Shown here: positions 1 to 64,000 of the stretch, one piece after another
Numbering within the stretch: the stretch's first letter is position 1
Layout of the letters: every line of letters starts with the position of its first letter
DNA from: Candidatus Nanopelagicales bacterium
GTDB lineage: Bacteria > Actinomycetota > Actinomycetes > Nanopelagicales > Nanopelagicaceae
Assembly (NCBI GenBank): GCA_030834095.1
Contig: JAURGA010000005.1
Span: 1-64,000, forward strand
DNA length: 64,000 nucleotides
Direction: 5' to 3'
Made by a program: the position numbers and the translations under genes
The notes under the pieces: model-generated
The model's input: the letters and a program-made list of their open reading frames with translations, nothing else
Told to the model about the DNA's origin: nothing
Databases searched by the model: none

Positions 1-73
1 AACCATCACAGAGATGATCGGCGACTAAATGCTCAAATGGCGTCAATTCTCGAGACATAATCTTAATATCCAT
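1..73 (-). CDS. 5' end of an unrecognised gene running off the left edge
   Basis: An ATG at 73 opens a frame that stays open for 24 codons to the window edge, beginning MDIKIMSRELTPFEH. A second ATG lies five codons in. It is divergent from the crotonase gene at 149. The visible piece is too short to show a domain, so no function is given. It could also be a chance open frame. Confidence 0.35.
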   Translation of the reverse strand, partial: MDIKIMSRELTPFEHLVADHLCDG

Positions 74-114
74 AATTAGATTACCTAAGCCCTCTCCGAC
101 TTTAGAAATACCCT

Positions 115-142
115 TTGAAATCTTGATTCTTCACCATAAACT
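115..142 (+). promoter_or_regulatory. Promoter of the crotonase gene, leaderless layout
   Basis: TTGAAA (115-120) and TAAACT (137-142) are separated by 16 nt. The ATG at 149 follows the -10 box after 6 nt. No Shine-Dalgarno precedes the ATG, so the transcript probably starts at or next to the start codon. Confidence 0.5.
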
Positions 143-148
143 GCCCTG

Positions 149-895
149 ATGGGGAATATTTCAAGTAATAAGTTGGGCCAAGTTCTGCATCTCACCTTGG
201 ATCGTCCTGAGAAGAAGAATGCGCTCACGCCAGCGATGTATTCCGATCTTTCCAAGGCTCTCAACACTGCAAAAGACGATTTCGACATCAGAGTGGTCGT
301 GATTTCAGGGGCTGGAAGTGCTTTCACAGGTGGCAATGACATTTTAGATTTTATGGACACTCCACCCACTGGGCCGGATTCACCGGTGATGCAGTTTCTT
401 GCCGTTCTACACGATTTTCCAAAACCATTGATTGCGGCAGTTCACGGTAACGCAGTTGGAATTGGCACAACGATGTTGATGCATTGTGATTTGGTTTATG
501 CAACAGCGGATGCAAAGTTATCTATGCCTTTTGTTTCACTTGGCCTGGTTCCTGAAGCTGGATCTTCATTACTTTTTCCAAGACTTGTTGGACATGCAAT
601 TGCATCTGAAATCTTTCTGACTGGCCGCAACTTTTCTGGAACCGAAGCGCATCAGATGCGATTGGTAAATGAAATAGTTTCAGACCCACTTGCTAAGGCG
701 CTAGAGATTGCAGAAGTTATTGCAGATCAACCACCAACTTCCGTTATAAACACCAAGGCACTTCTTAAGAGCGGTCAACATCAAGCAGTAGCAATGGTGA
801 TGGAAGCCGAGGGCGAGCTATTTAGAATTGCACTGGAATCAGATGAAGCCCAGATCGCATTCATGAAGTTTCTTGAGAAAAAATCAAAGGGGTAG
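149..895 (+). CDS. Enoyl-CoA hydratase/isomerase (crotonase) family protein
   Basis: This 248-residue crotonase-fold protein acts on acyl-CoA in the cytoplasm. The oxyanion-hole segment AGSAFTGGND is at about residues 55-64 and the second loop HGNAVGIGTT at about 99-108. The glutamate found in classical hydratases after the second loop is replaced by Phe128. Glu136 in the PEAGSS motif and Glu154 are present. PEAGSS with a glutamate is typical of delta3,delta2-enoyl-CoA isomerase-like members, so isomerase activity is at least as likely as hydration (inference). It ends 3 nt before the following SDR gene, so the two are probably co-transcribed. The exact substrate cannot be read from sequence. 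Confidence 0.85.
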   Translation: MGNISSNKLGQVLHLTLDRPEKKNALTPAMYSDLSKALNTAKDDFDIRVVVISGAGSAFTGGNDILDFMDTPPTGPDSPVMQFLAVLHDFPKPLIAAVHGNAVGIGTTMLMHCDLVYATADAKLSMPFVSLGLVPEAGSSLLFPRLVGHAIASEIFLTGRNFSGTEAHQMRLVNEIVSDPLAKALEIAEVIADQPPTSVINTKALLKSGQHQAVAMVMEAEGELFRIALESDEAQIAFMKFLEKKSKG

Positions 896-898
896 AAA

Positions 899-1729
899 AT
901 GTCACTAGCCGGAAAACGATTATTCATCACTGGGGGATCTCGAGGAATCGGACTTGCGATCGCACTTCGGGCGGCAGCTGATGGAGCAAGTATTGCGATT
1001 GCAGCGAAAACCGCGGAGGAGAATCCAAAGCTTCCAGGAACAATCTTCTCGGCCGCTAAAGAAATCGAGGTGGCAGGCGGAACTGCGCTACCAATTAAAT
1101 GTGATATTCGAGACGAAACTGCAATTGAAGCCGCTGTCGCAAAAGCGGCAACGCAATTTGGCGGGCTAGATATCTTGATCAACAACGCAAGTGCTATCAA
1201 CCTAACCCCTACCGAAAAGACCCCGGCAAAGCGCTTTGATTTGATGTTTGATGTAAACGTTCGAGGAACCTTCTTAAGTTCACAAGCCGCTATTCCATAT
1301 CTTCGAGAGAGCGCGAAGGCTGGACGTAATCCTCATATTCTTACGCTCTCGCCACCACTTTCAATGAGCCCAAAATGGTTTAAAAATCATGTGGCCTACA
1401 CAATGTCTAAATATGGAATGAGTATGTGCGTTCTAGGAATGTCAGAAGAGTTCAAGCGTGAGGGTATTGCGGTAAATGCACTCTGGCCTCGCACCGCAAT
1501 CGATACTGCGGCACTTCAAATGATTCCGGGCGTAGATACTGATTTCTGTCGCAAGCCAGAGATTCTTGCTGATACCGCTTACATAATTCTAAATCGCGAA
1601 GCCAAGACAACCACCGGAAACTTCTTTGTTGATGATGAAGTTCTAGTGTCCGAGGGCATCACAGATCTAGAGAAATATTCAGTCAAGCCAGGAACCACAG
1701 ATTTCTTGCTTGATTTCTTCCTGGACTAG
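899..1729 (+). CDS. Short-chain dehydrogenase/reductase, HSDL2-like
   Basis: This 276-residue Rossmann-fold oxidoreductase has the cofactor loop TGGSRGIG at 11-18, the NNAS motif at 95-98 and the catalytic Tyr167-x3-Lys171 (YTMSK). The N-terminal stretch with AAKTAEENPKLPGTI resembles hydroxysteroid-dehydrogenase-like 2 (HSDL2) proteins, which are linked to fatty-acid metabolism. Placement directly behind a crotonase gene fits an acyl-CoA or lipid-oxidation role. The substrate is unknown. The start ATG lies 3 nt after the upstream stop. Confidence 0.85.
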   Translation: MSLAGKRLFITGGSRGIGLAIALRAAADGASIAIAAKTAEENPKLPGTIFSAAKEIEVAGGTALPIKCDIRDETAIEAAVAKAATQFGGLDILINNASAINLTPTEKTPAKRFDLMFDVNVRGTFLSSQAAIPYLRESAKAGRNPHILTLSPPLSMSPKWFKNHVAYTMSKYGMSMCVLGMSEEFKREGIAVNALWPRTAIDTAALQMIPGVDTDFCRKPEILADTAYIILNREAKTTTGNFFVDDEVLVSEGITDLEKYSVKPGTTDFLLDFFLD

Positions 1730-1741
1730 TCAGCCTTAGAT

Positions 1742-3214
1742 TTAATTGATTGCTCCGGACTCACTTTCCACAAGTGAATCTTTGCCGACATTTAATAAGA
1801 AGAAGCTGACAATTGCGCCAAGTAAAAGGAAGCCAGCACCAAATTTAAATGCTGTGCTAAATCCGTGGACCTGGGCGTAGACCTGAACATTTTCACCAAG
1901 ACTGGTATTGACTTTCGCATATGCTGAAGCCGAAGAGATTGCAACAGTATTTAGAAGAGCGGCGCCGAGTGCGCCACCGATCTGTTGGCTGGTATTTAAA
2001 ACTGCACCCGCAACACCGGCATCGTGTTCACCAGCGTTATGTAATGCGGTGGAAGCGCTGGGAATAAAGAAGAGCGCCATGCCGCTGGACATAACTAGTA
2101 GTGCCGGCAAAATATCTGCAACATAAGTTGATGTCGGTGTAATTCTTGAAAGCAGTAGAAGTCCGGCAGATGCCGCAATAAGTCCGGTTGTCATAAGTGG
2201 CTTAGGGCCAATTTTTGGAAGCAATTGTGAGGCAATACCGGCAAAGACAATTATGCCCGCTGAGAATGGCAAGAATGCGAAGCCGGATTTCAGCGATGAA
2301 TATTGCAAGAAACTTTGTAGGTAAATACTTAAGAACAAGAACATTGCAAAGAGGCCAGTTCCGACTAGGAGCGAGGCCAAATATGAACCACCGCGGTTGC
2401 GCTCAGTTAAGACGCGAAGCGGAAGGAGCGGATTCGGAACCTTCTTCTCAATAACAAAGAAGGCGATAAGAAAGATTGCTGAGACTATGAAGAATCGATA
2501 GGTAGAGTAATCTGACCAGCCTTCAGTTGCAGCTTGGCTGAAGCCATAGACAAGTGCGACCAGCCCGAGAGTTACGGTTGTGGCGCCTGGAATGTCATAT
2601 TTATTATCGCCCGTCGCCTTTGATTCATTAATGAATGGAATCGCAAGCAGCACTGCGAAAAGTGCAATTGGAACATTGACTCCCAAACACCAACGCCAGT
2701 TTGCATATTCGGTTAGCACGCCGCCAAGGATCAAGCCAATGGCTGCGCCACCGCCAGCGATTGCGCCGTAAACACCAAAAGCTCGGGCACGCTCCTTGGG
2801 AACTGTAAAAGTCACATTAATAAGTGCGAGGGCAGCTGGTGCAAGTAGCGCACCAAATGCACCTTGAAGTGCGCGAGCGGCAAAGAGCAACTCTTGGTTA
2901 GAGGCAATTCCGCCTAGAGCAGAGGCCACAGCAAAACCAATTAGTCCAACAATAAATATTTTCTTTCTGCCAACATAATCAGATATGCGGCCACCAAGTA
3001 GAAGCAAACTTCCGAAGGCAAGTGAGTATGCGGTTACAACCCACTGTCGGTTTGCATCTGAAATGCCTAGCTCTGCCTGAGCACTTGGCAATGCAATATT
3101 TACAATCGATGCATCAAGAACTACCATCAAGGAAGCGATTGCAATAACAAAAAGTGCGCGCCATCTATTTGGATCTAATCCATTTTCATCTAATTCAACG
3201 CGCGCCTTAGCCAT
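1742..3214 (-). CDS. MFS transporter, DHA2 (EmrB/QacA) family
   Basis: This 490-residue membrane protein has about 14 hydrophobic segments, the number expected for the DHA2 drug:proton antiporter family. Motif A (GGRISDYVGRKK) follows the second helix, and a glycine-rich motif C-like helix (GGGAAIGLILGG) lies near residue 155. Members usually export drugs or small metabolites using the proton gradient, but the substrate here is unknown. The start has a good Shine-Dalgarno (AAGGAG, 5 nt before ATG). It converges with the SDR gene across a 12-nt gap. Confidence 0.88.
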   Translation of the reverse strand: MAKARVELDENGLDPNRWRALFVIAIASLMVVLDASIVNIALPSAQAELGISDANRQWVVTAYSLAFGSLLLLGGRISDYVGRKKIFIVGLIGFAVASALGGIASNQELLFAARALQGAFGALLAPAALALINVTFTVPKERARAFGVYGAIAGGGAAIGLILGGVLTEYANWRWCLGVNVPIALFAVLLAIPFINESKATGDNKYDIPGATTVTLGLVALVYGFSQAATEGWSDYSTYRFFIVSAIFLIAFFVIEKKVPNPLLPLRVLTERNRGGSYLASLLVGTGLFAMFLFLSIYLQSFLQYSSLKSGFAFLPFSAGIIVFAGIASQLLPKIGPKPLMTTGLIAASAGLLLLSRITPTSTYVADILPALLVMSSGMALFFIPSASTALHNAGEHDAGVAGAVLNTSQQIGGALGAALLNTVAISSASAYAKVNTSLGENVQVYAQVHGFSTAFKFGAGFLLLGAIVSFFLLNVGKDSLVESESGAIN

Positions 3215-3650
3215 TTAAACTCCTTGGGTTTTGTATATACATTTATAACCTAATAATTTCTTATTCTCTCGTAGTTACGTCGCGCCTCATGGCCGAAAGG
3301 TCCGTCTTTGCTTGTGATTAAACAGACATGAGAAATTTCTGAGACTGGGCGCCCACGCATAATTTTTGAAAAATCTTCAGAAATTGTCCAAAATAGAGGG
3401 GCTGAACATGCGAAAAGTCAGCCTATTGGTGCGTTTTCTGGGATTCCCTGATACCTTCGTCTTCATAAGAAAACTACCAAGTTTTCCCTTAAACAAAGGA
3501 GCTCGTACCCAAAAGGGATTCGCTGATCAGTAGTGGGCCATCCAACAAAAGGTACTTCTTTCCAAAATGACCTGAACTCTAGAACCACAGACTTTCCGCA
3601 AGACACCAAACGTTGTCACTCCAGTTTCGCCTGAAAGAATAAAAGAATTA
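3215..3650. other. 436-bp region between divergent MFS and aminotransferase genes
   Basis: This is one of the longest gaps in the window. It should hold the promoter and Shine-Dalgarno of the MFS gene, the promoter of the aminotransferase, and one possible 41-residue ORF (3408-3533). The last 75 nt before the aminotransferase ATG read in frame like an N-terminal extension but follow an in-frame TGA. No RNA gene or riboswitch is recognisable. Confidence 0.5.
3408..3533 (+). CDS. Possible 41-residue small protein
   Basis: The ATG at 3408 is preceded by AGAGGGG with 6 nt spacing and opens a frame of 41 codons ending in TAG. The product (MRKVSLLVRFLGFPD at its N-terminus) is basic and has no recognisable domain. 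It could be a real small protein, a leader peptide for the downstream aminotransferase, or chance. Only the ribosome-binding site supports it. Confidence 0.2.
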   Translation: MRKVSLLVRFLGFPDTFVFIRKLPSFPLNKGARTQKGFADQ

Positions 3651-4958
3651 ATGGCTGCTGAATGGGAGTTATTTTCAAATTCAACCTTCGCTTCAGGCGT
3701 TGAAAGCACTATTGCAAAAGACTCTTCGCCACTAGGCGTGACCTCAAGCTTCCAATATTGGGATCCATACCCAATTAGCATCGTTTCAGCTAAGGGTGCC
3801 TGGATGACCGATGTTGATGGCCGACAACTACTTGATCTTTCAATGGGCTTTGGCGCAATGCTCGCCGGTCACCTGAACGAAGAAGTAATTGTCGAGACCA
3901 AAGCAGCTCTCGAGGGTGGAACGCTTTTTGTTACGCCATCCCCAATTTCTCGCGATGGCGCAGAACGCCTGTGCAAGAGATTTGGTATCGAGAAGGTGCG
4001 CTTTGCAAACTCTGGAACTGAAGCCACGATGTATGCAGTTCGCACTGCAAAGGCTTTCACTGGCAAATCTGCAATCGTTAAGTTAGAGGGCGGTTATCAC
4101 GGTAGCTATGACCCACTTACGGTTTCAGCGAAGCCATCACTAGATCAGGCTGGCAATCCAGAAGAGCCAAAACCAGTAATCGGACATGGCGTTAATGCTG
4201 GGGTTGTATTTGTAGTTCCGTTCAACAACCTTCCTGCACTTGAAAAGGTTTTTGCTCGCGATCACGAGTCAATTGCCTGCTTTATCTTGGAACCAGTTCT
4301 TGAAAACCTTGGCATCGTTCTGCCTGATGCTGGCTATCTTGCAGCTGTTCGCGATCTCTGCACGAAATACAACATCGTTCTTATATTTGACGAAGTTAAA
4401 ACTGGTCTGACCGCTGGCCATCAAGGCGCAGCACATCGCATCGGTGTTCAACCAGATCTAATCTGTCTTGCTAAATCAATCGGTGGTGGACTTCCACTTG
4501 CTGCATTTGGTGGCAAAGCAGAAATCATGGACACAATCACAACTGGTGCAATGGCGCACTTCGGAACATTCAACGGAAACCCGCTTGCAATGGCAGGCCT
4601 TCGCGCAATGGATCGTTTGTGCACCGAAGAGGCGCTTGCAAAAGCTGAAGCTCTAAACAGGCAAGCACTCAATCGCATCCAAGTAATCATTGAAGAGTTC
4701 CAACTTCCTGCACATACAGTCGGCTTTGGAGTTAAGGGCTGCGTAACTTGGTCGAAAGATCCAGTCCGTAATTACCGTGATTACAAGGCAACTGATTTTG
4801 CAATCGCAGAACTTTCTTGGCTCTGGTCAATGAACCGTGGAATCATCACACCTCCGGGACTTGATGAGCAGTGGTTGATTTCTCTGGCTCATGGCCAGAA
4901 GGAAATTGATTTACTGGTTGAAGATTTCCGCGCATTTGCGGTCGCACTTCGTTCTTAA
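3651..4958 (+). CDS. Class III aminotransferase, glutamate-1-semialdehyde aminomutase-like
   Basis: This 435-residue PLP enzyme is of fold type I, class III. The cofactor aspartate is in FDEVKTG (Asp247) and the Schiff-base lysine in LAKSIGGG (Lys275). SGTEATMYAVR at 121-131 is the phosphate-binding region. The general layout resembles HemL-type aminomutases and related aminotransferases, but it stands alone with no tetrapyrrole genes nearby, so the substrate is not assigned. In-frame codons upstream of this ATG back to 3576 also look coding (PNVVTPVSPERIKEL) but start only after an in-frame TGA at 3573-3575 and contain no normal start codon. The ATG at 3651 is kept, with some doubt about the true N-terminus. 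Confidence 0.8.
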   Translation: MAAEWELFSNSTFASGVESTIAKDSSPLGVTSSFQYWDPYPISIVSAKGAWMTDVDGRQLLDLSMGFGAMLAGHLNEEVIVETKAALEGGTLFVTPSPISRDGAERLCKRFGIEKVRFANSGTEATMYAVRTAKAFTGKSAIVKLEGGYHGSYDPLTVSAKPSLDQAGNPEEPKPVIGHGVNAGVVFVVPFNNLPALEKVFARDHESIACFILEPVLENLGIVLPDAGYLAAVRDLCTKYNIVLIFDEVKTGLTAGHQGAAHRIGVQPDLICLAKSIGGGLPLAAFGGKAEIMDTITTGAMAHFGTFNGNPLAMAGLRAMDRLCTEEALAKAEALNRQALNRIQVIIEEFQLPAHTVGFGVKGCVTWSKDPVRNYRDYKATDFAIAELSWLWSMNRGIITPPGLDEQWLISLAHGQKEIDLLVEDFRAFAVALRS

Positions 4959-5000
4959 AGCCCTAAAAACTCCTAAATCACAGAAACGTTTTGACAATTA

Positions 5001-5023
5001 ACGGGGGAACCACGGTTTCCCCG
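5001..5023 (+). terminator. Hairpin terminator after the aminotransferase
   Basis: ACGGGGGAACC (5001-5011) pairs with GGTTTCCCCGT (5013-5023... allowing a 3-nt ACG turn shared at the tip) with one mismatch, followed by TTTAATTCATTTT. It lies 43 nt after the aminotransferase stop. The weak T-tract makes termination probable rather than certain. Confidence 0.5.
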
Positions 5024-5079
5024 TTTAATTCATTTTACCTATAGAGTTCGTCACACATGTGAGGTGAAAACTCCCATCC

Positions 5080-5092
5080 TGGCAAATTGCCA
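5080..5092. promoter_or_regulatory. 13-nt palindrome upstream of the secreted-protein gene
   Basis: TGGCAA-A-TTGCCA is a perfect 6-1-6 inverted repeat 34 nt before the proposed GTG start at 5127. It could be an operator. Its counterpart gene at 61893 also has a 6-1-6 palindrome upstream, but of different sequence, so the function is open. Confidence 0.25.
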
Positions 5093-5126
5093 AAGGCATT
5101 ACCAAGGTTTGGGGAGTCTAAAGAAA

Positions 5127-6218
5127 GTGGTTCATTCCAAGGGAGATTTTTACAACGATGATCCAGCTGAGTCAACTCGTGTCCGAGGAAAGCGAAAATT
5201 TTCATCCGTCCTTGCATTCCTTCTGCTTCTTGCTGGCGGAACTTATTTAGTCCAGACCACGCTTGCCGCTAACATCGCGCTAAACACAGGTTCACCTATT
5301 GAATTTGGTCAAGGTGTAACAGCTACAACAGCATGCTCTGGAGCAACCAACTTAACAATCACACCAAATTCAACTTTCATAAATGTTTCCGCTGGCGGAG
5401 CACATTATCTTTCATCGCTTAGAGTTTCAAATATACCTTCAGGTTGTGATGGCAAGGATTTCACAATAAACGCCTATGGAAATTCGGATAGCACAGCCCT
5501 AGCTGTTTTCAATTCAGCGTCAAAAAACGTAGTTGTTTATAGCAATGCCGGAACATTTGAACTTGGCGCAGGATCCCTTTCTGGAGCAAGCATTACAAGC
5601 GGTTCAGGAACATTCACGGTCACCTTTACAGACCCAGTTGCTACTTCTGGATCAGTGTTTAAGGTCTCCTTGCAAAGTGGAGGACACACAGTTGTATCCT
5701 GTGCAACCGGGGGAGTTTGTGTTGTTGGTAATACCGGTCCTGGTGGTGGCAAAGTCTTTTACGTTGCTAGTTCGCCATTTGCCTGTGGCCCAACAGTTGC
5801 AGCAAGTTGCACTTATCTCGAAGTTGCACCAAGTGATTCCCAAGAAAATTTCTGTGATGCTGGATCTACTGTAGGTGATGCTGGAAGCACGCGCCTTGCA
5901 ACTTTGAATCCAGACACAATTGGTGCTGGATTTGCGAGCACACTTGTAATTACAGCAGGTTGTAATTCGGGCGCTGCCGTTACTTCAAGGGCTTATCGCG
6001 GTGGTTCGTTTAGTGACTGGTATTTGCCAAACCGAGCAGAATTAGTTCAGGTTTACAACAATAGAGTGACAATCGGTGGCTTTATTTCCGCACAATACTG
6101 GCAATCTTATGCGAACAGTTCAACACGATTCACGGCTCATAACTTTGGTGACGGTTATGCATACAATGAATTTCCAAAATCAACTGTGAACCAATTCCGT
6201 CCAATCCGGGCTTTCTAA
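5127..6218 (+). CDS. Secreted surface protein with C-terminal DUF1566 (Lcl_C-like) domain
   Basis: A paralog of the gene at 61893. I chose GTG 5127 over the upstream ATG at 5064 because GGGGAG precedes it by 10 nt and the product (363 residues) then matches the 364-residue paralog. A short cytoplasmic tail contains DFYNDDP (residues 7-13), then a basic stretch (RGKRK), a hydrophobic helix (about 25-43) and a TLA|A signal-peptidase-like site near 47. Next come a beta-rich region with cysteines and a GNTGPGGGKVFYVA linker. The C-terminus has the DUF1566 pattern: a DWYLPNRAELVQ motif, IGGF, a YWQS segment and a terminal RPIRAF. Families with this domain are extracellular. The role is unknown, with adhesion or surface structure the likeliest guess. 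Confidence 0.75.
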   Translation: MVHSKGDFYNDDPAESTRVRGKRKFSSVLAFLLLLAGGTYLVQTTLAANIALNTGSPIEFGQGVTATTACSGATNLTITPNSTFINVSAGGAHYLSSLRVSNIPSGCDGKDFTINAYGNSDSTALAVFNSASKNVVVYSNAGTFELGAGSLSGASITSGSGTFTVTFTDPVATSGSVFKVSLQSGGHTVVSCATGGVCVVGNTGPGGGKVFYVASSPFACGPTVAASCTYLEVAPSDSQENFCDAGSTVGDAGSTRLATLNPDTIGAGFASTLVITAGCNSGAAVTSRAYRGGSFSDWYLPNRAELVQVYNNRVTIGGFISAQYWQSYANSSTRFTAHNFGDGYAYNEFPKSTVNQFRPIRAF

Positions 6219-6223
6219 AAGAA

Positions 6224-7822
6224 TTATTCGAGGGCAATTAGCTCTAGATACTGATTGCCCCATAAATCTTCATCGCCATCTGGCAACAATAAAACTCGCT
6301 CTGGTTTAAGGGCCTGCACTGCGCCAACATCGTGGCTTACAAGAACAACAGCACCTTGATATTCACCAAGTGCAGCAAGAATTTCTTCACGTGATGCTGG
6401 ATCCAAGTTGTTCGTCGGTTCATCAAGTAAGAGAACGTTCGCAGATCCGACTACAAGAGTGGCAAGAGCCAATCTGGTTCGCTCGCCACCACTTAAAACC
6501 TTCACCGGCTTTTGAACATCGTCGCCAGAGAATAAGAATGAGCCAAGTGTTTGACGGGCTTGCTGTTCGCTGATTTTGTCACCAGCAGAGAGCATGTTCT
6601 CTAGAACGGTTCGTTCGAAGTCCAACGATTCATGTTCCTGCGTGTAGTAACCAATTTTTAAACCATGTCCCGGCAGAATTTCACCGGTATCGGACTCGTT
6701 GGTTCCACCCAAAATGCTTAATAACGTTGTTTTACCTGCACCATTCAAGCCAAGGATCACGACACGAGAAGAGCGATCAATTGCAAGATCAACGTCGGTA
6801 AAGATTTCTAATGAACCGTAAGACTTACTTAATCCAGTCGCCATAAGCGGTGTCTTGCCACAGGGAGCTGGAGTAGGGAATCGCAGCTTTGCGACCTTGT
6901 CAGATTTACGGACATCTTCAAGATTAGAGATAAGGGATTCAGCGCGACGTAACATTCCTTGGGCGGCAGTTGCCTTCGATGCCTTGGCGCGCATTTTCTC
7001 GCCCTGCTTCTGCAGGATTTCAGCCTTCTTTTCGGCATTCGCGCGTTCCTTCTTACGACGGTGCTCATCAGCTTCGCGCTGCAATAAATATTTCTTCCAG
7101 CCCATGTTGTAAACATCGATAACGTTTCGGTTGGCATCGATATAGAAAACTTTGTTTACGACGGTTTCGATTAGGGCAACATCGTGAGAGATAACGACTA
7201 GGCCACCGGAATACTTTGTTAAGTAATCGCGGAGCCAGTTGATAGATTCGGCATCCAAGTGGTTTGTTGGTTCGTCGAGTAGAAGAGTTTCGGCGCCACT
7301 AAATAGAAGACGTGCAAGTTCGACGCGACGACGCTGGCCGCCAGATAGAACTTGAATTGGTTCTTCAAACAATCGTTCGGGTAGACCAAGGTTTGTTGCA
7401 ATTGATTCTGCTTCAGCCGATGCGCCATATCCGCCGGCAGCATTGAATTCACTATCGACTCGGGCATAACGTTCTAACGCGAGTTCTAATTCTTCGGGTG
7501 TAGCTGTTGCCATTGCCTCTTCGGCTTTTCGCATTCGCACAACAATCTGGTCTAAGCCACGTGCAGACAAAATTCGATTTATAACGCTCTCATCTTGATC
7601 GCCAGTTCGTGGATCCTGGGGGAGATATCCGATAGTTCCGGTTCGGGTTATCTGGCCACCAGCCGGCAGGGTTTCACCTGCAAGGCATTTCGCGAGGGTC
7701 GATTTACCGGCGCCATTTCGGCCTACGAAGCCGATTCGGTCACCGCTGTTGATACGGACAGCCACATCTTTAACTAAGAGTCTTGCGCCAGCTCGGAGTT
7801 CTACGCTTTGAGTGGCAATCAC
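6224..7822 (-). CDS. ABC-F family ATPase (ribosome-associated)
   Basis: Two ATP-binding domains lie on one chain with no membrane segments, the hallmark of ABC-F proteins, which act on ribosomes rather than transporting. Walker A GRNGAGKST is near residues 34-42 and a second one (GLNGAGKTT) lies in the C-terminal half. The signatures are LSGGQRRRVELA and LSGGERTRLALA, each followed by LLLDEPTN. A charged Arg/Lys/Glu linker lies between the domains. I chose GTG 7822 (532 residues) because GGGAG lies 9 nt upstream and family members start just before this point. A GTG six codons further upstream (7840) is possible. It could be a translation factor or an antibiotic-protection protein. Confidence 0.85.
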   Translation of the reverse strand: MIATQSVELRAGARLLVKDVAVRINSGDRIGFVGRNGAGKSTLAKCLAGETLPAGGQITRTGTIGYLPQDPRTGDQDESVINRILSARGLDQIVVRMRKAEEAMATATPEELELALERYARVDSEFNAAGGYGASAEAESIATNLGLPERLFEEPIQVLSGGQRRRVELARLLFSGAETLLLDEPTNHLDAESINWLRDYLTKYSGGLVVISHDVALIETVVNKVFYIDANRNVIDVYNMGWKKYLLQREADEHRRKKERANAEKKAEILQKQGEKMRAKASKATAAQGMLRRAESLISNLEDVRKSDKVAKLRFPTPAPCGKTPLMATGLSKSYGSLEIFTDVDLAIDRSSRVVILGLNGAGKTTLLSILGGTNESDTGEILPGHGLKIGYYTQEHESLDFERTVLENMLSAGDKISEQQARQTLGSFLFSGDDVQKPVKVLSGGERTRLALATLVVGSANVLLLDEPTNNLDPASREEILAALGEYQGAVVLVSHDVGAVQALKPERVLLLPDGDEDLWGNQYLELIALE

Positions 7823-7883
7823 TGGGCGATACTCCCACACCTAGGCCGGCACAATTCCCAGACTCGCAATTAGTGCTTTGAAG

Positions 7884-7912
7884 TTGCAGGTGCAAATTAC
7901 TTGCATTAAAAT
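7884..7912 (+). promoter_or_regulatory. cbiM promoter with embedded inverted repeat, leaderless layout
   Basis: TTGCAG (7884-7889), a 17-nt spacer and TAAAAT (7907-7912) are followed by 6 nt and the cbiM ATG. Between the boxes sits TGCAA-ATTAC-TTGCA (7891-7905), a perfect 5-5-5 inverted repeat placed where a metal-responsive repressor would block polymerase. No ribosome-binding site is present. Operator function is inferred. Confidence 0.55.
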
Positions 7913-7918
7913 TCACTT

Positions 7919-8593
7919 ATGCATATTCCTGACGGATTTATCGATATCCCGACCTCAGCGGCCTTTGCCGGTGTTTCTGCGCTCGCCGTCGGTGCTTGCC
8001 TTAAGGGTGCCGCGAAATCTCTTGATGAGAAAACTGCACCTCTTGCAGGACTGACCGCGACATTTATCTTTGCAGTTCAAATGCTTAACTTTCCCGTGGC
8101 AGCTGGAACAAGCGGACACCTCTTTGGAAGCGTCTTGGCAGCTGTCCTAGTCGGGCCCTACGTTGCAACCCTCGCCCTGAGTGTGGTCTTGCTTTTGCAA
8201 GCTCTGCTCTTTGCTGATGGTGGATTAACTGCCGCAGGGTTGAACGTATTTAATCTTTCACTTGTTGGCGTCTGGGTTGGGTACGGAATATTTCTTCTAG
8301 TGAAGAAGGCGCTTCCGAAGAATAAGGCTTCGATCACGACGGCAGCTACCATCGCTGGATTTATTTCTGTGCCGGCGGCAGTCATGGGCTTCTTGCTTCA
8401 ATATGCAATCGGCGCAAATTCAACATTTTCACTTACAGCAGTTTTTACCGGAATGATGAGCACGCATGTTCTGATTGGAATTGGTGAGGCAGTAATTACA
8501 GCCTTCTCAGTTACCGCTGTTATGGCAACCCGACCAGATCTTGTATATGGGTACCGTGGCACAAAACAGCAACTTGAAATTCGAAGAGCATAA
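7919..8593 (+). CDS. cbiM: CbiM/NikM, substrate-binding membrane subunit of a cobalt/nickel ECF transporter
   Basis: A 224-residue multi-helix membrane protein starting MHIPDGFID. In this family the N-terminal Met-His itself helps to bind the metal ion, so the exact start matters, and the leaderless promoter places it here. The glycine-rich region GTSGHLFGS near residue 62-70 is also conserved. It forms the S-component of an energy-coupling-factor importer with the PDGLE protein, CbiQ and CbiO encoded next. Co2+ and Ni2+ members cannot be told apart here. No B12 riboswitch precedes it, unlike btuF in this window. Confidence 0.9.
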   Translation: MHIPDGFIDIPTSAAFAGVSALAVGACLKGAAKSLDEKTAPLAGLTATFIFAVQMLNFPVAAGTSGHLFGSVLAAVLVGPYVATLALSVVLLLQALLFADGGLTAAGLNVFNLSLVGVWVGYGIFLLVKKALPKNKASITTAATIAGFISVPAAVMGFLLQYAIGANSTFSLTAVFTGMMSTHVLIGIGEAVITAFSVTAVMATRPDLVYGYRGTKQQLEIRRA

Positions 8594-8594
8594 G

Positions 8595-8894
8595 ATGAAA
8601 AATCCTTTGATTATTTTCGGTTTCGCAGTATCGCTTTTTCTAGCAGGCGGTATTTCTTACTACGCATCATCACAACCTGATGGCTTTGAGAAAGCGGCTG
8701 GTGAAATTGGCTTCTTAGATACGGCCGAAGAGAGCCCGCTGAAAGATAGCCCGTTGGCTGAATATGGTGTTGCCGGGGTAGAGAATGAACGCATCTCTGG
8801 TGGCCTTGCAGGTGTAGTCGGTGTCGCAGCAACCGCTGCTATTTCATTTGCAATCTTTTACGGATTGCGTCGATTCAATAAGAGCAAACCGTAA
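8595..8894 (+). CDS. PDGLE-domain protein, CbiN-like accessory subunit
   Basis: This 99-residue protein starts at ATG 8595, one base after the cbiM stop, rather than at an upstream ATG inside cbiM. It has a helix at 4-22, the PDGFEKAAGEIGF motif typical of PDGLE domains, a DSPLAEYGV segment and a second helix near 70-90. PDGLE proteins replace or resemble CbiN in Co/Ni ECF importers. Its stop (8892-8894) lies inside the open frame of the downstream cbiQ, offset by -1, which matters because cbiQ lacks a normal start codon. Confidence 0.8.
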   Translation: MKNPLIIFGFAVSLFLAGGISYYASSQPDGFEKAAGEIGFLDTAEESPLKDSPLAEYGVAGVENERISGGLAGVVGVAATAAISFAIFYGLRRFNKSKP

Positions 8895-8998
8895 AAACTC
8901 AAACAGAGCTCCAGCATCATCATGGCCATGATGTAGGGGAGAGACTCTACCTACATCGCCATTCCTTAGTTCATGGCCTGCCGGCGCATGTAAAGATC

Positions 8999-9685
8999 AT
9001 GGCGGTTCTTACTTTTATCATCATTGCCGCTTCAACACCTATTACTCAATGGCAGGCATTTATTGCCTACTTCGTAGCGATTTTTCTAGTCTCACTTATT
9101 GCCAAAATTCCAACACCTACACTACTTAAACGATCGCTGATTGAGATTCCCTTTATTCTCTTTGCAATTCTCATGCCATTTTTTGGAACCGGCGAGCGTT
9201 TTGAAGTGGGACCACTTAATCTCTATCGTGAAAGTTTGTTGGCGGCGGCAGGAATTGTTGCCAAAGGAACCCTGGGAGTTTTGAGTGCTGTTATTCTCTC
9301 AACAAGCACTACTGCGCGCGAACTCTTACGCGGATTAGAGAAGCTACACCTACCCAAGTTGATGGTTCAGATTGCCGCCTTTATGTTGCGCTATGTCAAC
9401 GTAATTAGCGATGAGATGGAGCGTATGAAAGTCGCCCGTGAATCACGTGGTTTTATTGCCACCGGATTGAAGGATTGGAAAGTTATCGCCATCGCTGCTT
9501 CGGCTCTCTTTATTCGATCCTACGAACGCGGTGAACGCGTACACCTTGCAATGCTCTCTCGCGGATATAGCGGAGTACTTCCTCATGACCAGAGCGAAGG
9601 TGCATCGTTTAAGATTTGGTTAAAAGGTCTTGCGCTTCCACTCTTTGCGCTTTCTATACTTATCTCAACATTTGTGATCGGATAA
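8999..9685 (+). CDS. cbiQ: CbiQ/EcfT energy-coupling transmembrane subunit
   Basis: This integral membrane coupling protein links CbiM to the ATPase CbiO. From the first ATG it has 228 residues, with several helices and the cytoplasmic SRG motifs (ARESRGF and LSRGYSG) that contact the ATPase. The frame stays open upstream to 8882 and encodes what looks like the missing family N-terminus: a His-rich HHHGHDVGERLYLHRHS stretch followed by VHGLPAHVK. No ATG, GTG or TTG occurs in that extension. The real start is therefore uncertain: a rare codon, a -1 shift from the preceding gene, or a sequence error. Confidence 0.85.
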   Translation: MAVLTFIIIAASTPITQWQAFIAYFVAIFLVSLIAKIPTPTLLKRSLIEIPFILFAILMPFFGTGERFEVGPLNLYRESLLAAAGIVAKGTLGVLSAVILSTSTTARELLRGLEKLHLPKLMVQIAAFMLRYVNVISDEMERMKVARESRGFIATGLKDWKVIAIAASALFIRSYERGERVHLAMLSRGYSGVLPHDQSEGASFKIWLKGLALPLFALSILISTFVIG

Positions 9686-9688
9686 ATA

Positions 9689-10432
9689 ATGACAATTGCA
9701 CCAAGCCTATTAATCGAAGATTTGGCATTTGCTTATCCGGACGGTAATCAAGCGCTCTTTGGCGTAAACCTGCGGGTAGAGCGCGGCGAACGTGTTGCAA
9801 TCCTTGGACCAAATGGTGCCGGTAAAACAACTTTAGTAATGCATATGAATGGTATTCATCCGGCAGAACATGGAAGTGTCAGTGTTGCTGGTGAGGTAGT
9901 TGATACAAAAGATAAAGCCCTTTTGCGCCGGATTCGTGGCAAGGTTGGTGTGGTTTTTCAAGATCCCGATGATCAGTTATTCATGCCAACAGTCGGTGAA
10001 GATATTGCATTCGGTCCTTACAACATGGGCCTCCGAGGTTCAGAACTAGATGCAGTTGTTGACCAAGCCCTAGCACTGGTTCACATGTCTGAATTTAAAG
10101 ACCGCCCACCACACCACCTCTCTTTCGGTCAGAGGCGAAGAGTGGCAGTTGCAACCGTTCTTGCTATGAAGCCAGAGATTTTAGTCTTGGATGAACCATC
10201 TTCAAATCTCGATCCGGCAAGTCGCAGAGAGTTGGCAGATATTTTGCGTTCGCTGGAAATCACAATTCTGATGGTCACGCATGATATTCCTTATGCGTAC
10301 GAACTCTGTGAGCGTTCAATTATTTTATCTGGTGGCATAGTTGTTGCTGATGGTGATACCAAGACGATTCTTAGCGATTCAAAATTACTAAGCGAGAACC
10401 GTCTCGAACTTCCCGTTGGATTCTCGCTTTAG
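9689..10432 (+). CDS. cbiO: CbiO, ATPase subunit of the cobalt/nickel ECF transporter
   Basis: A 247-residue ABC ATPase with Walker A GPNGAGKT (40-47), Q-loop VFQDPDDQLF (89-98), a signature of the form LSFGQRRRV (144-152) and Walker B ILVLDEPSSNLDP. The QDPDDQLF sequence is typical of ECF ATPases. It starts 3 nt after cbiQ and ends the operon ahead of a strong terminator. It powers metal uptake with CbiM, the PDGLE protein and CbiQ. Confidence 0.92.
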   Translation: MTIAPSLLIEDLAFAYPDGNQALFGVNLRVERGERVAILGPNGAGKTTLVMHMNGIHPAEHGSVSVAGEVVDTKDKALLRRIRGKVGVVFQDPDDQLFMPTVGEDIAFGPYNMGLRGSELDAVVDQALALVHMSEFKDRPPHHLSFGQRRRVAVATVLAMKPEILVLDEPSSNLDPASRRELADILRSLEITILMVTHDIPYAYELCERSIILSGGIVVADGDTKTILSDSKLLSENRLELPVGFSL

Positions 10433-10452
10433 ATTCAGCTCTCGTTTATTGT

Positions 10453-10486
10453 AAAAAAGCCCCCCAATTTCTTGGGGGGCTTTTTT
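10453..10486. terminator. Strong bidirectional terminator between cbiO and glnA
   Basis: A perfect 15-bp stem (A6-G-C6-AA against TT-G6-C-T6) closes a 4-nt loop. The A-tract and T-tract on either side let it work for both the converging cbiO (+) and glnA (-) transcripts. Confidence 0.95.
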
Positions 10487-10497
10487 AACGCTACTTC

Positions 10498-11928
10498 TTA
10501 GAGGTCGAAGTAAAGCTCGAACTCTGCTGGATGTGGACGCAAGCGGACGTAATCCACTTCTTCCTTACGCTTCCAAGTAATCCAAGTATCGATTAGATCC
10601 TTTGTGAATACGCCTCCCTTTAGCAGGAACTCGTGATCAGCTTCTAGGTTATCTAGAACAGCATCAAGTGATCCTGGAACTTGTTGAATAGCGGCTGCTT
10701 CATCGCCCTCTAGTTCATACAGATCCTTATCAACTGGCTTTGGTGGTTCGATCTTGTTTTGAATTCCATCTAGTCCAGCCATAAGCATTGCTGCGAATGC
10801 TAGGTAAGGGTTTGATGATGGATCTGGGCAACGGAATTCGATGCGCTTTGCCTTTGGATTCGAACCAGTGATTGGAATACGAATACATGCAGAACGGTTA
10901 CGTGCTGAGTAAACAAGATTTACTGGCGCTTCGTATCCTGGAACTAAGCGACGATATGAGTTAACTGTTGGGTTGGTGAATGCAAGCAATGAAGGTGCGT
11001 GCTTTAGGAGGCCACCGATATACCAACGAGCCATATCTGAAAGATCACCATATCCATCACCGAAGAACAATGGCTTGCCATCTTTCCAGAGTGATTGGTG
11101 AACGTGCATTCCTGAACCATTGTCGCCGAATAGTGGCTTTGGCATGAAGGTCGCGGTCTTGCCAGCTTCCCATGCAGTGTTCTTAATAATGTATTTGAAC
11201 TTCATAACGTCATCGCCAGCATTCAAAATATCTGAGAAGCGATAGTTAATTTCCATCTGTCCTGCAGTTCCCACTTCGTGGTGTGAACGTTCAACAAGAA
11301 GTCCGGCTTCGCCAAGTTTCATAACCATCTGATCGCGAAGATCTGCGAATTGATCTGTTGGAGAAACTGGGAAATATCCACCCTTTACGCGAGTGCGGTA
11401 TCCGCGGTTTGGTGTGCCATCCGGATCGTATTCAACGCCGGTGTTCCATGCGCCTTCATATGAATCGATGTGGTGATAAGACTCGTTGATGCCAGTCTTG
11501 AAACGAATTGCATCGAATACATAGAACTCAGCTTCAGGTGCGAAGAATGCAGTGTCTGCAATTCCAGTTCCCTTTAGGTATTCAACTGCTTTTGCAACAA
11601 CACCTCGTGGATCACGTGAATATGGTGAGTTATCAACTGGGTTGTGTACTGAGAAAAGAATTACCAAAGTCTTAACATCACGGAATGGATCGATGAATGC
11701 TGATTCTGGAATAGGAAGCAACTTCATATCTGATTCGTGAATTGCTTGGAAACCACGGATTGAAGAACCATCAAACATCAGACCGTCAGTAAAAACTGCT
11801 TCGTCAAATGATTCAACTGGAACGTTGAAGTGGTGTTGGATACCTGGAAGGTCAATAAAACGAACATCGACTAGCTTTACATTCTCTTTCTTGATGTAAG
11901 CAAAAACTTCTGCAGAATTCTTAAACAT
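10498..11928 (-). CDS. glnA: Glutamine synthetase type I
   Basis: GlnA makes glutamine from glutamate, ammonia and ATP in the cytoplasm. The 476-residue length is normal for GSI-beta. Visible motifs are FDGSSIRGF (52-60), metal-site [10 protein letters not shown] (130-139), [10 protein letters not shown] (270-279) and [13 protein letters not shown]-like substrate loop (around 363-375). Tyr404 in DLYEL matches the tyrosine that GlnE adenylylates, so post-translational control is likely. The start has GGGAGAG 2 nt before ATG, unusually close. It sits next to RDD, DUF4191 and lipA/lipB as in other actinobacteria. Confidence 0.97.
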
Positions 11929-12042
11929 TTCTCTCCCGATTTAGGATTAGTCGCACTTGGCCAGGTGCTTCGCTGCGCCTGCCAATCTGGTTGGTGATGG
12001 GGAAAATATAGGTGGTCAACGTAAAAAACGGTTAACCGAATT

Positions 12043-12058
12043 GTTACATTTATGTTTC
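12043..12058 (-). promoter_or_regulatory. Candidate GlnR-like half-site upstream of glnA
   Basis: Read on the minus strand this is GAAAC-N6-GTAAC, the spacing and half-site type of actinobacterial GlnR boxes. It lies just upstream of a possible glnA -35/-10 pair (TTAACC, then TATATT near 12004-12009). The flanking half-sites of a full four-part box are not evident, so this is tentative. Confidence 0.3.
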
Positions 12059-12091
12059 ACCTTTCAGCTGGGGTTGCGACTGGCGAACAGA

Positions 12092-12097
12092 TAGCCT
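12092..12097 (+). promoter_or_regulatory. -10 box of the RDD gene, leaderless layout
   Basis: TAGCCT ends 6 nt before the ATG at 12104 and no Shine-Dalgarno is present. The -35 region is weak. Confidence 0.4.
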
Positions 12098-12103
12098 TGG
12101 CGG

Positions 12104-12457
12104 ATGGTTAAAGCAGGTACGGGCCGCCGATTTCTGGCTCTGATTATCGATTGGCTGATGTGTCTGCTCATCTCGAGCCTGGTGGGATTCGGATCTAGAT
12201 CGATCAGCACGCTAGTTATCTTCTTCATCCAGGTCAGTATTTTGACGACTTTGCAGCAGGCTTCAGCAGGTCAACGGATACTGCGAATGCGAGTGGTGGA
12301 TTTTACGAATTATGGAGTTGTGCCGGCCCGGAAAGTTTTGATTAGAACGTTTCTAATCTGCCTAGTGCTCCCAGCAGTTTTCACTCGAGAGGGCAGGGGA
12401 TTGCATGACTGGGTTGCAAATTCTGTGGTCGTGAGAAACGCTAAAACTAAATCTTAA
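12104..12457 (+). CDS. RDD family membrane protein
   Basis: A 117-residue protein with an RDD-type first helix (GRRFLALIIDWLMCLLIS), further hydrophobic segments near 35-48 and 85-95, and the conserved C-terminal GRGLHDWVANSVVV. RDD proteins are small integral membrane proteins of mostly unknown role, some linked to ion or metabolite transport. The gene is divergent from glnA, the same neighbourhood as in mycobacteria, where an RDD gene sits beside glnA1. Confidence 0.8.
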   Translation: MVKAGTGRRFLALIIDWLMCLLISSLVGFGSRSISTLVIFFIQVSILTTLQQASAGQRILRMRVVDFTNYGVVPARKVLIRTFLICLVLPAVFTREGRGLHDWVANSVVVRNAKTKS

Positions 12458-12468
12458 TTAGCGCTTAT

Positions 12469-13167
12469 TTAGCGTTTAGGAATTTTCGCATTTCGATTGA
12501 TCGGCATTGGCCCCTTAGGAATTGGGATATTTAATCCACCAACAGCCTTTATTCGACTGCGAAGTTCACGTAACTGAACTTTATTAAGTTTCTTAGGCAG
12601 TTTCTTTAAGTGCTTCTGTAGTTTACGAAGTGGAACTTGACCAGCACCTTCACCAACAATTACTTCGGTTAGTGCAACACCTGGGATAAATCGCTCCATC
12701 TTACGACGCTCATCCAGCAGAAGTTGTTTAACAGCTGGGCTACCTTCTCCCACGAGAACAATGCCTGCGCGACCGACACTTCGGTGCACCATATCTTGGT
12801 TACGAGCGACACTGACTGCTGTAGTTGTTGTAAATCCTTTGCGAATCGCCATCAAGACCGAGGCGCCTGCACCAAGTTGATCCTTGATAGATAAAAATGC
12901 TGCGGTATTGGCTTGCCGAGTAAAGACGAAGAATGCAGCTAGAAATGCGATTGGAAAGGCAATAATTGAGAAATAAATTGGATGATCAAAATTTAATCCA
13001 AGAATAAGTCCGATGCTCATGACTACGACGAAGGAAAGAATCATCCACAAAAATGCAATTGGCTGGTGCTTGCGAACTAGCGCGAAGGCATCTTTTAGGA
13101 CCTTCATCTGTCCTTGCTTTTCGCCTTTAACTTTTTCAGCCTTAGCTTTTCTCTTAAATAGAGCCAT
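12469..13167 (-). CDS. DUF4191 membrane protein
   Basis: This 232-residue protein has a basic N-terminus, two adjacent hydrophobic helices (about 39-58 and 66-84) and a long basic C-terminal half rich in Lys/Arg. Length, topology and position between glnA/RDD and the lipA region match the actinobacterial DUF4191 family (Rv2219 of M. tuberculosis). No function is established. Its start overlaps the upstream stop by one base (TAATG), so translation is probably coupled to the acyltransferase gene. Confidence 0.75.
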   Translation of the reverse strand: MALFKRKAKAEKVKGEKQGQMKVLKDAFALVRKHQPIAFLWMILSFVVVMSIGLILGLNFDHPIYFSIIAFPIAFLAAFFVFTRQANTAAFLSIKDQLGAGASVLMAIRKGFTTTTAVSVARNQDMVHRSVGRAGIVLVGEGSPAVKQLLLDERRKMERFIPGVALTEVIVGEGAGQVPLRKLQKHLKKLPKKLNKVQLRELRSRIKAVGGLNIPIPKGPMPINRNAKIPKR

Positions 13168-13934
13168 TACGCCTTCTCCTCATTCTTTGCTTTCTCTCTT
13201 TCTTGTTTAAGCAAATGCTCAGCCCATTCTATTTCAACTTGCTCAGGGGTTGGCGCGGTTCCACCCAAACGAGCAGGCGCCCATCGCTGTCCAACATGTG
13301 AATCTGGATACGAATCTTGCACTTGAGTTAAAAGGTCCTTCATCTGCTGGCGTAAATTCGCTTCAGCTTCATCTACATCCTGCCCTTTTTTAACTATAAA
13401 AGGTTGGCCAAATGCGACAGTGATGGGGAACTTATTCCGCTTCCAATTTGGCTTTACTTTCTTTGTGAAAATTCGCTGGCTGCCCCAGACAATTGTTGGA
13501 ATTATCGGAGTATCTGATCCCATAGCCAATCGAACCGCACCGGTTTTCATCTCTTTAATTTCAAAACTCCGGCTAATTGTTGCCTCCGGAAAGATCCCAA
13601 CTATTTCACCTGCTCGCAAATACCGCAGGGCCGCGACAAAAGAACTAGAGCCGCTAGATCGATCAACGGAAATGTGGTGCATGCCGCGCATGAGAGGGCC
13701 AGCAATTTTGTGATCAAAGATCTCTTTCTTTGCCATGAAGCGGACATATCGCTTGCGTGGCAGAACTCCAGTTCCAGTAAGAGCGAAGTCCAAATATCCG
13801 ATGTGGTTGATGGCGAGAACTGCGCCACCTGTTGCGGGAATGTTCTCAATGCCTTTGAAAACAAATCTCAATCCCAAGTATTTCCAGAGCGTTTTTATTG
13901 CTACAACAACTGGGGGGTAGACGAAATCACGCAT
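13167..13934 (-). CDS. 1-acylglycerol-3-phosphate acyltransferase (PlsC-like)
   Basis: This membrane-associated acyltransferase of phospholipid synthesis has 255 residues. The catalytic H-x4-D is NHIGYLD (His44, Asp49). The usual PEGTRS block is FPEATISRS (115-123), the variant seen in an actinobacterial subgroup. It lies in the lipA-lipB operon with one-base TAATG overlaps on both sides, suggesting tight co-translation. Acyl donor and acceptor preference cannot be read from the sequence. Confidence 0.85.
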   Translation of the reverse strand: MRDFVYPPVVVAIKTLWKYLGLRFVFKGIENIPATGGAVLAINHIGYLDFALTGTGVLPRKRYVRFMAKKEIFDHKIAGPLMRGMHHISVDRSSGSSSFVAALRYLRAGEIVGIFPEATISRSFEIKEMKTGAVRLAMGSDTPIIPTIVWGSQRIFTKKVKPNWKRNKFPITVAFGQPFIVKKGQDVDEAEANLRQQMKDLLTQVQDSYPDSHVGQRWAPARLGGTAPTPEQVEIEWAEHLLKQEREKAKNEEKA

Positions 13935-14863
13935 TAGATATTTGCTCGTTTTTCTTGCGCTTGCTTATACAACCTGCCTGCGCGATAACTTGATCGAACA
14001 AGTGGGCCGCTCATTACACCAGCAAATCCAATGTCATTTGCCTCAGCGCTAAGTTCAACAAACTCATTTGGTTTGACCCAGCGCTCGACTGGATGGTGCT
14101 TAGGTGTTGGTCGCAAATATTGGGTGATCGTAATTAAGTCACAACCGGCAGCATGAAGGTCTACCAGGGCTTGGGTTACTTCTTCGCGGGTTTCTCCCAT
14201 ACCAAGAATTAGATTCGATTTGGTAATTAAACCAAAAGCTCGCGCTTGCGAAATCACATCGAGCGAACGCTCGTATCTAAATGCCGGGCGAATTCTCTTA
14301 AAAATTCGGGGGACGGTCTCAAGGTTGTGTGCAAAAACTTCGGGACGAGTTTCAAAGACTTCATTCAATAAATCTGATTTACCACTGAAATCTGGAGCCA
14401 ACATCTCGACACCAGTTCCTGGATTTAGTTCATGAACTTTGCGAATTGTTTCGGCATACAACCAGGCGCCCTCATCCTCTAAATCGTCGCGAGTAACACC
14501 AGTGATAGTTGCATATTTAAGTTGCATGGTCTGAACAGATTCAGCAACCCGGCGAGGCTCATCTCGATCTAGGGGATCAGGTTTTCCGGTATCGATATTG
14601 CAGAAGTCGCAACGGCGTGTGCACTTCTCGCCACCGATTAAGAAAGTTGCCTCGCGATCTTCCCAACATTCAAAAATATTAGGACAGGCTGCTTCTTGGC
14701 AGACTGTGTGTAGGCCTTCCTTTGCAACCAACGAACGAAGCGCGGTGTATTCCGGCCCCATGATTGCGCGGGTCTTAATCCATTCAGGTTTGCGTTCAAT
14801 TGGAACCGCGGCATTACGAGCTTCAATTCGAAGTAATGGCCGACCTTCGGGTGCAAGCGTCAT
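13934..14863 (-). CDS. lipA: Lipoyl synthase
   Basis: LipA inserts two sulfurs into protein-bound octanoyl groups. It is a radical-SAM enzyme with two [4Fe-4S] clusters: the SAM cluster motif CTRRCDFC (Cys81, 85, 88) and the auxiliary cluster motif Cys55, Cys60, Cys66 ([12 protein letters not shown]). A C-terminal RSSYRAG supplies the serine ligand typical of the family. Length 309 is normal. It overlaps lipB by 4 nt (ATGA) and serves the sucB-encoded E2 and probably GcvH. Confidence 0.97.
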
Positions 14864-15525
14864 TCTGAAATCCGTTCTAGTGCACTCAATAAATGACGTT
14901 CAAGGACAGGTAGAACTTCCTCAATCGAAATATCTTTGCCAAGCTCTTTTGCGAGTGAAGTAACGCCAGTATCGGTGAATCCGCATGGCGAAATGTGATC
15001 ATAGGCAGTGAGATCAGGATTTATATTCAAGCCAAACCCATGCATGGTTACGCCCTTTGCCACTCGAATTCCAATTGCAGCTATCTTTCGATCAGATTTT
15101 GAATCTCGAATCCAGACCCCGCTCCGTTCACAATATCTCTCAGTTTTCAAATCAAATTCTGCGCAGACATCGATGAGTGCGTTCTCAATTTCGCGAACGA
15201 AACCGACTACATCATTTCGATTTCGCAATTTAACAATTGGATAACCAACAATTTGGCCTTCGCCATGCCAGGTGATTTTTCCGCCGCGGTCAACATCAAT
15301 AACAGGTGTTCCGTCAATTGGGCGCTCATCGATTTGGGTACGTCGGCCTGCGGTGTAAACCGAAGGATGCTCAACCAAAATCAATGTATTTGGAATTCGG
15401 CCTTCAATAACTCCGGCTTGAATTTCACGTTGGTATTCCCAGGCTTTTTTATAGTCGACAAGTCCTAAGTGTTCTACCGATATCTGGCCAGAATTCACTT
15501 CAAGGCTTGAAGTCTTCGCATACAT
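14860..15525 (-). CDS. lipB: Octanoyl-ACP:protein N-octanoyltransferase
   Basis: LipB moves octanoate from acyl carrier protein to lipoyl domains, the step before LipA. I start it at ATG 15525 (221 residues), the usual family length. A longer frame to 15714 would overlap the divergent MMPL gene and adds a non-conserved extension. Conserved blocks are [24 protein letters not shown] and GYPIVKL, a lysine in [10 protein letters not shown], and the catalytic cysteine in [13 protein letters not shown]. Confidence 0.93.
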
Positions 15526-15592
15526 AGGTCTGAGCCTAAGGTAACCTACGGTTCTTAACCAATTATTAGGGCTTGAAATCGGAAGGCTAGGC

Positions 15593-17809
15593 ATGTTCTC
15601 AGACGCTAAATCAAAAACCTCAAAAATTAAGGGTCGTAAACCACTCTGGCTGGCCATCGTTGTAGTCATTGCATGGATGTCAATCTCAAGTTTCACCGGG
15701 CCGCTATTTGGCAAACTTTCGACTGTTCAAGAGAACAACAATTCATCTTTCCTGCCTGAAGATTCGGTAGCCACAAGAGCAGCAAATGCAATCACAAAAT
15801 TTTCAGATAGCGCGAATGATCAGATTCCAGCCTTAGTTCTCTTTACTGGTGAAGTTACTCCAGAAAAAATTGTATCGACTCAGGCGTTTGCACAGACTCT
15901 TGGTTCTAAGCCAATAGTTCACAGTGATGGCGAACTTTTGAAGGATACTGAAGGTAATGACGTTTCAATCCCAATCTCAGATTACTTTATCGACGGCGCC
16001 CCAATATCTGCCTTTCCTTCAGAAGATGGCGAAGCGATTCTTGCCAACTTTCCGATCAGCGTCCAGATTGCTACTGAATTTCTACCAGGCAGCGAAGAGC
16101 CAGCCCTTCCTGGAATAGTCGAAGCGATACGTTACTATGCAAACGAATTTGCTGATAGCAATAGTTTCGTGACACATACAACTGGATTTGCCGGAATTTT
16201 GGCCGATCTTTTTGGTGCATTCGGCAGCATTGACTCAACGCTTTTGACTACTACCGCAACTGTAGTTGCAATTATTTTGATTGTTGTTTACAGATCCCCA
16301 ATCCTTTGGATCCTGCCTTTGCTATCAGCGGGAATAGCGCTCACTCTTGCCGGTGGCGTTGTCTATCTATTAGCCAAGAATGATGTAATTACACTCGATG
16401 GACAATCGCAAGGAATTCTCTCAGTTCTGGTTCTGGGCGCCGCGACGGATTATGCGCTGCTCTTGATTGCCCGTTACCGAGAAGAACTTCATCTTCACGA
16501 ATCCAGATTCGATGCGATGAAAGTTGCTTGGCGTGGAGTAGTTGAACCAATCCTTGCCTCCGGAACAACTGTTGTTATAGGCCTAATGGTTCTGCTCCTT
16601 AGTCAATTAAATAACAATCGAGGGCTTGGACCAGTAGGCGCAATTGGAATTATTTGTTCAATGATTACGATTTTGACACTACTGCCAGCGCTATTGGTTA
16701 TTTTTGGCCGCTGGATATTTTGGCCAAAAATTGCACGCTTCGGCGAGGCTGACGAGAAATTAACCGGAGCTTGGGCCAAAGTTGGAATAGCTACTGAGCG
16801 CAAGCCTCGTAGATATTGGATCGGTACGACCGCGCTGCTCATAGTTTTAGCTGGTTTCTCAACAACGCTAAATGCAACAGGTCTTTCAACGATTGATTCA
16901 TTTACTAAGCGCACTGATTCGGTAGTTGGTCAAGAAGAATTACTTAAGCATTTCCCTGGCGGACAAGGCCAGCCAACACAAGTTGTTGTGAAAGAGTCAG
17001 TGGCACCAGGTGCGCTTGCAAAGTTGAAATCAAATCCAGGGGTTGACTCTGTTGAGGCCATGTTTATGGGTTTTGCGGTGCCCGGACAACCGCTTCCTCC
17101 AGCAAAAGTAGTCGATGGAAATATGCTGCTGAATGTAACTTTGAAATATGCACCTGATTCCGAAGAGGCCATTGCAATGATTCCAAGGCTTCGCGCGGAT
17201 ATGGAGAGCGTGGATCCAGCGATTCTGGTGGGCGGATCTACATCTGTTAGTTATGACATCAATCAAGCTTCAAAGCATGATCGAAATCTGATAATCCCAA
17301 TCGTTCTATTCCTGATTGCAATAATTCTCGGGCTGCTGCTACGTTCTATTTATGCCGCTGTTCTGTTGTTGGGCACAGTAGTCGTGTCATTCTTTGCAAC
17401 GCTGGGCGCATGCGCAATTGTCTTCAACCATATCTTTGGTTTTGCTGGATCAGACCCGGCATTCCCATTATTCGCATTCATCTTCTTGGTCGCGCTGGGA
17501 ATCGACTACAACATCTTCTTGATGACTCGCGTCCGTGAAGAATCAATTAAGTTGGGAACCCGAGCAGGAATGACGAAGGCCCTAACAGTCACTGGTGGTG
17601 TGATTACATCGGCAGGAATTGTTCTGGCAGCAACATTCGCAGTTCTTGGAGTTTTGCCACTTGTCTTCCTTGCCCAATTAGGTTTCGCAGTTGCCTTTGG
17701 AGTTCTGCTCGATACCATGATTGTTCGCTCGATTTTGGTTCCAGCACTGGTGCACGAAATTGGGCCAAAAGTTTGGTGGCCTTCCAAGTTACAGCATCAA
17801 GGTAAGTGA
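15593..17809 (+). CDS. MMPL/RND family membrane transporter
   Basis: A 738-residue protein built as two halves, each with one helix, a large outside loop and about five helices, as in MMPL transporters. The proton-relay Asp-Tyr pairs appear in [10 protein letters not shown] (near 286) and [10 protein letters not shown] (near 638). Actinobacterial members export lipids, pigments or small molecules. The stop overlaps the following FAD-oxidoreductase start by 4 nt (GTGA), which suggests a linked function. The pair lies opposite to, and interrupts, the conserved lipB-TIGR01777-sucB order. Confidence 0.9.
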
Positions 17810-18939
17810 GTAAATCAGTTGTAGTAGTTGGCGCAGGTTTAGCTGGACTGACCTGCGCGATCTACCTGCAACGCCGAGGCGCAAGCGTCACGGTTCTCGA
17901 AAGTAGTGATCGCGTAGGGGGAAGAGTAAAGACAGATTCGGTTAATGGCTTTCTATTCGATCATGGCTTTCAGGTCATAAATCCAAACTATTCCGAAATC
18001 AAAAGGCTTAATGCGCTCTCGGAATTGGAGTTCTGCGAAGTTTTTAACAATCTTCGGATTTTCGAGGAATCTGGTGAAGTCGAAATTGGCTTAAGTCACC
18101 TGGTGAAAACTCTGAGCATTGGAAGTTTTGGCGAGAAAATTGAATTTGGTAAATTTTTAGTTAGCAATTCTAGAGATAAAAAACTAGGAGATTCCAGACA
18201 AAAGTTTAAAGGGCTATATGAGACTGCGCTATCACCGTTTTTGCGTGGTGTATTTCTTACTAACCCTGATCTGATCCGCGCTGATATCGCCAGAGAGATT
18301 ATTCGCTCATTTATTTTTGGGCGGCCTGGAGTCCCGCAATTTGGTGTTGGAGAATTCAGCAAAAATCTTGCGGCTGAAGTCTCAGACATTAGATTCAATT
18401 CACAAGTCGATGAGATTAAGCAGGGGAGTGTTCAAGGTAATTTTGGGAGAATCGATTGTGACGAAATAGTGGTTGCCACAGATCTAACAACGGCGGCACA
18501 GATGCTTGATCTTGGCGAGATTCCAAAGACTTTGAGTTCAACGACTTGGTATCACGCAACCAACGAAGATTTAATAAACGATAATTATTTGGTGCTAGAT
18601 TCGAAGAGTCCACTTGTTAATTCTTTGGTTATTTCTAAGGTATCCAGAAGCTATGCGCCAGTTGGTGTGAATCTGATTTCTAGCACCACTATTGCGCCGA
18701 TATCCGAGAGCGAAGTCCGAAAAGAGTTATCGAGATTCTGGAAATGCGATACCCGAAATTGGGATTTAGCTGCCCGATATGAAATAAAACAATCCTTGCC
18801 ATTTAGAACCGATTTAGATCAATTGAATCGCGCTCCGAAAACTAATGGTGGAATATATGTCGCTGGCGACCACAGAAGCGTGCCTTCACAAAATGGCGCT
18901 ATGAAATCTGGGCGCCAAGCTGCACTAGCAATTATTTAG
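17806..18939 (+). CDS. FAD-dependent amine oxidase/phytoene desaturase-like oxidoreductase
   Basis: The N-terminal dinucleotide fold has GAGLAGL (9-15), an [10 protein letters not shown] flavin-binding motif and the C-terminal [19 protein letters not shown] block, all typical of the NAD(P)/FAD amine-oxidase superfamily. It has 377 residues and no signal peptide. The GTG start is fused to the MMPL stop. One plausible reading is that it modifies an isoprenoid or lipid that the MMPL protein exports (inference only). It converges with the TIGR01777 gene and shares 4 bp at the stop codons. Confidence 0.78.
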
Positions 18940-19838
18940 TGAGGAACTACAAGAGTTTCTAGAGCGCTTGTTAAGTGTGGATAATCAAAGACAAAATTAT
19001 CGTCTAACAAAGCTTGTGGAAGAATTTTCTTTGAGCCCAAAATCTCAGATGAAAATCCACCGAGCGCAAGTTTCAGTGCAAAACTTGGTGCTGGAAAGAG
19101 AGCTGGTCTATGCATTGCTCGGGCAAGTGCGGCGGTAAATTCTTGATTTGTAGATGGATTAGGTGCAGTTAAATTCACTGGTCCAGAAATCTTTGATTCC
19201 ATCAAATGGCAAATAGCCCGAACTTGATCGTGCAAGGTAATCCAAGACCACCACTGCTTTCCATTTCCAAGTTTTCCGCCAAGACCGAAACGGAAGAGTG
19301 GAATCATTCTTCCAAGTGCGCCACCAGTCGGATCCAGAACTAAACCAGTTCTGATCTTTACTGTGCGAACATCACCGGCAAGATCGGCAGCAGCTTCCCA
19401 TTCTCGGCAGACCGCAGACAGAAAATCATCGCCGCCACGATCAGATTCAGTTACTGCGCGGTTTCCAGTTTCGCCATACCAACCAATCGCACTTCCTGAG
19501 ATGAAAACCGAAGGCTTCACCGTTGCAACTGCATTTGCTATTGCAGTTGTTCCAAGTAAGCGAGAGTTCAAGATTGTTGATTTATATTTCTTAGTCCAAC
19601 GCTTATCGCCGACTCCTGCTCCAGCCAAATGGATTACTGCATCAACACCTTCGAGCGCACTTAAATCAACGGTTCCGGCCTTTGGATCCCAACTTATTTC
19701 ATCGCGAGCAATTGCAGGGCGACGAACAAGTCTTTGGACCGTATGTCCTTCGCTGCGGAGATGACCAACTAACGCGGTTCCGATTAATCCGGATGCGCCA
19801 GTAACCGCTACGCGTTGTGGCGGAAGGCGAGTGGCCAT
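18936..19838 (-). CDS. TIGR01777 family epimerase-like protein
   Basis: A 300-residue extended-SDR fold protein with the nucleotide loop TGASGLIG (13-20), the GSAIGWYG segment and a C-terminal DUF1731-like tail ([13 protein letters not shown] onward). The family is conserved but functionally undefined. Its position behind sucB matches M. tuberculosis Rv2216. It starts 2 nt after the sucB stop, so it is the tail of the lpd-sucB unit. Confidence 0.88.
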
Positions 19839-19840
19839 AC

Positions 19841-21523
19841 TTAGGAGAGACCCAAATCAGATTCGAAACGACCGCCTTCTAGGCGATCCTTTAGCGTAAC
19901 CAAGAATCTTGCAGCATCTGCACCATCAACAATACGGTGATCATATGAAAGACCGAGATAAACCATTGAGCGAACTGCAATAGTTTCTCCGCCATCAGTA
20001 CCCTTCATGACCATAGGGCGTTTAACAACAGCACCTAAGCCAAGAATTGCTACCTGAGGTTGATTAATAATTGGCGTATCAAAGAGTGCTCCGCGACTTC
20101 CAGTATTTGTAATCGTGAAAGTTCCGCCACCAAGTTCATCAGGTGAAATCTTGTTATCGCGAGTTCTCGCCGCTACATCTGTAATCTTTCGAGCAACGCC
20201 ACCCATATTTAAATCACCGGCATCGCGGATCACTGGAACAAGTAGACCGCGTTCGGTATCAACTGCAATTCCAAGGTGTTCAGCGTTGTGATAAGTAATT
20301 TGGTCGCCATTTACTGAAGCATTTAATACTGGATGCTGCTTAAGTGCTTCACAAACTGCAACTGCAAAGAATGGTAAGAATGAGAGCTTTGTGCCTTCAC
20401 GAGCTTCGAAAGACGCCTTTGCGCGATCGCGCAGACGAGCAATCGCAGTTACATCTACTTCGACAACGGTGGTTAATTGCGCACTTACATGAAGTGATTC
20501 GAGCATGCGTTCTGCAATAACTTTGCGAAGTCGGGACATCGTCACTGTTGTTCCACGCAATGGTGAAACCGCAACTGGGGCAGCGCTGGATTGTGAAACT
20601 GGCGCAGCAGCAACAGGTGCACCTTGGGATGTAGCGGCTGCTCTAGGAGCTGCAGCAAGAACATCTTCCTTGCGGATTCGGCCACCAATACCGGTGCCCT
20701 TAACTTTCGATAAATCAACGTTATTTTCTGAAGCAAACTTACGCACGATAGGTGTCACGTATGCATCATCGTTTAAAACTTGAGATACAACTGGCGCTGC
20801 AACGACTGGTGCTACGGGTGCTGCCGCAATTGGTGCAGGTGGTGGAGTAACAGGGGCGGCTGCAACAACTGGAGCAACTGGCGCAGGAGGAGGTGTCGCA
20901 ACTGCAGCACCAGATCCACCAATTACTGCAAGTCGCGCACCGACTGGAACTGTTGAATCAACAGCAACATCAATTGAAACAAGTGTTCCGGATGCTGGAG
21001 AAGGAATTTCGGTATCAACTTTGTCGGTAGAGACTTCTAATAGTGCTTCATCAACAGTTACTTGATCGCCAACGTTTTTAAGCCAACGTGTGACAGTTCC
21101 CTCAGTTACTGATTCGCCAAGTGCTGGCATCGTCACAATAGTTCCGGTTGATGATGGAACTGCGACTGGAGCGGCTGGAGCAGGAGTCATGGTAGCGGCA
21201 GCAACTGGCGCGGCCGGTGCTGGCGGCGGAGTAACCGCAGCGGCAGCAACTGGAGCAGCTGGTGCTGGGGTAGTGGCACCCGAAGCGCCATCGGCAATAA
21301 CTGCAAGTTCGGCGCCGACTGCAACAGTTGAATCGACAGCAACAACAATTTTCTGCAAAATTCCGGCAACTGGAGAAGGAATTTCAGTATCAACTTTGTC
21401 GGTAGAAACTTCTAGGAGTGGCTCATCAACAGCCACCATGTCGCCTTCGTTTTTCAACCAACGCGTAACAGTTCCTTCAGTTACCGATTCGCCAAGTGCT
21501 GGCATCGTTACAGAAAAGGTCAT
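19841..21523 (-). CDS. sucB: E2 component of 2-oxoacid dehydrogenase complex (dihydrolipoamide acyltransferase)
   Basis: This 560-residue E2 has two lipoyl domains (lipoyl lysines Lys43 and Lys168, each in [12 protein letters not shown]), two Ala/Pro-rich linkers, an E3-binding domain (about 254-290, [11 protein letters not shown] and [13 protein letters not shown]) and a C-terminal catalytic core ending in [12 protein letters not shown] (His529, Asp533). It is annotated as succinyltransferase by actinobacterial convention, but in mycobacteria the orthologous gene (dlaT) serves pyruvate dehydrogenase, so the acyl specificity is open. The two lipoyl domains are nearly identical, which suggests recent duplication or gene conversion. 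lpd lies just upstream. Confidence 0.93.
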
Positions 21524-21537
21524 TTTATTTTCTCCCG

Positions 21538-22905
21538 TTACCCGTGTGCATGTAGTGGTTTACCAGCAAGTGCTAAGTGTGCTTCGCCAACAGCTTCGGA
21601 AAGCGTTGGGTGAGCATGAATCAAAGCAGCAACATCAGAAGCTTCTGCCTCCCAGTTGCATATTAATTGTGCTTCGGCCAAAAGTTCGCCAACTCGGGCG
21701 CCAACCATATGAATTCCAAGAACTGGGCCATTTTTTGCTGCAACCAACTTAATAGCGCCAGCGGTCTTTAGGATTTGAGCTTTACCATTTCCGGCTAAGT
21801 CGTAATTCAATTCAACGACATCATGTCCGCGCTCTTTGGCCTGCGCAGTAGTAAGGCCAACAGATGCAACTTCTGGCTCAGAATAAGTAACACGAGGAAC
21901 CCCGTCGTAATTAATCGGGCGCGGATTCAAGCCACCGATTTCTTCAGCAACCAAAATACCTTCACCAAATCCAACGTGTGCCAATTGAAGCGTGGGGATT
22001 AAGTCACCGACTGCCCAAATACCTGGAACATTCGTGCGGCACTTGTCATCAACCAATACATATCCGCGATCCATAGTTAAACCAGCTTCTTCATAACCTA
22101 GGTTTGCAGAAACTGGACCTCGACCGACTGCAACAAGTAGAACTTCGGCAGTAAAGGTCTTTCCATCCTCAAGAGTTACGGTCACTCCCTTGGCATCTTT
22201 GCTCGCAGACTTAAAGCGAGTTCCAAGTTCAAAATTAATTCCACGTTTTCTAAACGCGCGCTCTAGACCCTTGCTTGAAGATTCATCCTCAAGAGCAATC
22301 AAGTGGGGTAGGCCTTCAATGATTGTTACTTCAGAACCAAAGGATTTCCAGACAGATGCAAATTCGCAACCAATAACTCCACCACCAAGAACAATTACGC
22401 TCTTTGGGACGCGGTCCATAGCAATCGCTTGCTCACTGGTAATTATTTGGGTGCCATCAATATCCAGACCAGGAAGCGTCTTTGGGTAGGAACCAGTAGC
22501 TAGAACGATGTTCTTGCCAGTGTATTTAACGCCATTTACTTCAACTTCGTTCTTAGAAACTAAACGACCGTGGCCTTCAATGTAAGTAACGTTTCGAGAC
22601 TTAACTAAACCTTGTAGACCCTTGTGAAGTTTTGAGACAACGCCATCTTTGTAAGCATTTACTGCCAACATATCGATGCCGATGAACTGGGTATTTACCC
22701 CGAAATCAGCGGAGTGGCGCGAGCTATCGGCAACCTCGCCGGCATGAAGTAGCGCCTTAGTTGGTATGCAACCGCGATGTAAACATGTGCCGCCGAGCTT
22801 GTTCTCCTCGATCAAAGCAACCGACAAACCAAGTTGAGATGAACGTAGGGCGCAGGCGTATCCGCCGCTGCCTCCACCAAGAATCACTACATCAAATTGC
22901 GACAC
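21538..22905 (-). CDS. lpdA: Dihydrolipoamide dehydrogenase (E3)
   Basis: This 455-residue flavoprotein re-oxidises dihydrolipoyl groups with NAD+. It has the FAD loop [10 protein letters not shown] (10-19), the redox disulfide Cys41/Cys46 in [13 protein letters not shown], an NAD loop [11 protein letters not shown] and the C-terminal catalytic [10 protein letters not shown] (His432, Glu437). It lies 14 nt upstream of sucB in the same transcript. No SD stronger than AGGTG is seen, and the start is preceded by CGAAAGGTGCTCTGTGTCG. Confidence 0.95.
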
Positions 22906-22992
22906 AGAGCACCTTTCGCTTGTAACCGATGAAACTTAAGCCCAATCTTGCCACGAATTCCACCAGAGCCTAATTCGAGGTTGATTGAGGAT

Positions 22993-24489
22993 TTACTCTG
23001 AACGCGGCGCTTGTGATGAAGCCGACTCGACCAAGGTTACAAGGGATCGGAGGGCGATTCCGGTGCCACCAACTGGCGTATATCCATGTGGAGTGGGCTC
23101 GTTATATGCAGGCCCTGCAATATCTAAATGAAGCCACGAAATATCAGGCTCAATAAATTCCTTCAAGAAGAGACCAGCGACCAACATCCCGCCCATTCGG
23201 TCACCAATGTTTGCAAGATCTGCGACAGGTGAATCAAGTGATGCACGGAGTTCTTCGGGAAGTGGCATTGGCCAGAAGGCTTCACCAGCTTTCTCAGATG
23301 CTTCTAAAAATTGTTGAGAAAATTCCACATCATTTGTCATGACCGCACTAATTCGAGTTCCCAGGGCAACAACTTGCGCGCCGGTAAGAGTTGCAACATC
23401 GATGATGCCATCTAGCCCGCCAGCTTTCTTAGCAACTTCCTGTGCTCTAACAATTGCGTCAGCTAAAACTAATCGACCTTCAGCATCTGGATTTAAAACT
23501 TCGACGGTTTTTCCACCATAAATACTTATGATGTCACTCGGCCTAGTTGCATTTTCACTGACCATGTTCTCAGCTAATGGCGCCCAGGCATCAATTGCAA
23601 CGGATAACTTCAATTCAGCTATTGCAAAGATCGCACCAATAACTGCAGCCGCACCACTCATGTCGCTCTTCATTGCTTCCATACCATTCGCAGGCTTCAG
23701 CGCCAGACCACCAGTATCGAAAGTTATGCCCTTGCCAACAAATGCGTATCGCGCTCTTGCTTTGCCCGGCGTGTAAGAAATATGAAGGAGGCGTGGGGGA
23801 TTCGCAGAACCTTGACCTACTCCAATGATTCCACCGTAACCCTGATTCTTAAGTGTTGCTTCATTCAGAATTTCAACCTTTAACCCAAGCGGCGTGGCTA
23901 ACTTTTTCATACGAGTGCAGAAAGAATCCGGCGTTAAGTGACTTGGGGGAGTATTAATCAGATCGCGAACCATTGCAGTATTGCGTGCAATTATTTCAGC
24001 CCGGACTAAGAATCGTTTTGCAGCAGCATCCGATGTTGATTTTGTGGCAATAACAATTTGCTCGAGAGGCTCTTTAAAATCTGATTTGGTGCTCGATCTA
24101 AATTCATTGAAAGCATACGCACCAAGAGCAGCGCCTTCGGCAACTGCAGAGATCTGGGCGAGGGTAGATGCGGGTAGCGCAAAAGTTGCAGTGCTCTGGC
24201 CAGCTAATTCACGGGCGGCAGAACCAGCGGCTCTACGCAGATTTTCCGGTTCATAGCTCTTTGAAGTTTCGCCCAAACCCGTAAAGTAAATAGTTTGAGG
24301 CTTGCTATAGGGAACTTTTATAATTTCATCACTTTTTCCAGTAGCGCCAAGATTTTTGAGAATTTCAATTAAGGCTTTCTCATTTACAGTGACAGCTCCG
24401 GATTCAATCTTTAACTTGCCATCTTTTGCGGATAGCCCAATAACTGCGTATGGAGTTGCCAGAGTAGAAGCTAACTTCAACGCTCTCAT
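22993..24489 (-). CDS. pepA: Leucyl aminopeptidase (M17)
   Basis: A 498-residue M17 metallo-aminopeptidase that removes N-terminal residues from peptides in the cytoplasm. Metal and catalytic residues are visible: VGKGITFDTGG (Lys253, Asp258), MKSDMSGAAAV (Asp276) and the signature NPDAEGRLVLAD (Asp334, Glu336, Arg339; the usual NTDAEGRL has Pro in place of Thr). The start has AGGAGAATT directly before ATG. Its place upstream of lpd/sucB mirrors M. tuberculosis pepB (Rv2213). Confidence 0.95.
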   Translation of the reverse strand: MRALKLASTLATPYAVIGLSAKDGKLKIESGAVTVNEKALIEILKNLGATGKSDEIIKVPYSKPQTIYFTGLGETSKSYEPENLRRAAGSAARELAGQSTATFALPASTLAQISAVAEGAALGAYAFNEFRSSTKSDFKEPLEQIVIATKSTSDAAAKRFLVRAEIIARNTAMVRDLINTPPSHLTPDSFCTRMKKLATPLGLKVEILNEATLKNQGYGGIIGVGQGSANPPRLLHISYTPGKARARYAFVGKGITFDTGGLALKPANGMEAMKSDMSGAAAVIGAIFAIAELKLSVAIDAWAPLAENMVSENATRPSDIISIYGGKTVEVLNPDAEGRLVLADAIVRAQEVAKKAGGLDGIIDVATLTGAQVVALGTRISAVMTNDVEFSQQFLEASEKAGEAFWPMPLPEELRASLDSPVADLANIGDRMGGMLVAGLFLKEFIEPDISWLHLDIAGPAYNEPTPHGYTPVGGTGIALRSLVTLVESASSQAPRSE

Positions 24490-24573
24490 AATTCTCCTAT
24501 TTATGTCCTGATGAACTTCAATTCAAGTTAGTCGAACTATAAATCAACTTCCTTGGATTGCCTAAGTTTAAGA

Positions 24574-24579
24574 TAAGTT
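24574..24579 (+). promoter_or_regulatory. -10 box of gcvT, leaderless layout
   Basis: TAAGTT ends 6 nt before the gcvT ATG (24586), with no Shine-Dalgarno. TTGGAT upstream could be a -35 with a short spacer. Confidence 0.35.
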
Positions 24580-24585
24580 TGCCCC

Positions 24586-25701
24586 ATGAAATCACCGTTA
24601 TATGAGTGGCATGGTGCCATGGATGCAAAGTTGGCAGACTTTGGTGGTTGGGATATGCCAATTGAATATCCCAAGGGGATTGCAGGGTTTAGTGGCGGCA
24701 CACTTGCTGAACATGCATCAGTTCGGGAGCGCGTTGGAGTATTTGATGTCTCACACTTAGGGAAAATAAGCGTCAAGGGTCAAGGCGCAAAAGATTTTGT
24801 AAATTCAATGGTCACCAATGATCTAAATCGCATAACTTCTGGGCAAGCGCAATACAACCTTTTTTGCAATGACGCAGGTGGCGTGATTGATGATTTGATT
24901 GTTTATCAATTTGCACCCGATGATATTTTCATAATTCCAAATGCATCAAATTGTTCGCAGGTGGCAGCAGATCTAAGCGCTGTTGCACCAAGTGGTATCA
25001 CGGTTAAAAACATCCATCAGGAATATGCAGTTCTGGCCTTGCAGGGTCCAAATAGCTCAAAAGTTTTAGCTGATATTGGAATCAATCTGGATTTGGAATA
25101 CATGTCATTTGGAAAGATAACTTTGCCCGGCAGTGAAGACCTTGGCGAGATAATAATTTGCCGAACTGGTTATAGCGGAGAATTAGGTTATGAACTGTTA
25201 CCCAAATGGGAGAGTGCTACCCAAGTGTGGGAAGTTCTGGTTGAAAAAATAGCGAAATACGATGGTCGAGTTTGCGGGTTAGGCGCGCGAGATACCTTGC
25301 GAACTGAGATGGGATATCCGCTTCATGGACATGAGCTTTCACTTGAAATTACTCCAGTGCAAGCAAGTGCCAGTTGGGCGGTTGTTTTTGCAAAGAATGA
25401 ATTTCGTGGAAAGGCGGCGTTGGAAATTGAGAAAAGCAAAGGACCAACAAGAGTTCTTAGGGCGCTTAAATCTAATGATCGGGGCATACCGAGATCGGGC
25501 ATGACGGTATTAGATTCTTTGGGCAGTGAAATAGGTGAAGTAACTAGCGGAACTTTCTCGCCAACCCTAAAGGTCGGCATAGCGCTTGCCTTGTTGAGTC
25601 CAGAATTTAAAGTTGGTGACCAAGTTCAAATAGATATTCGCGGCCGGTTAAGTAGCGCGTCAATCGTTCGCGCACCATTCGTTGAACCACGGGTCCGCTA
25701 A
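24586..25701 (+). CDS. gcvT: Aminomethyltransferase, glycine cleavage T protein
   Basis: GcvT takes the aminomethyl group from the lipoylated H protein to tetrahydrofolate, releasing ammonia. Length 371 is typical. It has the N-terminal ADFGGWDMPIEY and FDVSHLGK motifs, a central RTGYSGELGYEL and LGARDTLRTEMGYPL, and the C-terminal barrel domain. gcvH and gcvP are not in this window. No glycine riboswitch was found in the 96-bp divergent region with pepA. It converges with btuD with a 4-bp overlap at the stop codons. Confidence 0.95.
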   Translation: MKSPLYEWHGAMDAKLADFGGWDMPIEYPKGIAGFSGGTLAEHASVRERVGVFDVSHLGKISVKGQGAKDFVNSMVTNDLNRITSGQAQYNLFCNDAGGVIDDLIVYQFAPDDIFIIPNASNCSQVAADLSAVAPSGITVKNIHQEYAVLALQGPNSSKVLADIGINLDLEYMSFGKITLPGSEDLGEIIICRTGYSGELGYELLPKWESATQVWEVLVEKIAKYDGRVCGLGARDTLRTEMGYPLHGHELSLEITPVQASASWAVVFAKNEFRGKAALEIEKSKGPTRVLRALKSNDRGIPRSGMTVLDSLGSEIGEVTSGTFSPTLKVGIALALLSPEFKVGDQVQIDIRGRLSSASIVRAPFVEPRVR

Positions 25702-26456
25702 CTAGTTAAATCTTTATTCGCAACAATGACTGGGCGCCCAGAATCCAAGGTGTAGACATTGATTCGATTTTCAAAGGCGCTCTTTAGCTCTGGTGAATGA
25801 ATTACAAAATCCGAAGTTCCATTTAGAAGAACTTTTCCTTCCTGCATGACCACGATTTTTTCGGCATACATAGCTGCAAGCGTTATGTCGTGCATAGTAG
25901 AAATAATTGTCACACCGCGTTCTTTGAGAATTTCGATGTTATTCAAGACTGAAATTTGATGGTGTAGGTCCAGAGCGCTGGTCGGCTCATCAAGCAAAAT
26001 CAGTGTTGGCTCTTGGACGAGCGCACGCGCGATTAGCGCACGTTGCATCTCGCCACCAGAGAGCAGTGACACATGTTGGCTCTGCATCCCAAAGAGACCA
26101 GTCAGTTTAAGAATGTCCACAACCATCTTGCGGCTATGACTGCTCTCGTTGCCCCAACCGTCACGTTTCGACCGACCCATCATTACATATTCACCCACGC
26201 CCATACCGATTGGGATTTGTGGATGTTGCGGAACAAAAGCGACATTGCGATCATGATTCCTAAACACTTCAACGCCGTTATCAGTAATCGAACCGGAATA
26301 TGGGAGAGAGCCCAGAAGTGATTTAAGGAGTGTGGTCTTTCCGGCACCATTAGGACCAACTAGGCAAGTCCACTTTCCATCTTCAATTTCAATGTTTATA
26401 TCGGAGAGGATGCTGCGCTGACCAATCCGAACACTTAAATCTGAAATATTAATCAC
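25698..26456 (-). CDS. btuD: Vitamin B12/siderophore-type ABC importer ATPase (BtuD-like)
   Basis: A 252-residue ATPase of the FecE/BtuD group with Walker A GPNGAGKTT (34-42), signature LSGGEMQRALIARAL (132-146), Walker B LILLDEPTSALDL (152-164) and the switch histidine in STMHDITLA. It overlaps the permease gene by 4 nt. The cobalamin riboswitch ahead of btuF makes B12 or cobinamide the likely cargo. Confidence 0.9.
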   Translation of the reverse strand: MINISDLSVRIGQRSILSDINIEIEDGKWTCLVGPNGAGKTTLLKSLLGSLPYSGSITDNGVEVFRNHDRNVAFVPQHPQIPIGMGVGEYVMMGRSKRDGWGNESSHSRKMVVDILKLTGLFGMQSQHVSLLSGGEMQRALIARALVQEPTLILLDEPTSALDLHHQISVLNNIEILKERGVTIISTMHDITLAAMYAEKIVVMQEGKVLLNGTSDFVIHSPELKSAFENRINVYTLDSGRPVIVANKDLTS

Positions 26457-27490
26457 TGCGCTACCAACCTTTTCTTTCGTAGAACAAATAGGAAGAACGG
26501 TGCTCCGACAAAGGCTGTGATTACGCCAATCGGAAGTTCAGCTGGTGAGAGAAGTGTTCTTGCCCCGAGATCTGCGAGCACAAGGAAGCTGGCTCCCACT
26601 AACGCGATAGTAAGCAGGCCCCGATTTGTGACGCGATGAGTTAAACCTCGGACTAGATGTGGAACGACGATTCCCACAAAGCCAATCAATCCACTGGCCG
26701 AAACTGCTGTAGCGGTCGCTAGGGTCGCAGCCACAACTGCAATTACGCGCAACTTATTCGGGTTTATTCCAAGCGAGTATGCCTCTTCATCGGTAAGCAT
26801 CAGGCCATCTAACTGTTTGGAAACTGTAAATAAAATAATAAGTGCAATAAAAATATAAATCGATGACCAAGTAACTACTTGCCAATTGGCAACTGTAAGT
26901 TCACCAAGTATCCATGAGTAAACAGGTCTGAGCGAGGCACTATTTCGCTGCTGCAGATAAGTTTGAACCGCCGTTGCAAAAGAGCCAACTGCGATACCTG
27001 AAAGAAGGAGTGAGTTTGGTTCGGCGAAGAATTTGCCGGATATAAAGAAGCTGACTAAAACCGCAGATATGGCTCCGAAGAATGCAAACACTGGAAGCAA
27101 ACTACGAAGATCGGCGCCTGCGCTTGTCAATGCAATAGTTGCACCAAGCCCAGCACCTGCCGCCGCACCAAGTAGATATGGATCTGCAAGTGGATTTCGG
27201 AAAACTGTTTGATACACAGCGCCACTTGTAGCAAGTGCAGCTCCAACAACTGCGGCAAGAAGGGCTCTTGGTAAACGTAGATCAATTAGCAGAGTGCGAT
27301 CTTGGCCAGTTAGTCCGCCAGGCAATCCCAGCAGAGTTCGAATAATCTCTTGAAAGCTCAAGGAAACTGGCCCAAAACTTATTGCAAGAATTCCAACGAA
27401 CAAGAGCAGGGCGGCAGCGAAAGCGGTTATCTTCCAATTCCAAATTGGAGCCAAACCGCTATCTTCGCCCTTGCTCTTGTTCTTAATCAT
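26453..27490 (-). CDS. btuC: B12 ABC importer permease (BtuC/FecCD family)
   Basis: A 345-residue membrane permease with about ten helices. Family motifs include LRLPRALLAAVVGAALATSG, NPLADPYLLGAAAGAGLG and the coupling segment GLIGFVGIVVPHLVRGL near the C-terminal third. It forms a homodimer around the transport path and couples to two BtuD. It lies 8 nt after btuF and overlaps btuD by 4 nt. Confidence 0.9.
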   Translation of the reverse strand: MIKNKSKGEDSGLAPIWNWKITAFAAALLLFVGILAISFGPVSLSFQEIIRTLLGLPGGLTGQDRTLLIDLRLPRALLAAVVGAALATSGAVYQTVFRNPLADPYLLGAAAGAGLGATIALTSAGADLRSLLPVFAFFGAISAVLVSFFISGKFFAEPNSLLLSGIAVGSFATAVQTYLQQRNSASLRPVYSWILGELTVANWQVVTWSSIYIFIALIILFTVSKQLDGLMLTDEEAYSLGINPNKLRVIAVVAATLATATAVSASGLIGFVGIVVPHLVRGLTHRVTNRGLLTIALVGASFLVLADLGARTLLSPAELPIGVITAFVGAPFFLFVLRKKRLVAQ

Positions 27491-27498
27491 TTGATGAG

Positions 27499-28365
27499 CT
27501 ACTTAACCTTCACAATTGCATCTGCGATGAATTGATAGAAATCAACAAGCCTTGGACCCCAACGAGATGGAATATCTTCCGGCAGTGAAACCACGTTCTG
27601 TTTTTTCACTGCTGAAATTCCACTCCAGCCAGGTCGCTTAGTTAACGTGGCAAGTGATTCACCATATTGCGCATCTGCAAGAAATACTATTTTTGGGTTT
27701 GATTTGATTACATATTCAGATTGCAACTGCGGATAACCAGCAGAATCTACTGATGCAGCGGGGTCTGCGATATTAATCAGTTTGAAGTCTCTGTATACCT
27801 TGCCAATGAATGTATCTGACGTCGCGGTATATAGGGTGTTATCTAATTCGTGAAAGAAAGAGATCTTCTTGGAAGTTCTTCCACTCTTAACTGCCGCAGC
27901 AATTTTTCTCTTCATATCTGACACGATGCTCTGAGCACCAGAGATTTTTCCGGTAGCTCTGCCCAGTGCAGTGATCTCACGATAGGCCTCACGTAGTGTT
28001 TTTGGCGCCCGTTCTAGGAATACCTTTATCTTTAATTGCTCAAGTGCTGCCTTAACTTCTAAAGCTTTTGTGGCATCCGCATTCAGGATGATCAAATCTG
28101 GTTTGTAGTTTAAGAGCGCCTCAACATTTGGATTAAAGGCTGAGAGTTTTGTCATCGGAGCTTCACTTGGATAGTTTGAGAGATCGTCCACCGCGATGAC
28201 TTGCTCCCCAGAACCAATTGCGTAAAGAATTTCAGTGGCGCTAGGTGAAAGTGAGATAATTCGCTTCGGGATATTTGGTGCTGCTTGTGATGGATTAATT
28301 GCTATGGATAAGAGCGCCATTGTGGCTATGGCCAATTTGGCTAAAAACTTTCTGTTTTGAAACAT
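27499..28365 (-). CDS. btuF: B12-binding protein of the ABC importer (BtuF-like)
   Basis: A 288-residue secreted binding protein of cluster A-II. An N-terminal signal peptide ends near NPSQA|AP (about residue 28). Two helical-hinge lobes follow, with RIISLSPSATEILYAIG and the typical DDLSNYP motif near residue 62. No lipobox cysteine is visible, so anchoring in a one-membrane cell must occur another way or the signal segment is retained. Expression should be controlled by the upstream riboswitch. GAGGGAG, 7 nt before the ATG, is both the ribosome-binding site and the 3' arm of the switch terminator. Confidence 0.9.
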   Translation of the reverse strand: MFQNRKFLAKLAIATMALLSIAINPSQAAPNIPKRIISLSPSATEILYAIGSGEQVIAVDDLSNYPSEAPMTKLSAFNPNVEALLNYKPDLIILNADATKALEVKAALEQLKIKVFLERAPKTLREAYREITALGRATGKISGAQSIVSDMKRKIAAAVKSGRTSKKISFFHELDNTLYTATSDTFIGKVYRDFKLINIADPAASVDSAGYPQLQSEYVIKSNPKIVFLADAQYGESLATLTKRPGWSGISAVKKQNVVSLPEDIPSRWGPRLVDFYQFIADAIVKVK

Positions 28366-28453
28366 AAAAAATCTCCCTCAAGATTTTGAGGGAGGAAGCT
28401 TGGGCAAAGTAGAAAATAAATTCTCTAGAAGCCCGACCTTCCTCCGAGGTCGG
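28366..28453 (-). terminator. Expression platform of the cobalamin riboswitch (terminator/antiterminator)
   Basis: On the minus strand CTCCCTCAA pairs with TTGAGGGAG (28373-28394, 9 bp) and is followed by T6 directly before btuF ATG, forming an intrinsic terminator whose 3' arm is the Shine-Dalgarno. GGAGGAAG (28438-28445) is complementary to CTTCCTCC (28391-28398) in the 5' arm, giving an antiterminator. A competing 7-bp hairpin CCGACCT/AGGTCGG (28433-28453) hides GGAGGAAG. The inferred logic is that bound cobalamin favours the hiding hairpin and so the terminator. Confidence 0.75.
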
Positions 28454-28582
28454 ATACATCAATAATGTGTCAGGCGACCTGGCTCGGATTTGGACTTAAA
28501 TTGCTTTAAATCAAATCTCTACAGTTGCGGGACAGCGCCGGATTTTCACCGGACTTCGCTAAACGCATTACTACTGGTCAAG
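28454..28582 (-). ncRNA. Cobalamin (B12) riboswitch aptamer
   Basis: Read on the minus strand, the leader holds the diagnostic core of the Cobalamin class: AAGTCCGGTGAAAATCCGGC, then GCTGTCCCGCAACTGTA, and the B12 box AGCCAGGTCGCCTG (near 28473-28486). A P1 helix can form between TAGTAATG near 28573 and CATTATTG near 28460. It precedes btuF and should lower btuFCD expression when cobalamin is plentiful. Outer boundaries are approximate. Confidence 0.92.
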
Positions 28583-28730
28583 CACGAGGCTTTTCTCAGC
28601 GCCGCAAAATTAGCACTACTTCAGGACTTTATGCCAGAACAGCAGTAAATCGAATTGGCGAGTCCGATGGGAATCATTTGCCCGGCGCCAAAGGCGAATA
28701 ATTCGCTCACCAGAGACTAGGCTTTTAATT

Positions 28731-29732
28731 ATGGAATATCGTCGCCTTGGCTCGTCAGGTATGTATGTCTCCGAAATCTCATATGGCAATTGGATTACTC
28801 ATGGCTCGCAAGTCGAGCAAGATGCAGCCATCAAATGCGTTCACGCTGCGCTGGATGCTGGAATAACAACTTTCGATACCGCTGATGTTTATGCTGGAAC
28901 CAAGGCCGAAAGCGTTCTCGGAAAAGCGCTTAAAGGTGTTAAACGTGAGAGCTATGAATTATTCACAAAAGTTTATTGGCCAACCGGGCCAGGTAAGAAC
29001 GATCGCGGTCTTTCCCGCAAACACATTATGGAATCAGTGAATGCATCATTAAAGCGTCTCAATACCGATCACATCGATCTTTATCAGATGCACCGCTTTG
29101 ATTATGAAACTCCATTAGAAGAATCGTTACGTGCATTCGACGATCTAATCCGCCAAGGGAAAGTTAATTACATTGGCTTCTCGGAATGGACCTCATCTCA
29201 GATAAATCAAGCGCTAAAGATTCAGAAAACCAGTAACTTTGATCGCTTTGTTTCTAGCCAACCTCAATATTCGATGCTCTGGCGAGTAATTGAATCGAAA
29301 GTCGTTCCACTTTGCATCGAAGAGGGGATTGGCCAGATAGTTTGGTCACCGGTAGCTCAAGGAGTTTTAACTGGCAAGTATCTGCCAGGCAAGAAGCCAC
29401 CAACCGGTTCACGAGCCACTGATAAGAAGAGCGGCGCCGAAATGATTTCTCGTTGGATGCGCGATGAAGTTCTCGAAGCAGTCGTGAAATTAAAGCCAAT
29501 CGCACAAGGCCTAGATTTAACAATGTCACAACTCGCCCTTGCCTGGGCGCTGGCCAATCCAAATGTTTCATCAGTGATTATGGGTGCTTCTAGACCAGGA
29601 CAAGTAAAAGAGAACGTTAAAGCTTCTGGAGTAAAGCTCTCACCTCAGACTCTTGCTGAAATAGATAAGGCCCTCGGTTCGATTCCGGAAACTAATCCAG
29701 AACGAACAGAGAGCCCAAATCCGAGAGCTTAG
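28731..29732 (+). CDS. Aldo/keto reductase
   Basis: A 333-residue NADPH-dependent TIM-barrel reductase. The catalytic tetrad is visible: Asp and Tyr in FDTADVYAG, Lys in LFTKVYW and His in YQMHRFD. Sequence resembles the Kv-beta/AKR6-like group. A TAGGCT box lies 7 nt before the ATG and no SD is seen, so the gene may be leaderless. Its stop abuts the convergent DUF3043 gene with no spacer. The substrate is unknown. Confidence 0.88.
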   Translation: MEYRRLGSSGMYVSEISYGNWITHGSQVEQDAAIKCVHAALDAGITTFDTADVYAGTKAESVLGKALKGVKRESYELFTKVYWPTGPGKNDRGLSRKHIMESVNASLKRLNTDHIDLYQMHRFDYETPLEESLRAFDDLIRQGKVNYIGFSEWTSSQINQALKIQKTSNFDRFVSSQPQYSMLWRVIESKVVPLCIEEGIGQIVWSPVAQGVLTGKYLPGKKPPTGSRATDKKSGAEMISRWMRDEVLEAVVKLKPIAQGLDLTMSQLALAWALANPNVSSVIMGASRPGQVKENVKASGVKLSPQTLAEIDKALGSIPETNPERTESPNPRA

Positions 29733-30284
29733 TTAAAAGCGATCACCAAGTTTTTTCTGTGGTGCTGGTGCTCGCAATTTGCGCATCTGAGTAGAGCGTA
29801 GCCAGCCATACATACCGATGCCTTTAGTTGATTCGCCAGGAAATTTTTCGGCGACAAGTATCTTGATTTTTTTGCTAACGAAATATCCATAGATAACTGA
29901 ATAGAGCATTGCGCCATACATTACGAAAATAGCGAGCGTTCTAATTTCTTGAGATGGAATTAGCGTAAGCGCTAAGACAAAAATCATGAGTGGTAAGAAA
30001 TATTCACCAAGTGATCGTCGGGAATCTACATAGTCACGGACAAATCTCTTCACCGGTCCGCGGTCTCGAGCAGGCATTGCACTCTCGTCGCCACGCATAT
30101 AGGCAGCGCGCGCTTCAGCTCGCGCAGCCTTAAGTGCTGAGCGGTTCTTTGAGCGATCAGCTTTAGTTACCGGAGCAGTAATTGAATTCACCTTTGTTGC
30201 AGCAACAGCATCTTTTCGTTTAGGCGTCGCCTTGCCTTTTTTATCTGGGCTCTTTGCAGGATTCTTATCGTCGGCTTTTGTCAT
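29733..30284 (-). CDS. DUF3043 membrane protein
   Basis: Started at ATG 30284 (183 residues) so that it no longer overlaps nadA. The first 50 residues are Lys/Ala-rich and probably disordered. A basic segment RDRGPVKRFVRDYVDSRRS then leads into two helices (about 96-112 and 120-138). This matches actinobacterial DUF3043 proteins (Rv2206 region of M. tuberculosis). The function is not known. It follows nadA by 4 nt. Confidence 0.75.
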   Translation of the reverse strand: MTKADDKNPAKSPDKKGKATPKRKDAVAATKVNSITAPVTKADRSKNRSALKAARAEARAAYMRGDESAMPARDRGPVKRFVRDYVDSRRSLGEYFLPLMIFVLALTLIPSQEIRTLAIFVMYGAMLYSVIYGYFVSKKIKILVAEKFPGESTKGIGMYGWLRSTQMRKLRAPAPQKKLGDRF

Positions 30285-30288
30285 GTCA

Positions 30289-31440
30289 CTACGGTAGGGC
30301 GAGCATTCGCTCGAGCGCAACTTTTGCGTAAGTGGCGGTCTGCGAATCTACTGAGATTTGGTTAACCAAACGTCCAGCTACTAAGGACTCCATTACCCAA
30401 ACCAGATGGGGTAGGTCGATCCGGTTCATGGTCGAGCAATAGCAGACGGTTTTATCCAAGAAATGGACTTCGCGATCCGAAAATCTATTTGCGAGTCGTT
30501 GGACCAGATTCAATTCGGTTCCTACCGCCCATTTGCTGCCTGGGGCGGAATTTTCTATGGTCTGAATAATCATCTCAGTGCTGCCAACAACATCGGCATT
30601 TGAAACTACTTCATGCTGGCATTCAGGGTGAACCAGAATTTGAACTCCAGGAACTCTCGCCCGCATCTGAGTTATATTCTCAAGTGAAAATCTTCCATGA
30701 ACCGAGCAATGTCCGCGCCAGAGAATTACCCTTGCCGCGATAATTTGGTCATCACTAAGGCCACCATTTGGTTTCCAGGGATTCCAGAGAACACAATCTT
30801 CAAGTTTCAATCCTAGGTTTAACACTGCTGTATTGCGTCCCAGATGTTGGTCGGGGAGGAATAAGACTTTCTCGCCCTTCTCAAAAGCCCAGTTCAGTGC
30901 ACGCATCGCATTTGAGGATGTGCAGACCGCGCCACCATTTTTTCCGGTAAAGGATTTAATCGCAGCCGATGAATTCATATATGTAATTGGAGTTGTCTTG
31001 CTTGCTACTCCAACTTTCTCCAGGGCTTTCCAGCAATCGTCAACTTGTTTAGCGGTTGCCATATCAGCCATCGAGCAACCCGCAGCTAAGTCGGGAAGGA
31101 TAATTTTTTGATTTGGCGATGTAAGGATGTCGGCGCTTTCCGCCATAAAGTGCACGCCACAGAAGAAGATAAATTCGGCAGAGTCATTGGCTTGTGCGGC
31201 CTGAGCTAACTTGAATGAATCGCCAGTTATGTCGGCAAATTGGATTACTTCATCTCGCTGATAATGGTGGCCTAGCACCATCGCACGATTGCCAAGTGCG
31301 GCTCTTGCTGCCCGAGCTCGCTCTACTAATTGTGGGTCACTTGCTGTGGGCAGTTCGCCATCACAGGACACTCCACGTTCGCTCTTCGGATCGGCACCTT
31401 GGCCGAGCAAGAGCAATTCTGAAAGTCTTGATGAGCCCAT
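30289..31440 (-). CDS. nadA: Quinolinate synthase
   Basis: NadA condenses iminoaspartate with dihydroxyacetone phosphate to quinolinate, the NAD precursor, using a [4Fe-4S] cluster. The 383-residue protein has LGHHYQRDEV (57-66), FFCGVHFMAE (Cys94), GAVCTSSNA (Cys173) and VHPECQHEVV (Cys274), the three cysteines expected to hold the cluster, plus CSMADM at 122. nadB and nadC are not in this window. Clustering with the Fe-S carrier gene erpA (divergent) fits a cluster enzyme. Confidence 0.95.
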   Translation of the reverse strand: MGSSRLSELLLLGQGADPKSERGVSCDGELPTASDPQLVERARAARAALGNRAMVLGHHYQRDEVIQFADITGDSFKLAQAAQANDSAEFIFFCGVHFMAESADILTSPNQKIILPDLAAGCSMADMATAKQVDDCWKALEKVGVASKTTPITYMNSSAAIKSFTGKNGGAVCTSSNAMRALNWAFEKGEKVLFLPDQHLGRNTAVLNLGLKLEDCVLWNPWKPNGGLSDDQIIAARVILWRGHCSVHGRFSLENITQMRARVPGVQILVHPECQHEVVSNADVVGSTEMIIQTIENSAPGSKWAVGTELNLVQRLANRFSDREVHFLDKTVCYCSTMNRIDLPHLVWVMESLVAGRLVNQISVDSQTATYAKVALERMLALP

Positions 31441-31446
31441 AGGGAC

Positions 31447-31452
31447 ATTATG
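31447..31452 (-). promoter_or_regulatory. -10 box of nadA, leaderless layout
   Basis: CATAAT on the minus strand ends 6 nt before the nadA ATG, with no ribosome-binding site between them. Confidence 0.4.
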
Positions 31453-31493
31453 GAGTAGCCTTTACTCATTATCTAATTTAGATGGGGAGAACG

Positions 31494-31865
31494 ATGAGCA
31501 CAGAGACTTCACAAGAGGTAACAATTACCAATGCGCCAGCAACTGGAATTGGACTCACCGATGTAGCGGCCACAAAGGTTGCTGCGCTTCTAGCTCAAGA
31601 GGGTCGCGATGACCTAAGCCTGCGCGTTGCAGTGCAACCTGGTGGATGTTCCGGCCTGAAATACCAACTCTATTTTGATGATCGTTCATTAGATGGTGAC
31701 ACTGTTACTAAATTTGGTGGAGTAAGCGTTGTTACCGACAAGATGAGCACGCCTTATTTGATGGGCGCATCAATTGATTTTGTTGACACTATCGAAAAAC
31801 AAGGATTCACAATTGACAATCCAAATGCCCAGGGTTCATGCGCCTGTGGCGACTCCTTTAACTAA
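31494..31865 (+). CDS. erpA: Iron-sulfur cluster insertion protein, HesB/IscA type
   Basis: An A-type Fe-S carrier that delivers clusters to apo-proteins. With the ATG at 31494 (GGGGAG 4 nt upstream) it has 123 residues; an ATG at 31482 lacks a site. The three cluster cysteines are Cys52 in GGCSG and Cys116/Cys118 in SCACGDSF. Its place beside nadA, a PfkB kinase and the ctaC genes is the common actinobacterial order. Confidence 0.92.
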   Translation: MSTETSQEVTITNAPATGIGLTDVAATKVAALLAQEGRDDLSLRVAVQPGGCSGLKYQLYFDDRSLDGDTVTKFGGVSVVTDKMSTPYLMGASIDFVDTIEKQGFTIDNPNAQGSCACGDSFN

Positions 31866-31888
31866 CTAAACAGTTACTTAAAAAAGCA

Positions 31889-32878
31889 ATGAAGATCGCC
31901 TGCGCTGGTTCTGTTGGGCGCGATCATTTGATGACTTTTCCTGGAAAGTTCACTGACTCTTTGGTAGTTGGTTCACTCGATAAAGTCTCACTCTCTTTCC
32001 TAGTCGATGGTCTTGATATCAGACGCGGTGGAACCGCGGCGAATATTGCATTTGGAATCGGTGCGCTAGGTCTAAACCCATATCTCATTGCTGCAGTAGG
32101 AACTGATTGGTCGGATTACGATTCTTGGCTGACAAGGCATGGCGTTGATACCACTCACGTGAAAGTCTCTAAGGAACTGCTAACCGCCTCTTTTATGGTC
32201 ACGACCGATAAAGAGTTAAATCAGATTGCATCCTTCTTTCCTGGTGCCATGAGTGAAGCTAGAGAGATTGAGTTAGCACCAATAGTTGAGAGAACTGGCA
32301 AATTTGATTTACTAATAATTTCACCCGATGATCCGGATGCGATGTTGAGCCACAGCCAGAGCGCACGAACAATGGGGATCCCATTCGCTGCCGACCCATC
32401 TCAACAATTGGCTCGAATGGATGGCGAAGAAATTAAGCAGTTAATCGAAGGCGCACAGTATTTATTTTTGAATGAATACGAACTCGCTTTAACTATTCAA
32501 AAAACTGGTTGGAGCGATGCCGAAATCTTTAGCAAAGTTGCGGTTCGTGTTATCACGCTTGGATCTGATGGGGCAAAAGTTGAAGAACATGGCAAAGAGC
32601 CAATATCTGTGGGAGTTCCAAAGGAGAAGGTAAAGATTGATCCGACTGGGGTTGGTGATTGTTTCCGTTCAGGTTTTATCGCCGGACTTGCATGGGGCCT
32701 TAGCCATGAACGATGTGCCCAAATAGGTTCGATGCTCGCCACTTTCTGTATTGAAATTAAAGGGACCCAGGAATATCGATTTACAAAAGATAAATTTATT
32801 ACAAGATTTACCGAGGCCTATGGTCGAGTTGCTGCCGATGAAGTAAGCGCGAAGCTTGAGCCAAGATTATTTGGCTAA
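31889..32878 (+). CDS. PfkB family sugar/nucleoside kinase (adenosine kinase-like)
   Basis: A 329-residue ribokinase-fold kinase. The substrate-side glycine motif is RRGGTAANIAFG (45-56). The catalytic anion-hole motif is DPTGVGDCFRSGF with base Asp257; the usual GAGD is GVGD, as in the actinobacterial group containing M. tuberculosis Rv2202c (AdoK/CbhK). Adenosine phosphorylation is plausible, and the window also carries adenosine deaminase and nucleoside uptake, but a sugar substrate is not excluded. The last 12 bp overlap the convergent tusA-like gene. Confidence 0.85.
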   Translation: MKIACAGSVGRDHLMTFPGKFTDSLVVGSLDKVSLSFLVDGLDIRRGGTAANIAFGIGALGLNPYLIAAVGTDWSDYDSWLTRHGVDTTHVKVSKELLTASFMVTTDKELNQIASFFPGAMSEAREIELAPIVERTGKFDLLIISPDDPDAMLSHSQSARTMGIPFAADPSQQLARMDGEEIKQLIEGAQYLFLNEYELALTIQKTGWSDAEIFSKVAVRVITLGSDGAKVEEHGKEPISVGVPKEKVKIDPTGVGDCFRSGFIAGLAWGLSHERCAQIGSMLATFCIEIKGTQEYRFTKDKFITRFTEAYGRVAADEVSAKLEPRLFG

Positions 32879-33076
32879 CTTAGTTATCTGAAAAGTGTTT
32901 GCCTCGCTAGTTTCAACAGAATTTCCGGTCATCCGCGCCCATGCAATCAGGTCAGGTTGGGAGGCTGGATCATCGCTCAAGAGCGTTAACTTAAAACCAA
33001 TTGACTCATCTGCCAGAGCTTTTGCAAGTTCAATAATTGGCAGCGGGCAGCGTTTTCCTAAGCAATCTAGAATCAT
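32867..33076 (-). CDS. TusA-family sulfur carrier protein
   Basis: A 69-residue protein with the signature DCLGKRCPLPIIELAK. Cys10 of CPLP is the persulfide-carrying cysteine. TusA proteins pass sulfur from a cysteine desulfurase to biosynthetic enzymes. Its ATG overlaps the stop of the upstream desulfurase-like gene by one base (TAATG). In some other actinobacteria I recall the two being one fused protein, so a working pair is likely. Confidence 0.85.
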   Translation of the reverse strand: MILDCLGKRCPLPIIELAKALADESIGFKLTLLSDDPASQPDLIAWARMTGNSVETSEANTFQITKLAK

Positions 33077-34134
33077 TATTCGCTCCGCAATTCACTAATG
33101 GTATCGGCTAAAATATCTAAAAATGCATGGACCTCTTCAAAGGTAATTGCATGATGAATTGTGAGTCGAATATTCCCTTGAGTCAGCACGCCAAGTGCAG
33201 CCAGAACATGACTTGGTTGCATATTGACTGAGCTACATGCAGAGCCTGAATCCACGGGATAGCCCTTGTCCGCAAGCTTTGTCACCAGCTGTTCAGCATT
33301 TACATACAGGAATGAGGCGCTAATTAAATGGTCGGCGCCACCGGGTGCAAGATCTGAATCTGGAATATTGCTTGAAATGTAACTTCGAATCTCGCTATTT
33401 ATTGCCGCAATTTTCGATGCCAGATTCTTCTCATCTGCAACCCAACTATCTATCGCAAGTGCGCTGGCAACAATTAAAGCAAGAGATGCCGGTCCGGGAT
33501 TGACTCGGCCATCTAAATGAGGGAGTGGGTTGCTCCAGTTAGCGTTCTTTGAAACAGCAAATACTCCAAGCCCACTTGGTCCAGCCCATGAGGTCGAATC
33601 CCAGAGCGCGGTGCTCCAATTTGCGGGAAGTTTAATTCTGGTGCCGGAGGCAGTTGCATCGACAAATAAACCAGCCAACTGATCTGGCCCATCTGGTATT
33701 CCGGCTTGAATGATTCCGGTTTCGCGATTGCAAAGCTGCAGAGCCAGAACGTCACCATTGTTTAATTCTGAAAAATCTATCTGACCATTTGGGTCAACAT
33801 CTAGCATCTTGGATGGATGGCCCGCGGCTACTGCAAAAACTTCCATCCGATCTATGTTGCTATAAACCAATCTTCTCTGGCCCGACATCAAGCCGTTGAT
33901 TCCCAAGTGAAAACCTAGATTGGTTTCGCCCAAAAAATGGATTTCATCACTGCGCATTCCCAGATGGCTGGCAAAGGTTTCTCGGGCTTCATTTAAAAGA
34001 AGGGCAGCGCTCCTTGAATCGGCGCCAAGTTTTGATGGATCTGGCCAAGTTACCTCAAAAATATGGGGGAGTGCCATCCGAGCAGCATCATGGAGCCGGG
34101 ATTGGGATTGGAAACTTGGGGTGATGGAAACCAC
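33076..34134 (-). CDS. Cysteine desulfurase-like protein lacking the PLP lysine
   Basis: A class V aminotransferase-fold protein of 352 residues, starting at GTG 34134. Conserved features are NRETGIIQ (136-143), the cofactor Asp159 in FVDATAS, the GPSGLGVF loop and the catalytic-loop cysteine Cys300 in SGSACSS. The Schiff-base HK pair before WxGP is Thr181-Ser182, the PLP-stacking histidine position reads Arg96 and the glutamine after Asp159 is Ala162. As read, it should not bind PLP covalently. It may be a scaffold or sulfur acceptor for the adjacent TusA, or a decayed enzyme. A TAGCGT box 7 nt before GTG suggests a leaderless mRNA. Confidence 0.75.
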   Translation of the reverse strand: MVSITPSFQSQSRLHDAARMALPHIFEVTWPDPSKLGADSRSAALLLNEARETFASHLGMRSDEIHFLGETNLGFHLGINGLMSGQRRLVYSNIDRMEVFAVAAGHPSKMLDVDPNGQIDFSELNNGDVLALQLCNRETGIIQAGIPDGPDQLAGLFVDATASGTRIKLPANWSTALWDSTSWAGPSGLGVFAVSKNANWSNPLPHLDGRVNPGPASLALIVASALAIDSWVADEKNLASKIAAINSEIRSYISSNIPDSDLAPGGADHLISASFLYVNAEQLVTKLADKGYPVDSGSACSSVNMQPSHVLAALGVLTQGNIRLTIHHAITFEEVHAFLDILADTISELRSE

Positions 34135-34180
34135 GCATCGAACGCTACTCCCGCATGGTTAAAGAGGCGAATCCGAGGGA

Positions 34181-34186
34181 TATTCT
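34181..34186 (+). promoter_or_regulatory. -10 box of ctaC, leaderless layout
   Basis: TATTCT ends 6 nt before the ctaC ATG. A weak TTAAAG lies 16 nt upstream. There is no ribosome-binding site. Confidence 0.45.
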
Positions 34187-34192
34187 TATCCA

Positions 34193-34957
34193 ATGAGTTT
34201 TAAACCCACCAAGAAATCTTTAGCCAGAGCCCTCTTCACGGGGATTTTAGTCGGGTCGATTTCCTTTCTGACATCTTGCTCAACAGGGAACATATCTGGC
34301 ATGGGATTTCCTAAGGGTGTTTCAAGCGTCAATGACACAACAATTCCGCTTTGGCAGGGCGCTTGGATTGCAGCCGCTGTTGTTGGAGTCTTCACTGCGA
34401 TCTTAATTATGTGGCCAGTGTTCCGACATCGCCGCAAGGGCGACGAAGTTCCTAAGCAGACTCAGTACAACGTGCCAGTCGAAGTTGCTTACACAGTTAT
34501 TCCATTCATTATTGTTGCAGTCCTATTCTACTTCACCGCAGTTAAGCAATCTGAAATTGTAAAAGTTACACCGGATAGTCAAGCCAGTCATTTAATTGAT
34601 GTGAATGCATTTCAATGGTCATGGCAGTTCACCTATCGTGATAATCCTGAGGCTCCGATAGTTACTGGAACTACGGCAGAGCCGCCTACCCTAGTACTTC
34701 CTCTAGGTGAGCGCGTTAAATTTAAAATAACCTCAACGGATGTTGTTCATGGTTTCTGGATTCCAGCCTTCATGATTCAGATCCAAAATCTTCCTGGAGT
34801 GACCAACAATATTGAGTTCAGCGCAAATAAACTCGGCACCTATCCGGGTTTCTGCAATATTTTGTGTGGACGTGCCCACTCTCAAATGCGCTTTAACGTG
34901 AAAGTTGTAACCCCAAGTGAATATCAAGAATATATATCGAGTTTGAAGGTGGCTTAA
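34193..34957 (+). CDS. ctaC: Cytochrome c oxidase subunit II
   Basis: CtaC takes electrons from the QcrC cytochrome into oxidase through its CuA centre. The 254-residue precursor has a lipoprotein-type signal (LTSC, Cys29), two helices and an outer cupredoxin domain. The CuA ligands are in [13 protein letters not shown] (Cys221, Cys225, His229, Met232). It is the first gene of ctaC-ctaD-ctaF, 1 nt before ctaD. Confidence 0.96.
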
Positions 34958-34958
34958 T

Positions 34959-36614
34959 ATGACTACATACGCAACCAGAACAGCAGTTGAAGGTGGTCCA
35001 GTTAAGAGAGAGCTCACTAAAGGTCAGCTTTTCGTAAAAATCATCACATCTACTGATCACAAGATGATTGGTTATCTATACCTATATACAACATTTGCCT
35101 GGTTCCTAATCGCTGGACTATTGGCGCTAATTTTGCGTGCCGAACTTGCACGCCCTGGTCTGCAATTTATTTCTAACGAGCAATACAACCAAGTATTCAC
35201 TATGCACGGAACGATTATGTTGCTTATGTTTGCAACACCATTGTTCGTTGGTTTTGCGAATGTAATCATGCCGCTGCAAATTGGTGCAGCAGATGTCGCC
35301 TTCCCAAGAATGAATATGCTCTCGTATTGGCTCTTCCTCTTCGGAGGAATAATGGCTTTTGCCGGATTCTTAACACCAGGCGGAGCAGCGTCATTTGGCT
35401 GGACTGCTTATGCGCCACTTTCAAATGCACAGTATTCACCAGGCATCGGTGGGGATTTATGGATTGTTGGATTAGCAATTAGCGGTATTGGAACAATTCT
35501 TGGTGGCGTTAACTTCATTACAACTATTTTTACAATGCGCGCCCCTGGAATGACGATGTTCCGTATGTCAATCTTTACCTGGAACGTTCTTCTGACTTCA
35601 ATTTTAGTTCTGCTCGCGTTCCCACCACTAGCAGCAGCATTTTTAGCTCTGGAATCTGACAGATTATTTGGCTCGCATATCTTTGATCCGGCTAACGGAG
35701 GAGCGATGCTCTGGCAGCATCTCTTCTGGTTCTTCGGGCACCCCGAGGTTTATATCTTGGCGCTTCCATTCTTCGGAATTGCCACTGAAATTCTTCCGGT
35801 ATTTAGCCGCAAACCGATCTTCGGTTATAAAGGACTTATCGCAGCGACAATCGCAATCTCTGCGCTCTCAGTATCAGTTTGGGCGCACCACATGTTTGCT
35901 AGCGGGCAGGTTCTGCTTCCATTCTTCTCATTCATGACATTTCTAATCGGTGTTCCAACTGGCGTTAAGTTCTTTAACTGGATCGGAACGATGTGGCGCG
36001 GAAGCGTTTCATTCGAAACCCCGATGCTCTGGGTAATGGGCTTCTTGATTACCTTCCTCTTCGGTGGAATTACTGGAATTATTCTCGCTTCACCTCCACT
36101 TGACTTTGCAGTCTCTGCTTCCTACTTCGTAGTTGCTCACTTCCACTACGTTCTCTTTGGAACTGTGGTCTTTGCGATGTTTGCTGGTTTCTATTTCTGG
36201 TGGCCAAAGATGACCGGCAAGATGTTGAACGAGCGCCTTGGAAAGATCCACTTCTGGACTCTGTTCTTCGGCTTCCATATGACATTCCTTATTCAACACT
36301 GGCTCGGAATTAAGGGAATGCCACGACGTTATGCAGATTATTTAGCTACCGATGGTTTTACAACAATGAATACAATTTCAACAATAGGCTCGGTTCTCTT
36401 GGCACTTTCAATGATTCCATTCTTTATGAACGTCTGGATCACTAGAAAGTCTCCGATGGTAGGAGTGGACGATCCTTGGGGATATGGTGCTTCACTTGAG
36501 TGGGCGACATCATGTCCACCACCACGACACAACTTCACATCAATGCCTCGAATCCGCAGCGAGCGCCCAGCATTCGATCTCAATTACCCTCACATAAAGA
36601 CTGAAGGACATTAA
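34959..36614 (+). CDS. ctaD: Cytochrome c oxidase subunit I
   Basis: The catalytic heme-copper subunit of the aa3 oxidase, 551 residues with 12 helices. Ligands visible are His83 (TMHGTIM) and His395 for heme a, His393 for heme a3, and His261, His310 and His311 for CuB. Tyr265 in HPEVY gives the cross-linked His-Tyr cofactor. It is the terminal step of aerobic respiration and forms a supercomplex with QcrABC in actinobacteria. Confidence 0.98.
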
Positions 36615-36616
36615 GT

Positions 36617-37018
36617 ATGAAAACTGGTTACTGGTTATTTAATGGGCTCGCAGCTTTTTACGCAATCGTCACAGTAATTTATTGGTTACTTGGTGGCGAA
36701 GCGGTGGGAATTACAGCCATGGCTTTATCTGGTGGATTGGCTGGTTTGATTGGTTTCTACCTCTGGTTTACAGATAAGCGTCTTGGAAATACTCTGCCAG
36801 AAGATAACGTCACTGCCGAAATTTCAGATTCTGCTGGTGAACTTGGTTTCTATTCACCACATTCATGGTGGCCACTTCCGTTGGCATTTTTCATGGTGCT
36901 ATCAGGCTTAGGCTTGATAATCGGTTGGTGGTTAACGCTTATAGCTGTAGGTGGATTAGTTGTTAGCATTTTTGGCTTCGTCCTTGAATACGAAAAACCA
37001 TCTAACAACGCTCACTAA
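36617..37018 (+). CDS. ctaF: Cytochrome c oxidase subunit IV, actinobacterial type
   Basis: A 133-residue membrane protein with about four helices and the segments YWLLGGEAVG and GFYSPHSWWPLPLA, typical of CtaF. It stabilises the actinobacterial aa3 oxidase within the bcc-aa3 supercomplex. It follows ctaD by 2 nt and ends where the convergent qcrB gene ends, separated only by a 28-nt tandem repeat. Confidence 0.93.
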   Translation: MKTGYWLFNGLAAFYAIVTVIYWLLGGEAVGITAMALSGGLAGLIGFYLWFTDKRLGNTLPEDNVTAEISDSAGELGFYSPHSWWPLPLAFFMVLSGLGLIIGWWLTLIAVGGLVVSIFGFVLEYEKPSNNAH

Positions 37019-37046
37019 TTAAATCCTAAGTATTAAATCCTAAGTA
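37019..37046. repeat. Two exact tandem copies of a 14-mer between ctaF and qcrB
   Basis: TTAAATCCTAAGTA is repeated twice with no mismatch and exactly fills the space between the convergent stop codons. It has no hairpin and no T-run, so it is not an obvious terminator. Confidence 0.85.
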
Positions 37047-38639
37047 TTAGTGGTGTCCGCTTCCTAGCGCTTTCGCTTCACTCTCAGTCGGCGCCGGAAT
37101 CTGTTCGACATGTGCCTGACTAAATCGTGCACGAATCTTGCCCTTAATGCCCTGCGGGTTTTTTACACCATTCGCATCGGTATCCGGAACAACAAGTGCC
37201 TTTGGTTGCAGGTGTTGGGTAAGCGTGAACTTCTCAGCTGCAGTTAACTCTTCGTGAATTTCAACGAATTCACCGTGAGGGAGCATCACTAAGCGACCAG
37301 TTTCGCGGCCATGCAGAACTTTCTCGCGATCAGCACGCTGCAGTGATAGACAGATTCTCTTAGTTATAACGAAGACCAGCGGTGGGATTACGATGACACC
37401 GATTCTGCTGAACCACATGATCTGATTAATAGTGAGGTCAAAGTGGGTGGCGAGAAGGTCATTTCCGCCATTAATTAAGGTAACTAAGACGAAGGACAAT
37501 GACATCGCGCCAATAGCAGTACGGTTTGGATTATTGCGTGGTCGATCTAGCAAGTGGTGTTCGCTCTTATCTCCGGTCATCCAAGATTCGATAAATGGAT
37601 AGAGCGCCATCAAGGTAAATAAAATGCCAGGAATAATTAGGCCTGGAATTAAAATGTTCCAGGAAATTGTGTAGCCGAGAACGTAACTCTCGAGTGGGGG
37701 GAACATTCGAACTAAACCATCGAGCCAACCCATATAAAAGTCCGGCTGTGAGCCGGCAGATACTTGCCCGGGGTTGTACGGTCCATAGAGCCAGATGGGG
37801 TTAATGGATGCAAGTGCGCCGAGTAAGGCAGTAACACCAAAGACTATGAAGAAGAAGCCACCGGCTTTCGCCATGTAGATCGGCATTAGCGGATAGCCAA
37901 CAACATTCTTTTCAGTGCGCCCAGGTCCTGGATATTGGGTGTGCTTCTGATACCAAACCAACATCAAGTGAATTGTTATTAGCGCCAAGAACGCTGCGGG
38001 AAGTAAGAGCACATGCACCGTATAGATTCGAGGAATAAACGCTTCGCCTGGGAAGGCACCACCAAAGGCAAAGAACGCCAAGTAGGAACCAACAACGGGA
38101 AGTGCTTGAATAATTGCTTCTGCGATTCGGACGCCAGTTCCTGAAAGTAAATCATCTGGAAGTGAGTAACCAAGGAATCCTTCAACAATTCCAAGTGTTA
38201 CAAGGCCAACTCCAATTAACCAGTTAGCTTCACGAGGCTTGCGGAAAGCGCCGGTAAAGAAGACGCGCATCAAGTGGGCGATCATTCCAGCCATGAATAG
38301 GAGCGCAGACCAGTGGTGTATCTGGCGCATTAACAGACCACCGCGAACATCAAAGGAGATGTGAAGCGCGGATGCGTATGCTGCTGACATCTTTATATCT
38401 TGAAGCGGCTCGTAACTTCCTTCATAGACTACTTCGCGCTGGGAGGGATCGAACCAGAAAGTTAAGAATGTTCCTGAAAGAAGCAAGATCACAAAAGAAT
38501 AGAGAACAATCTCGCCGAGCATGAAGGACCAATGATCTGGGAAGACCTTGGTTAAATTCTTGCGAAGCCACTTCGCAGCACCTGTGCGATCATCTACATA
38601 GCTCGCAACATTGCCGCCAATACGTTCTGCTTTTTTCAT
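37047..38639 (-). CDS. qcrB: Cytochrome b subunit of the bcc complex
   Basis: QcrB holds both b hemes and the quinol sites. I start it at ATG 38639 (530 residues), with GGGAG 8 nt upstream and an ATGA overlap with qcrA; a TTG five codons earlier is less likely. Heme ligands lie in HHWSALLFMAGMIAHLMR and in HVLLLPAAFLALITIHLM. The long C-terminal extension after the eighth helix is typical of actinobacteria. It works with QcrA and QcrC and hands electrons to the aa3 oxidase. Confidence 0.96.
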   Translation of the reverse strand: MKKAERIGGNVASYVDDRTGAAKWLRKNLTKVFPDHWSFMLGEIVLYSFVILLLSGTFLTFWFDPSQREVVYEGSYEPLQDIKMSAAYASALHISFDVRGGLLMRQIHHWSALLFMAGMIAHLMRVFFTGAFRKPREANWLIGVGLVTLGIVEGFLGYSLPDDLLSGTGVRIAEAIIQALPVVGSYLAFFAFGGAFPGEAFIPRIYTVHVLLLPAAFLALITIHLMLVWYQKHTQYPGPGRTEKNVVGYPLMPIYMAKAGGFFFIVFGVTALLGALASINPIWLYGPYNPGQVSAGSQPDFYMGWLDGLVRMFPPLESYVLGYTISWNILIPGLIIPGILFTLMALYPFIESWMTGDKSEHHLLDRPRNNPNRTAIGAMSLSFVLVTLINGGNDLLATHFDLTINQIMWFSRIGVIVIPPLVFVITKRICLSLQRADREKVLHGRETGRLVMLPHGEFVEIHEELTAAEKFTLTQHLQPKALVVPDTDANGVKNPQGIKGKIRARFSQAHVEQIPAPTESEAKALGSGHH

Positions 38640-39628
38640 GATGAGCGCTCCCAAAAGCTAGGTCCGACAGGTTCGTTAAATGGTCTTTGTGCGACTAGAT
38701 TTCCATCGCTATCCACGGTTATCGCAAGTTGTGGCAGCGGCCTTGCGGAAGGTCCGAAGATAACCTTCGCTGCTCGCGTCACATCAAATGTTGATTGGTG
38801 GCAAGGACAGAGTAAATGTTTTGTCTGTTGTTCGTAGAGTGCAACGGCGCATCCCATATGAGAGCAAATCTTTGAGAATGCAATGATTCCGTCATACGTC
38901 CATGAGAGCCGCTCGGCATCTAATTGAAATTCCGAAGGGCGAAGTCGGATAAGTAGAACCGCATCTTTTGCGATGTCATACAAGTGGCGCACCTTGCCAG
39001 GTTCTAACTCAGGAAGAACCTGCGCGACAGCACCAACTTCTAAATCTTCTGGACGGATAGGTCGATCGCCCGGATCTGTAACTAAACGAGTTCCGGTTTT
39101 CCAGGAAGTTTTCTCAAGTTCTTTACCTGGCAACGGGCCTAAATCACGAAGTAAAACAATTGGGGTAAGGGCAGAGGCGCCGAGCGCTAATCCGAGAGTC
39201 CGCTTGATTAGAGAGCGGCGTCCTAATCCTGCAGCACCAGCTTGTTCCTTGACAGTTCTTACAAAATCTGCACGATCTTCATCGGGAGAACGAAATTCAT
39301 GGCGCTCAGCAATAACTTCAGTATCGGGCATCAAATTTTTTGCCCAATGAACTAAACCAAGACCGATAAATAAAAGTGAGAAAGCCATGCCAAGACCGAG
39401 GAATAGTTGGTGGGCATTTGTGTCACCCATTATTGGAAGGAAGAAGAAAATTTCATCACTGATAAAAACATATGCGTAGATTGCTAAAGCGGTAGATAAG
39501 GCAGATAGAACAAAGAGAATTGATACTTGGCGCTCTGCTCGGTCTGCGGCCTTTGGATCTACATCCGTTTTGCGATGAACATGTTCAGGCAGGCCAGGGT
39601 CTTGAAACTTCTGAATCTCATTAGACAT
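38636..39628 (-). CDS. qcrA: Rieske iron-sulfur subunit of the bcc complex
   Basis: A 330-residue Rieske protein of the actinobacterial type, with three N-terminal helices (about 36-55, 73-92, 146-160) rather than one. The [2Fe-2S] ligands are CSHMGC (Cys255, His257) and CPCHQS (Cys274, His277), with Cys260 and Cys276 for the disulfide. It overlaps qcrB by 4 nt and follows qcrC by 11 nt. Confidence 0.96.
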   Translation of the reverse strand: MSNEIQKFQDPGLPEHVHRKTDVDPKAADRAERQVSILFVLSALSTALAIYAYVFISDEIFFFLPIMGDTNAHQLFLGLGMAFSLLFIGLGLVHWAKNLMPDTEVIAERHEFRSPDEDRADFVRTVKEQAGAAGLGRRSLIKRTLGLALGASALTPIVLLRDLGPLPGKELEKTSWKTGTRLVTDPGDRPIRPEDLEVGAVAQVLPELEPGKVRHLYDIAKDAVLLIRLRPSEFQLDAERLSWTYDGIIAFSKICSHMGCAVALYEQQTKHLLCPCHQSTFDVTRAAKVIFGPSARPLPQLAITVDSDGNLVAQRPFNEPVGPSFWERSS

Positions 39629-39639
39629 TTTTCGCTACC

Positions 39640-40455
39640 CTATTTCGCTTTCACTGTTAGCCAGACGGCTATTCCAATTAGTAAACCAAGACCAAGTGTC
39701 CAAACTAAGAGTCCTTCAGTAACTGGGCCAACACGACCCAGCGATGCACCGCCTAGATTAGGTTCATTCTCTGCAGCTTTAATCCATTTAATAATTGACA
39801 ACTTCTCTTCGGGGGTGATGGTCTTATCGCTAAATACTGGCATCGATTGTGGACCTGTAATCATCGCTTCATAAATATGCTTAACATCAACTCCCATAAC
39901 AGTTGGGGCGTATTTTCCTTGAGTAAGCGCGCCACCTTGACCAGCAAAGTTGTGGCACATTGCGCAGTTGGTTCGAAATAGTTCGCCACCCTCTGCAGTA
40001 TTTCCATCGCGCTCATAAGTTATTTGTGCTTCGTTAATTACAGCAGGGCCAGGAGCAAGTGATGCAACATATGCAGCAAGTGCAGCGGTTTCCTCTTCGG
40101 TGTAAACCGGCTCTTTACGCATAGCCTGTTGGCTCATATCGGCCATTGGCATACGGCCAGTTCCCACTTGGAAATCAACAGATGCGCCACCCACGCCAAT
40201 CAAAGATGGAGCTATGCCACTTCCTTCAAGGTTTAATCCGTGACAGGTCGAACATCCGAAGTTGTATATTCGCTTACCTTCTTCAATCAAAGTTGACTTC
40301 GGCGCAATCTCTTTCTCGCTTGAACTAGGAACCGCACTGGCAACTTGAAAGGTAGTTCCAAGAGTTATCAGCGCAACAATTAAAAGCGCTGGGCCAGCAA
40401 AGCGATGGCGGCGATATCTGGAGATCTTCTTGATTCCTGAATTCATTTTTTCCAT
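39640..40455 (-). CDS. qcrC: Diheme cytochrome c subunit (cytochrome cc)
   Basis: QcrC replaces a soluble cytochrome c in actinobacteria by carrying two c-type hemes that pass electrons straight to CtaC. The two heme motifs are CSTCH (68-72) and CAMCH (164-168). An N-terminal signal/helix (about 21-41) and a C-terminal anchor helix (GLLVWTLGLGLLIGIAVWL) complete the 271 residues. It lies between ctaE and qcrA in one transcript. Confidence 0.96.
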   Translation of the reverse strand: MEKMNSGIKKISRYRRHRFAGPALLIVALITLGTTFQVASAVPSSSEKEIAPKSTLIEEGKRIYNFGCSTCHGLNLEGSGIAPSLIGVGGASVDFQVGTGRMPMADMSQQAMRKEPVYTEEETAALAAYVASLAPGPAVINEAQITYERDGNTAEGGELFRTNCAMCHNFAGQGGALTQGKYAPTVMGVDVKHIYEAMITGPQSMPVFSDKTITPEEKLSIIKWIKAAENEPNLGGASLGRVGPVTEGLLVWTLGLGLLIGIAVWLTVKAK

Positions 40456-40478
40456 TCTCGTTATTTCACCCTAGTCCA

Positions 40479-41105
40479 TTACTTAATCAGATAAATCGTT
40501 GCGAATAGCGCGATCCAAACAACGTCAACAAAGTGCCAGTAATAGGAGACCACAATTGCTGTTTGCGCTTGCTTATGTCCAAATCTTTGGGCGCGAAAGG
40601 TTCGAATCATTACGATCAAGAATGCAATTAAGCCACCCGTTACGTGCAACCCATGGAAACCAGTTGTCATATAGAAAACCGAACCATAAGCATTTGATGA
40701 GAGTGTTAAGTTCTCTTGGACTAAGTGTGCATATTCATAAACTTGACCACCGATGAAGAAGGCTCCCATAAGGAATGTCAGCGCGAACCATTCACGCATT
40801 CCCCACTTACTAAATTGAAAGATCGAACCAGTTCGCTTAGCTTGGAAACGTTCAGCAGCGAAAACACCAAACTGACATGTAACGGACGAAAGAACCAAGA
40901 TTGTTGTATTCGCAGCAGCAAAAGGAATAGCTAATAGCTCAGTTGATTCAAGCCAAATTTGTGGACCCTGAACTGCGCGCGTTGTGAAATACATTGCAAA
41001 GAGCGCGGCGAAGAACATCAACTCACTTGCAAGCCAGACAATTGTTCCGACCGCAACCAGATTAGGACGGTTTATCTTCTGGGGTGGCAGAACGGCAGTT
41101 GTCAT
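40479..41105 (-). CDS. ctaE: Cytochrome c oxidase subunit III
   Basis: A 208-residue, five-helix subunit III. Motifs include [20 protein letters not shown] near the N-terminus, [14 protein letters not shown] and a C-terminal [14 protein letters not shown]. It heads the ctaE-qcrC-qcrA-qcrB transcript. AATAAT lies 7 nt before the ATG with no SD, so it may be leaderless. Confidence 0.95.
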
Positions 41106-41241
41106 GGGGGCGATTATTCCCGATTCGTGGGGGAAATGAGATATTTATAGGCCAGGACGGCACTCACTTCTGGTGAATCTCATCACCAATTCACATCCTT
41201 GGTTAAAGCTCTTTCTGGGATTTTATTGGCGCTTTGGCGGC

Positions 41242-41247
41242 TAGAAT
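41242..41247 (+). promoter_or_regulatory. -10 box of the receiver-like gene
   Basis: TAGAAT ends 7 nt before ATG 41255. This favours 41255 over the ATG at 41249 as the start of a leaderless mRNA. Confidence 0.4.
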
Positions 41248-41254
41248 TATGGCC

Positions 41255-41674
41255 ATGCCTTCTGAGAAAAATCTGGCCAAACTGATAATCGCGCTCTATT
41301 CGGATGACTCATCCGTCCGCTCATCAATAATCACTGCACTTGGCCGTCGGGTTTCAGCCGATCTGCCAGAACACAAGATTGTTGAGTTTGCCACCGGCCC
41401 AGCTCTTCGGCTTTATCTAGATTCCAAGCAGAGCGCAGATCTCTTTATTCTCGATGGCGAAGCAGTCCCTGAAGGTGGATTGGGCCTGGCCCGCCAGTTA
41501 AAAGATGAGGTTTTTAATTGCCCACCAGTCTTAGTCATTACCGGTCGGGTCCAAGACAACTGGCTAGCTGCCTGGTCGAAGGCAGATGATGCGATTCTTC
41601 ATCCCATCGACCCGTTCACTCTCGCCTCAAAAGTGGCGAAGTTGCTTAAGAATAAGGCAGAAATCAGCGCATAA
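41255..41674 (+). CDS. Receiver-like (response-regulator fold) protein, atypical
   Basis: A 139-residue protein that matches a CheY-like receiver alone: acidic pair Asp17-Asp18 in LYSDD, candidate phospho-acceptor Asp67 in LFILDG and Thr96 in VLVITG. The conserved lysine before the cis-proline is His116 (LHPIDP), so phosphorylation-driven switching may be altered or absent. No output domain follows. A similar gene lies near the oxidase genes in other actinobacteria (from memory). Its last 11 bp overlap the convergent exonuclease gene. Confidence 0.6.
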   Translation: MPSEKNLAKLIIALYSDDSSVRSSIITALGRRVSADLPEHKIVEFATGPALRLYLDSKQSADLFILDGEAVPEGGLGLARQLKDEVFNCPPVLVITGRVQDNWLAAWSKADDAILHPIDPFTLASKVAKLLKNKAEISA

Positions 41675-42275
41675 ATTTCTTCAGCTCCGAGATGCTGAAA
41701 ACTTCAAAACCAGCAAGTCGTTCTATCAATCGATGTAGAACCTCAATCGTTGTTTTCACATCGTCTAGAGCTCTGTGATTCGGTAGCGCCTTGGTATCGA
41801 AAAACTGAGAAAGTGTGCCAAGTTTATAATTCTGGATTTCAGTTCGATCAATCACACGCCTTGCCAATTTCACGGTATCGATAACCTCATACTTGGGCCA
41901 GTTATGCGAAAGCGAGTGTGCTGCCGCTTTTAAGAAACCGATATCAAATGGTGCGTTATGGGCAACCAGATGGACATCTTCATGGCGGTTAATGAACTCG
42001 ATGAACTCAGGGAAGGCCTGGTCGATAAGCGGGGCACCCTCTAACATTTCATCGGTTATGCCAGTTAAATTAACTATGTATTCCGGTAATACAACTTGCG
42101 GATTAACAAAGGTTGAGAACTCTTCCAGAATCTCGCCACCACGAACTGCGATCGCCCCGATTTCAGTTATGGTGCAACCATTGGCAGGGGAGGCCCCTGT
42201 TGTTTCTAAATCCAACACTATAAATGTGATCTCAGCTAACGAGGCTTGATTTTTAGGTGTCATTCGAATTGCCAT
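41664..42275 (-). CDS. DEDDh 3'-5' exonuclease (DnaQ-like)
   Basis: A 203-residue exonuclease of the DNA polymerase III epsilon type. The catalytic acids are Asp and Glu in VLDLETTGAS, Asp in HNAPFDIGFL, and His/Asp in NHRALDD. It could proofread or process DNA/RNA ends. In M. tuberculosis the gene at this position next to ctaE (Rv2191) has an added UvrC-like nuclease domain, which is absent here. Confidence 0.88.
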   Translation of the reverse strand: MAIRMTPKNQASLAEITFIVLDLETTGASPANGCTITEIGAIAVRGGEILEEFSTFVNPQVVLPEYIVNLTGITDEMLEGAPLIDQAFPEFIEFINRHEDVHLVAHNAPFDIGFLKAAAHSLSHNWPKYEVIDTVKLARRVIDRTEIQNYKLGTLSQFFDTKALPNHRALDDVKTTIEVLHRLIERLAGFEVFSISELKKFMR

Positions 42276-42281
42276 TTGAAA

Positions 42282-42287
42282 ATACTA
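42282..42287 (-). promoter_or_regulatory. -10 box of the exonuclease gene, leaderless layout
   Basis: TAGTAT on the minus strand ends 6 nt before the ATG at 42275. Confidence 0.45.
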
Positions 42288-42304
42288 ATGAGGCGCACTG
42301 ACAT

Positions 42305-43450
42305 TTAGCGGTTGGCCTTAATGCCAATAATCGATTGCGCCAGAATAAGAGCAGCAATCAAATACGTTGCAATCAGCCAACTATTTGAAGCTTCATAGGT
42401 ATAACCAATCAGGACTGGGAATATGGCAGCGATGCAGTAACCAATTCCTTGGGCCATCGAAGATAGATGACTAGTGGCCCCAACGCTGGGGGACTTCATT
42501 GCAATTAGGCCAAGTGCCAGCGGAAGTGCTGCGTGGGTTGTCGAAATCAAAAGCAAGGCCGGGATGGACCAGCTATTTGAGAGATGATTTAGTAGCAAGA
42601 ACCCAATGATTCCCGGAATTGAAGTTGCGAGAATCGCTAGTTTCAAATTTTCGCCACGACTAAAAACCAAAGGCAGAATTAGGGTTAAAGCAAAACCGCA
42701 GAGAGTTGAAAGGCCAAAGAGCGCGCCGGCTTCTGCGGCTGAATAACCTTTATCAATCAATATCTTCGGCATCCACGCTACCTGGGTATAAAAGATTGCG
42801 GATTGAACTCCCATGTAAAACGAGACCAACCAAGCCTTCTTTGACCGTAACAATTCTTTGAAATGATTCTCATGGTTATCGGGCATTGGTTTCGCTTTTC
42901 GAAGCAGTGGAATCCAAATGAGTGCCACTAATATCGCCGGTATTGCCCAAACTGAAATTCCAATTTTCCAATTGTCTCCGAAGTAAGACGCGATTGGAAT
43001 CGAGAGGCCAGCACCAAGTGATGCCATTAGCGCAAGAACTGCAGAATAAATCGGCATGACGGTGGTTATCTTCTTTGGATAATCTCGTCGAACAAGTGCT
43101 GGTGTAACGATATTTAAAATTGCGATACTAATACCGAGGATGATTGTTGATCCAAAGAGCAAAGAGTTCGAGCCAAGAGATCGCAAGATAGTGGCTGCGG
43201 CAAGGGCGAGGAGCGCGAAAACTATGAGTTGTTCGGTCTTGATTCTGCTGAAGATTCGAAGGCTTGGAAGTGGCGCCGCAACTGCAAAACAAATAACTGG
43301 AATTGCCGTGAGAAAACCGAATTGAACTATTCCTAAATTTTGGCCTTTGCTAATGGCGGTTATTTGAGGGCCGATACTTGTAATCGGAGCGCGAATGCAT
43401 CCCGCGATTGCAAGGAGTGCGATCAGCTGAAAATGACGCGTTGCTTGCAT
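42305..43450 (-). CDS. MFS transporter, CynX/NimT family
   Basis: A 381-residue membrane protein with about 12 helices. The N-terminal RAPITSIGPQ motif and overall pattern match CynX/NimT transporters (cyanate/nitroimidazole family names, though real substrates vary). It stands alone, divergent from the nucleoside transporter operon across 166 bp. The cargo is unknown. Confidence 0.8.
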   Translation of the reverse strand: MQATRHFQLIALLAIAGCIRAPITSIGPQITAISKGQNLGIVQFGFLTAIPVICFAVAAPLPSLRIFSRIKTEQLIVFALLALAAATILRSLGSNSLLFGSTIILGISIAILNIVTPALVRRDYPKKITTVMPIYSAVLALMASLGAGLSIPIASYFGDNWKIGISVWAIPAILVALIWIPLLRKAKPMPDNHENHFKELLRSKKAWLVSFYMGVQSAIFYTQVAWMPKILIDKGYSAAEAGALFGLSTLCGFALTLILPLVFSRGENLKLAILATSIPGIIGFLLLNHLSNSWSIPALLLISTTHAALPLALGLIAMKSPSVGATSHLSSMAQGIGYCIAAIFPVLIGYTYEASNSWLIATYLIAALILAQSIIGIKANR

Positions 43451-43456
43451 TACGGC

Positions 43457-43462
43457 AGTATA
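43457..43462 (-). promoter_or_regulatory. -10 box of the CynX-like gene, leaderless layout
   Basis: TATACT on the minus strand ends 6 nt before the ATG at 43450. Confidence 0.45.
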
Positions 43463-43486
43463 AATCCGTTTATTTGCTCCGATTTC

Positions 43487-43500
43487 GTTTAACTTTAAAC
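43487..43500. promoter_or_regulatory. Candidate operator upstream of the nucleoside transporter
   Basis: GTTTAA-CT-TTAAAC is a perfect 6-2-6 inverted repeat in the divergent region, just before a possible -35 (TTGAGA, 43507-43512). It could bind a repressor of the nucleoside uptake operon. No purine-riboswitch core is present here. Confidence 0.3.
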
Positions 43501-43616
43501 CTCTAGTTGAGACTTTGTTATCGAAACATCAGTCAGCGAAGCTTGCAAGCAATTGGCGAAAGAGTAGGGTTTCTCCCAAATCAATCCCTTTAAAAAGGGT
43601 TAATCCAGGAGGCGCT

Positions 43617-44660
43617 TTGAAAAAGTCATTTAAGCTAATTGCAGTAGCCGCATCTCTGACACTCATTACAGGTGTTGCAGTTGCTCCTTCAGCACAAGCA
43701 AAGAAAATTAAATTATGTCTCGCTCTAGACACTGGCGGCGTAGACGATCGTTCATTCAACCAGGGTGCATGGGAAGGTGCTCAGGCTTCTAAAGTTGCAA
43801 CAGCAGAATATCTGGCAGCAGCTACACCTGCCGATTTTGCGCCAAACATCAAAGCTTTCGTAGATAAGAAATGCCAATTAATCATCGGAGTTGGCTTTGC
43901 TATTTCAAGTGCGATTGTGAAATCAGCGTTGGCTAACCCGAAAATTTCATATGCTGTAGTTGATGATGCAGGCGCAGATTGCGATGAAAACTTCAATTGC
44001 AAGCCGGTAAAGAATGTTAAGGGTCTTACCTTTCAGACAGATGAAGCTGCTTTCTTGGCAGGTTACTTATCTGCAGGAATGACGAAGACCGGTAAGGTTG
44101 CAACCTACGGTGGCGCGCCTTATCCAACAGTTACAATTTTCATGGACGGATATGTTCGTGGAGTTGACTACTACAACAAGCTCAAAGGAACGAATGTTTC
44201 GGTTTTAGGTTGGGATACTAAAACTAAGACTGGCTCTTTCGTCGGTAACTTTATCGACCAAAATGCCGCGCTAACTCTTTCAAAGGGCTTTGAACAACAG
44301 GGAGCAGACATCATTCTTCCGGTCGGCGGAAACCTTGGATCGGCATACGCCGCTGCTAACGAGAAGACTAAAAAGGCGCTAACAATTTGGGTTGACTCAG
44401 ATGGTTACGACCTACTCCCAGCTGGAAAATCAACACTTCTAACAACTGTCGTCAAGGAAATTGGCGCATCAATTAAATCAGTTGCTAAGGATGTTGCGGC
44501 TAAGAAGTTCAACGGAAGCCTTTATGTCGGAACACTTAAGAACAGGGGTGTTTCACTTGCTCCGTACCACGATCTAAGTCCACGAGTTCCAGGCAAATTA
44601 AAGCTTGAAGTTCGCAAGATTAGAGATCAAATCAAGGCAGGAACCTTGAAGATAAACTGA
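43617..44660 (+). CDS. BMP-family nucleoside-binding protein of an ABC importer
   Basis: Started at TTG 43617 (347 residues) because AGGAGG lies 4 nt upstream and a clean signal peptide follows (basic MKKSFK, hydrophobic core, cleavage near APSAQA|KK). An upstream ATG at 43515 adds a non-signal extension. The mature protein has the BMP/PnrA fold, with LALDTGGVDDRSFNQ at its start. Members bind purine or other nucleosides. It heads the operon with the ATPase, two permeases and salvage enzymes. No lipobox cysteine is visible. Confidence 0.9.
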   Translation: MKKSFKLIAVAASLTLITGVAVAPSAQAKKIKLCLALDTGGVDDRSFNQGAWEGAQASKVATAEYLAAATPADFAPNIKAFVDKKCQLIIGVGFAISSAIVKSALANPKISYAVVDDAGADCDENFNCKPVKNVKGLTFQTDEAAFLAGYLSAGMTKTGKVATYGGAPYPTVTIFMDGYVRGVDYYNKLKGTNVSVLGWDTKTKTGSFVGNFIDQNAALTLSKGFEQQGADIILPVGGNLGSAYAAANEKTKKALTIWVDSDGYDLLPAGKSTLLTTVVKEIGASIKSVAKDVAAKKFNGSLYVGTLKNRGVSLAPYHDLSPRVPGKLKLEVRKIRDQIKAGTLKIN

Positions 44661-44673
44661 TAAGTACGCATTT

Positions 44674-44713
44674 AAAAACAGGGGGCTCCGAGCAATTGGG
44701 CCTCCTGTTTTTT
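44674..44713 (+). terminator. Hairpin between binding-protein and ATPase genes
   Basis: AAAAACAGGGGGC pairs with GCCTCCTGTTTTT (one mismatch) across a 14-nt loop, followed by a T-run. Position after the binding-protein gene suggests a partial terminator that keeps the binding protein more abundant than the membrane subunits. Confidence 0.75.
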
Positions 44714-44739
44714 GCACTAATAGTCGATAGGATTCGAGA

Positions 44740-46254
44740 GTGTCATTAGAATTGCGGGGAATCACCAAAACGTTTGGCTCATTTACAGCAAATGATTCCA
44801 TAAACTTAAAAGTTGAGACTGGCCAAATCCACGCCATTTTGGGCGAGAATGGCGCGGGTAAATCCACGTTAATGAATATTGTGTATGGCCTACTTAAGGC
44901 TGATTCAGGTGAGATTCTGATTGACGGGAAAAGCGTAGACATTTCGGGCCCTAGTGATGCTCTAAGCGTAGGTATCGGAATGGTTCACCAGCACTTCATG
45001 CTGGTTCCAGTCTTTAGTGTTGCTGAAAACATAATGTTGGGACACGAGAAGTTTAACAAGTTCAGGGTTCTAGATTTAGATGAAGCGCGTAAAGCAATTC
45101 GTGCTATTTCGGAAGATTTTGGTTTGCAAGTTGACCCAGATGCAATTGTTGAAACTCTTCCGGTTGGAATCCAACAAAAAGTTGAAATTATTAAGGCGCT
45201 AATTCATGAGGCAAAAGTTCTAATTTTGGATGAACCTACTGCGGTGCTCACTCCACAAGAGACTGATGAGCTTCTAAATACTATGCGCGATCTGAAGAAC
45301 AAGGGAACATCGATAATTTTTATCACCCATAAGTTACGGGAAGTCCGCGCGGTCGCAGACCAAATAACAATTATCCGTCGTGGCAAGGTGGTTGCCTCGG
45401 TTGCTCCGGAAGCTTCGGAAGGTGAGTTAGCGTCGATGATGGTCGGTCGAGCCGTGGATTTGGCTCCCGAAAAATATGCGCATGAGATGGGCAGTGCAAT
45501 TTTAGAAGTTAAGAACCTAACGGTTCGGGATGCACTGGGGACTGCGGTAGTGAAAAGTGTCAATTTTCATGTAAATGCCGGCGAGGTCCTTGCTGTTGCA
45601 GGAGTACAAGGAAATGGCCAATCTGAACTTGCTCGGGCGCTTATTAACCTAGAGGAGCACATCGAAGGTTCAGTCCTTTTGGATGGAAGAGAGATTCGAG
45701 GCTCAAGCATTAAGGATTCGTTGCACGCTGGTATCGCATTTATCCCAGAGTCTCGGGAGCTAGATGGAGTAATTGGAAGCTTCTCGATAGCCGAAAATCT
45801 TATTCTCGATTTGCATGATAGGGCCCCTTATTCAAAAGGTATAAATATTTCAGCAAAGGTGATGCAGGAAGAGGCGGACAAAAGGGTTGCTGAATTTGAT
45901 ATCCGCGCCCAATCAATCATGGACTCGGTTTCCACATTGTCTGGTGGGAATAAGCAGAAAGTTGTAATTGCCCGCGAACTTTCAAGACCAATCAAAGTTC
46001 TTGTGGCTTCACAACCAACCCGTGGTCTAGATGTTGGTTCTATCGAGTTTGTCCACGAAAGAATTTTGTCTGAAAGAGATGCCGGTCGTGGCGTCGTTCT
46101 TTTTAGTACTGAACTTGATGAGGTGATCGCTCTTGCTGATCGCATTGCGGTTATGTATCGCGGTGAAATTCTAGACATTGTGGATTCAAAAGTAACAAGA
46201 GAAGAACTTGGATTACTTATGGCTGGAATTTCATCTTCGAAAGCAAGCGCCTAA
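44740..46254 (+). CDS. Nucleoside ABC importer ATPase (two ATPase domains)
   Basis: A 504-residue protein with two fused ATPase domains, as in the RbsA/NupA-type importers. The first has Walker A GENGAGKST and Walker B VLILDEPTAVL with a VGIQQKVEIIKAL signature. The second has a degenerate Walker A (GVQGNGQSE) and signature LSGGNKQKVVIAREL, so only one site may be fully active. It starts at GTG. It serves the two permeases encoded next. Confidence 0.9.
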   Translation: MSLELRGITKTFGSFTANDSINLKVETGQIHAILGENGAGKSTLMNIVYGLLKADSGEILIDGKSVDISGPSDALSVGIGMVHQHFMLVPVFSVAENIMLGHEKFNKFRVLDLDEARKAIRAISEDFGLQVDPDAIVETLPVGIQQKVEIIKALIHEAKVLILDEPTAVLTPQETDELLNTMRDLKNKGTSIIFITHKLREVRAVADQITIIRRGKVVASVAPEASEGELASMMVGRAVDLAPEKYAHEMGSAILEVKNLTVRDALGTAVVKSVNFHVNAGEVLAVAGVQGNGQSELARALINLEEHIEGSVLLDGREIRGSSIKDSLHAGIAFIPESRELDGVIGSFSIAENLILDLHDRAPYSKGINISAKVMQEEADKRVAEFDIRAQSIMDSVSTLSGGNKQKVVIARELSRPIKVLVASQPTRGLDVGSIEFVHERILSERDAGRGVVLFSTELDEVIALADRIAVMYRGEILDIVDSKVTREELGLLMAGISSSKASA

Positions 46255-47423
46255 TGCTCAACCGGATTTCACAAATAGGTCACTCATTAAAACTTCCTGG
46301 GCTATCTTTCTTAATGGCATTTACAATTACCGGGATCATTATTGCGCTATCGGACTCAAAAGTCATGGGGAAAATTGGATCACCAATAGAATTCTTAAAG
46401 AGTGCAGGCTCAAGTGTGGGCAATGCTTATCTCGCACTATTCCAAGGTTCAATTTACGATACCCGATTGGCAGAAAGTGGTTTCTTTGAAGGCTTCTATC
46501 CTTTCTTTGAAACTCTAGTCACTGCAACACCATTAATTTTGACAGGACTATCTGTTGCATTAGCGTTCAAATCGGGACTGTTTAATATCGGCGCACAAGG
46601 ACAATTTATTTTTGGCGCAATAGGCGCTTCTTATGTAGGCTTCCGCTTTGATCTGCCGGTAGGAATTCATATTTTAGCCGCGGTGATTGCCGGAATGTTT
46701 CTTGCAGCAATCTGGGGTGGAATCGTTGGTTTCTTGAAGGCAAAGACTGGCGCCCATGAAGTTATTTTAACAATCATGATGAATTACATCGCGGCTTATT
46801 TCATTTTATGGATATTGAAAACACCCACTTTCTTGCGGAAAGGGCGTCTTGACCCGCTTGCACCTGAAGTAAAAGAAAGTGCAAGGTTGCCGCTCTTAGC
46901 GGGATCAGAATTTCGGATACATGCCGGTATTTTTATCGCATTAGCTGCGGCCCTCTTTGTTTGGTGGTTGTTAACAAAGACAACTATTGGTTATAAATTT
47001 CGCGCAGTAGGTGCAAATAGCAAAGCTGCTCGAACTGCAGGAATATCAGTTCCCTTTGTAATCACTGCCACCATGATGATTTGTGGTGCACTTGCAGGTC
47101 TTGGTGGTGCAGTCCATGTTCTGGGTAGCGAATATGCGCTCAACGCAGGTATCGCTGGTTCACTTGGCTTCGATGCAATAACAGTTGCTCTACTGGGCAG
47201 GGCACAACCTCTCGGAACAGTTTTTGCAGCACTCTTATTTGGTGCACTTCATACTGGTGGTCGAATGATGCAATCAAATACCGGTGTTCCACTAGACATT
47301 GTGGTTGTTACTCAAGGATTAATTGTTCTATTTATCGCTGCGCCAGTATTTGTCCGCTACATATTTAGATTAAAGAAATTGAATGTGGCATCAGCCCTCA
47401 CATCAAAGGGATGGAATGGGTAA
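46254..47423 (+). CDS. Nucleoside ABC importer permease, first subunit
   Basis: A 389-residue BPD_transp_2 permease with about ten helices. ALAFKSGLFNIGAQGQFIFGA is shortened here to its core FNIGAQGQ, the family signature. The RAVGANSKAARTAGI segment is the likely ATPase contact. Its ATG overlaps the ATPase stop by one base (TAATG). It forms a heterodimer with the next gene product. Confidence 0.9.
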   Translation: MLNRISQIGHSLKLPGLSFLMAFTITGIIIALSDSKVMGKIGSPIEFLKSAGSSVGNAYLALFQGSIYDTRLAESGFFEGFYPFFETLVTATPLILTGLSVALAFKSGLFNIGAQGQFIFGAIGASYVGFRFDLPVGIHILAAVIAGMFLAAIWGGIVGFLKAKTGAHEVILTIMMNYIAAYFILWILKTPTFLRKGRLDPLAPEVKESARLPLLAGSEFRIHAGIFIALAAALFVWWLLTKTTIGYKFRAVGANSKAARTAGISVPFVITATMMICGALAGLGGAVHVLGSEYALNAGIAGSLGFDAITVALLGRAQPLGTVFAALLFGALHTGGRMMQSNTGVPLDIVVVTQGLIVLFIAAPVFVRYIFRLKKLNVASALTSKGWNG

Positions 47424-48682
47424 TGAAGATTCGTTCAAATGTAGAGAAGCGAAGACTTCAAGGGATTGCAATAATTACAGCTCTTTCCTCGCTCTCGTTC
47501 CTGTATTTTGGAATTCTAAAGCCTGGTAAAGAAGCAACAACTTTTGGCTTTGTATTGAACGATGAGTGGGTAATCATTAAAGATTGGGTGATTTCATCAC
47601 AGACTGGTGCCCGAATTTTCTCAATAACCTCACTACTGGCTAGCGCAATCGCAGTATTAGCACTTAAAAAGGGTCGGTCGATATCGGTCCCAGTTGCGGT
47701 CGCAAGTTTTGGAATTCTTATGTCCTTCCTTACGTGGATCGCATCTGGAAAATTTATTCCTTTCACTGGACTGTTGCAAGGCGGATTGCTGCTTTCAATC
47801 CCATTGATTTTTGGTGCTATGTCAGGTTTAGTTTGCGAGCGATCAGGAGTGATTAACATCGCGATTGAAGGCCAACTCTTGGCCAGTGCTTTTGTTTCTG
47901 CCGTAGTTGCAAGCCTTACTGATCTTGCTTGGTGGGGCTTGCTGGCAGCTCCTTTTGCAGGGGCGGCGATTTCTTATCTGCTGGCAACTTTCGCTATCAA
48001 GTTTTCAGTCGATCAAGTTATTCTTGGTTTCGTAATTAATGTTTTAGTTATTGGGTTAACTGACTATTTATATAAGAAGCTCTTAATTCCACAACAAAAT
48101 ACCTGGAATTCACCGCCACTTCTTGAAGTAGTTCCAATTCCGATACTCTCTAAGATTCCAGTGGTCGGGCCAATTCTTTTTACACATACAATTGTTGTCT
48201 ATCTAATGGTTGCGATTGTTTCAATGGTTACCTTTGGACTCCACAAAACTAAGTGGGGGTTGCGCACAAGAGCGGTTGGCGAACACCCAACTGCAGCAGA
48301 TACCGTTGGAATTGACGTCAATAAACTGCGTTTCAGAAATGTTATTTTTTCTGGAATGATTGCAGGAGTTGGCGGTGCTTTTTATACGGTTGGCTCAGTT
48401 GGTGCTTTTGGTAAAGAGATGACAGCAGGTGCCGGTTTTATTGCACTTGCCGCTCTAATTTTTGGCAAATGGAGTCCAATAGGCGCTCTCTTTGCGGCGC
48501 TCTTATTTGGTTTCGCAACTAACTTACAGAGCACACTCTCAATTATTGGAGTAGCTATCCCATCAGAATTTATGTTAATGGTTCCTTACATCGCAACAAT
48601 TATTGCGGTGACTGGGTTGGTTGGCAGAGTAAGAGCACCTGCGGCTGATGGCATTCCATATATCCGCGGTGGCGCTCACTAA
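47423..48682 (+). CDS. Nucleoside ABC importer permease, second subunit
   Basis: A second BPD_transp_2 permease of about 419 residues. I prefer ATG 47423, which overlaps the preceding stop as TAATG in the same way as its neighbour; an ATG four codons earlier is possible. Motifs are ERSGVINIAIEGQLL and RAVGEHPTAADTVGI. The N-terminal ~110 residues hold extra helices. It is followed by cdd after 2 nt. Confidence 0.9.
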   Translation: MKIRSNVEKRRLQGIAIITALSSLSFLYFGILKPGKEATTFGFVLNDEWVIIKDWVISSQTGARIFSITSLLASAIAVLALKKGRSISVPVAVASFGILMSFLTWIASGKFIPFTGLLQGGLLLSIPLIFGAMSGLVCERSGVINIAIEGQLLASAFVSAVVASLTDLAWWGLLAAPFAGAAISYLLATFAIKFSVDQVILGFVINVLVIGLTDYLYKKLLIPQQNTWNSPPLLEVVPIPILSKIPVVGPILFTHTIVVYLMVAIVSMVTFGLHKTKWGLRTRAVGEHPTAADTVGIDVNKLRFRNVIFSGMIAGVGGAFYTVGSVGAFGKEMTAGAGFIALAALIFGKWSPIGALFAALLFGFATNLQSTLSIIGVAIPSEFMLMVPYIATIIAVTGLVGRVRAPAADGIPYIRGGAH

Positions 48683-48684
48683 TT

Positions 48685-49074
48685 ATGGAAATTGACTGGG
48701 AACTACTTCACGGCGAAGCTAAATCAATCATGAAGAAGGCTTATGCGCCTTATTCAAAGTTTCCAGTTGGCGTTGCTGCACTGGTAGACGATGGCCGAAT
48801 TGTTTCTGGATGCAATGTTGAGAATGCTAGTTACGGCCTTGGGCTCTGCGCCGAATGTGGTCTAGTTTCGAATTTGATCTCTACCGGTGGCGGACGTTTA
48901 ATCGCTGCAGTTTGTGTCGGCGCAGATGGAAATTTTCTTTCACCGTGTGGTCGCTGTCGTCAATTGTTATTTGAACATGGCGGAAATGAGATGCTATTGA
49001 TGACACCAGATGGTCCATCGCCAATGTCAGTGGTATTGCCTTGGGCTTTTGGTCCGGATGATTTAGAAAAATGA
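48685..49074 (+). CDS. cdd: Cytidine deaminase
   Basis: Cdd turns cytidine and deoxycytidine into uridine and deoxyuridine. The 129-residue length fits the tetrameric class. The catalytic glutamate and zinc ligands are CAECG (Cys55, Glu57) and PCGRC (Cys88, Cys91). It is translated right after the permeases and overlaps deoA by 4 nt (ATGA), so imported nucleosides meet their first enzyme from the same mRNA. Confidence 0.96.
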   Translation: MEIDWELLHGEAKSIMKKAYAPYSKFPVGVAALVDDGRIVSGCNVENASYGLGLCAECGLVSNLISTGGGRLIAAVCVGADGNFLSPCGRCRQLLFEHGGNEMLLMTPDGPSPMSVVLPWAFGPDDLEK

Positions 49075-50366
49075 GCGAGGTCTTTGACGCGGTCGAAATA
49101 ATTGGCGCAAAACGCGACAACAATGAGTTAAGTGATCCGCAGATTGATTGGGTAATTGACGCCTATACAAAGGGCGTTGTGGTGGATGAACAAATGTCTG
49201 CGCTTCTAATGGCGATTTTGTTAAACGGTATGAACTCTCGTGAAATTTCTCGCTGGACTGATGCGATGATTAACAGCGGCGAACGTATGGAATGGTCGAT
49301 GCTTGATCGTAAGACTGTTGATAAGCATTCGACCGGAGGAGTCGGAGATAAAATTACTTTGCCCCTTGCACCATTAGTTGCAGCTTGCGGGGGAGCAGTC
49401 CCACAACTTTCTGGTCGCGGACTTGGCCACACTGGTGGAACGTTAGACAAATTGGAATCCATACCCGGTTGGCGAGCTTCACTAACCAATACTGAGATGC
49501 TACGAGTTATTGAAAGTTGTGGCGCAGTTATCTGCGCAGCGGGTGCGGGCCTAGCACCAGCCGATAAAAAACTTTATGCGCTGCGAGATGTGACCGGAAC
49601 AGTTCAAGCAATTCCTCTAATTGCATCAAGCATCATGAGTAAGAAAATTGCCGAAGGAACTAGCGCATTGGTTCTCGATGTTAAAACAGGTTCTGGTGCT
49701 TTTATGTCAGACCCAAAGAAGGCTAGTCAACTTGCCACAGTTATGGTTGATTTAGGAACCCGGGCTGGAGTAAAGACTCGAGCACTTGTTACTGCGATGG
49801 ATGTTCCCCTTGGTTTAACTGCAGGAAATGCACTGGAAGTGCGAGAGAGCGTTGAAGTTTTAGCAGGCGGAGGACCTTCCGACGTTATTGAGCTGACTCT
49901 AGTTTTGGCTCGCGAAATGTTAGATGCGGCGGGAATCAAACAGCTTATGGATCCAGCTGATGCTTTGAACAATGGCGCCGCGATGGATAGTTGGAAGAAA
50001 ATGATTCGCGCACAAGGCGGAGATCCTGAAGCGAAACTTCCGGTGGCAAAAGAGAATGTAAAGATTCTTGCTGACAAAGATGGAACGCTTTCATCAATGG
50101 ATGCAATGAGTGTTGGAATAGCAGCTTGGCGCTTAGGAGCTGGTCGATCCAAACAAGGTGAGCAGGTTTCGTTTGGTGCCGGAATCGAAATACATGCAAA
50201 ACCAGGTGCACAGGTTAAGAAGGGCGATCTGATTTACACGCTACATACTGATGAATCTGCACGATTCGAACGAGCACAGAGCGCGCTGCAAAATTCATTT
50301 GTTATTAGCCAAGATGGTTCGGTAGCACCTCGATTGCCTCTTATACTTGAGAAAATTGAGGGATGA
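49071..50366 (+). CDS. deoA: Thymidine/pyrimidine-nucleoside phosphorylase
   Basis: DeoA splits thymidine and deoxyuridine with phosphate into base and deoxyribose-1-phosphate. The phosphate loop is KHSTGGVGDK (85-94), followed by the SGRGLGHTGGTLDKLE signature. The 431-residue, three-domain length is normal. It follows cdd, whose product it uses, and precedes add. Confidence 0.95.
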   Translation: MSEVFDAVEIIGAKRDNNELSDPQIDWVIDAYTKGVVVDEQMSALLMAILLNGMNSREISRWTDAMINSGERMEWSMLDRKTVDKHSTGGVGDKITLPLAPLVAACGGAVPQLSGRGLGHTGGTLDKLESIPGWRASLTNTEMLRVIESCGAVICAAGAGLAPADKKLYALRDVTGTVQAIPLIASSIMSKKIAEGTSALVLDVKTGSGAFMSDPKKASQLATVMVDLGTRAGVKTRALVTAMDVPLGLTAGNALEVRESVEVLAGGGPSDVIELTLVLAREMLDAAGIKQLMDPADALNNGAAMDSWKKMIRAQGGDPEAKLPVAKENVKILADKDGTLSSMDAMSVGIAAWRLGAGRSKQGEQVSFGAGIEIHAKPGAQVKKGDLIYTLHTDESARFERAQSALQNSFVISQDGSVAPRLPLILEKIEG

Positions 50367-50367
50367 G

Positions 50368-51459
50368 ATGACGCTTACAAAGATTCCAACGGCAGAGCAG
50401 ATTATGCGGTTACCAAAGGCGCTGATTCATGATCATTTAGATGGTGGTCTTCGGCCGCAGACAATTATTGATTTAGCAGCAGAGATTGATTACAGACTGC
50501 CAAAGGACAACGCGGAGGATCTTGCTGATTGGTATTTCGATTCTTGCAATTCTGGATCTCTAGAGCTTTATCTCGAAACCTTCGAGCACGTTATAGCCGT
50601 GATGCAGACCCGTGAAGCAATCATTCGAGTCGCCAGCGAATGTGCATTGGATCTAGCTCGCGACGGTGTTGTTTATGCAGAAGTGCGTGGTGCACCAGAA
50701 CTTTTCACTCGTCAAGGTTTAACACTGGATGAAGTTATCGAGGCAACTATTGAGGGCTATCGCCAAGGCGAGAAAGCTGCAGCAGCCGAAGGATTCAAAA
50801 TTCGGGTTGAATCTTTGTTATGCGCCCTTCGCCAGAATTCGATTGCCCAAGAAATTGCCGAAAAGGTAGTCAAGTATCGCGATCTTGGTGTTGTCGGCTT
50901 TGATATTGCTGGACCCGAAGATGGTTTTCCGCCAACGAATCAATTAGAAACTTTTAATTATCTTCGTCAAGAGAACGCACACTTCACTATTCATGCTGGC
51001 GAAGCCTACGGATTGCCTTCGATTTGGCAGGCGATTCAAATGTGTGGGGCCGAAAGATTAGGACACGGCGTTCGGATAGTTGATGACATAGATTTTTCTG
51101 CCAACATACCAAAACTCGGAAGACTGTCTGCCTATATTAGGGATCGCCGTATTCCGCTAGAGCTATGCCCTACATCCAATTTACAGACTGGCGCTGCTAA
51201 GTCGATTGCAACTCATCCAATCGGCGCCCTTGCAAAGTTAAGATTCCGAGTGACAATCAACACCGATAACAGATTAATGAGCCGCACTTCAATGACTAAT
51301 GAGATGGTTGAAGTTGTTCAGGCTTTTGATTGGACCTTTCAAGACTTGCAACGTGTGACTATAAATGCGTTAAAGAGCTCATTTATTCCCTTTGAGGAAC
51401 GTCTGGCAATTATCGAGGAAGTTGTAAAACCGGGATATTTAGCCATAGCTAGCGAATAA
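50368..51459 (+). CDS. add: Adenosine deaminase
   Basis: Add converts adenosine and deoxyadenosine to inosine and deoxyinosine. The ATG at 50368 has GAGGGATGAG just upstream; a TTG at 50347 is inside deoA. With this start it has 363 residues and zinc site His21, His23 (HDHLDGG), His209 and Glu212 (IHAGE), His233 (LGHGVRI) and Asp300 (TINTDN). Its 3' end overlaps the convergent mutase gene by 21 bp. The product feeds the purine nucleoside phosphorylase. Confidence 0.95.
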   Translation: MTLTKIPTAEQIMRLPKALIHDHLDGGLRPQTIIDLAAEIDYRLPKDNAEDLADWYFDSCNSGSLELYLETFEHVIAVMQTREAIIRVASECALDLARDGVVYAEVRGAPELFTRQGLTLDEVIEATIEGYRQGEKAAAAEGFKIRVESLLCALRQNSIAQEIAEKVVKYRDLGVVGFDIAGPEDGFPPTNQLETFNYLRQENAHFTIHAGEAYGLPSIWQAIQMCGAERLGHGVRIVDDIDFSANIPKLGRLSAYIRDRRIPLELCPTSNLQTGAAKSIATHPIGALAKLRFRVTINTDNRLMSRTSMTNEMVEVVQAFDWTFQDLQRVTINALKSSFIPFEERLAIIEEVVKPGYLAIASE

Positions 51460-53055
51460 TTTCTTAAAGTCTTCTTTGATTTTTTCGACCAATTCATCAG
51501 CAGATTTAACTTCACCGATGACTTCGATATAAGTCTTTAGCTTTGGCTCAGTTCCGCTCGGTCTGATGATGATTCTCGCGTTGTCACCACATTTAATTCG
51601 CAGGCCAACAGTTGGGGCCGAACTCTTACTTAAGTCCTCAAAACTTTCTACATCAAGGCCGGCTATTTGTTGAGGGGGATTCGCAATAAGTGCTGCGATG
51701 ATTCTGGAGATCTCTGAAATTTCTTCAAACCTAATCGAAAGTTGTTCGGTGCGGTGATAGCCAATCTCGCTCCAGATTTCATCAAGGTAGGCAAGCAAGC
51801 TTGAACCTCGAATAATAAGTTCAGAGTTAATCTGTGCGATTTTCAAGGCGGCAGAAATTCCATCCTTATCATTTACCCTCGAAGGATTGACGCAGTATCC
51901 AATCGCTTCTTCATAGCCAAAAGCTAGATTCTTGATTTTGGACAAATACTTGAAGCCAGTTAACGTTTCTTGAAAATTAGCGCCACAGTTTTTAGCAATT
52001 TTCGCCAGAGCACTTGAAGAAACAATAGTTGTAGCAAAGGTTCTGCCAGCAACGCTTTCGCTCTTTGAAATGTAATGGCCAAGGATGATTCCGAGTTCAT
52101 CTCCTCGCAGGGTCCTCCAGTTTCCAGTTGAATCTTTTGCTGCTACTGCGCAACGATCTGCATCGGGGTCATTAGCAATAACCAAATCCCCATTCTGCGA
52201 AATTGCCAATTTCATTGTCAAATCCATTGCACCAGGTTCTTCTGGATTGGGGAATGCAACTGTCGGAAAATCTGGATCTGGCTCGCATTGCTGTTCGACC
52301 AAGATTGGTTTTGAGAAGTTCGCTGCTTGAAATACCGATAGCAAAGTTTGTGCACCAACACCGTGCATGGCGGTATAAACGATCCTCTGAGGGGTAGCTT
52401 CGAGAGAGCCACTGACACAGCTTGAAACATAACTATTGATTATTTCTTCGCCGACTATCTTCCAGTTCGATCCACGTGGACTTGGAAGCGCAACCTCGCT
52501 AATCAACTTGGAAATTTCTTTATCGATTGGGGCGATTATCTGACTGCCTCGATAGTCGACGCCATCGATGTTTCCACCGAGATAAACCTTGTATCCGTTA
52601 TCAATTGCTGGGTTGTGGCTTGCAGTCACCATGATTCCGCAATCCATTTTCATTTCATTTACTGCAAAAGCTAATACCGGTGTTGGAAGTTCACGGGGGA
52701 GTAAGTAAACATCTAGGCCCGCACCCGACAGAATCTCGGTGCTTTCTTGCATAAATTCTGCTGAACCATGTCTTGCATCTCGGCCAATAACAACTTTAGA
52801 CAAACCTCTAGAAATCAAAAATGCAGCGATTCCGGCAGCGGTGCGTCCAACGACTGCGCGGTTCATTCCTGATGGGCCTGGTCGAACTGGTCCACGTAAT
52901 CCTGCAGTGCCAAACTCTAGAAAACCATTAAATGATTTGCGAAGTTCAGTCTCGTTATTTTCAGAGAGCCATTTAGTGAGAAGAGAAGCAGTATCTGAAT
53001 CTGGATCCTTTGCAATCCAATCTAAAACCTCTAGCCGGAACTGCTCTTCAATCAC
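51439..53055 (-). CDS. Phosphohexomutase/phosphopentomutase (alpha-D-phosphohexomutase family)
   Basis: A 538-residue mutase with phosphoserine loop TASHNP (Ser146), metal loop DPDADR (295-300), sugar loop GYEEAIGY and phosphate-binding RPSGTEPKLK near the C-terminus. In M. tuberculosis the homolog pmmB lies beside the phosphorylase deoD. In this salvage cluster the likely role is to turn (deoxy)ribose-1-phosphate into the 5-phosphate, but glucose or mannose phosphates are possible substrates. It overlaps the phosphorylase gene by 4 nt (GTGA). Confidence 0.88.
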   Translation of the reverse strand: MIEEQFRLEVLDWIAKDPDSDTASLLTKWLSENNETELRKSFNGFLEFGTAGLRGPVRPGPSGMNRAVVGRTAAGIAAFLISRGLSKVVIGRDARHGSAEFMQESTEILSGAGLDVYLLPRELPTPVLAFAVNEMKMDCGIMVTASHNPAIDNGYKVYLGGNIDGVDYRGSQIIAPIDKEISKLISEVALPSPRGSNWKIVGEEIINSYVSSCVSGSLEATPQRIVYTAMHGVGAQTLLSVFQAANFSKPILVEQQCEPDPDFPTVAFPNPEEPGAMDLTMKLAISQNGDLVIANDPDADRCAVAAKDSTGNWRTLRGDELGIILGHYISKSESVAGRTFATTIVSSSALAKIAKNCGANFQETLTGFKYLSKIKNLAFGYEEAIGYCVNPSRVNDKDGISAALKIAQINSELIIRGSSLLAYLDEIWSEIGYHRTEQLSIRFEEISEISRIIAALIANPPQQIAGLDVESFEDLSKSSAPTVGLRIKCGDNARIIIRPSGTEPKLKTYIEVIGEVKSADELVEKIKEDFKKLFASYG

Positions 53056-53870
53056 AGTTGTTTTAGAACCTTCGCAAGCAATTCACCCATTCGCCCAGCA
53101 GCTGCTTGCCCAGCTTCCATAACTTCAGTGTGGCTCAATTTTTCTCCGGTGACGCCGGCAGCAGCATTTGTAACAAGTGAAATTCCCAAAACTTCAGCGC
53201 CTAGCGCATGTGCTGCTATCGCTTCAGGGACTGTAGACATTCCAACTAAGTCTGCGCCAACTGTTCGCAACATATTTATCTCTGCTGGTGTCTCATAGGC
53301 TGGCCCGCGCCAATGAACATAAACACCTTCAGCTAGCGATGGATCTTCACTCTTCACAAGTTGGCGAATTCGCTTGCTATACAAGTCAGTTAAATCTACG
53401 AAGTCAGCACCAATCAGTGGGCTCGTTGCGGTCATCGAAATATGGTCCCGAATCAGAACAGGCTGTCCGACTTTGTAATCCCGATTTATTCCACCACAGG
53501 CATTGGTTAACACAACTACTTTGCAACCAGCTTTTACCGCTGTGCGCGCCCCATGAACAACAGGTTCTAGACCTTTACCCTCGTATAAGTGGGTCCGACC
53601 AAGAAAGACGAGTGCTTGGATTTTTCCATTTGCGCCATCGATTTCATAAGAGCGAATCAATCCACCGTGGCCGACAACTGTCGGAGCTGGAAATCCCGGA
53701 ACATCGGTTACTGCAAATTCGTGAGTCGGTTTTCCGAGTGCATCAGTCGCAGGCATCCACCCGGATCCCATTACAAGTGCAACATCGTGCTTTGGTTTTC
53801 CGGTTATCTCAGCAATCTTTGCTGCCGCCAGAACTGCAGTGCCTAATGGATCGGAATATAAATCGCTCAT
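53052..53870 (-). CDS. Purine nucleoside phosphorylase, trimeric class
   Basis: This 272-residue enzyme splits inosine and guanosine into base and ribose-1-phosphate. Phosphate and substrate residues are visible: MGSGW (Ser36), VGHGG (His68), FLGRTHLYEG (Arg92, His94, Tyr96) and LTNACGGIN. A later VGMSTVPEAIAA motif is typical of the PNP/MTAP trimeric class. It lies between tdk and the mutase gene that would use its sugar product. Confidence 0.93.
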   Translation of the reverse strand: MSDLYSDPLGTAVLAAAKIAEITGKPKHDVALVMGSGWMPATDALGKPTHEFAVTDVPGFPAPTVVGHGGLIRSYEIDGANGKIQALVFLGRTHLYEGKGLEPVVHGARTAVKAGCKVVVLTNACGGINRDYKVGQPVLIRDHISMTATSPLIGADFVDLTDLYSKRIRQLVKSEDPSLAEGVYVHWRGPAYETPAEINMLRTVGADLVGMSTVPEAIAAHALGAEVLGISLVTNAAAGVTGEKLSHTEVMEAGQAAAGRMGELLAKVLKQL

Positions 53871-53879
53871 CAGGCAAAC

Positions 53880-54494
53880 CTACCCGTTTCCGTCGTGATC
53901 TTTAGAGCTCATATTTGCCATGTGGTGCTTTCGACATAAAACTTCGTAGACAACTTCAGCGTCTGGTGAGGTGTCACCTGGAACAAGCTGGTCTCCTTCA
54001 CGAGTCATTCGCCCATTAATGATACGAGCGTTGTGTGTTGCACGATGCCCACACCAACAGAGCGCTTCAACCTGCAATGGATTCACCCGATCTGCTAATT
54101 CAATAAGCCGCATCGAACCTGGGAATAGGGTAGTTCTGAAATCACTAAGGATTCCGAAGGCGAATACATCTACATTCAAAATATCTACGATTCGAGCAAG
54201 TTGATCGATCTGTTCACTTTCATAAAATTGAGCTTCATCAAAAATCAAATAGTCCAAAGCGCCATTCTTCTTCTGATGCTCTTCTACGAAAGCAAAGATA
54301 TCCATCTCGCTACCGACTTCTATAGCTGGGCTTTGAAGCCCCAATCTTGAAGAGATTATTCCGGTGCCGGCGCGATCTCGATTTGTGAAAACCAATCCGT
54401 GACGGCCACGACTTTCATAGTTATGCGCGGTCTGCAGAGCCAATGTGGATTTTCCGCTATCCATCGTGCCGCAGTAATAAATCAGTTGAGCCAT
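53880..54494 (-). CDS. tdk: Thymidine kinase
   Basis: Type II (TK1-like) thymidine kinase, 204 residues. The P-loop is GTMDSGKST (9-17) and the catalytic Glu87 is in FDEAQF. The zinc knuckle is formed by CWCG and a C-terminal LCRKHH pair. It returns thymidine to dTMP and thus competes with DeoA for imported thymidine. It is the first gene of the tdk-PNP-mutase unit. Confidence 0.95.
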   Translation of the reverse strand: MAQLIYYCGTMDSGKSTLALQTAHNYESRGRHGLVFTNRDRAGTGIISSRLGLQSPAIEVGSEMDIFAFVEEHQKKNGALDYLIFDEAQFYESEQIDQLARIVDILNVDVFAFGILSDFRTTLFPGSMRLIELADRVNPLQVEALCWCGHRATHNARIINGRMTREGDQLVPGDTSPDAEVVYEVLCRKHHMANMSSKDHDGNG

Positions 54495-54543
54495 AGCGGC
54501 AGTTTGTCATAACCAGAGCTGAAAGATCAGCGCGGCACGAGTT

Positions 54544-55887
54544 TTATTCGCCAGTGTAATACTTTCCGATTTCGGCCAAGGATTTGTCGAGAATTTCTAG
54601 ACCAAGTCGGGCATCTGCTTCTGAGATATTGCAAGGTGGACATAAATGGATCCGATTGAAATTAGTGAATGGCATCATTCCGTTGGCCTTACACGCAGCG
54701 ACTAGTTCGTTCATCGCGGGACTGGATCCACCATAAGGTGCAAGTGGTTCATGTGTTTTGCGATCGCTAACTAGATCAACACCCCAGAAAACACCAGCGC
54801 CTCGAATATCGCCAATTACCTTATGTTTCTTTGCTAATTCTTGTAGACCAGGACCGAAAATTTTCTCACCAATAAATGTTGCGTTCTCAAGCATTTTCTC
54901 TTCTTTCATAACATCAATTGTTGCAACTGCAGTGGCAGCTGCTAGTGGGTGTCCCATATATGTAAGGCCACCAGGAAATACTTGTGCGTCGAAAGTCTTT
55001 GAAATTTCGTTGCCAATCACAACACCCCCGAGAGGGACATAACCTGAAGTCACGCCTTTCGCGAAGGTGATTAGATCAGGAACAACCTTCGATGATTGGA
55101 ATGCAAACCATTTTCCGGTTCGACCAAAACCAGCCATAACTTCATCTGCAATCCACAGGATCTTGTATTTGTCGCAGAGCGCACGAACGCCTTCGAGGTA
55201 TCCAGTTGGTGGAACAAGAACTCCAGCAGTCCCCGGAACACTTTCTAACAAAATAGCAGCAATTGTGTGTGGACCTTCGAAGATAATTGTTTGCTCTAAA
55301 TGTTGCAGAGCACGTTCACATTCTTCCTCTTGGCTAGACGCCCAGAAAGATGAGCGATAAAGATATGGACCCCAGAAATGCACATGCCCAAATGCAAATT
55401 CATTCGGGAATCTGCGGGGATCGCCAGTTGCATTGATCGCAGCTCCGGTATTGCCATGATAGGAACGGTAAGTTGAAAGCACCTTGTGTTTACGAGTATG
55501 AATGCGAGCCATGCGGATGGCATTCTCAATCGCGTCGGCACCACCGTTAGTAAAGAAGACTTTCGCAAAGTTTGATCCAGCAAGTTCAACGATGCGCTCT
55601 GCAGCTTGGTTTCGGATATCGCTGGCATGTTGTGGTGCAAGCGCAGTCAATGTTGCAGCTTGCTCTTGAATTGCAGCGACAACCTTCGGATGTTGGTGCC
55701 CAATATTTGTGAAAACTAATTGGGAAGAGAAATCTAAATACTCTTTGTCATCATGATCCCAAAATCTAGAACCCGAACTCTTTGCGACGGGGATAGGTGA
55801 AATCGCGCCTTGGGCCGACCAAGAGTGGAAAACAAAATTGTGGTCTGCTGCGCTTACTTCAGCGTTGCTCTTTGAACCTGTGCTCAC
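54544..55887 (-). CDS. Class III omega-aminotransferase
   Basis: A 447-residue PLP aminotransferase. The PLP aspartate is in WIADEVMAGFGRTG, and the Schiff-base lysine is in LITFAKGVTSGYVPLGG. It starts at GTG 55887 with TAGGGG upstream. It is divergent from mmsA, so it may supply malonic or methylmalonic semialdehyde from beta-alanine or 3-aminoisobutyrate, the end products of pyrimidine breakdown (inference from context). Taurine or other omega-amino donors are possible. Confidence 0.85.
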   Translation of the reverse strand: MSTGSKSNAEVSAADHNFVFHSWSAQGAISPIPVAKSSGSRFWDHDDKEYLDFSSQLVFTNIGHQHPKVVAAIQEQAATLTALAPQHASDIRNQAAERIVELAGSNFAKVFFTNGGADAIENAIRMARIHTRKHKVLSTYRSYHGNTGAAINATGDPRRFPNEFAFGHVHFWGPYLYRSSFWASSQEEECERALQHLEQTIIFEGPHTIAAILLESVPGTAGVLVPPTGYLEGVRALCDKYKILWIADEVMAGFGRTGKWFAFQSSKVVPDLITFAKGVTSGYVPLGGVVIGNEISKTFDAQVFPGGLTYMGHPLAAATAVATIDVMKEEKMLENATFIGEKIFGPGLQELAKKHKVIGDIRGAGVFWGVDLVSDRKTHEPLAPYGGSSPAMNELVAACKANGMMPFTNFNRIHLCPPCNISEADARLGLEILDKSLAEIGKYYTGE

Positions 55888-55960
55888 CGATTGCCCCTAG
55901 CATTTGGACGACTTGGACATAACAGCCGTCATTGATTGGCGCCATCATATTCCTCTGCCG

Positions 55961-55966
55961 TAGATT
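55961..55966 (+). promoter_or_regulatory. -10 box of mmsA, leaderless layout
   Basis: TAGATT ends 6 nt before the mmsA ATG. TTGGCG, 19 nt upstream, may be the -35. Confidence 0.45.
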
Positions 55967-55972
55967 AACGCT

Positions 55973-57466
55973 ATGACTCAGACGAAAATCATCACACATT
56001 GGATAAACGGCGCACTAGATACCGGAAAAACTGAACGCACCAGCGAGGTTTTTAATCCGGCGACTGGCCAAGTTTCAGCGAATGTAGCGCTTGCAAATGT
56101 TGCGACGGTTGATAAGGCAGTAACGGCTGCCAGCGATGCATTTGTCTCTTGGCGTCACAGTTCATTAACTAAGCGCACCCAAGTTTTATTTGCTTTCCGT
56201 GAATTAGTTCTGCAGAACAAAGAGAAGATTGCGGCACTGATTACTGCCGAACACGGAAAAGTTTTAAGTGATGCAGCAGGCGAAGTTACTCGTGGACTTG
56301 AAGTTGTTGAATTTGCCTGTGGTATCCCGCATCTACTGAAGGGCGGCTTCTCCGAGGAAGTTTCGACCGGAGTCGATGTTTATTCAATCCGCCAACCTCT
56401 TGGGCCAGTCGCAATTATTTCACCATTCAACTTCCCAGCGATGGTTCCGATGTGGTTCTTCCCAATTGCAATCGCTTGCGGAAATACAGTTGTTCTAAAG
56501 CCTTCAGAGAAAGATCCAAGTGCTGCAATGCTCTTAGCCGAACTTTGGAAGGAAGCTGGACTTCCTGACGGTGTCTTCAACGTTGTTCATGGCGACAAAG
56601 AATCTGTCGATGCACTTCTAACGCACCCAGGAATCAAGTCAGTTTCATTCGTAGGTTCAACACCAATCGCGAAATATGTTTACGAGACCGGAACCAAGCA
56701 TGGCAAGCGCGTTCAAGCACTCGGTGGCGCAAAGAACCACATGGTCGTTCTTCCGGATTCTGATCTAGAACTTGCAGCAGATGCTGCAATTAATGCTGGC
56801 TTTGGTTCAGCAGGAGAGCGCTGCATGGCAATTTCAGCAATCGTTGCCGTGGAACCAATCGCAAATGCCTTGGTAGCAAAAATAAAGTCACGAATGGCCG
56901 ATATCAAAACTGGTGATGGAACTAAGGGTTCAGATATGGGACCACTTGTTACCAAAGTTCACCGCGACAAAGTTGCTTCATATATTGAAGCTGGTGAAAG
57001 AGCTGGTGCAACTCTTGTCGAAGATGGTCGCAAAGTTAAAGTGGATGGTGACGGTTTCTTCCTCGGACCAACACTTTTCGACAACGTAACACCTGACATG
57101 AGCATTTATAAAGAAGAAATTTTTGGACCAGTTCTAAGCATTCTGCGCGCAAATACTTATGATGAAGCGCTTTCACTTGTAAATAGCCATCCTTATGGAA
57201 ACGGAACAGCAATCTTCACTAACGACGGCGGTGCTGCACGTAGATTCCAGAATGAAGTAGAAGTAGGAATGGTTGGAATCAACGTTCCAATCCCAGTCCC
57301 AATGGCTTACTTCTCATTCGGTGGTTGGAAGAATTCACTATTCGGAGACACTCACGCACACGGCACAGAAGGAGTTCACTTCTTCACACGTGGCAAAGTT
57401 GTTACAAGCCGCTGGTTAGATCCAAGCCACGGCGGAATTAACTTAGGTTTCCCACAAAATAGCTAG
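55973..57466 (+). CDS. mmsA: CoA-acylating methylmalonate-semialdehyde dehydrogenase
   Basis: MmsA oxidises methylmalonate or malonate semialdehyde to propionyl- or acetyl-CoA with NAD+ and CoA. The 497-residue protein has catalytic Cys284 in SAGERCMA. At the site where ordinary aldehyde dehydrogenases carry the general-base glutamate it has ALGGAKNHMVV, as expected for the CoA-dependent family. It ends exactly where the convergent lysE-like gene ends. It pairs logically with the divergent aminotransferase. Confidence 0.94.
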   Translation: MTQTKIITHWINGALDTGKTERTSEVFNPATGQVSANVALANVATVDKAVTAASDAFVSWRHSSLTKRTQVLFAFRELVLQNKEKIAALITAEHGKVLSDAAGEVTRGLEVVEFACGIPHLLKGGFSEEVSTGVDVYSIRQPLGPVAIISPFNFPAMVPMWFFPIAIACGNTVVLKPSEKDPSAAMLLAELWKEAGLPDGVFNVVHGDKESVDALLTHPGIKSVSFVGSTPIAKYVYETGTKHGKRVQALGGAKNHMVVLPDSDLELAADAAINAGFGSAGERCMAISAIVAVEPIANALVAKIKSRMADIKTGDGTKGSDMGPLVTKVHRDKVASYIEAGERAGATLVEDGRKVKVDGDGFFLGPTLFDNVTPDMSIYKEEIFGPVLSILRANTYDEALSLVNSHPYGNGTAIFTNDGGAARRFQNEVEVGMVGINVPIPVPMAYFSFGGWKNSLFGDTHAHGTEGVHFFTRGKVVTSRWLDPSHGGINLGFPQNS

Positions 57467-58072
57467 TTAGTTGAAATTGTAAAACGCCAAGAACGCCGCG
57501 ATTGAAAGCATGATTGCGGCGATTAGTGAATCAAGTACTTTCCAGAAAATAGGCCGTGACATAAACCGCGAGGCTGACTTAGCCCCAAAACCGATAGATG
57601 TGAACCAGAGAAAACTTGCAATTATTGCGCCTGTAACAAAGAACCACTTATCAGAACCGAATTGATTCGAGATACTGCCAAGCAAAATTACGGTGTCGAG
57701 GTACACATGCGGGTTTAAAAAGGTCAAGGCCAAAACTGTTAGAACTACGCTCTTCTTGTTGGCAGAAGCTTCTCCCGCAGAGTTCAAGAATTCTTGTTTA
57801 AATGCAGATCTTGCTGACTTGAATGCGAACCACAACAGGTAGGCAACTCCGAACCAGCGAACGAATTCCAGAAGATCTTTATTCGACTTAATCAAAGCGC
57901 CGAGTCCGCTGGCTCCAAGAGCAATCAACAAAGCGTCGGAACATGCACAGATCAAAACTGTTAATAAAACATATTTCTTAGTCAGACCCTGTCGAATTAC
58001 AAAAGCATTTTGGGCACCAATAGCAATAATCAGTGAAAGTCCGGCTAGAAATCCCGGAATGATTGCGAGCAT
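57467..58072 (-). CDS. LysE/ArgO family amino-acid exporter
   Basis: A 201-residue protein with about six helices and the family start LIIAIGAQNAFVIRQGL, plus FLNPHVYLDTVILLGS in the middle. LysE/ArgO proteins export lysine, arginine or similar amino acids. The promoter overlaps that of the divergent GNAT gene. Confidence 0.9.
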   Translation of the reverse strand: MLAIIPGFLAGLSLIIAIGAQNAFVIRQGLTKKYVLLTVLICACSDALLIALGASGLGALIKSNKDLLEFVRWFGVAYLLWFAFKSARSAFKQEFLNSAGEASANKKSVVLTVLALTFLNPHVYLDTVILLGSISNQFGSDKWFFVTGAIIASFLWFTSIGFGAKSASRFMSRPIFWKVLDSLIAAIMLSIAAFLAFYNFN

Positions 58073-58078
58073 CGAATA

Positions 58079-58084
58079 AGGATA
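58079..58084 (-). promoter_or_regulatory. -10 box of the lysE-like gene, leaderless layout
   Basis: TATCCT on the minus strand ends 6 nt before ATG 58072. Confidence 0.45.
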
Positions 58085-58108
58085 CTTGGGAAATCGCAGA
58101 GAGGCTTC

Positions 58109-58114
58109 TATTAT
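58109..58114 (+). promoter_or_regulatory. -10 box of the GNAT gene, leaderless layout
   Basis: TATTAT ends 6 nt before ATG 58121. It is a near-consensus box and lies 24 nt from the divergent lysE-like -10. Confidence 0.5.
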
Positions 58115-58120
58115 TGCGAC

Positions 58121-58573
58121 ATGCCAATAGTCCGAGCATTAAGAGCTGAAGACAAGAGTCAATGGCTTCTATTGTGGGATGGCTACCTAGAGTTCTATAA
58201 AACCGAGTTAAGTGACGAACAAACTCAGCTCACTTGGGCAAGATTGCTCGATGAGAAATTCAATCTTCATTGCTTAGTTGTTGAAGTCGATGGTGTAGTT
58301 AGAGGATTAACGCATTACTCTTTTCAAACTTCGACTTGGGCTCCAAAGAACTATTGCTATCTTGAGGACCTCTTCACCGATCCTGCCGAGCGCGGCAAAG
58401 GTTTGGGCAGACTGTTAATTGACTCAGTTAAGGAAGTAGCTATGGGCGAAGGATCATCGCGCCTTTACTGGAATACCGACGAAACAAATACAACAGCTCG
58501 AAAGCTTTACGACTCTTATTCGTTGGATTCGGGGAAAATTCAATACCGAATCCCTCTAGATCCAAATGATTAA
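58121..58573 (+). CDS. GNAT family N-acetyltransferase
   Basis: A 150-residue GNAT-fold protein. The acetyl-CoA pyrophosphate loop is in RGKGLGRLLIDSV (Q/RxxGxG/A type), after LEDLFTDPAE. The acceptor is unknown; similar short GNATs acetylate amines, amino acids or protein N-termini. It stands alone between the lysE-like and TetR genes. Confidence 0.85.
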   Translation: MPIVRALRAEDKSQWLLLWDGYLEFYKTELSDEQTQLTWARLLDEKFNLHCLVVEVDGVVRGLTHYSFQTSTWAPKNYCYLEDLFTDPAERGKGLGRLLIDSVKEVAMGEGSSRLYWNTDETNTTARKLYDSYSLDSGKIQYRIPLDPND

Positions 58574-58589
58574 ATCTAAATAATTATCT

Positions 58590-59177
58590 TTATTCGAGTA
58601 GAGCGCGCAGACCGGTAATCGCAAATTTTTGTGCATATTTAATCTCTTGAACTGCGTCGTTGCCCGATTCAATTCGAACAGATGCAACATCGATTGTAGC
58701 TTGAACATAGGCGAGTCCCAATTTCACATCAGGCAAACCAATTTCACTTAGTGGCCTGATGATTGTTCCCATTAAATCTCGGTGGCCTTGCGCAATATCT
58801 GACTTGCGATAATTCGGGGTAGTGACGGTGTTCAAACTTTTAACAAGTAAGTGTCGGCCATCAACTACGTATTGAAGCGCTTCTTCGATCCAAAGCTTGA
58901 TGTACTCGAAAGGATCTTCAACGTTGTCCACTGCTTTCAGTAAACGCTTGTTGTAATAAGCCATCTCTTCCATGACTAAATCCGCAATCAAATCAGCTGA
59001 CGATGCGAAGTATTCGTAAATCGAAGAGCGTGCTAATCCTGCTCGCTTTGCTACGGCAGAAACAGTTACCGAATCAACTCCATCTTCCATCGCAAGACTA
59101 AGTGCGGCATCCATCAATTGGCGCTGGCGCATCTGACGTTGCTCACGAATGGTGGCTTCTTGAATCCTTGGAGACAT
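58590..59177 (-). CDS. TetR family transcriptional regulator
   Basis: A 195-residue regulator with a clear N-terminal helix-turn-helix (VTVSAVAKRAGLARSSIYEY, near 38-57) and a divergent ligand domain. It follows the SDR gene by 9 nt on the same strand and may also have its own leaderless promoter. The SDR or nitroreductase genes are plausible targets. Confidence 0.88.
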   Translation of the reverse strand: MSPRIQEATIREQRQMRQRQLMDAALSLAMEDGVDSVTVSAVAKRAGLARSSIYEYFASSADLIADLVMEEMAYYNKRLLKAVDNVEDPFEYIKLWIEEALQYVVDGRHLLVKSLNTVTTPNYRKSDIAQGHRDLMGTIIRPLSEIGLPDVKLGLAYVQATIDVASVRIESGNDAVQEIKYAQKFAITGLRALLE

Positions 59178-59183
59178 GGTCGA

Positions 59184-59189
59184 ACTCTA
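59184..59189 (-). promoter_or_regulatory. -10 box of the TetR gene, leaderless layout
   Basis: TAGAGT on the minus strand ends 6 nt before ATG 59177 and overlaps the SDR stop codon. Confidence 0.4.
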
Positions 59190-59954
59190 CTTCAGTAGTA
59201 GCCCTGGGTTCACTCCGAGTCCCATTGAGGCATCAAGAACTGCCCCATGCAATAACTTTCCTGCATCAGTTGTAAGGAAATATCCCAGTTCAGCAATTTC
59301 TCGAGGATCTATCAAACGGAATTTAGGAAGCGAAGCAATGACTTTCTTCTGCTCTTCATCGTTTAAATGATTAAGTGTGCTTGCCTGGAACATTGGCGTA
59401 TTGGTTGCACCAGGACAAATAGTGAAGACATCAACCCCGGTCTGCGCAAGATCTGCTCCCAAAGTTCTTCCCAAAAATGCAATCGCAGCTTTGCTCATGC
59501 CGTCTGCATAGTTAAATCCTGGAAATTGGGTAACTCCGCCGCCGACGGATGAGAGCAAAATAATCTTTCCGCTTCCTCGTTCAAGCATTTTTGGTAGCAA
59601 CAGATTGTTGAGCCAAAGAGTCCCAATCGCATTCACTTTAATCAGCGCTTCGGCCTGACCTTGTGGAGTATTGGATACCTTCTCGACTGTCTTTGAACCG
59701 AGCCCAGCATTGTGAATCAAAACATCAGGAGTTGAAGGAAGCGCAGATGTAAGAGATTCAATAGATGCATAGTCGGCAAGATCTAGGTTGAATCCAGTAA
59801 CAGATCCCTTTGGATATGCCCCTGTTACTTCAGCTGGTTTTTCGCCCTCAGAGAAATAGGTAAACCAAACCTCGAAACCATTCTTGGCGAATACATCCAC
59901 AAATTCGCGACCGATGCCGCTGGTCCCGCCAGTAATCAAAACTTTCTTGCTCAT
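59187..59954 (-). CDS. Short-chain dehydrogenase/reductase
   Basis: A 255-residue classical SDR with TGGTSGIG cofactor loop near residues 8-15, NAG motif in LIHNAGLGS, catalytic serine in LLSSVGGG and Tyr-x3-Lys in YADGMSKAA. It sits upstream of the TetR gene, 45 bp from the nitroreductase gene. The substrate is unknown. Confidence 0.88.
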   Translation of the reverse strand: MSKKVLITGGTSGIGREFVDVFAKNGFEVWFTYFSEGEKPAEVTGAYPKGSVTGFNLDLADYASIESLTSALPSTPDVLIHNAGLGSKTVEKVSNTPQGQAEALIKVNAIGTLWLNNLLLPKMLERGSGKIILLSSVGGGVTQFPGFNYADGMSKAAIAFLGRTLGADLAQTGVDVFTICPGATNTPMFQASTLNHLNDEEQKKVIASLPKFRLIDPREIAELGYFLTTDAGKLLHGAVLDASMGLGVNPGLLLK

Positions 59955-59999
59955 ACTGTCCCAACTCTCATTTCAAAGAAGCATAACGTTTAAGTCCAG

Positions 60000-60755
60000 T
60001 TACTTCCGCTTTTTGGCCTTGAACAAAACTTCATCAGCACCGATGCGGTGAGCCTTGAAAGAATTCACAGGTGAATCACTCGGATATCCGATAGCCATTC
60101 CGCAGAGGAGTCGGTAATCCTTTGGAATCTCAAACTCTTTTCTTACAACGTCATCCCAGATATTGACTGCACCCTGTGCGCATGTGCCAAGCCCGTGACC
60201 ATGTGCAGACAGCATCAAGTTCTCCATCATTAAACCTGCGTCTGATGCCGCGTAGACATTAAGACTTTTGTGGATATAAATAAACATTTCGACCGGTGCA
60301 CCAAAGAACGAATAGTTCTTGCCCCATTGCTTGTCTCTGGCATCACGATCACCGTGTTTTACGCCAAACAGTTCATAGAGTTCTTTACCAACTCTCTGGG
60401 CTCTTGGTCGAAGTTCTGGCACATACGGCTTAACAATCATTCGGTTGCTAGTTGGCAATCCATATCGTGAATAAACAAGGCGCAATTTATTCTTTAAGCC
60501 CTTGCGCATAAGTCTTGAAAGCACGGTCCAACGAGAAAGAAATTCGCCACTGATCCGATCTCTTACATCACCGGTAGCCACTGCAATTTTGAATGGTCTT
60601 GTGTTTGACCAGCTTGGCGCGGTCAGAGCATCAGTCAGAATCTGATCGATTATGTCCTGTGGAACCGGAGTAGGAAGAAAATCGCGAGTCGATCTGCGAG
60701 AAGCTAAAAAATTAGAGACCCATGCTGCATCGCGGTTGTTTGATTCCAAACTCAT
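60000..60755 (-). CDS. Nitroreductase family protein
   Basis: A 251-residue FMN-dependent reductase. The N-terminal RRSTRDF and APSWSNTRPFKIAVA motifs form the FMN phosphate site, and LGTCAQGAVNIW lies in the C-terminal half. Such enzymes reduce nitroaromatics, quinones or enones with NAD(P)H. It is the last gene before the tRNA fragments that mark the accessory region. Confidence 0.88.
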   Translation of the reverse strand: MSLESNNRDAAWVSNFLASRRSTRDFLPTPVPQDIIDQILTDALTAPSWSNTRPFKIAVATGDVRDRISGEFLSRWTVLSRLMRKGLKNKLRLVYSRYGLPTSNRMIVKPYVPELRPRAQRVGKELYELFGVKHGDRDARDKQWGKNYSFFGAPVEMFIYIHKSLNVYAASDAGLMMENLMLSAHGHGLGTCAQGAVNIWDDVVRKEFEIPKDYRLLCGMAIGYPSDSPVNSFKAHRIGADEVLFKAKKRK

Positions 60756-60761
60756 TTGGAA

Positions 60762-60767
60762 ATCTTA
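60762..60767 (-). promoter_or_regulatory. -10 box of the nitroreductase gene, leaderless layout
   Basis: TAAGAT on the minus strand ends 6 nt before ATG 60755. Its -35 would fall inside the tRNA fragment at 60782. Confidence 0.4.
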
Positions 60768-60781
60768 CAACAGAGCTATTT

Positions 60782-60813
60782 TGGTGGACCGTACTGGGAT
60801 CGAACCAGTGACC
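60782..60813 (-). pseudogene. tRNA 3'-end fragment (T-arm, acceptor, CCA), possible att remnant
   Basis: On the minus strand this reads GGTCACTGGTTCGATCCCAG then the acceptor strand and CCA: a complete T-arm (ACTGG/CCAGT around TTCGATC), 3' acceptor strand ACGGTCC, discriminator A and CCA. No D-arm, anticodon arm or 5' acceptor strand follows. It matches the fragment at 61643 except at two acceptor positions. It is best explained as the displaced 3' end of a tRNA left by integration. Confidence 0.8.
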
Positions 60814-60928
60814 ATATAGATCATGTTCCACAACTAGTAGAAATTCCTACTTGGTTCACATTTAACACCATGACGCAGACAAATACCTCTTGGATCCCAA
60901 ATATTCCGAGATTGGAGGCAGGTTTGGG

Positions 60929-61072
60929 CTATTTCTTCCGTCTGCCATCTACTTTGGGCCTATTTTCAAAACTTCTTAAATCCTCTACCAATTCCTGAAT
61001 GGAAGTTACATGTTTGTAGGACTTGGATTTCCAAGCCTCAGTCATGCCGTCAAAGCGTCCAACAACGCTCAC
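60929..61072 (-). CDS. Possible 47-residue small protein
   Basis: A GTG at 61072 (or ATG 30 nt further in) opens a frame to TAG at 60929. The product is charged and helical-looking (SIQELVEDLRSFENRPKVDG near its end, basic tail). No Shine-Dalgarno and no recognised domain. It could be a real small protein of the accessory segment or a gene fragment. Confidence 0.25.
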   Translation of the reverse strand: MSVVGRFDGMTEAWKSKSYKHVTSIQELVEDLRSFENRPKVDGRRKK

Positions 61073-61166
61073 GGGAGATAGTTCTTATGGCCACCGTGGC
61101 AGAGCGCATGCAATCGGCTACATACAAGCCTTGATCGAGGTTGTTACCAACAATTAATCACCTCAG

Positions 61167-61172
61167 TAGACT
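61167..61172 (+). promoter_or_regulatory. -10 box of the DUF2975 gene, leaderless layout
   Basis: TAGACT ends 6 nt before ATG 61179. TTACCA, 17 nt upstream, could be the -35. Confidence 0.45.
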
Positions 61173-61178
61173 GAACTA

Positions 61179-61628
61179 ATGAGTGAGTTTCGCTTTATCG
61201 TTGTTAAAGCCGGGTTCCTCTTGCTTTTTCTTGGTTTAACGCTCGTTCAATTTCTTTCTTTTCCTGGTCAGTTTGAACACATGCGCAGGACTCAGGGTAT
61301 CTCTCTGCTTATTGAAGTTGCCCTAACAATCGTGGTTGGACTTTGGATACTCTGCGGACAGGTAGCTCTATATTTTTTGTGGCAAATTGTGGAAAGCATG
61401 CGGCGACAGCAGTTTTATTTAGTTCAGAATCTCAATTGGATTGCACGGCTATTGATGTGTTTCAAAGTCGCATCGGTGATACCAGCTGTTCTTTTTCTGA
61501 TGCTAGTTCCTGAAGCAGATGATCCTGGATTCTTTGTCATGCTGACGATTGTTGCTTTGTTCCTTTTTTCACTAACCGCTACAACTTCACTCTTAAAGGA
61601 TCAGATCGCCTCCAAGATTTCGAAGTGA
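61179..61628 (+). CDS. DUF2975-like membrane protein
   Basis: A 149-residue protein with four helices (about 7-27, 41-70, 88-108, 116-137). The loop after helix 2 (WQIVESMRRQQFYLVQNLNWI) is shortened here to its type: a basic MRR followed by an aromatic, as in DUF2975 proteins. No helix-turn-helix partner gene, often found beside DUF2975, is visible. It is the only clear gene between the two tRNA fragments, so it may be cargo of a small integrated element. Confidence 0.65.
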   Translation: MSEFRFIVVKAGFLLLFLGLTLVQFLSFPGQFEHMRRTQGISLLIEVALTIVVGLWILCGQVALYFLWQIVESMRRQQFYLVQNLNWIARLLMCFKVASVIPAVLFLMLVPEADDPGFFVMLTIVALFLFSLTATTSLLKDQIASKISK

Positions 61629-61642
61629 TTTTCGCGTTCAGA

Positions 61643-61687
61643 TGGTGGACGATACTGGGATCGAACCAGTGACCCCCACAATGTCAA
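61643..61687 (-). pseudogene. 3' half of tRNA-Val(GAC), ending at the anticodon loop; att-like
   Basis: On the minus strand: anticodon loop TTGACAT (anticodon GAC), 3' anticodon stem TGTGG, variable GGGTC, T-arm ACTGG-TTCGATC-CCAGT, acceptor ATCGTCC, A, CCA. The 5' anticodon stem CCACA and everything before it are missing; the sequence diverges exactly at the loop edge (61688). A break at the anticodon loop is the classical crossover place of tyrosine recombinases that integrate into tRNA genes. Confidence 0.88.
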
Positions 61688-61861
61688 TCCGTTCGAATAC
61701 TTCCGCAAGCGTCCCATGGGGATTGTTCTTTCCAAATATTAATGGAAATGGAGCGTGAGAATCTCTACATATATGAATTATCTCCAGATTAGCCACACAC
61801 CTTTGCTTTACCTGCCCCTCTGTCACCTTTAGACTCGACCATACAGTTTTATTCAGTTTTG

Positions 61862-61874
61862 TAGCCCAGGGCTA
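61862..61874. promoter_or_regulatory. 13-nt palindrome upstream of the second DUF1566 gene
   Basis: TAGCCC-A-GGGCTA is a perfect 6-1-6 inverted repeat ending 18 nt before GTG 61893. It has the same architecture, but not the same sequence, as the palindrome before the paralog at 5127. Confidence 0.25.
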
Positions 61875-61892
61875 GTTAGGCAGGTCAGCTAA

Positions 61893-62987
61893 GTGTCTAA
61901 CCTCGACTTCTACAACGATGACCCAGTCGACTTCAAACGCCCAAAATCGAAGAAGCGCATCTCTGGAGTTCTAGCCCTTATCGCAGCGCTAATTGGTGGC
62001 ACTTTATATATTCAAACTACTCTTGCTGCAAATATCTCACTTAACTCAGGCTCAGTTGAATTTGGTCAAGGTATTACCCAGACCGTTGCCTGCTCGGGAT
62101 CACAATCTTTAACAATAACTCCACTCTCAACTTTTGTTAATGCAAGTGGCGGAGGGTCATATAAGTTCTCCGGAATAACAGTCGATAACATCCCAACTAG
62201 CTGTCAAGATACCGACTTCACCTTCTCTGCCTACAACAACGTTGCTGCAAGCGCAGCGCAAGCGATCTTTAATACTTCAAGTACTAGAGCCGTTGTTTAT
62301 ATGACAAGTACTAACGCATTTGAAGTCGGAACCGGTGGCAGCGGGCTAAGCGTTGCAACAAACTCAGCATCATCATTTACCCTCACCTTCACAGCCCCAG
62401 TTGCCCCATCAAGTGCTGTCAATAAAGTAACTGTTGAGAGCGCAGCGCATACGGCAATCACTTATAACGTAGGAGATACGGGTCCAGGCGGTGGAAAGAT
62501 TTTCTATGTTGCAGATACATCATTTTCTTGCGGTCCAACCCTGAACTTAAGTTGTAATTACCTAGAGGCAGCACCGCCTCTCTGGAATGCTGGTGGGGCA
62601 GACCCCGGTCTAACTTGGGCTCAAAGCACTTATTTCACTACATCCGTCGGCGGAACTGAAACTGGAATCGGTCTGGGTTTTCAAAATACCCGAGCAATTA
62701 TTTTGCAAGGAAATACCGATACTGCCACCTCTGCTGCAGCACTAGCCGATGCATATACGGTCACAGTTTCCGATGTTGTCTATGACGATTGGTATCTGCC
62801 ATCAAAGAATGAACTAAATAATCTTCGGGATAAGCGAGTAACTGTTGGTGGTTTTGCGAACTACTACTACTGGTCTTCATCTCAGTACAATGCGTCCAAT
62901 GCGTGGTCCCATAACTTCTCCCAGGTCAGCCCAACCGCCGTTGGCAAGAACGGCCCCTTCTACATTCGTCCAATTCGAGCTTTTTAG
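61893..62987 (+). CDS. Secreted surface protein with C-terminal DUF1566 (Lcl_C-like) domain, second copy
   Basis: A 364-residue paralog of the protein at 5127, starting at GTG with AGGCAGG upstream. It has the same plan: N-terminal DFYNDDP (5-11), basic KSKKR, a hydrophobic helix (about 23-41), TTLA|ANI cleavage-like site near 45, a beta-rich domain (FGQGITQTVACSGS), the linker GDTGPGGGKIFYVAD, and a DUF1566 end with DWYLPSKNELNNL, VGGF, YYWSSSQ and a terminal RPIRAF. It lies just inside the proposed tRNA-Val island. The role is unknown; surface attachment or interaction is inferred. Confidence 0.75.
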   Translation: MSNLDFYNDDPVDFKRPKSKKRISGVLALIAALIGGTLYIQTTLAANISLNSGSVEFGQGITQTVACSGSQSLTITPLSTFVNASGGGSYKFSGITVDNIPTSCQDTDFTFSAYNNVAASAAQAIFNTSSTRAVVYMTSTNAFEVGTGGSGLSVATNSASSFTLTFTAPVAPSSAVNKVTVESAAHTAITYNVGDTGPGGGKIFYVADTSFSCGPTLNLSCNYLEAAPPLWNAGGADPGLTWAQSTYFTTSVGGTETGIGLGFQNTRAIILQGNTDTATSAAALADAYTVTVSDVVYDDWYLPSKNELNNLRDKRVTVGGFANYYYWSSSQYNASNAWSHNFSQVSPTAVGKNGPFYIRPIRAF

Positions 62988-63151
62988 CCCTTCATTTATT
63001 TACCTATTCACCTTTTAAATTTTGAATGGGTGAATGATTTGTTGGATTATGAAACCCTTGGTCGTGAGCGTGGACGATACCTAATTTGTCTTCAGAGGGG
63101 AATATACCTATCTGTGATCTGGTTTAAGTTATTGGGATAAGGGAGATAGTT

Positions 63152-63504
63152 TTGAAACAATTCAAGAAGGGCTGGTGGAGAATTCAGCCTAAAGGATCAG
63201 GTCTTACAAGTGGGGCGGAATTTGGACTGCGAATCAACCGTATAGTTTTGTTAGTGAATCTGAATTTAATATGGACATTACTTTGAATGAACAATTCAAC
63301 CCAACCGAGTGGACGTATCCGATTGATAACGGAATTGAAGCGCGAATGCCTTTCTATCAACCTGGGCAGTGCTACGTTCTATCGACCACAAACGACAATT
63401 GGTGGTGGGGAACAATTGTTTCGACGTGCGGCTGGACCCCGGCCCCCTGGATCGAAGGCACAGGCGGGCAAGACCCCGGAATCATTTGGTATTGGGTCCG
63501 ATGA
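63152..63504 (+). pseudogene. Small gene interrupted by a -1 frameshift at a G-run
   Basis: TTG 63152, preceded by AGGGAG (5 nt), opens a frame MKQFKKGWWRIQPKG that is protein-like up to about 63212. From GGGG (63212-63215) the -1 frame continues as GGIWTANQPYSFVSE and runs to TGA at 63504. One extra G would join the two into about 117 residues. The joined product is Trp-rich with two cysteines, has no signal peptide and no recognised domain. The downstream half alone could start at ATG 63271 (77 residues). Sequence error, real mutation or programmed shift are all possible. Confidence 0.5.
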
Positions 63505-63530
63505 CGACTGAATCTAGGTTCGTCTAAACT
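63501..63530 (+). promoter_or_regulatory. Promoter of the partial secreted-protein gene, leaderless layout
   Basis: ATGACG (63501-63506), 18-nt spacer and TAAACT (63525-63530) precede GTG 63537 by 6 nt, with no Shine-Dalgarno. Confidence 0.45.
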
Positions 63531-63536
63531 CAACAC

Positions 63537-64000
63537 GTGAGGCTCAGGGTTAAATCCGCGATTACTTCGGTAATCCTTGCTGGGCTTGCATCGGTGTTTA
63601 TTTCAGCACCTGCACATGCCGCTGTTTCGACTTTGAATTTAGCATCTACAACCGCAAATGCTGCTGTTGATCCTAACTTTCAAGTTGGAACCACATTAAG
63701 TGCAACGAGTTGGGCATCCGCATATGGTGCCACTCAATGGTGGGGAACAACATCAATTTCTGGTGGTGCTATTTCAAGTACCTGGATCGCATGTGACACC
63801 ACTCAAGGACAGACTTGCCAAAACACGACGAGGTATTTCAGATATCGATTCAACATGCCATCGGATTACTCATCCCCTTCGCTCACAATCAAGTGGCTTG
63901 TAGATAATTCTGGCTCAATTTATTTAAATGGAACACAAATTCCAAACTCAATTCACTCGGGTGGGAATAACAGCACTAACACGGCAACTAGAACAACGGG
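63537..64000 (+). CDS. N-terminal part of a large secreted protein, cut by the window end
   Basis: From GTG 63537 the frame is open to the last base (154 codons). A clear signal peptide (MRLRVKSAITSVILAGLASV, cleavage near PAHA|AV at 28) is followed by a Ser/Thr/Asn-rich beta-type region with two cysteines (IACDTTQGQTC) and VDNSGSIYLNGTQIPNSI, a pattern seen in carbohydrate-binding or adhesin-like sandwich domains. The full length and domains lie outside the window. It is probably cell-surface cargo of the island. Confidence 0.7.
   Translation, partial: MRLRVKSAITSVILAGLASVFISAPAHAAVSTLNLASTTANAAVDPNFQVGTTLSATSWASAYGATQWWGTTSISGGAISSTWIACDTTQGQTCQNTTRYFRYRFNMPSDYSSPSLTIKWLVDNSGSIYLNGTQIPNSIHSGGNNSTNTATRTT

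Follow-up and report, generated by a model that had tools for sequence, protein, structure and literature searches.

The right end of the window, by which we mean the whole 64,000-nucleotide stretch of DNA that was analysed (C3:1-64000, from a contig of 64,432 bp in total), contains two 3' ends of a tRNA-Val(GAC), and the question is how these came to lie between protein-coding genes. The host is a small-genome actinobacterium, probably living in freshwater. The tRNA-Val gene is a repeated landing site for small foreign pieces of DNA, and a broken-off tRNA end was left each time. We consider it very probable that an accretion island occupies the tRNA-Val(GAC) gene and that 60.78-64.43 kb is its left part; the island would have formed by integrase insertion in the anticodon loop, followed by loss of the integrase and accretion of CIME-like cassettes. 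GC content fails to set this island apart (0.44-0.48 vs. 0.43-0.48). The features are summarized in Table 1.

Table 1. Features at the right end of the window (positions of the window; E1 to E3 are the stacked elements)
Feature	Position	Strand	Remarks
Nitroreductase gene	60000..60755	-	PF00881; left of the tRNA-Val site, in the conserved chromosomal flank
Displaced tRNA-Val(GAC) 3' end, fragment 1	60782..60813	-	32 nt, native allele ACGGTCC, with CCA
Remains of element E1	60814..61642	.	between two displaced tRNA ends; missing in G020
DUF2975 membrane-protein gene, E1 cargo	61179..61628	+	PF11188; present in 1/27 genus genomes
Displaced tRNA-Val(GAC) 3' half, fragment 2	61643..61688	-	foreign allele ATCGTCC; end point immediately beyond the anticodon loop
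Element E2, one gene	61689..63052	.	fragment 2 to its left, third remnant to its right
Surface protein with Lcl_C C-terminal domain, E2 cargo	61893..62987	+	PF07603
Third remnant	63053..63080	-	element end 63053-63069 + tRNA-Val acceptor 3' strand 63070-63080
Start of E3	63081..64000	.	runs on as far as 64432, where the contig ends
Second surface-type protein with signal peptide, in E3	63537..64000	+	truncated by window and contig end

Displaced tRNA ends in the window

In BLAST searches, fragment 1 was 100% identical over its 32 nt to the 3' end of a tRNA-Val(GAC) of the genus, and fragment 2 was 100% identical (46/46 nt) to positions 30-75 of a tRNA-Val(GAC) of relatives. The 19-nt core CTGGGATCGAACCAGTGAC occurs only at 60794 and 61655; with 3 mismatches allowed, shuffling gives an expectation of 0.01 (sd 0.10). 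ARAGORN detected no tRNA anywhere in the window; the 5' half is therefore missing from both fragments. An earlier note on this DNA had recognized the 32-nt tRNA-Val 3' end and the missing 5' halves correctly. It had also described fragment 2, ended at 61687, as an exact 3' part of tRNA-Val(GAC); this holds for the tRNA of relatives, to which the match runs one nucleotide further, but not for the host's own. The intact tRNA-Val(GAC) of the genome itself matches fragment 1 exactly, whereas fragment 2 differs from it in the acceptor allele (ATCGTCC instead of ACGGTCC). What had been taken for near-identical tRNAs is one tRNA in two alleles. Fragments 1 and 2 are displaced attachment-site halves.

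The third remnant is 28 bp long and has 2 mismatches (expectation 0.00) to a reference composed of the element end and the acceptor stem that relatives show at their intact tRNA; it was aligned with G000 C10, G001, G018, and G008, and is more decayed than the other two. At least three insertions (E1, E2, and E3) are therefore stacked here; the earlier note was right about the stacking but had counted two elements. All three displaced remnants lie within 2.3 kb at one site, the tandem arrangement typical of CIMEs and accretion. Since this is a short-read MAG, and assemblies often break at tRNA repeats, one might suspect an assembly or binning chimera in which unrelated contigs were joined through such short repeats, and the fragment in G001 does contain a run of Ns. 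However, the three remnants, in two alleles, are internal to one contig rather than at its end, fragment 1 adjoins the gene that neighbours the intact tRNA-Val in G020, and the structure recurs in G018, in L097, and at other tRNAs, all of which makes a chimera exceedingly improbable.

The empty site and the intact tRNA-Val

In the close relative G020, 28 bp separate the nitroreductase gene from an intact tRNA-Val, at the place where the window has fragment 1. Judged by this comparison of sequences, the G020 locus is the empty site. The genome's own intact tRNA-Val(GAC) is located on a different contig (C10:1086-1158), in the predicted orientation and within a conserved Gly-Cys-Val tRNA cluster. 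A displaced half at one end thus faces an intact tRNA in the same orientation at the other, as the earlier note had expected, although the two ends are not contiguous in the assembly. Rightward, C3 stops at 64432, 432 bp past the window and inside the surface-protein gene, before any intact tRNA or integrase; C10 starts 1085 bp before the intact tRNA-Val. The presumed join of C3 to C10 rests on synteny with G020. No second copy of the C3 end was found that would bridge the gap to C10, and the start of C10, which is common to C28 (257 bp, 98%), gives no bridge to C3 either. This shared stretch may be the reason for the assembly break.

Among genomes, the 5' flank of the intact tRNA-Val(GAC) is conserved, whereas the 3' flank varies. 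Of 24 loci compared, 11 had a 3' neighbouring gene that was without a homologue at the locus of any other genome; for the 5' neighbour this held in 0 of 23. Approximately 80 bp adjoining the intact tRNA-Val are common to G000, G001, G018, and G008. Together with the empty site and the attL- and attR-like ends in relatives, these flanks bear out the integration hotspot that had been proposed from the window.

Alternatively, the fragments could bound one or two large prophages or ICEs located in the gap between C3:64432 and C10:1, with E1 and E2 as their edges or moron genes. The gap may be of any size, and a tRNA-Val prophage is reported for Ca. Actinomarinales (PMC7771536). However, no phage or conjugation gene was seen in 3.6 kb of C3 or 1.1 kb of C10, and no full-length phage-type integrase was found in the genome: its full-length integrases are two Xer-like genes, accompanied by a 105-aa stump on C8 only. 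Complete elements at tRNA-Val measure just 1-2 kb in G018 and L097. We consider large elements of this kind unlikely.

Single-gene cassettes, arm-type repeats, and integrases

The cassettes at this locus carry one gene each, mostly for secreted or surface proteins. E1 (about 0.8 kb) and E2 (about 1.4 kb) are both without a recombinase. The small left element does carry the DUF2975 gene, as claimed earlier; the right one, said to hold surface-protein genes and to run beyond 64000, does both but consists of at least two elements, E2 and E3. The surface-type protein in E3 is a 298 aa open frame up to the contig end, and it had no Pfam match. Relatives of the Lcl_C protein in E2 are located at tRNA-Met, -Leu, -Tyr, and -Lys ends. 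E1 to E3 have attL-like halves, but E1 and E2 no longer have arm repeats, and only part of E3 is assembled.

Relatives have complete one-gene elements at tRNA-Val, -Met, and -Leu, with an intact tRNA on one side and a displaced half on the other. The element in G018 is about 1.8 kb long and retains attL and attR, while integration and transfer genes are absent; its displaced half is on that genome's C38 and the intact tRNA on its C10, two contigs with an exact 52-bp overlap within one reading frame. In L097, the displaced end is about 1.2 kb from the intact tRNA-Val on the same contig. Anticodon-loop fragments also terminate cassettes in L323 (Met), L350 (Leu), and L360 (Tyr), and the end point of fragment 2 in the anticodon loop is the same as in G018 and L145. 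Fragment 1 is shorter. It ends 13-14 nt before the anticodon loop, so the crossover point is not preserved, which counts against our reading, as does the lack of arm repeats beside fragment 2.

The element end beside the intact tRNA has tandem arm-type repeats, TGTTAGNNAAGTGTTAGNNAAA. Of 296 genomes of the family, 28 contain this tandem repeat; the reversed-pattern control gave 0. Family-wide, it lies 75-89 bp from the 3' ends of tRNA-Val, -Arg, -Met, and -Lys, often right after a tyrosine integrase gene. We inspected 30 such loci: in 12, an intact tRNA lies at a distance of 75-89 bp, 1 has a tRNA truncated by the contig end, and 5 have a displaced tRNA-Lys 3' end; a tyrosine integrase (whole, truncated by the contig end, or a relic) is directly upstream in 9. 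Arms are not always present, because several tRNA-Met and tRNA-Leu cassettes end 5-8 bp from the tRNA and leave no space for them. A viral search with the element end gave one chance match, within a coding gene of a GC-rich contig. One arm-like match lies close to the end of a viral contig of 9.5 kb.

The window contains no integrase, in agreement with the earlier note, and none was found adjoining either end of the locus in this genome as far as it is assembled. At the corresponding spot in G001, a C-terminal integrase relic precedes the tRNA-Val arms (39 aa, in-frame stop, 49% identity, E 2e-5). Other integrases of the genus were considered as actors and rejected; they are near tRNA-Leu, -Arg, and -Val(TAC), and none is at tRNA-Val(GAC). 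Two of the genus integrases at tRNA-Arg share the arm motif of the tRNA-Val(GAC) element end.

The absence of an integrase at the locus, and the several cassettes within 5-8 bp of a tRNA and without arm repeats, would fit RecA-type homologous recombination after DNA uptake, with 45-50 bp tRNA-Val 3' halves serving as homology and no site-specific recombinase at the locus. However, at tRNA-Val, -Met, -Leu, and -Tyr, the displaced halves that are long enough stop at the anticodon loop, which fits tyrosine integrases and not the random ends of homology, and the arm-type tandem repeats keep a constant distance and have an integrase or relic next to them, including at the tRNA-Val of G001. Homologous recombination is therefore quite improbable as the explanation.

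For the accretion island, the following course can be proposed. An incoming element would bring an attP containing the tRNA 3' half, and a tyrosine integrase would cross over in the anticodon loop, so that the incoming 3' half would make the tRNA whole again at one end, with the earlier 3' half displaced to the other. The rebuilt tRNA could be reused by later elements, leaving a row of displaced 3' ends: here the native fragment 1, fragment 2 with its foreign allele, and the decayed third at 63053. The leftovers would be CIME-like cassettes whose integrase was lost or supplied in trans. We infer this mechanism (anticodon-loop insertion, loss of the integrase, and accretion), and with it the order of events, the identity of the acting integrase, and any present-day mobility.

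Significance and known systems

The empty site, displaced halves, arm repeats, and integrase relic show how an actinobacterium with a small genome acquires single genes at its tRNA loci. The arm motif, at its fixed range from the tRNA, is a simple search handle for such elements family-wide. Because the cassettes are linked to a variable multi-copy surface-protein family, the idea of tRNA sites as a surface-diversification system of plankton becomes testable. More tentatively, integrases of the arm-motif type might act in trans on the single-gene Lcl_C surface cassettes, which have only a tRNA 3' half and no recombinase, and shuttle them among the tRNA-Val, -Met, -Leu, -Tyr, and -Lys genes; we find this doubtful, though conceivable. 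If true, it would amount to integron-like exchange of exposed proteins in a streamlined bacterium, possibly under phage pressure.

Integron gene cassettes hold one gene each and are stacked at one site. The cassettes described here share both properties; however, their repeat is a tRNA 3' half.

Tycheposons, known from Prochlorococcus and reported also in Methylophilaceae, are given as elements of 4-200 kb with a recombinase (PMC10872708). They too are cargo-bearing islands of streamlined bacteria, bordered by tRNAs and of the tyrosine-recombinase kind, whereas the elements here are about 1-2 kb and without a recombinase. Neither E1, E2, nor the G018 element has its own tyrosine recombinase and a large cargo island, although the unassembled gap between C3 and C10 could hold them.

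Closer in kind are fGI1 of Ca. Actinomarinales, an additive flexible genomic island of streamlined plankton (PMC7771536), and fGI-2 of Ca. Methylopumilus, in which the last 20 bp of tRNA-Lys recur (PMC10872708). As at tRNA-Val(GAC), small cassettes were added at tRNA genes and direct repeats of part of the tRNA were left, although the lineages and, in part, the tRNAs are others. An integrase arm motif and single Lcl_C surface-protein cassettes are not described in the portions of these two papers used here.

The three-step accretion model of CIMEs (PMC5704250, reviewing Pavlovic et al. 2004) has in common with our locus that attL- and attR-like ends are kept, integrase and transfer genes are lost, and later elements stack where the end of the target gene has been rebuilt. 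The difference is that the cassettes here hold about one gene, mostly for surface proteins, with no ICE or IME ancestor identified. The kind of process is already known; new are the host group and the loading of single surface-protein genes without a recombinase of their own, and these single-gene cassettes are the most interesting part.

Displaced tRNA-Val(GAC) ends and the empty site

Both tRNA-Val(GAC) 3' pieces claimed in the earlier note are present in the window, and the 19-nt core common to them has no further copy there (shuffle expectation 0.01). ARAGORN detected zero tRNAs in the window, in agreement with the claim that neither piece has a 5' half. With a third remnant, the displaced ends number three and span 2.3 kb. 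Stacking was thus correctly proposed, but the number of insertions rises from two to at least three (E1 to E3, left to right). The small left element carries the DUF2975 gene as claimed; this gene had no match elsewhere in the genus (26 further genomes, many incomplete). The supposed single right element is at least two, E2 and E3, its surface-protein cargo and its continuation beyond position 64,000 being as described.

Features of the island and related loci (C-numbers, contigs; G-numbers, genomes)
Feature	Location	Strand	Observation
Adenosylcobalamin riboswitch	window 28429-28585	minus	Rfam RF01482, 56 bits
Fragment 1, tRNA-Val(GAC) 3' piece	window 60782-60813	minus	exact match to own tRNA-Val 3' end
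E1	between fragments 1 and 2		DUF2975 gene
Fragment 2, tRNA-Val(GAC) 3' piece	window 61643-61688	minus	46/46 nt to tRNA-Val of other lineages
E2	between fragment 2 and third remnant		Lcl_C surface protein
Third remnant	window 63053-63080		AACCCTTGGTCGTGAGCGTGGACGATAC; 2/28 mismatches to G018 element end, expectation 0.00
E3	right of third remnant		another signal-peptide protein, cut by contig end
Multi-copy surface-protein family	window 61893-62987, 5064-6218		also on C24, C28
Intact tRNA-Val(GAC)	C10:1086-1158	minus	sole intact copy found in own assembly
tRNA-Met(CAT) 3' fragment, 47 nt (L154)	C10:859-905		100% identical to own tRNA-Met at C29:17788
Repeat of first 257 bp of C10	C28:1-257		98%
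Phage-type integrase stump, C-terminal 105 aa (L268)	C8:8102-8419		close likeness to one in G019:C2

The assembly comprises 53 contigs (98% complete, 1.36 Mb), and contig C3, of which the window covers bases 1-64000, stops at 64,432 bp. The intact tRNA-Val expected to the right is on C10, which begins 1085 bp left of it and has tRNA-Cys and tRNA-Gly beyond it. Relative G020 (nitroreductase 95% identical to the window gene) has, on one uninterrupted stretch, nitroreductase, 28 bp, intact tRNA-Val, cupin, tRNA-Cys, and tRNA-Gly, in this order. Window positions 60756-60813 aligned with G020 at 91% over 58 bp, and the window was divergent thereafter. Because this order is contiguous and the alignment ends at fragment 1, the right end of C3 and the left end of C10 would be two sides of one locus, a synteny-based, unassembled join; G020 provides the empty site anticipated in relatives. 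The expected match of the intact 3' half to fragment 2 fails in the acceptor 3' strand (ATCGTCC in fragment 2 versus ACGGTCC in the own tRNA). The final 300 bp of C3 had no other significant copy. The 257 bp common to C10 and C28 cover the start of a surface-protein gene, its upstream region and initial codons; on C10 the gene breaks off after a few codons and an ABC-transporter gene fragment comes next. The tRNA-Met fragment lies inside the island, ~180 bp away from the intact tRNA-Val, and hints at either a passenger brought from one of two tRNA sites or a switch between them.

The proposed hotspot was borne out by gene-order variability: in 11 of 24 genus loci, the nearest gene on the tRNA 3' side was without homologues at the corresponding locus of the other genomes, versus 0 of 23 on the 5' side. 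The tRNA-Val is also a synteny breakpoint at larger scale; two chromosome backbones occur on its 3' side, one with the window's 51-60 kb genes in some species and one with the 37-42 kb genes in others. Named loci with homologous flanking genes and the same Val-Cys-Gly arrangement come, among others, from Ca. Planktophila and Ca. Nanopelagicaceae MAGs, so the host is likely a freshwater Nanopelagicaceae-like actinobacterium.

The element end and its integrase

An element end of ~80 bp, including GTGTTAGRCAAGTGTTAGGCAAAAG and terminating CCTGGTCGTAARC immediately before the tRNA 3' end, is common to four genomes (G000, our own, and G001, G018, G008) beside the intact tRNA. With 1 mismatch allowed, the generalised motif TGTTAGNNAAGTGTTAGNNAAA gave 33 matches, spread over 28 of the 296 family genomes, and the reversed pattern gave 0. 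Among the 30 motif loci read, an intact tRNA started 75-89 bp downstream in 12 (Val-GAC 3, Arg-ACG 4, Met 4, Lys 1), five had, at the same distance, a displaced 3' piece of tRNA-Lys (17-44 nt), and one had a tRNA-Lys truncated by the contig end. In 9/30, a tyrosine integrase (whole, contig-end-cut, or relic) ended 7-27 bp before the motif; the G012 protein matched PF00589 (E 1.5e-26). The element end is an integrase arm. The relic at the G001 tRNA-Val, VHLVAQ*VGHRGAMVIATISAHVSDQQAETASSKFAKAVNGVN, aligned with LHIVAHRLGHRDPMVTAKTYAHIDADQAINVSLVFAKAVE of the G012 integrase (39 aa, 49%, E 2e-5) and is a dead integrase C-terminus, with a stop codon present and the Tyr of TYAH lost. The stump on C8 adjoins sugar-nucleotide genes, and no tRNA lies within the first 20 kb of that contig.

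Small elements and surface-protein cassettes in relatives

In G018, a displaced 45-nt half lies near the C38 end, and the intact tRNA-Val with its element end near the C10 start; these contigs overlap by 52 identical bp, which consist of an 18-bp tandem repeat in a single reading frame. The resulting ~1.8-kb element encodes one secreted protein with an HEVLH motif and no Pfam match, and has no integrase. At L097, ~1.2 kb separates the intact tRNA-Val from the displaced end on one 253-kb contig, and the small genes carried between them include one for a protein like the DUF3054 protein adjoining a displaced tRNA-Val half at L145. G002 retains a decayed fragment ~600 bp upstream of the nitroreductase gene. 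The longer displaced halves terminate in or just past the anticodon loop.

Relatives of the E2 protein were found in 13/27 genomes (≤12 matches per genome). L323 has a single gene whose end is 8 bp from an intact tRNA-Met and which is bounded on the other side by a displaced Met half of 44 nt; L350 shows this arrangement with an intact tRNA-Leu(TAA) and a displaced 49-nt half. A tRNA-Tyr with a 58-nt half accompanies two copies of the E2-type gene (L360), another copy lies between two tRNA-Lys remnants (L348), and at L322, L352, and L330 the gene ends 5-8 bp from tRNA-Met or -Leu. The tie to tRNA ends is only partial, because many other relatives sit in tandem groups with no tRNA nearby. Family members, often in tandem and at contig ends, have a conserved N-terminus (GS.EFGQG) and a variable C-terminus, with Lcl_C/DUF1566 in the members tested. 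Lcl_C-type domains are known targets of diversity-generating retroelements.

Probable accretion at the tRNA and comparison with known islands

The best reading is repeated tyrosine-integrase insertion followed by recombinase loss, the CIME/accretion scenario described in PMC5704250. An integrase would have inserted in the anticodon loop of the same tRNA-Val at least three times, the recombinase being lost afterwards. Fragment 2 and the third remnant both carry a foreign acceptor allele, which hints at donors of another lineage. If the E1 3' half once joined the present 5' half, there would have been one acceptor-stem mismatch, presumably repaired by a later insertion.

In the accessible part of a mostly open-access literature, we found no earlier description of the arm motif across four tRNA targets or of one-gene surface-protein cassettes. 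The islands reported for Ca. Actinomarinales (PMC7771536) and Ca. Methylopumilus (PMC10872708) are likewise additive with repeated tRNA 3' ends, and the locus in the window is a well-resolved further case of such islands.
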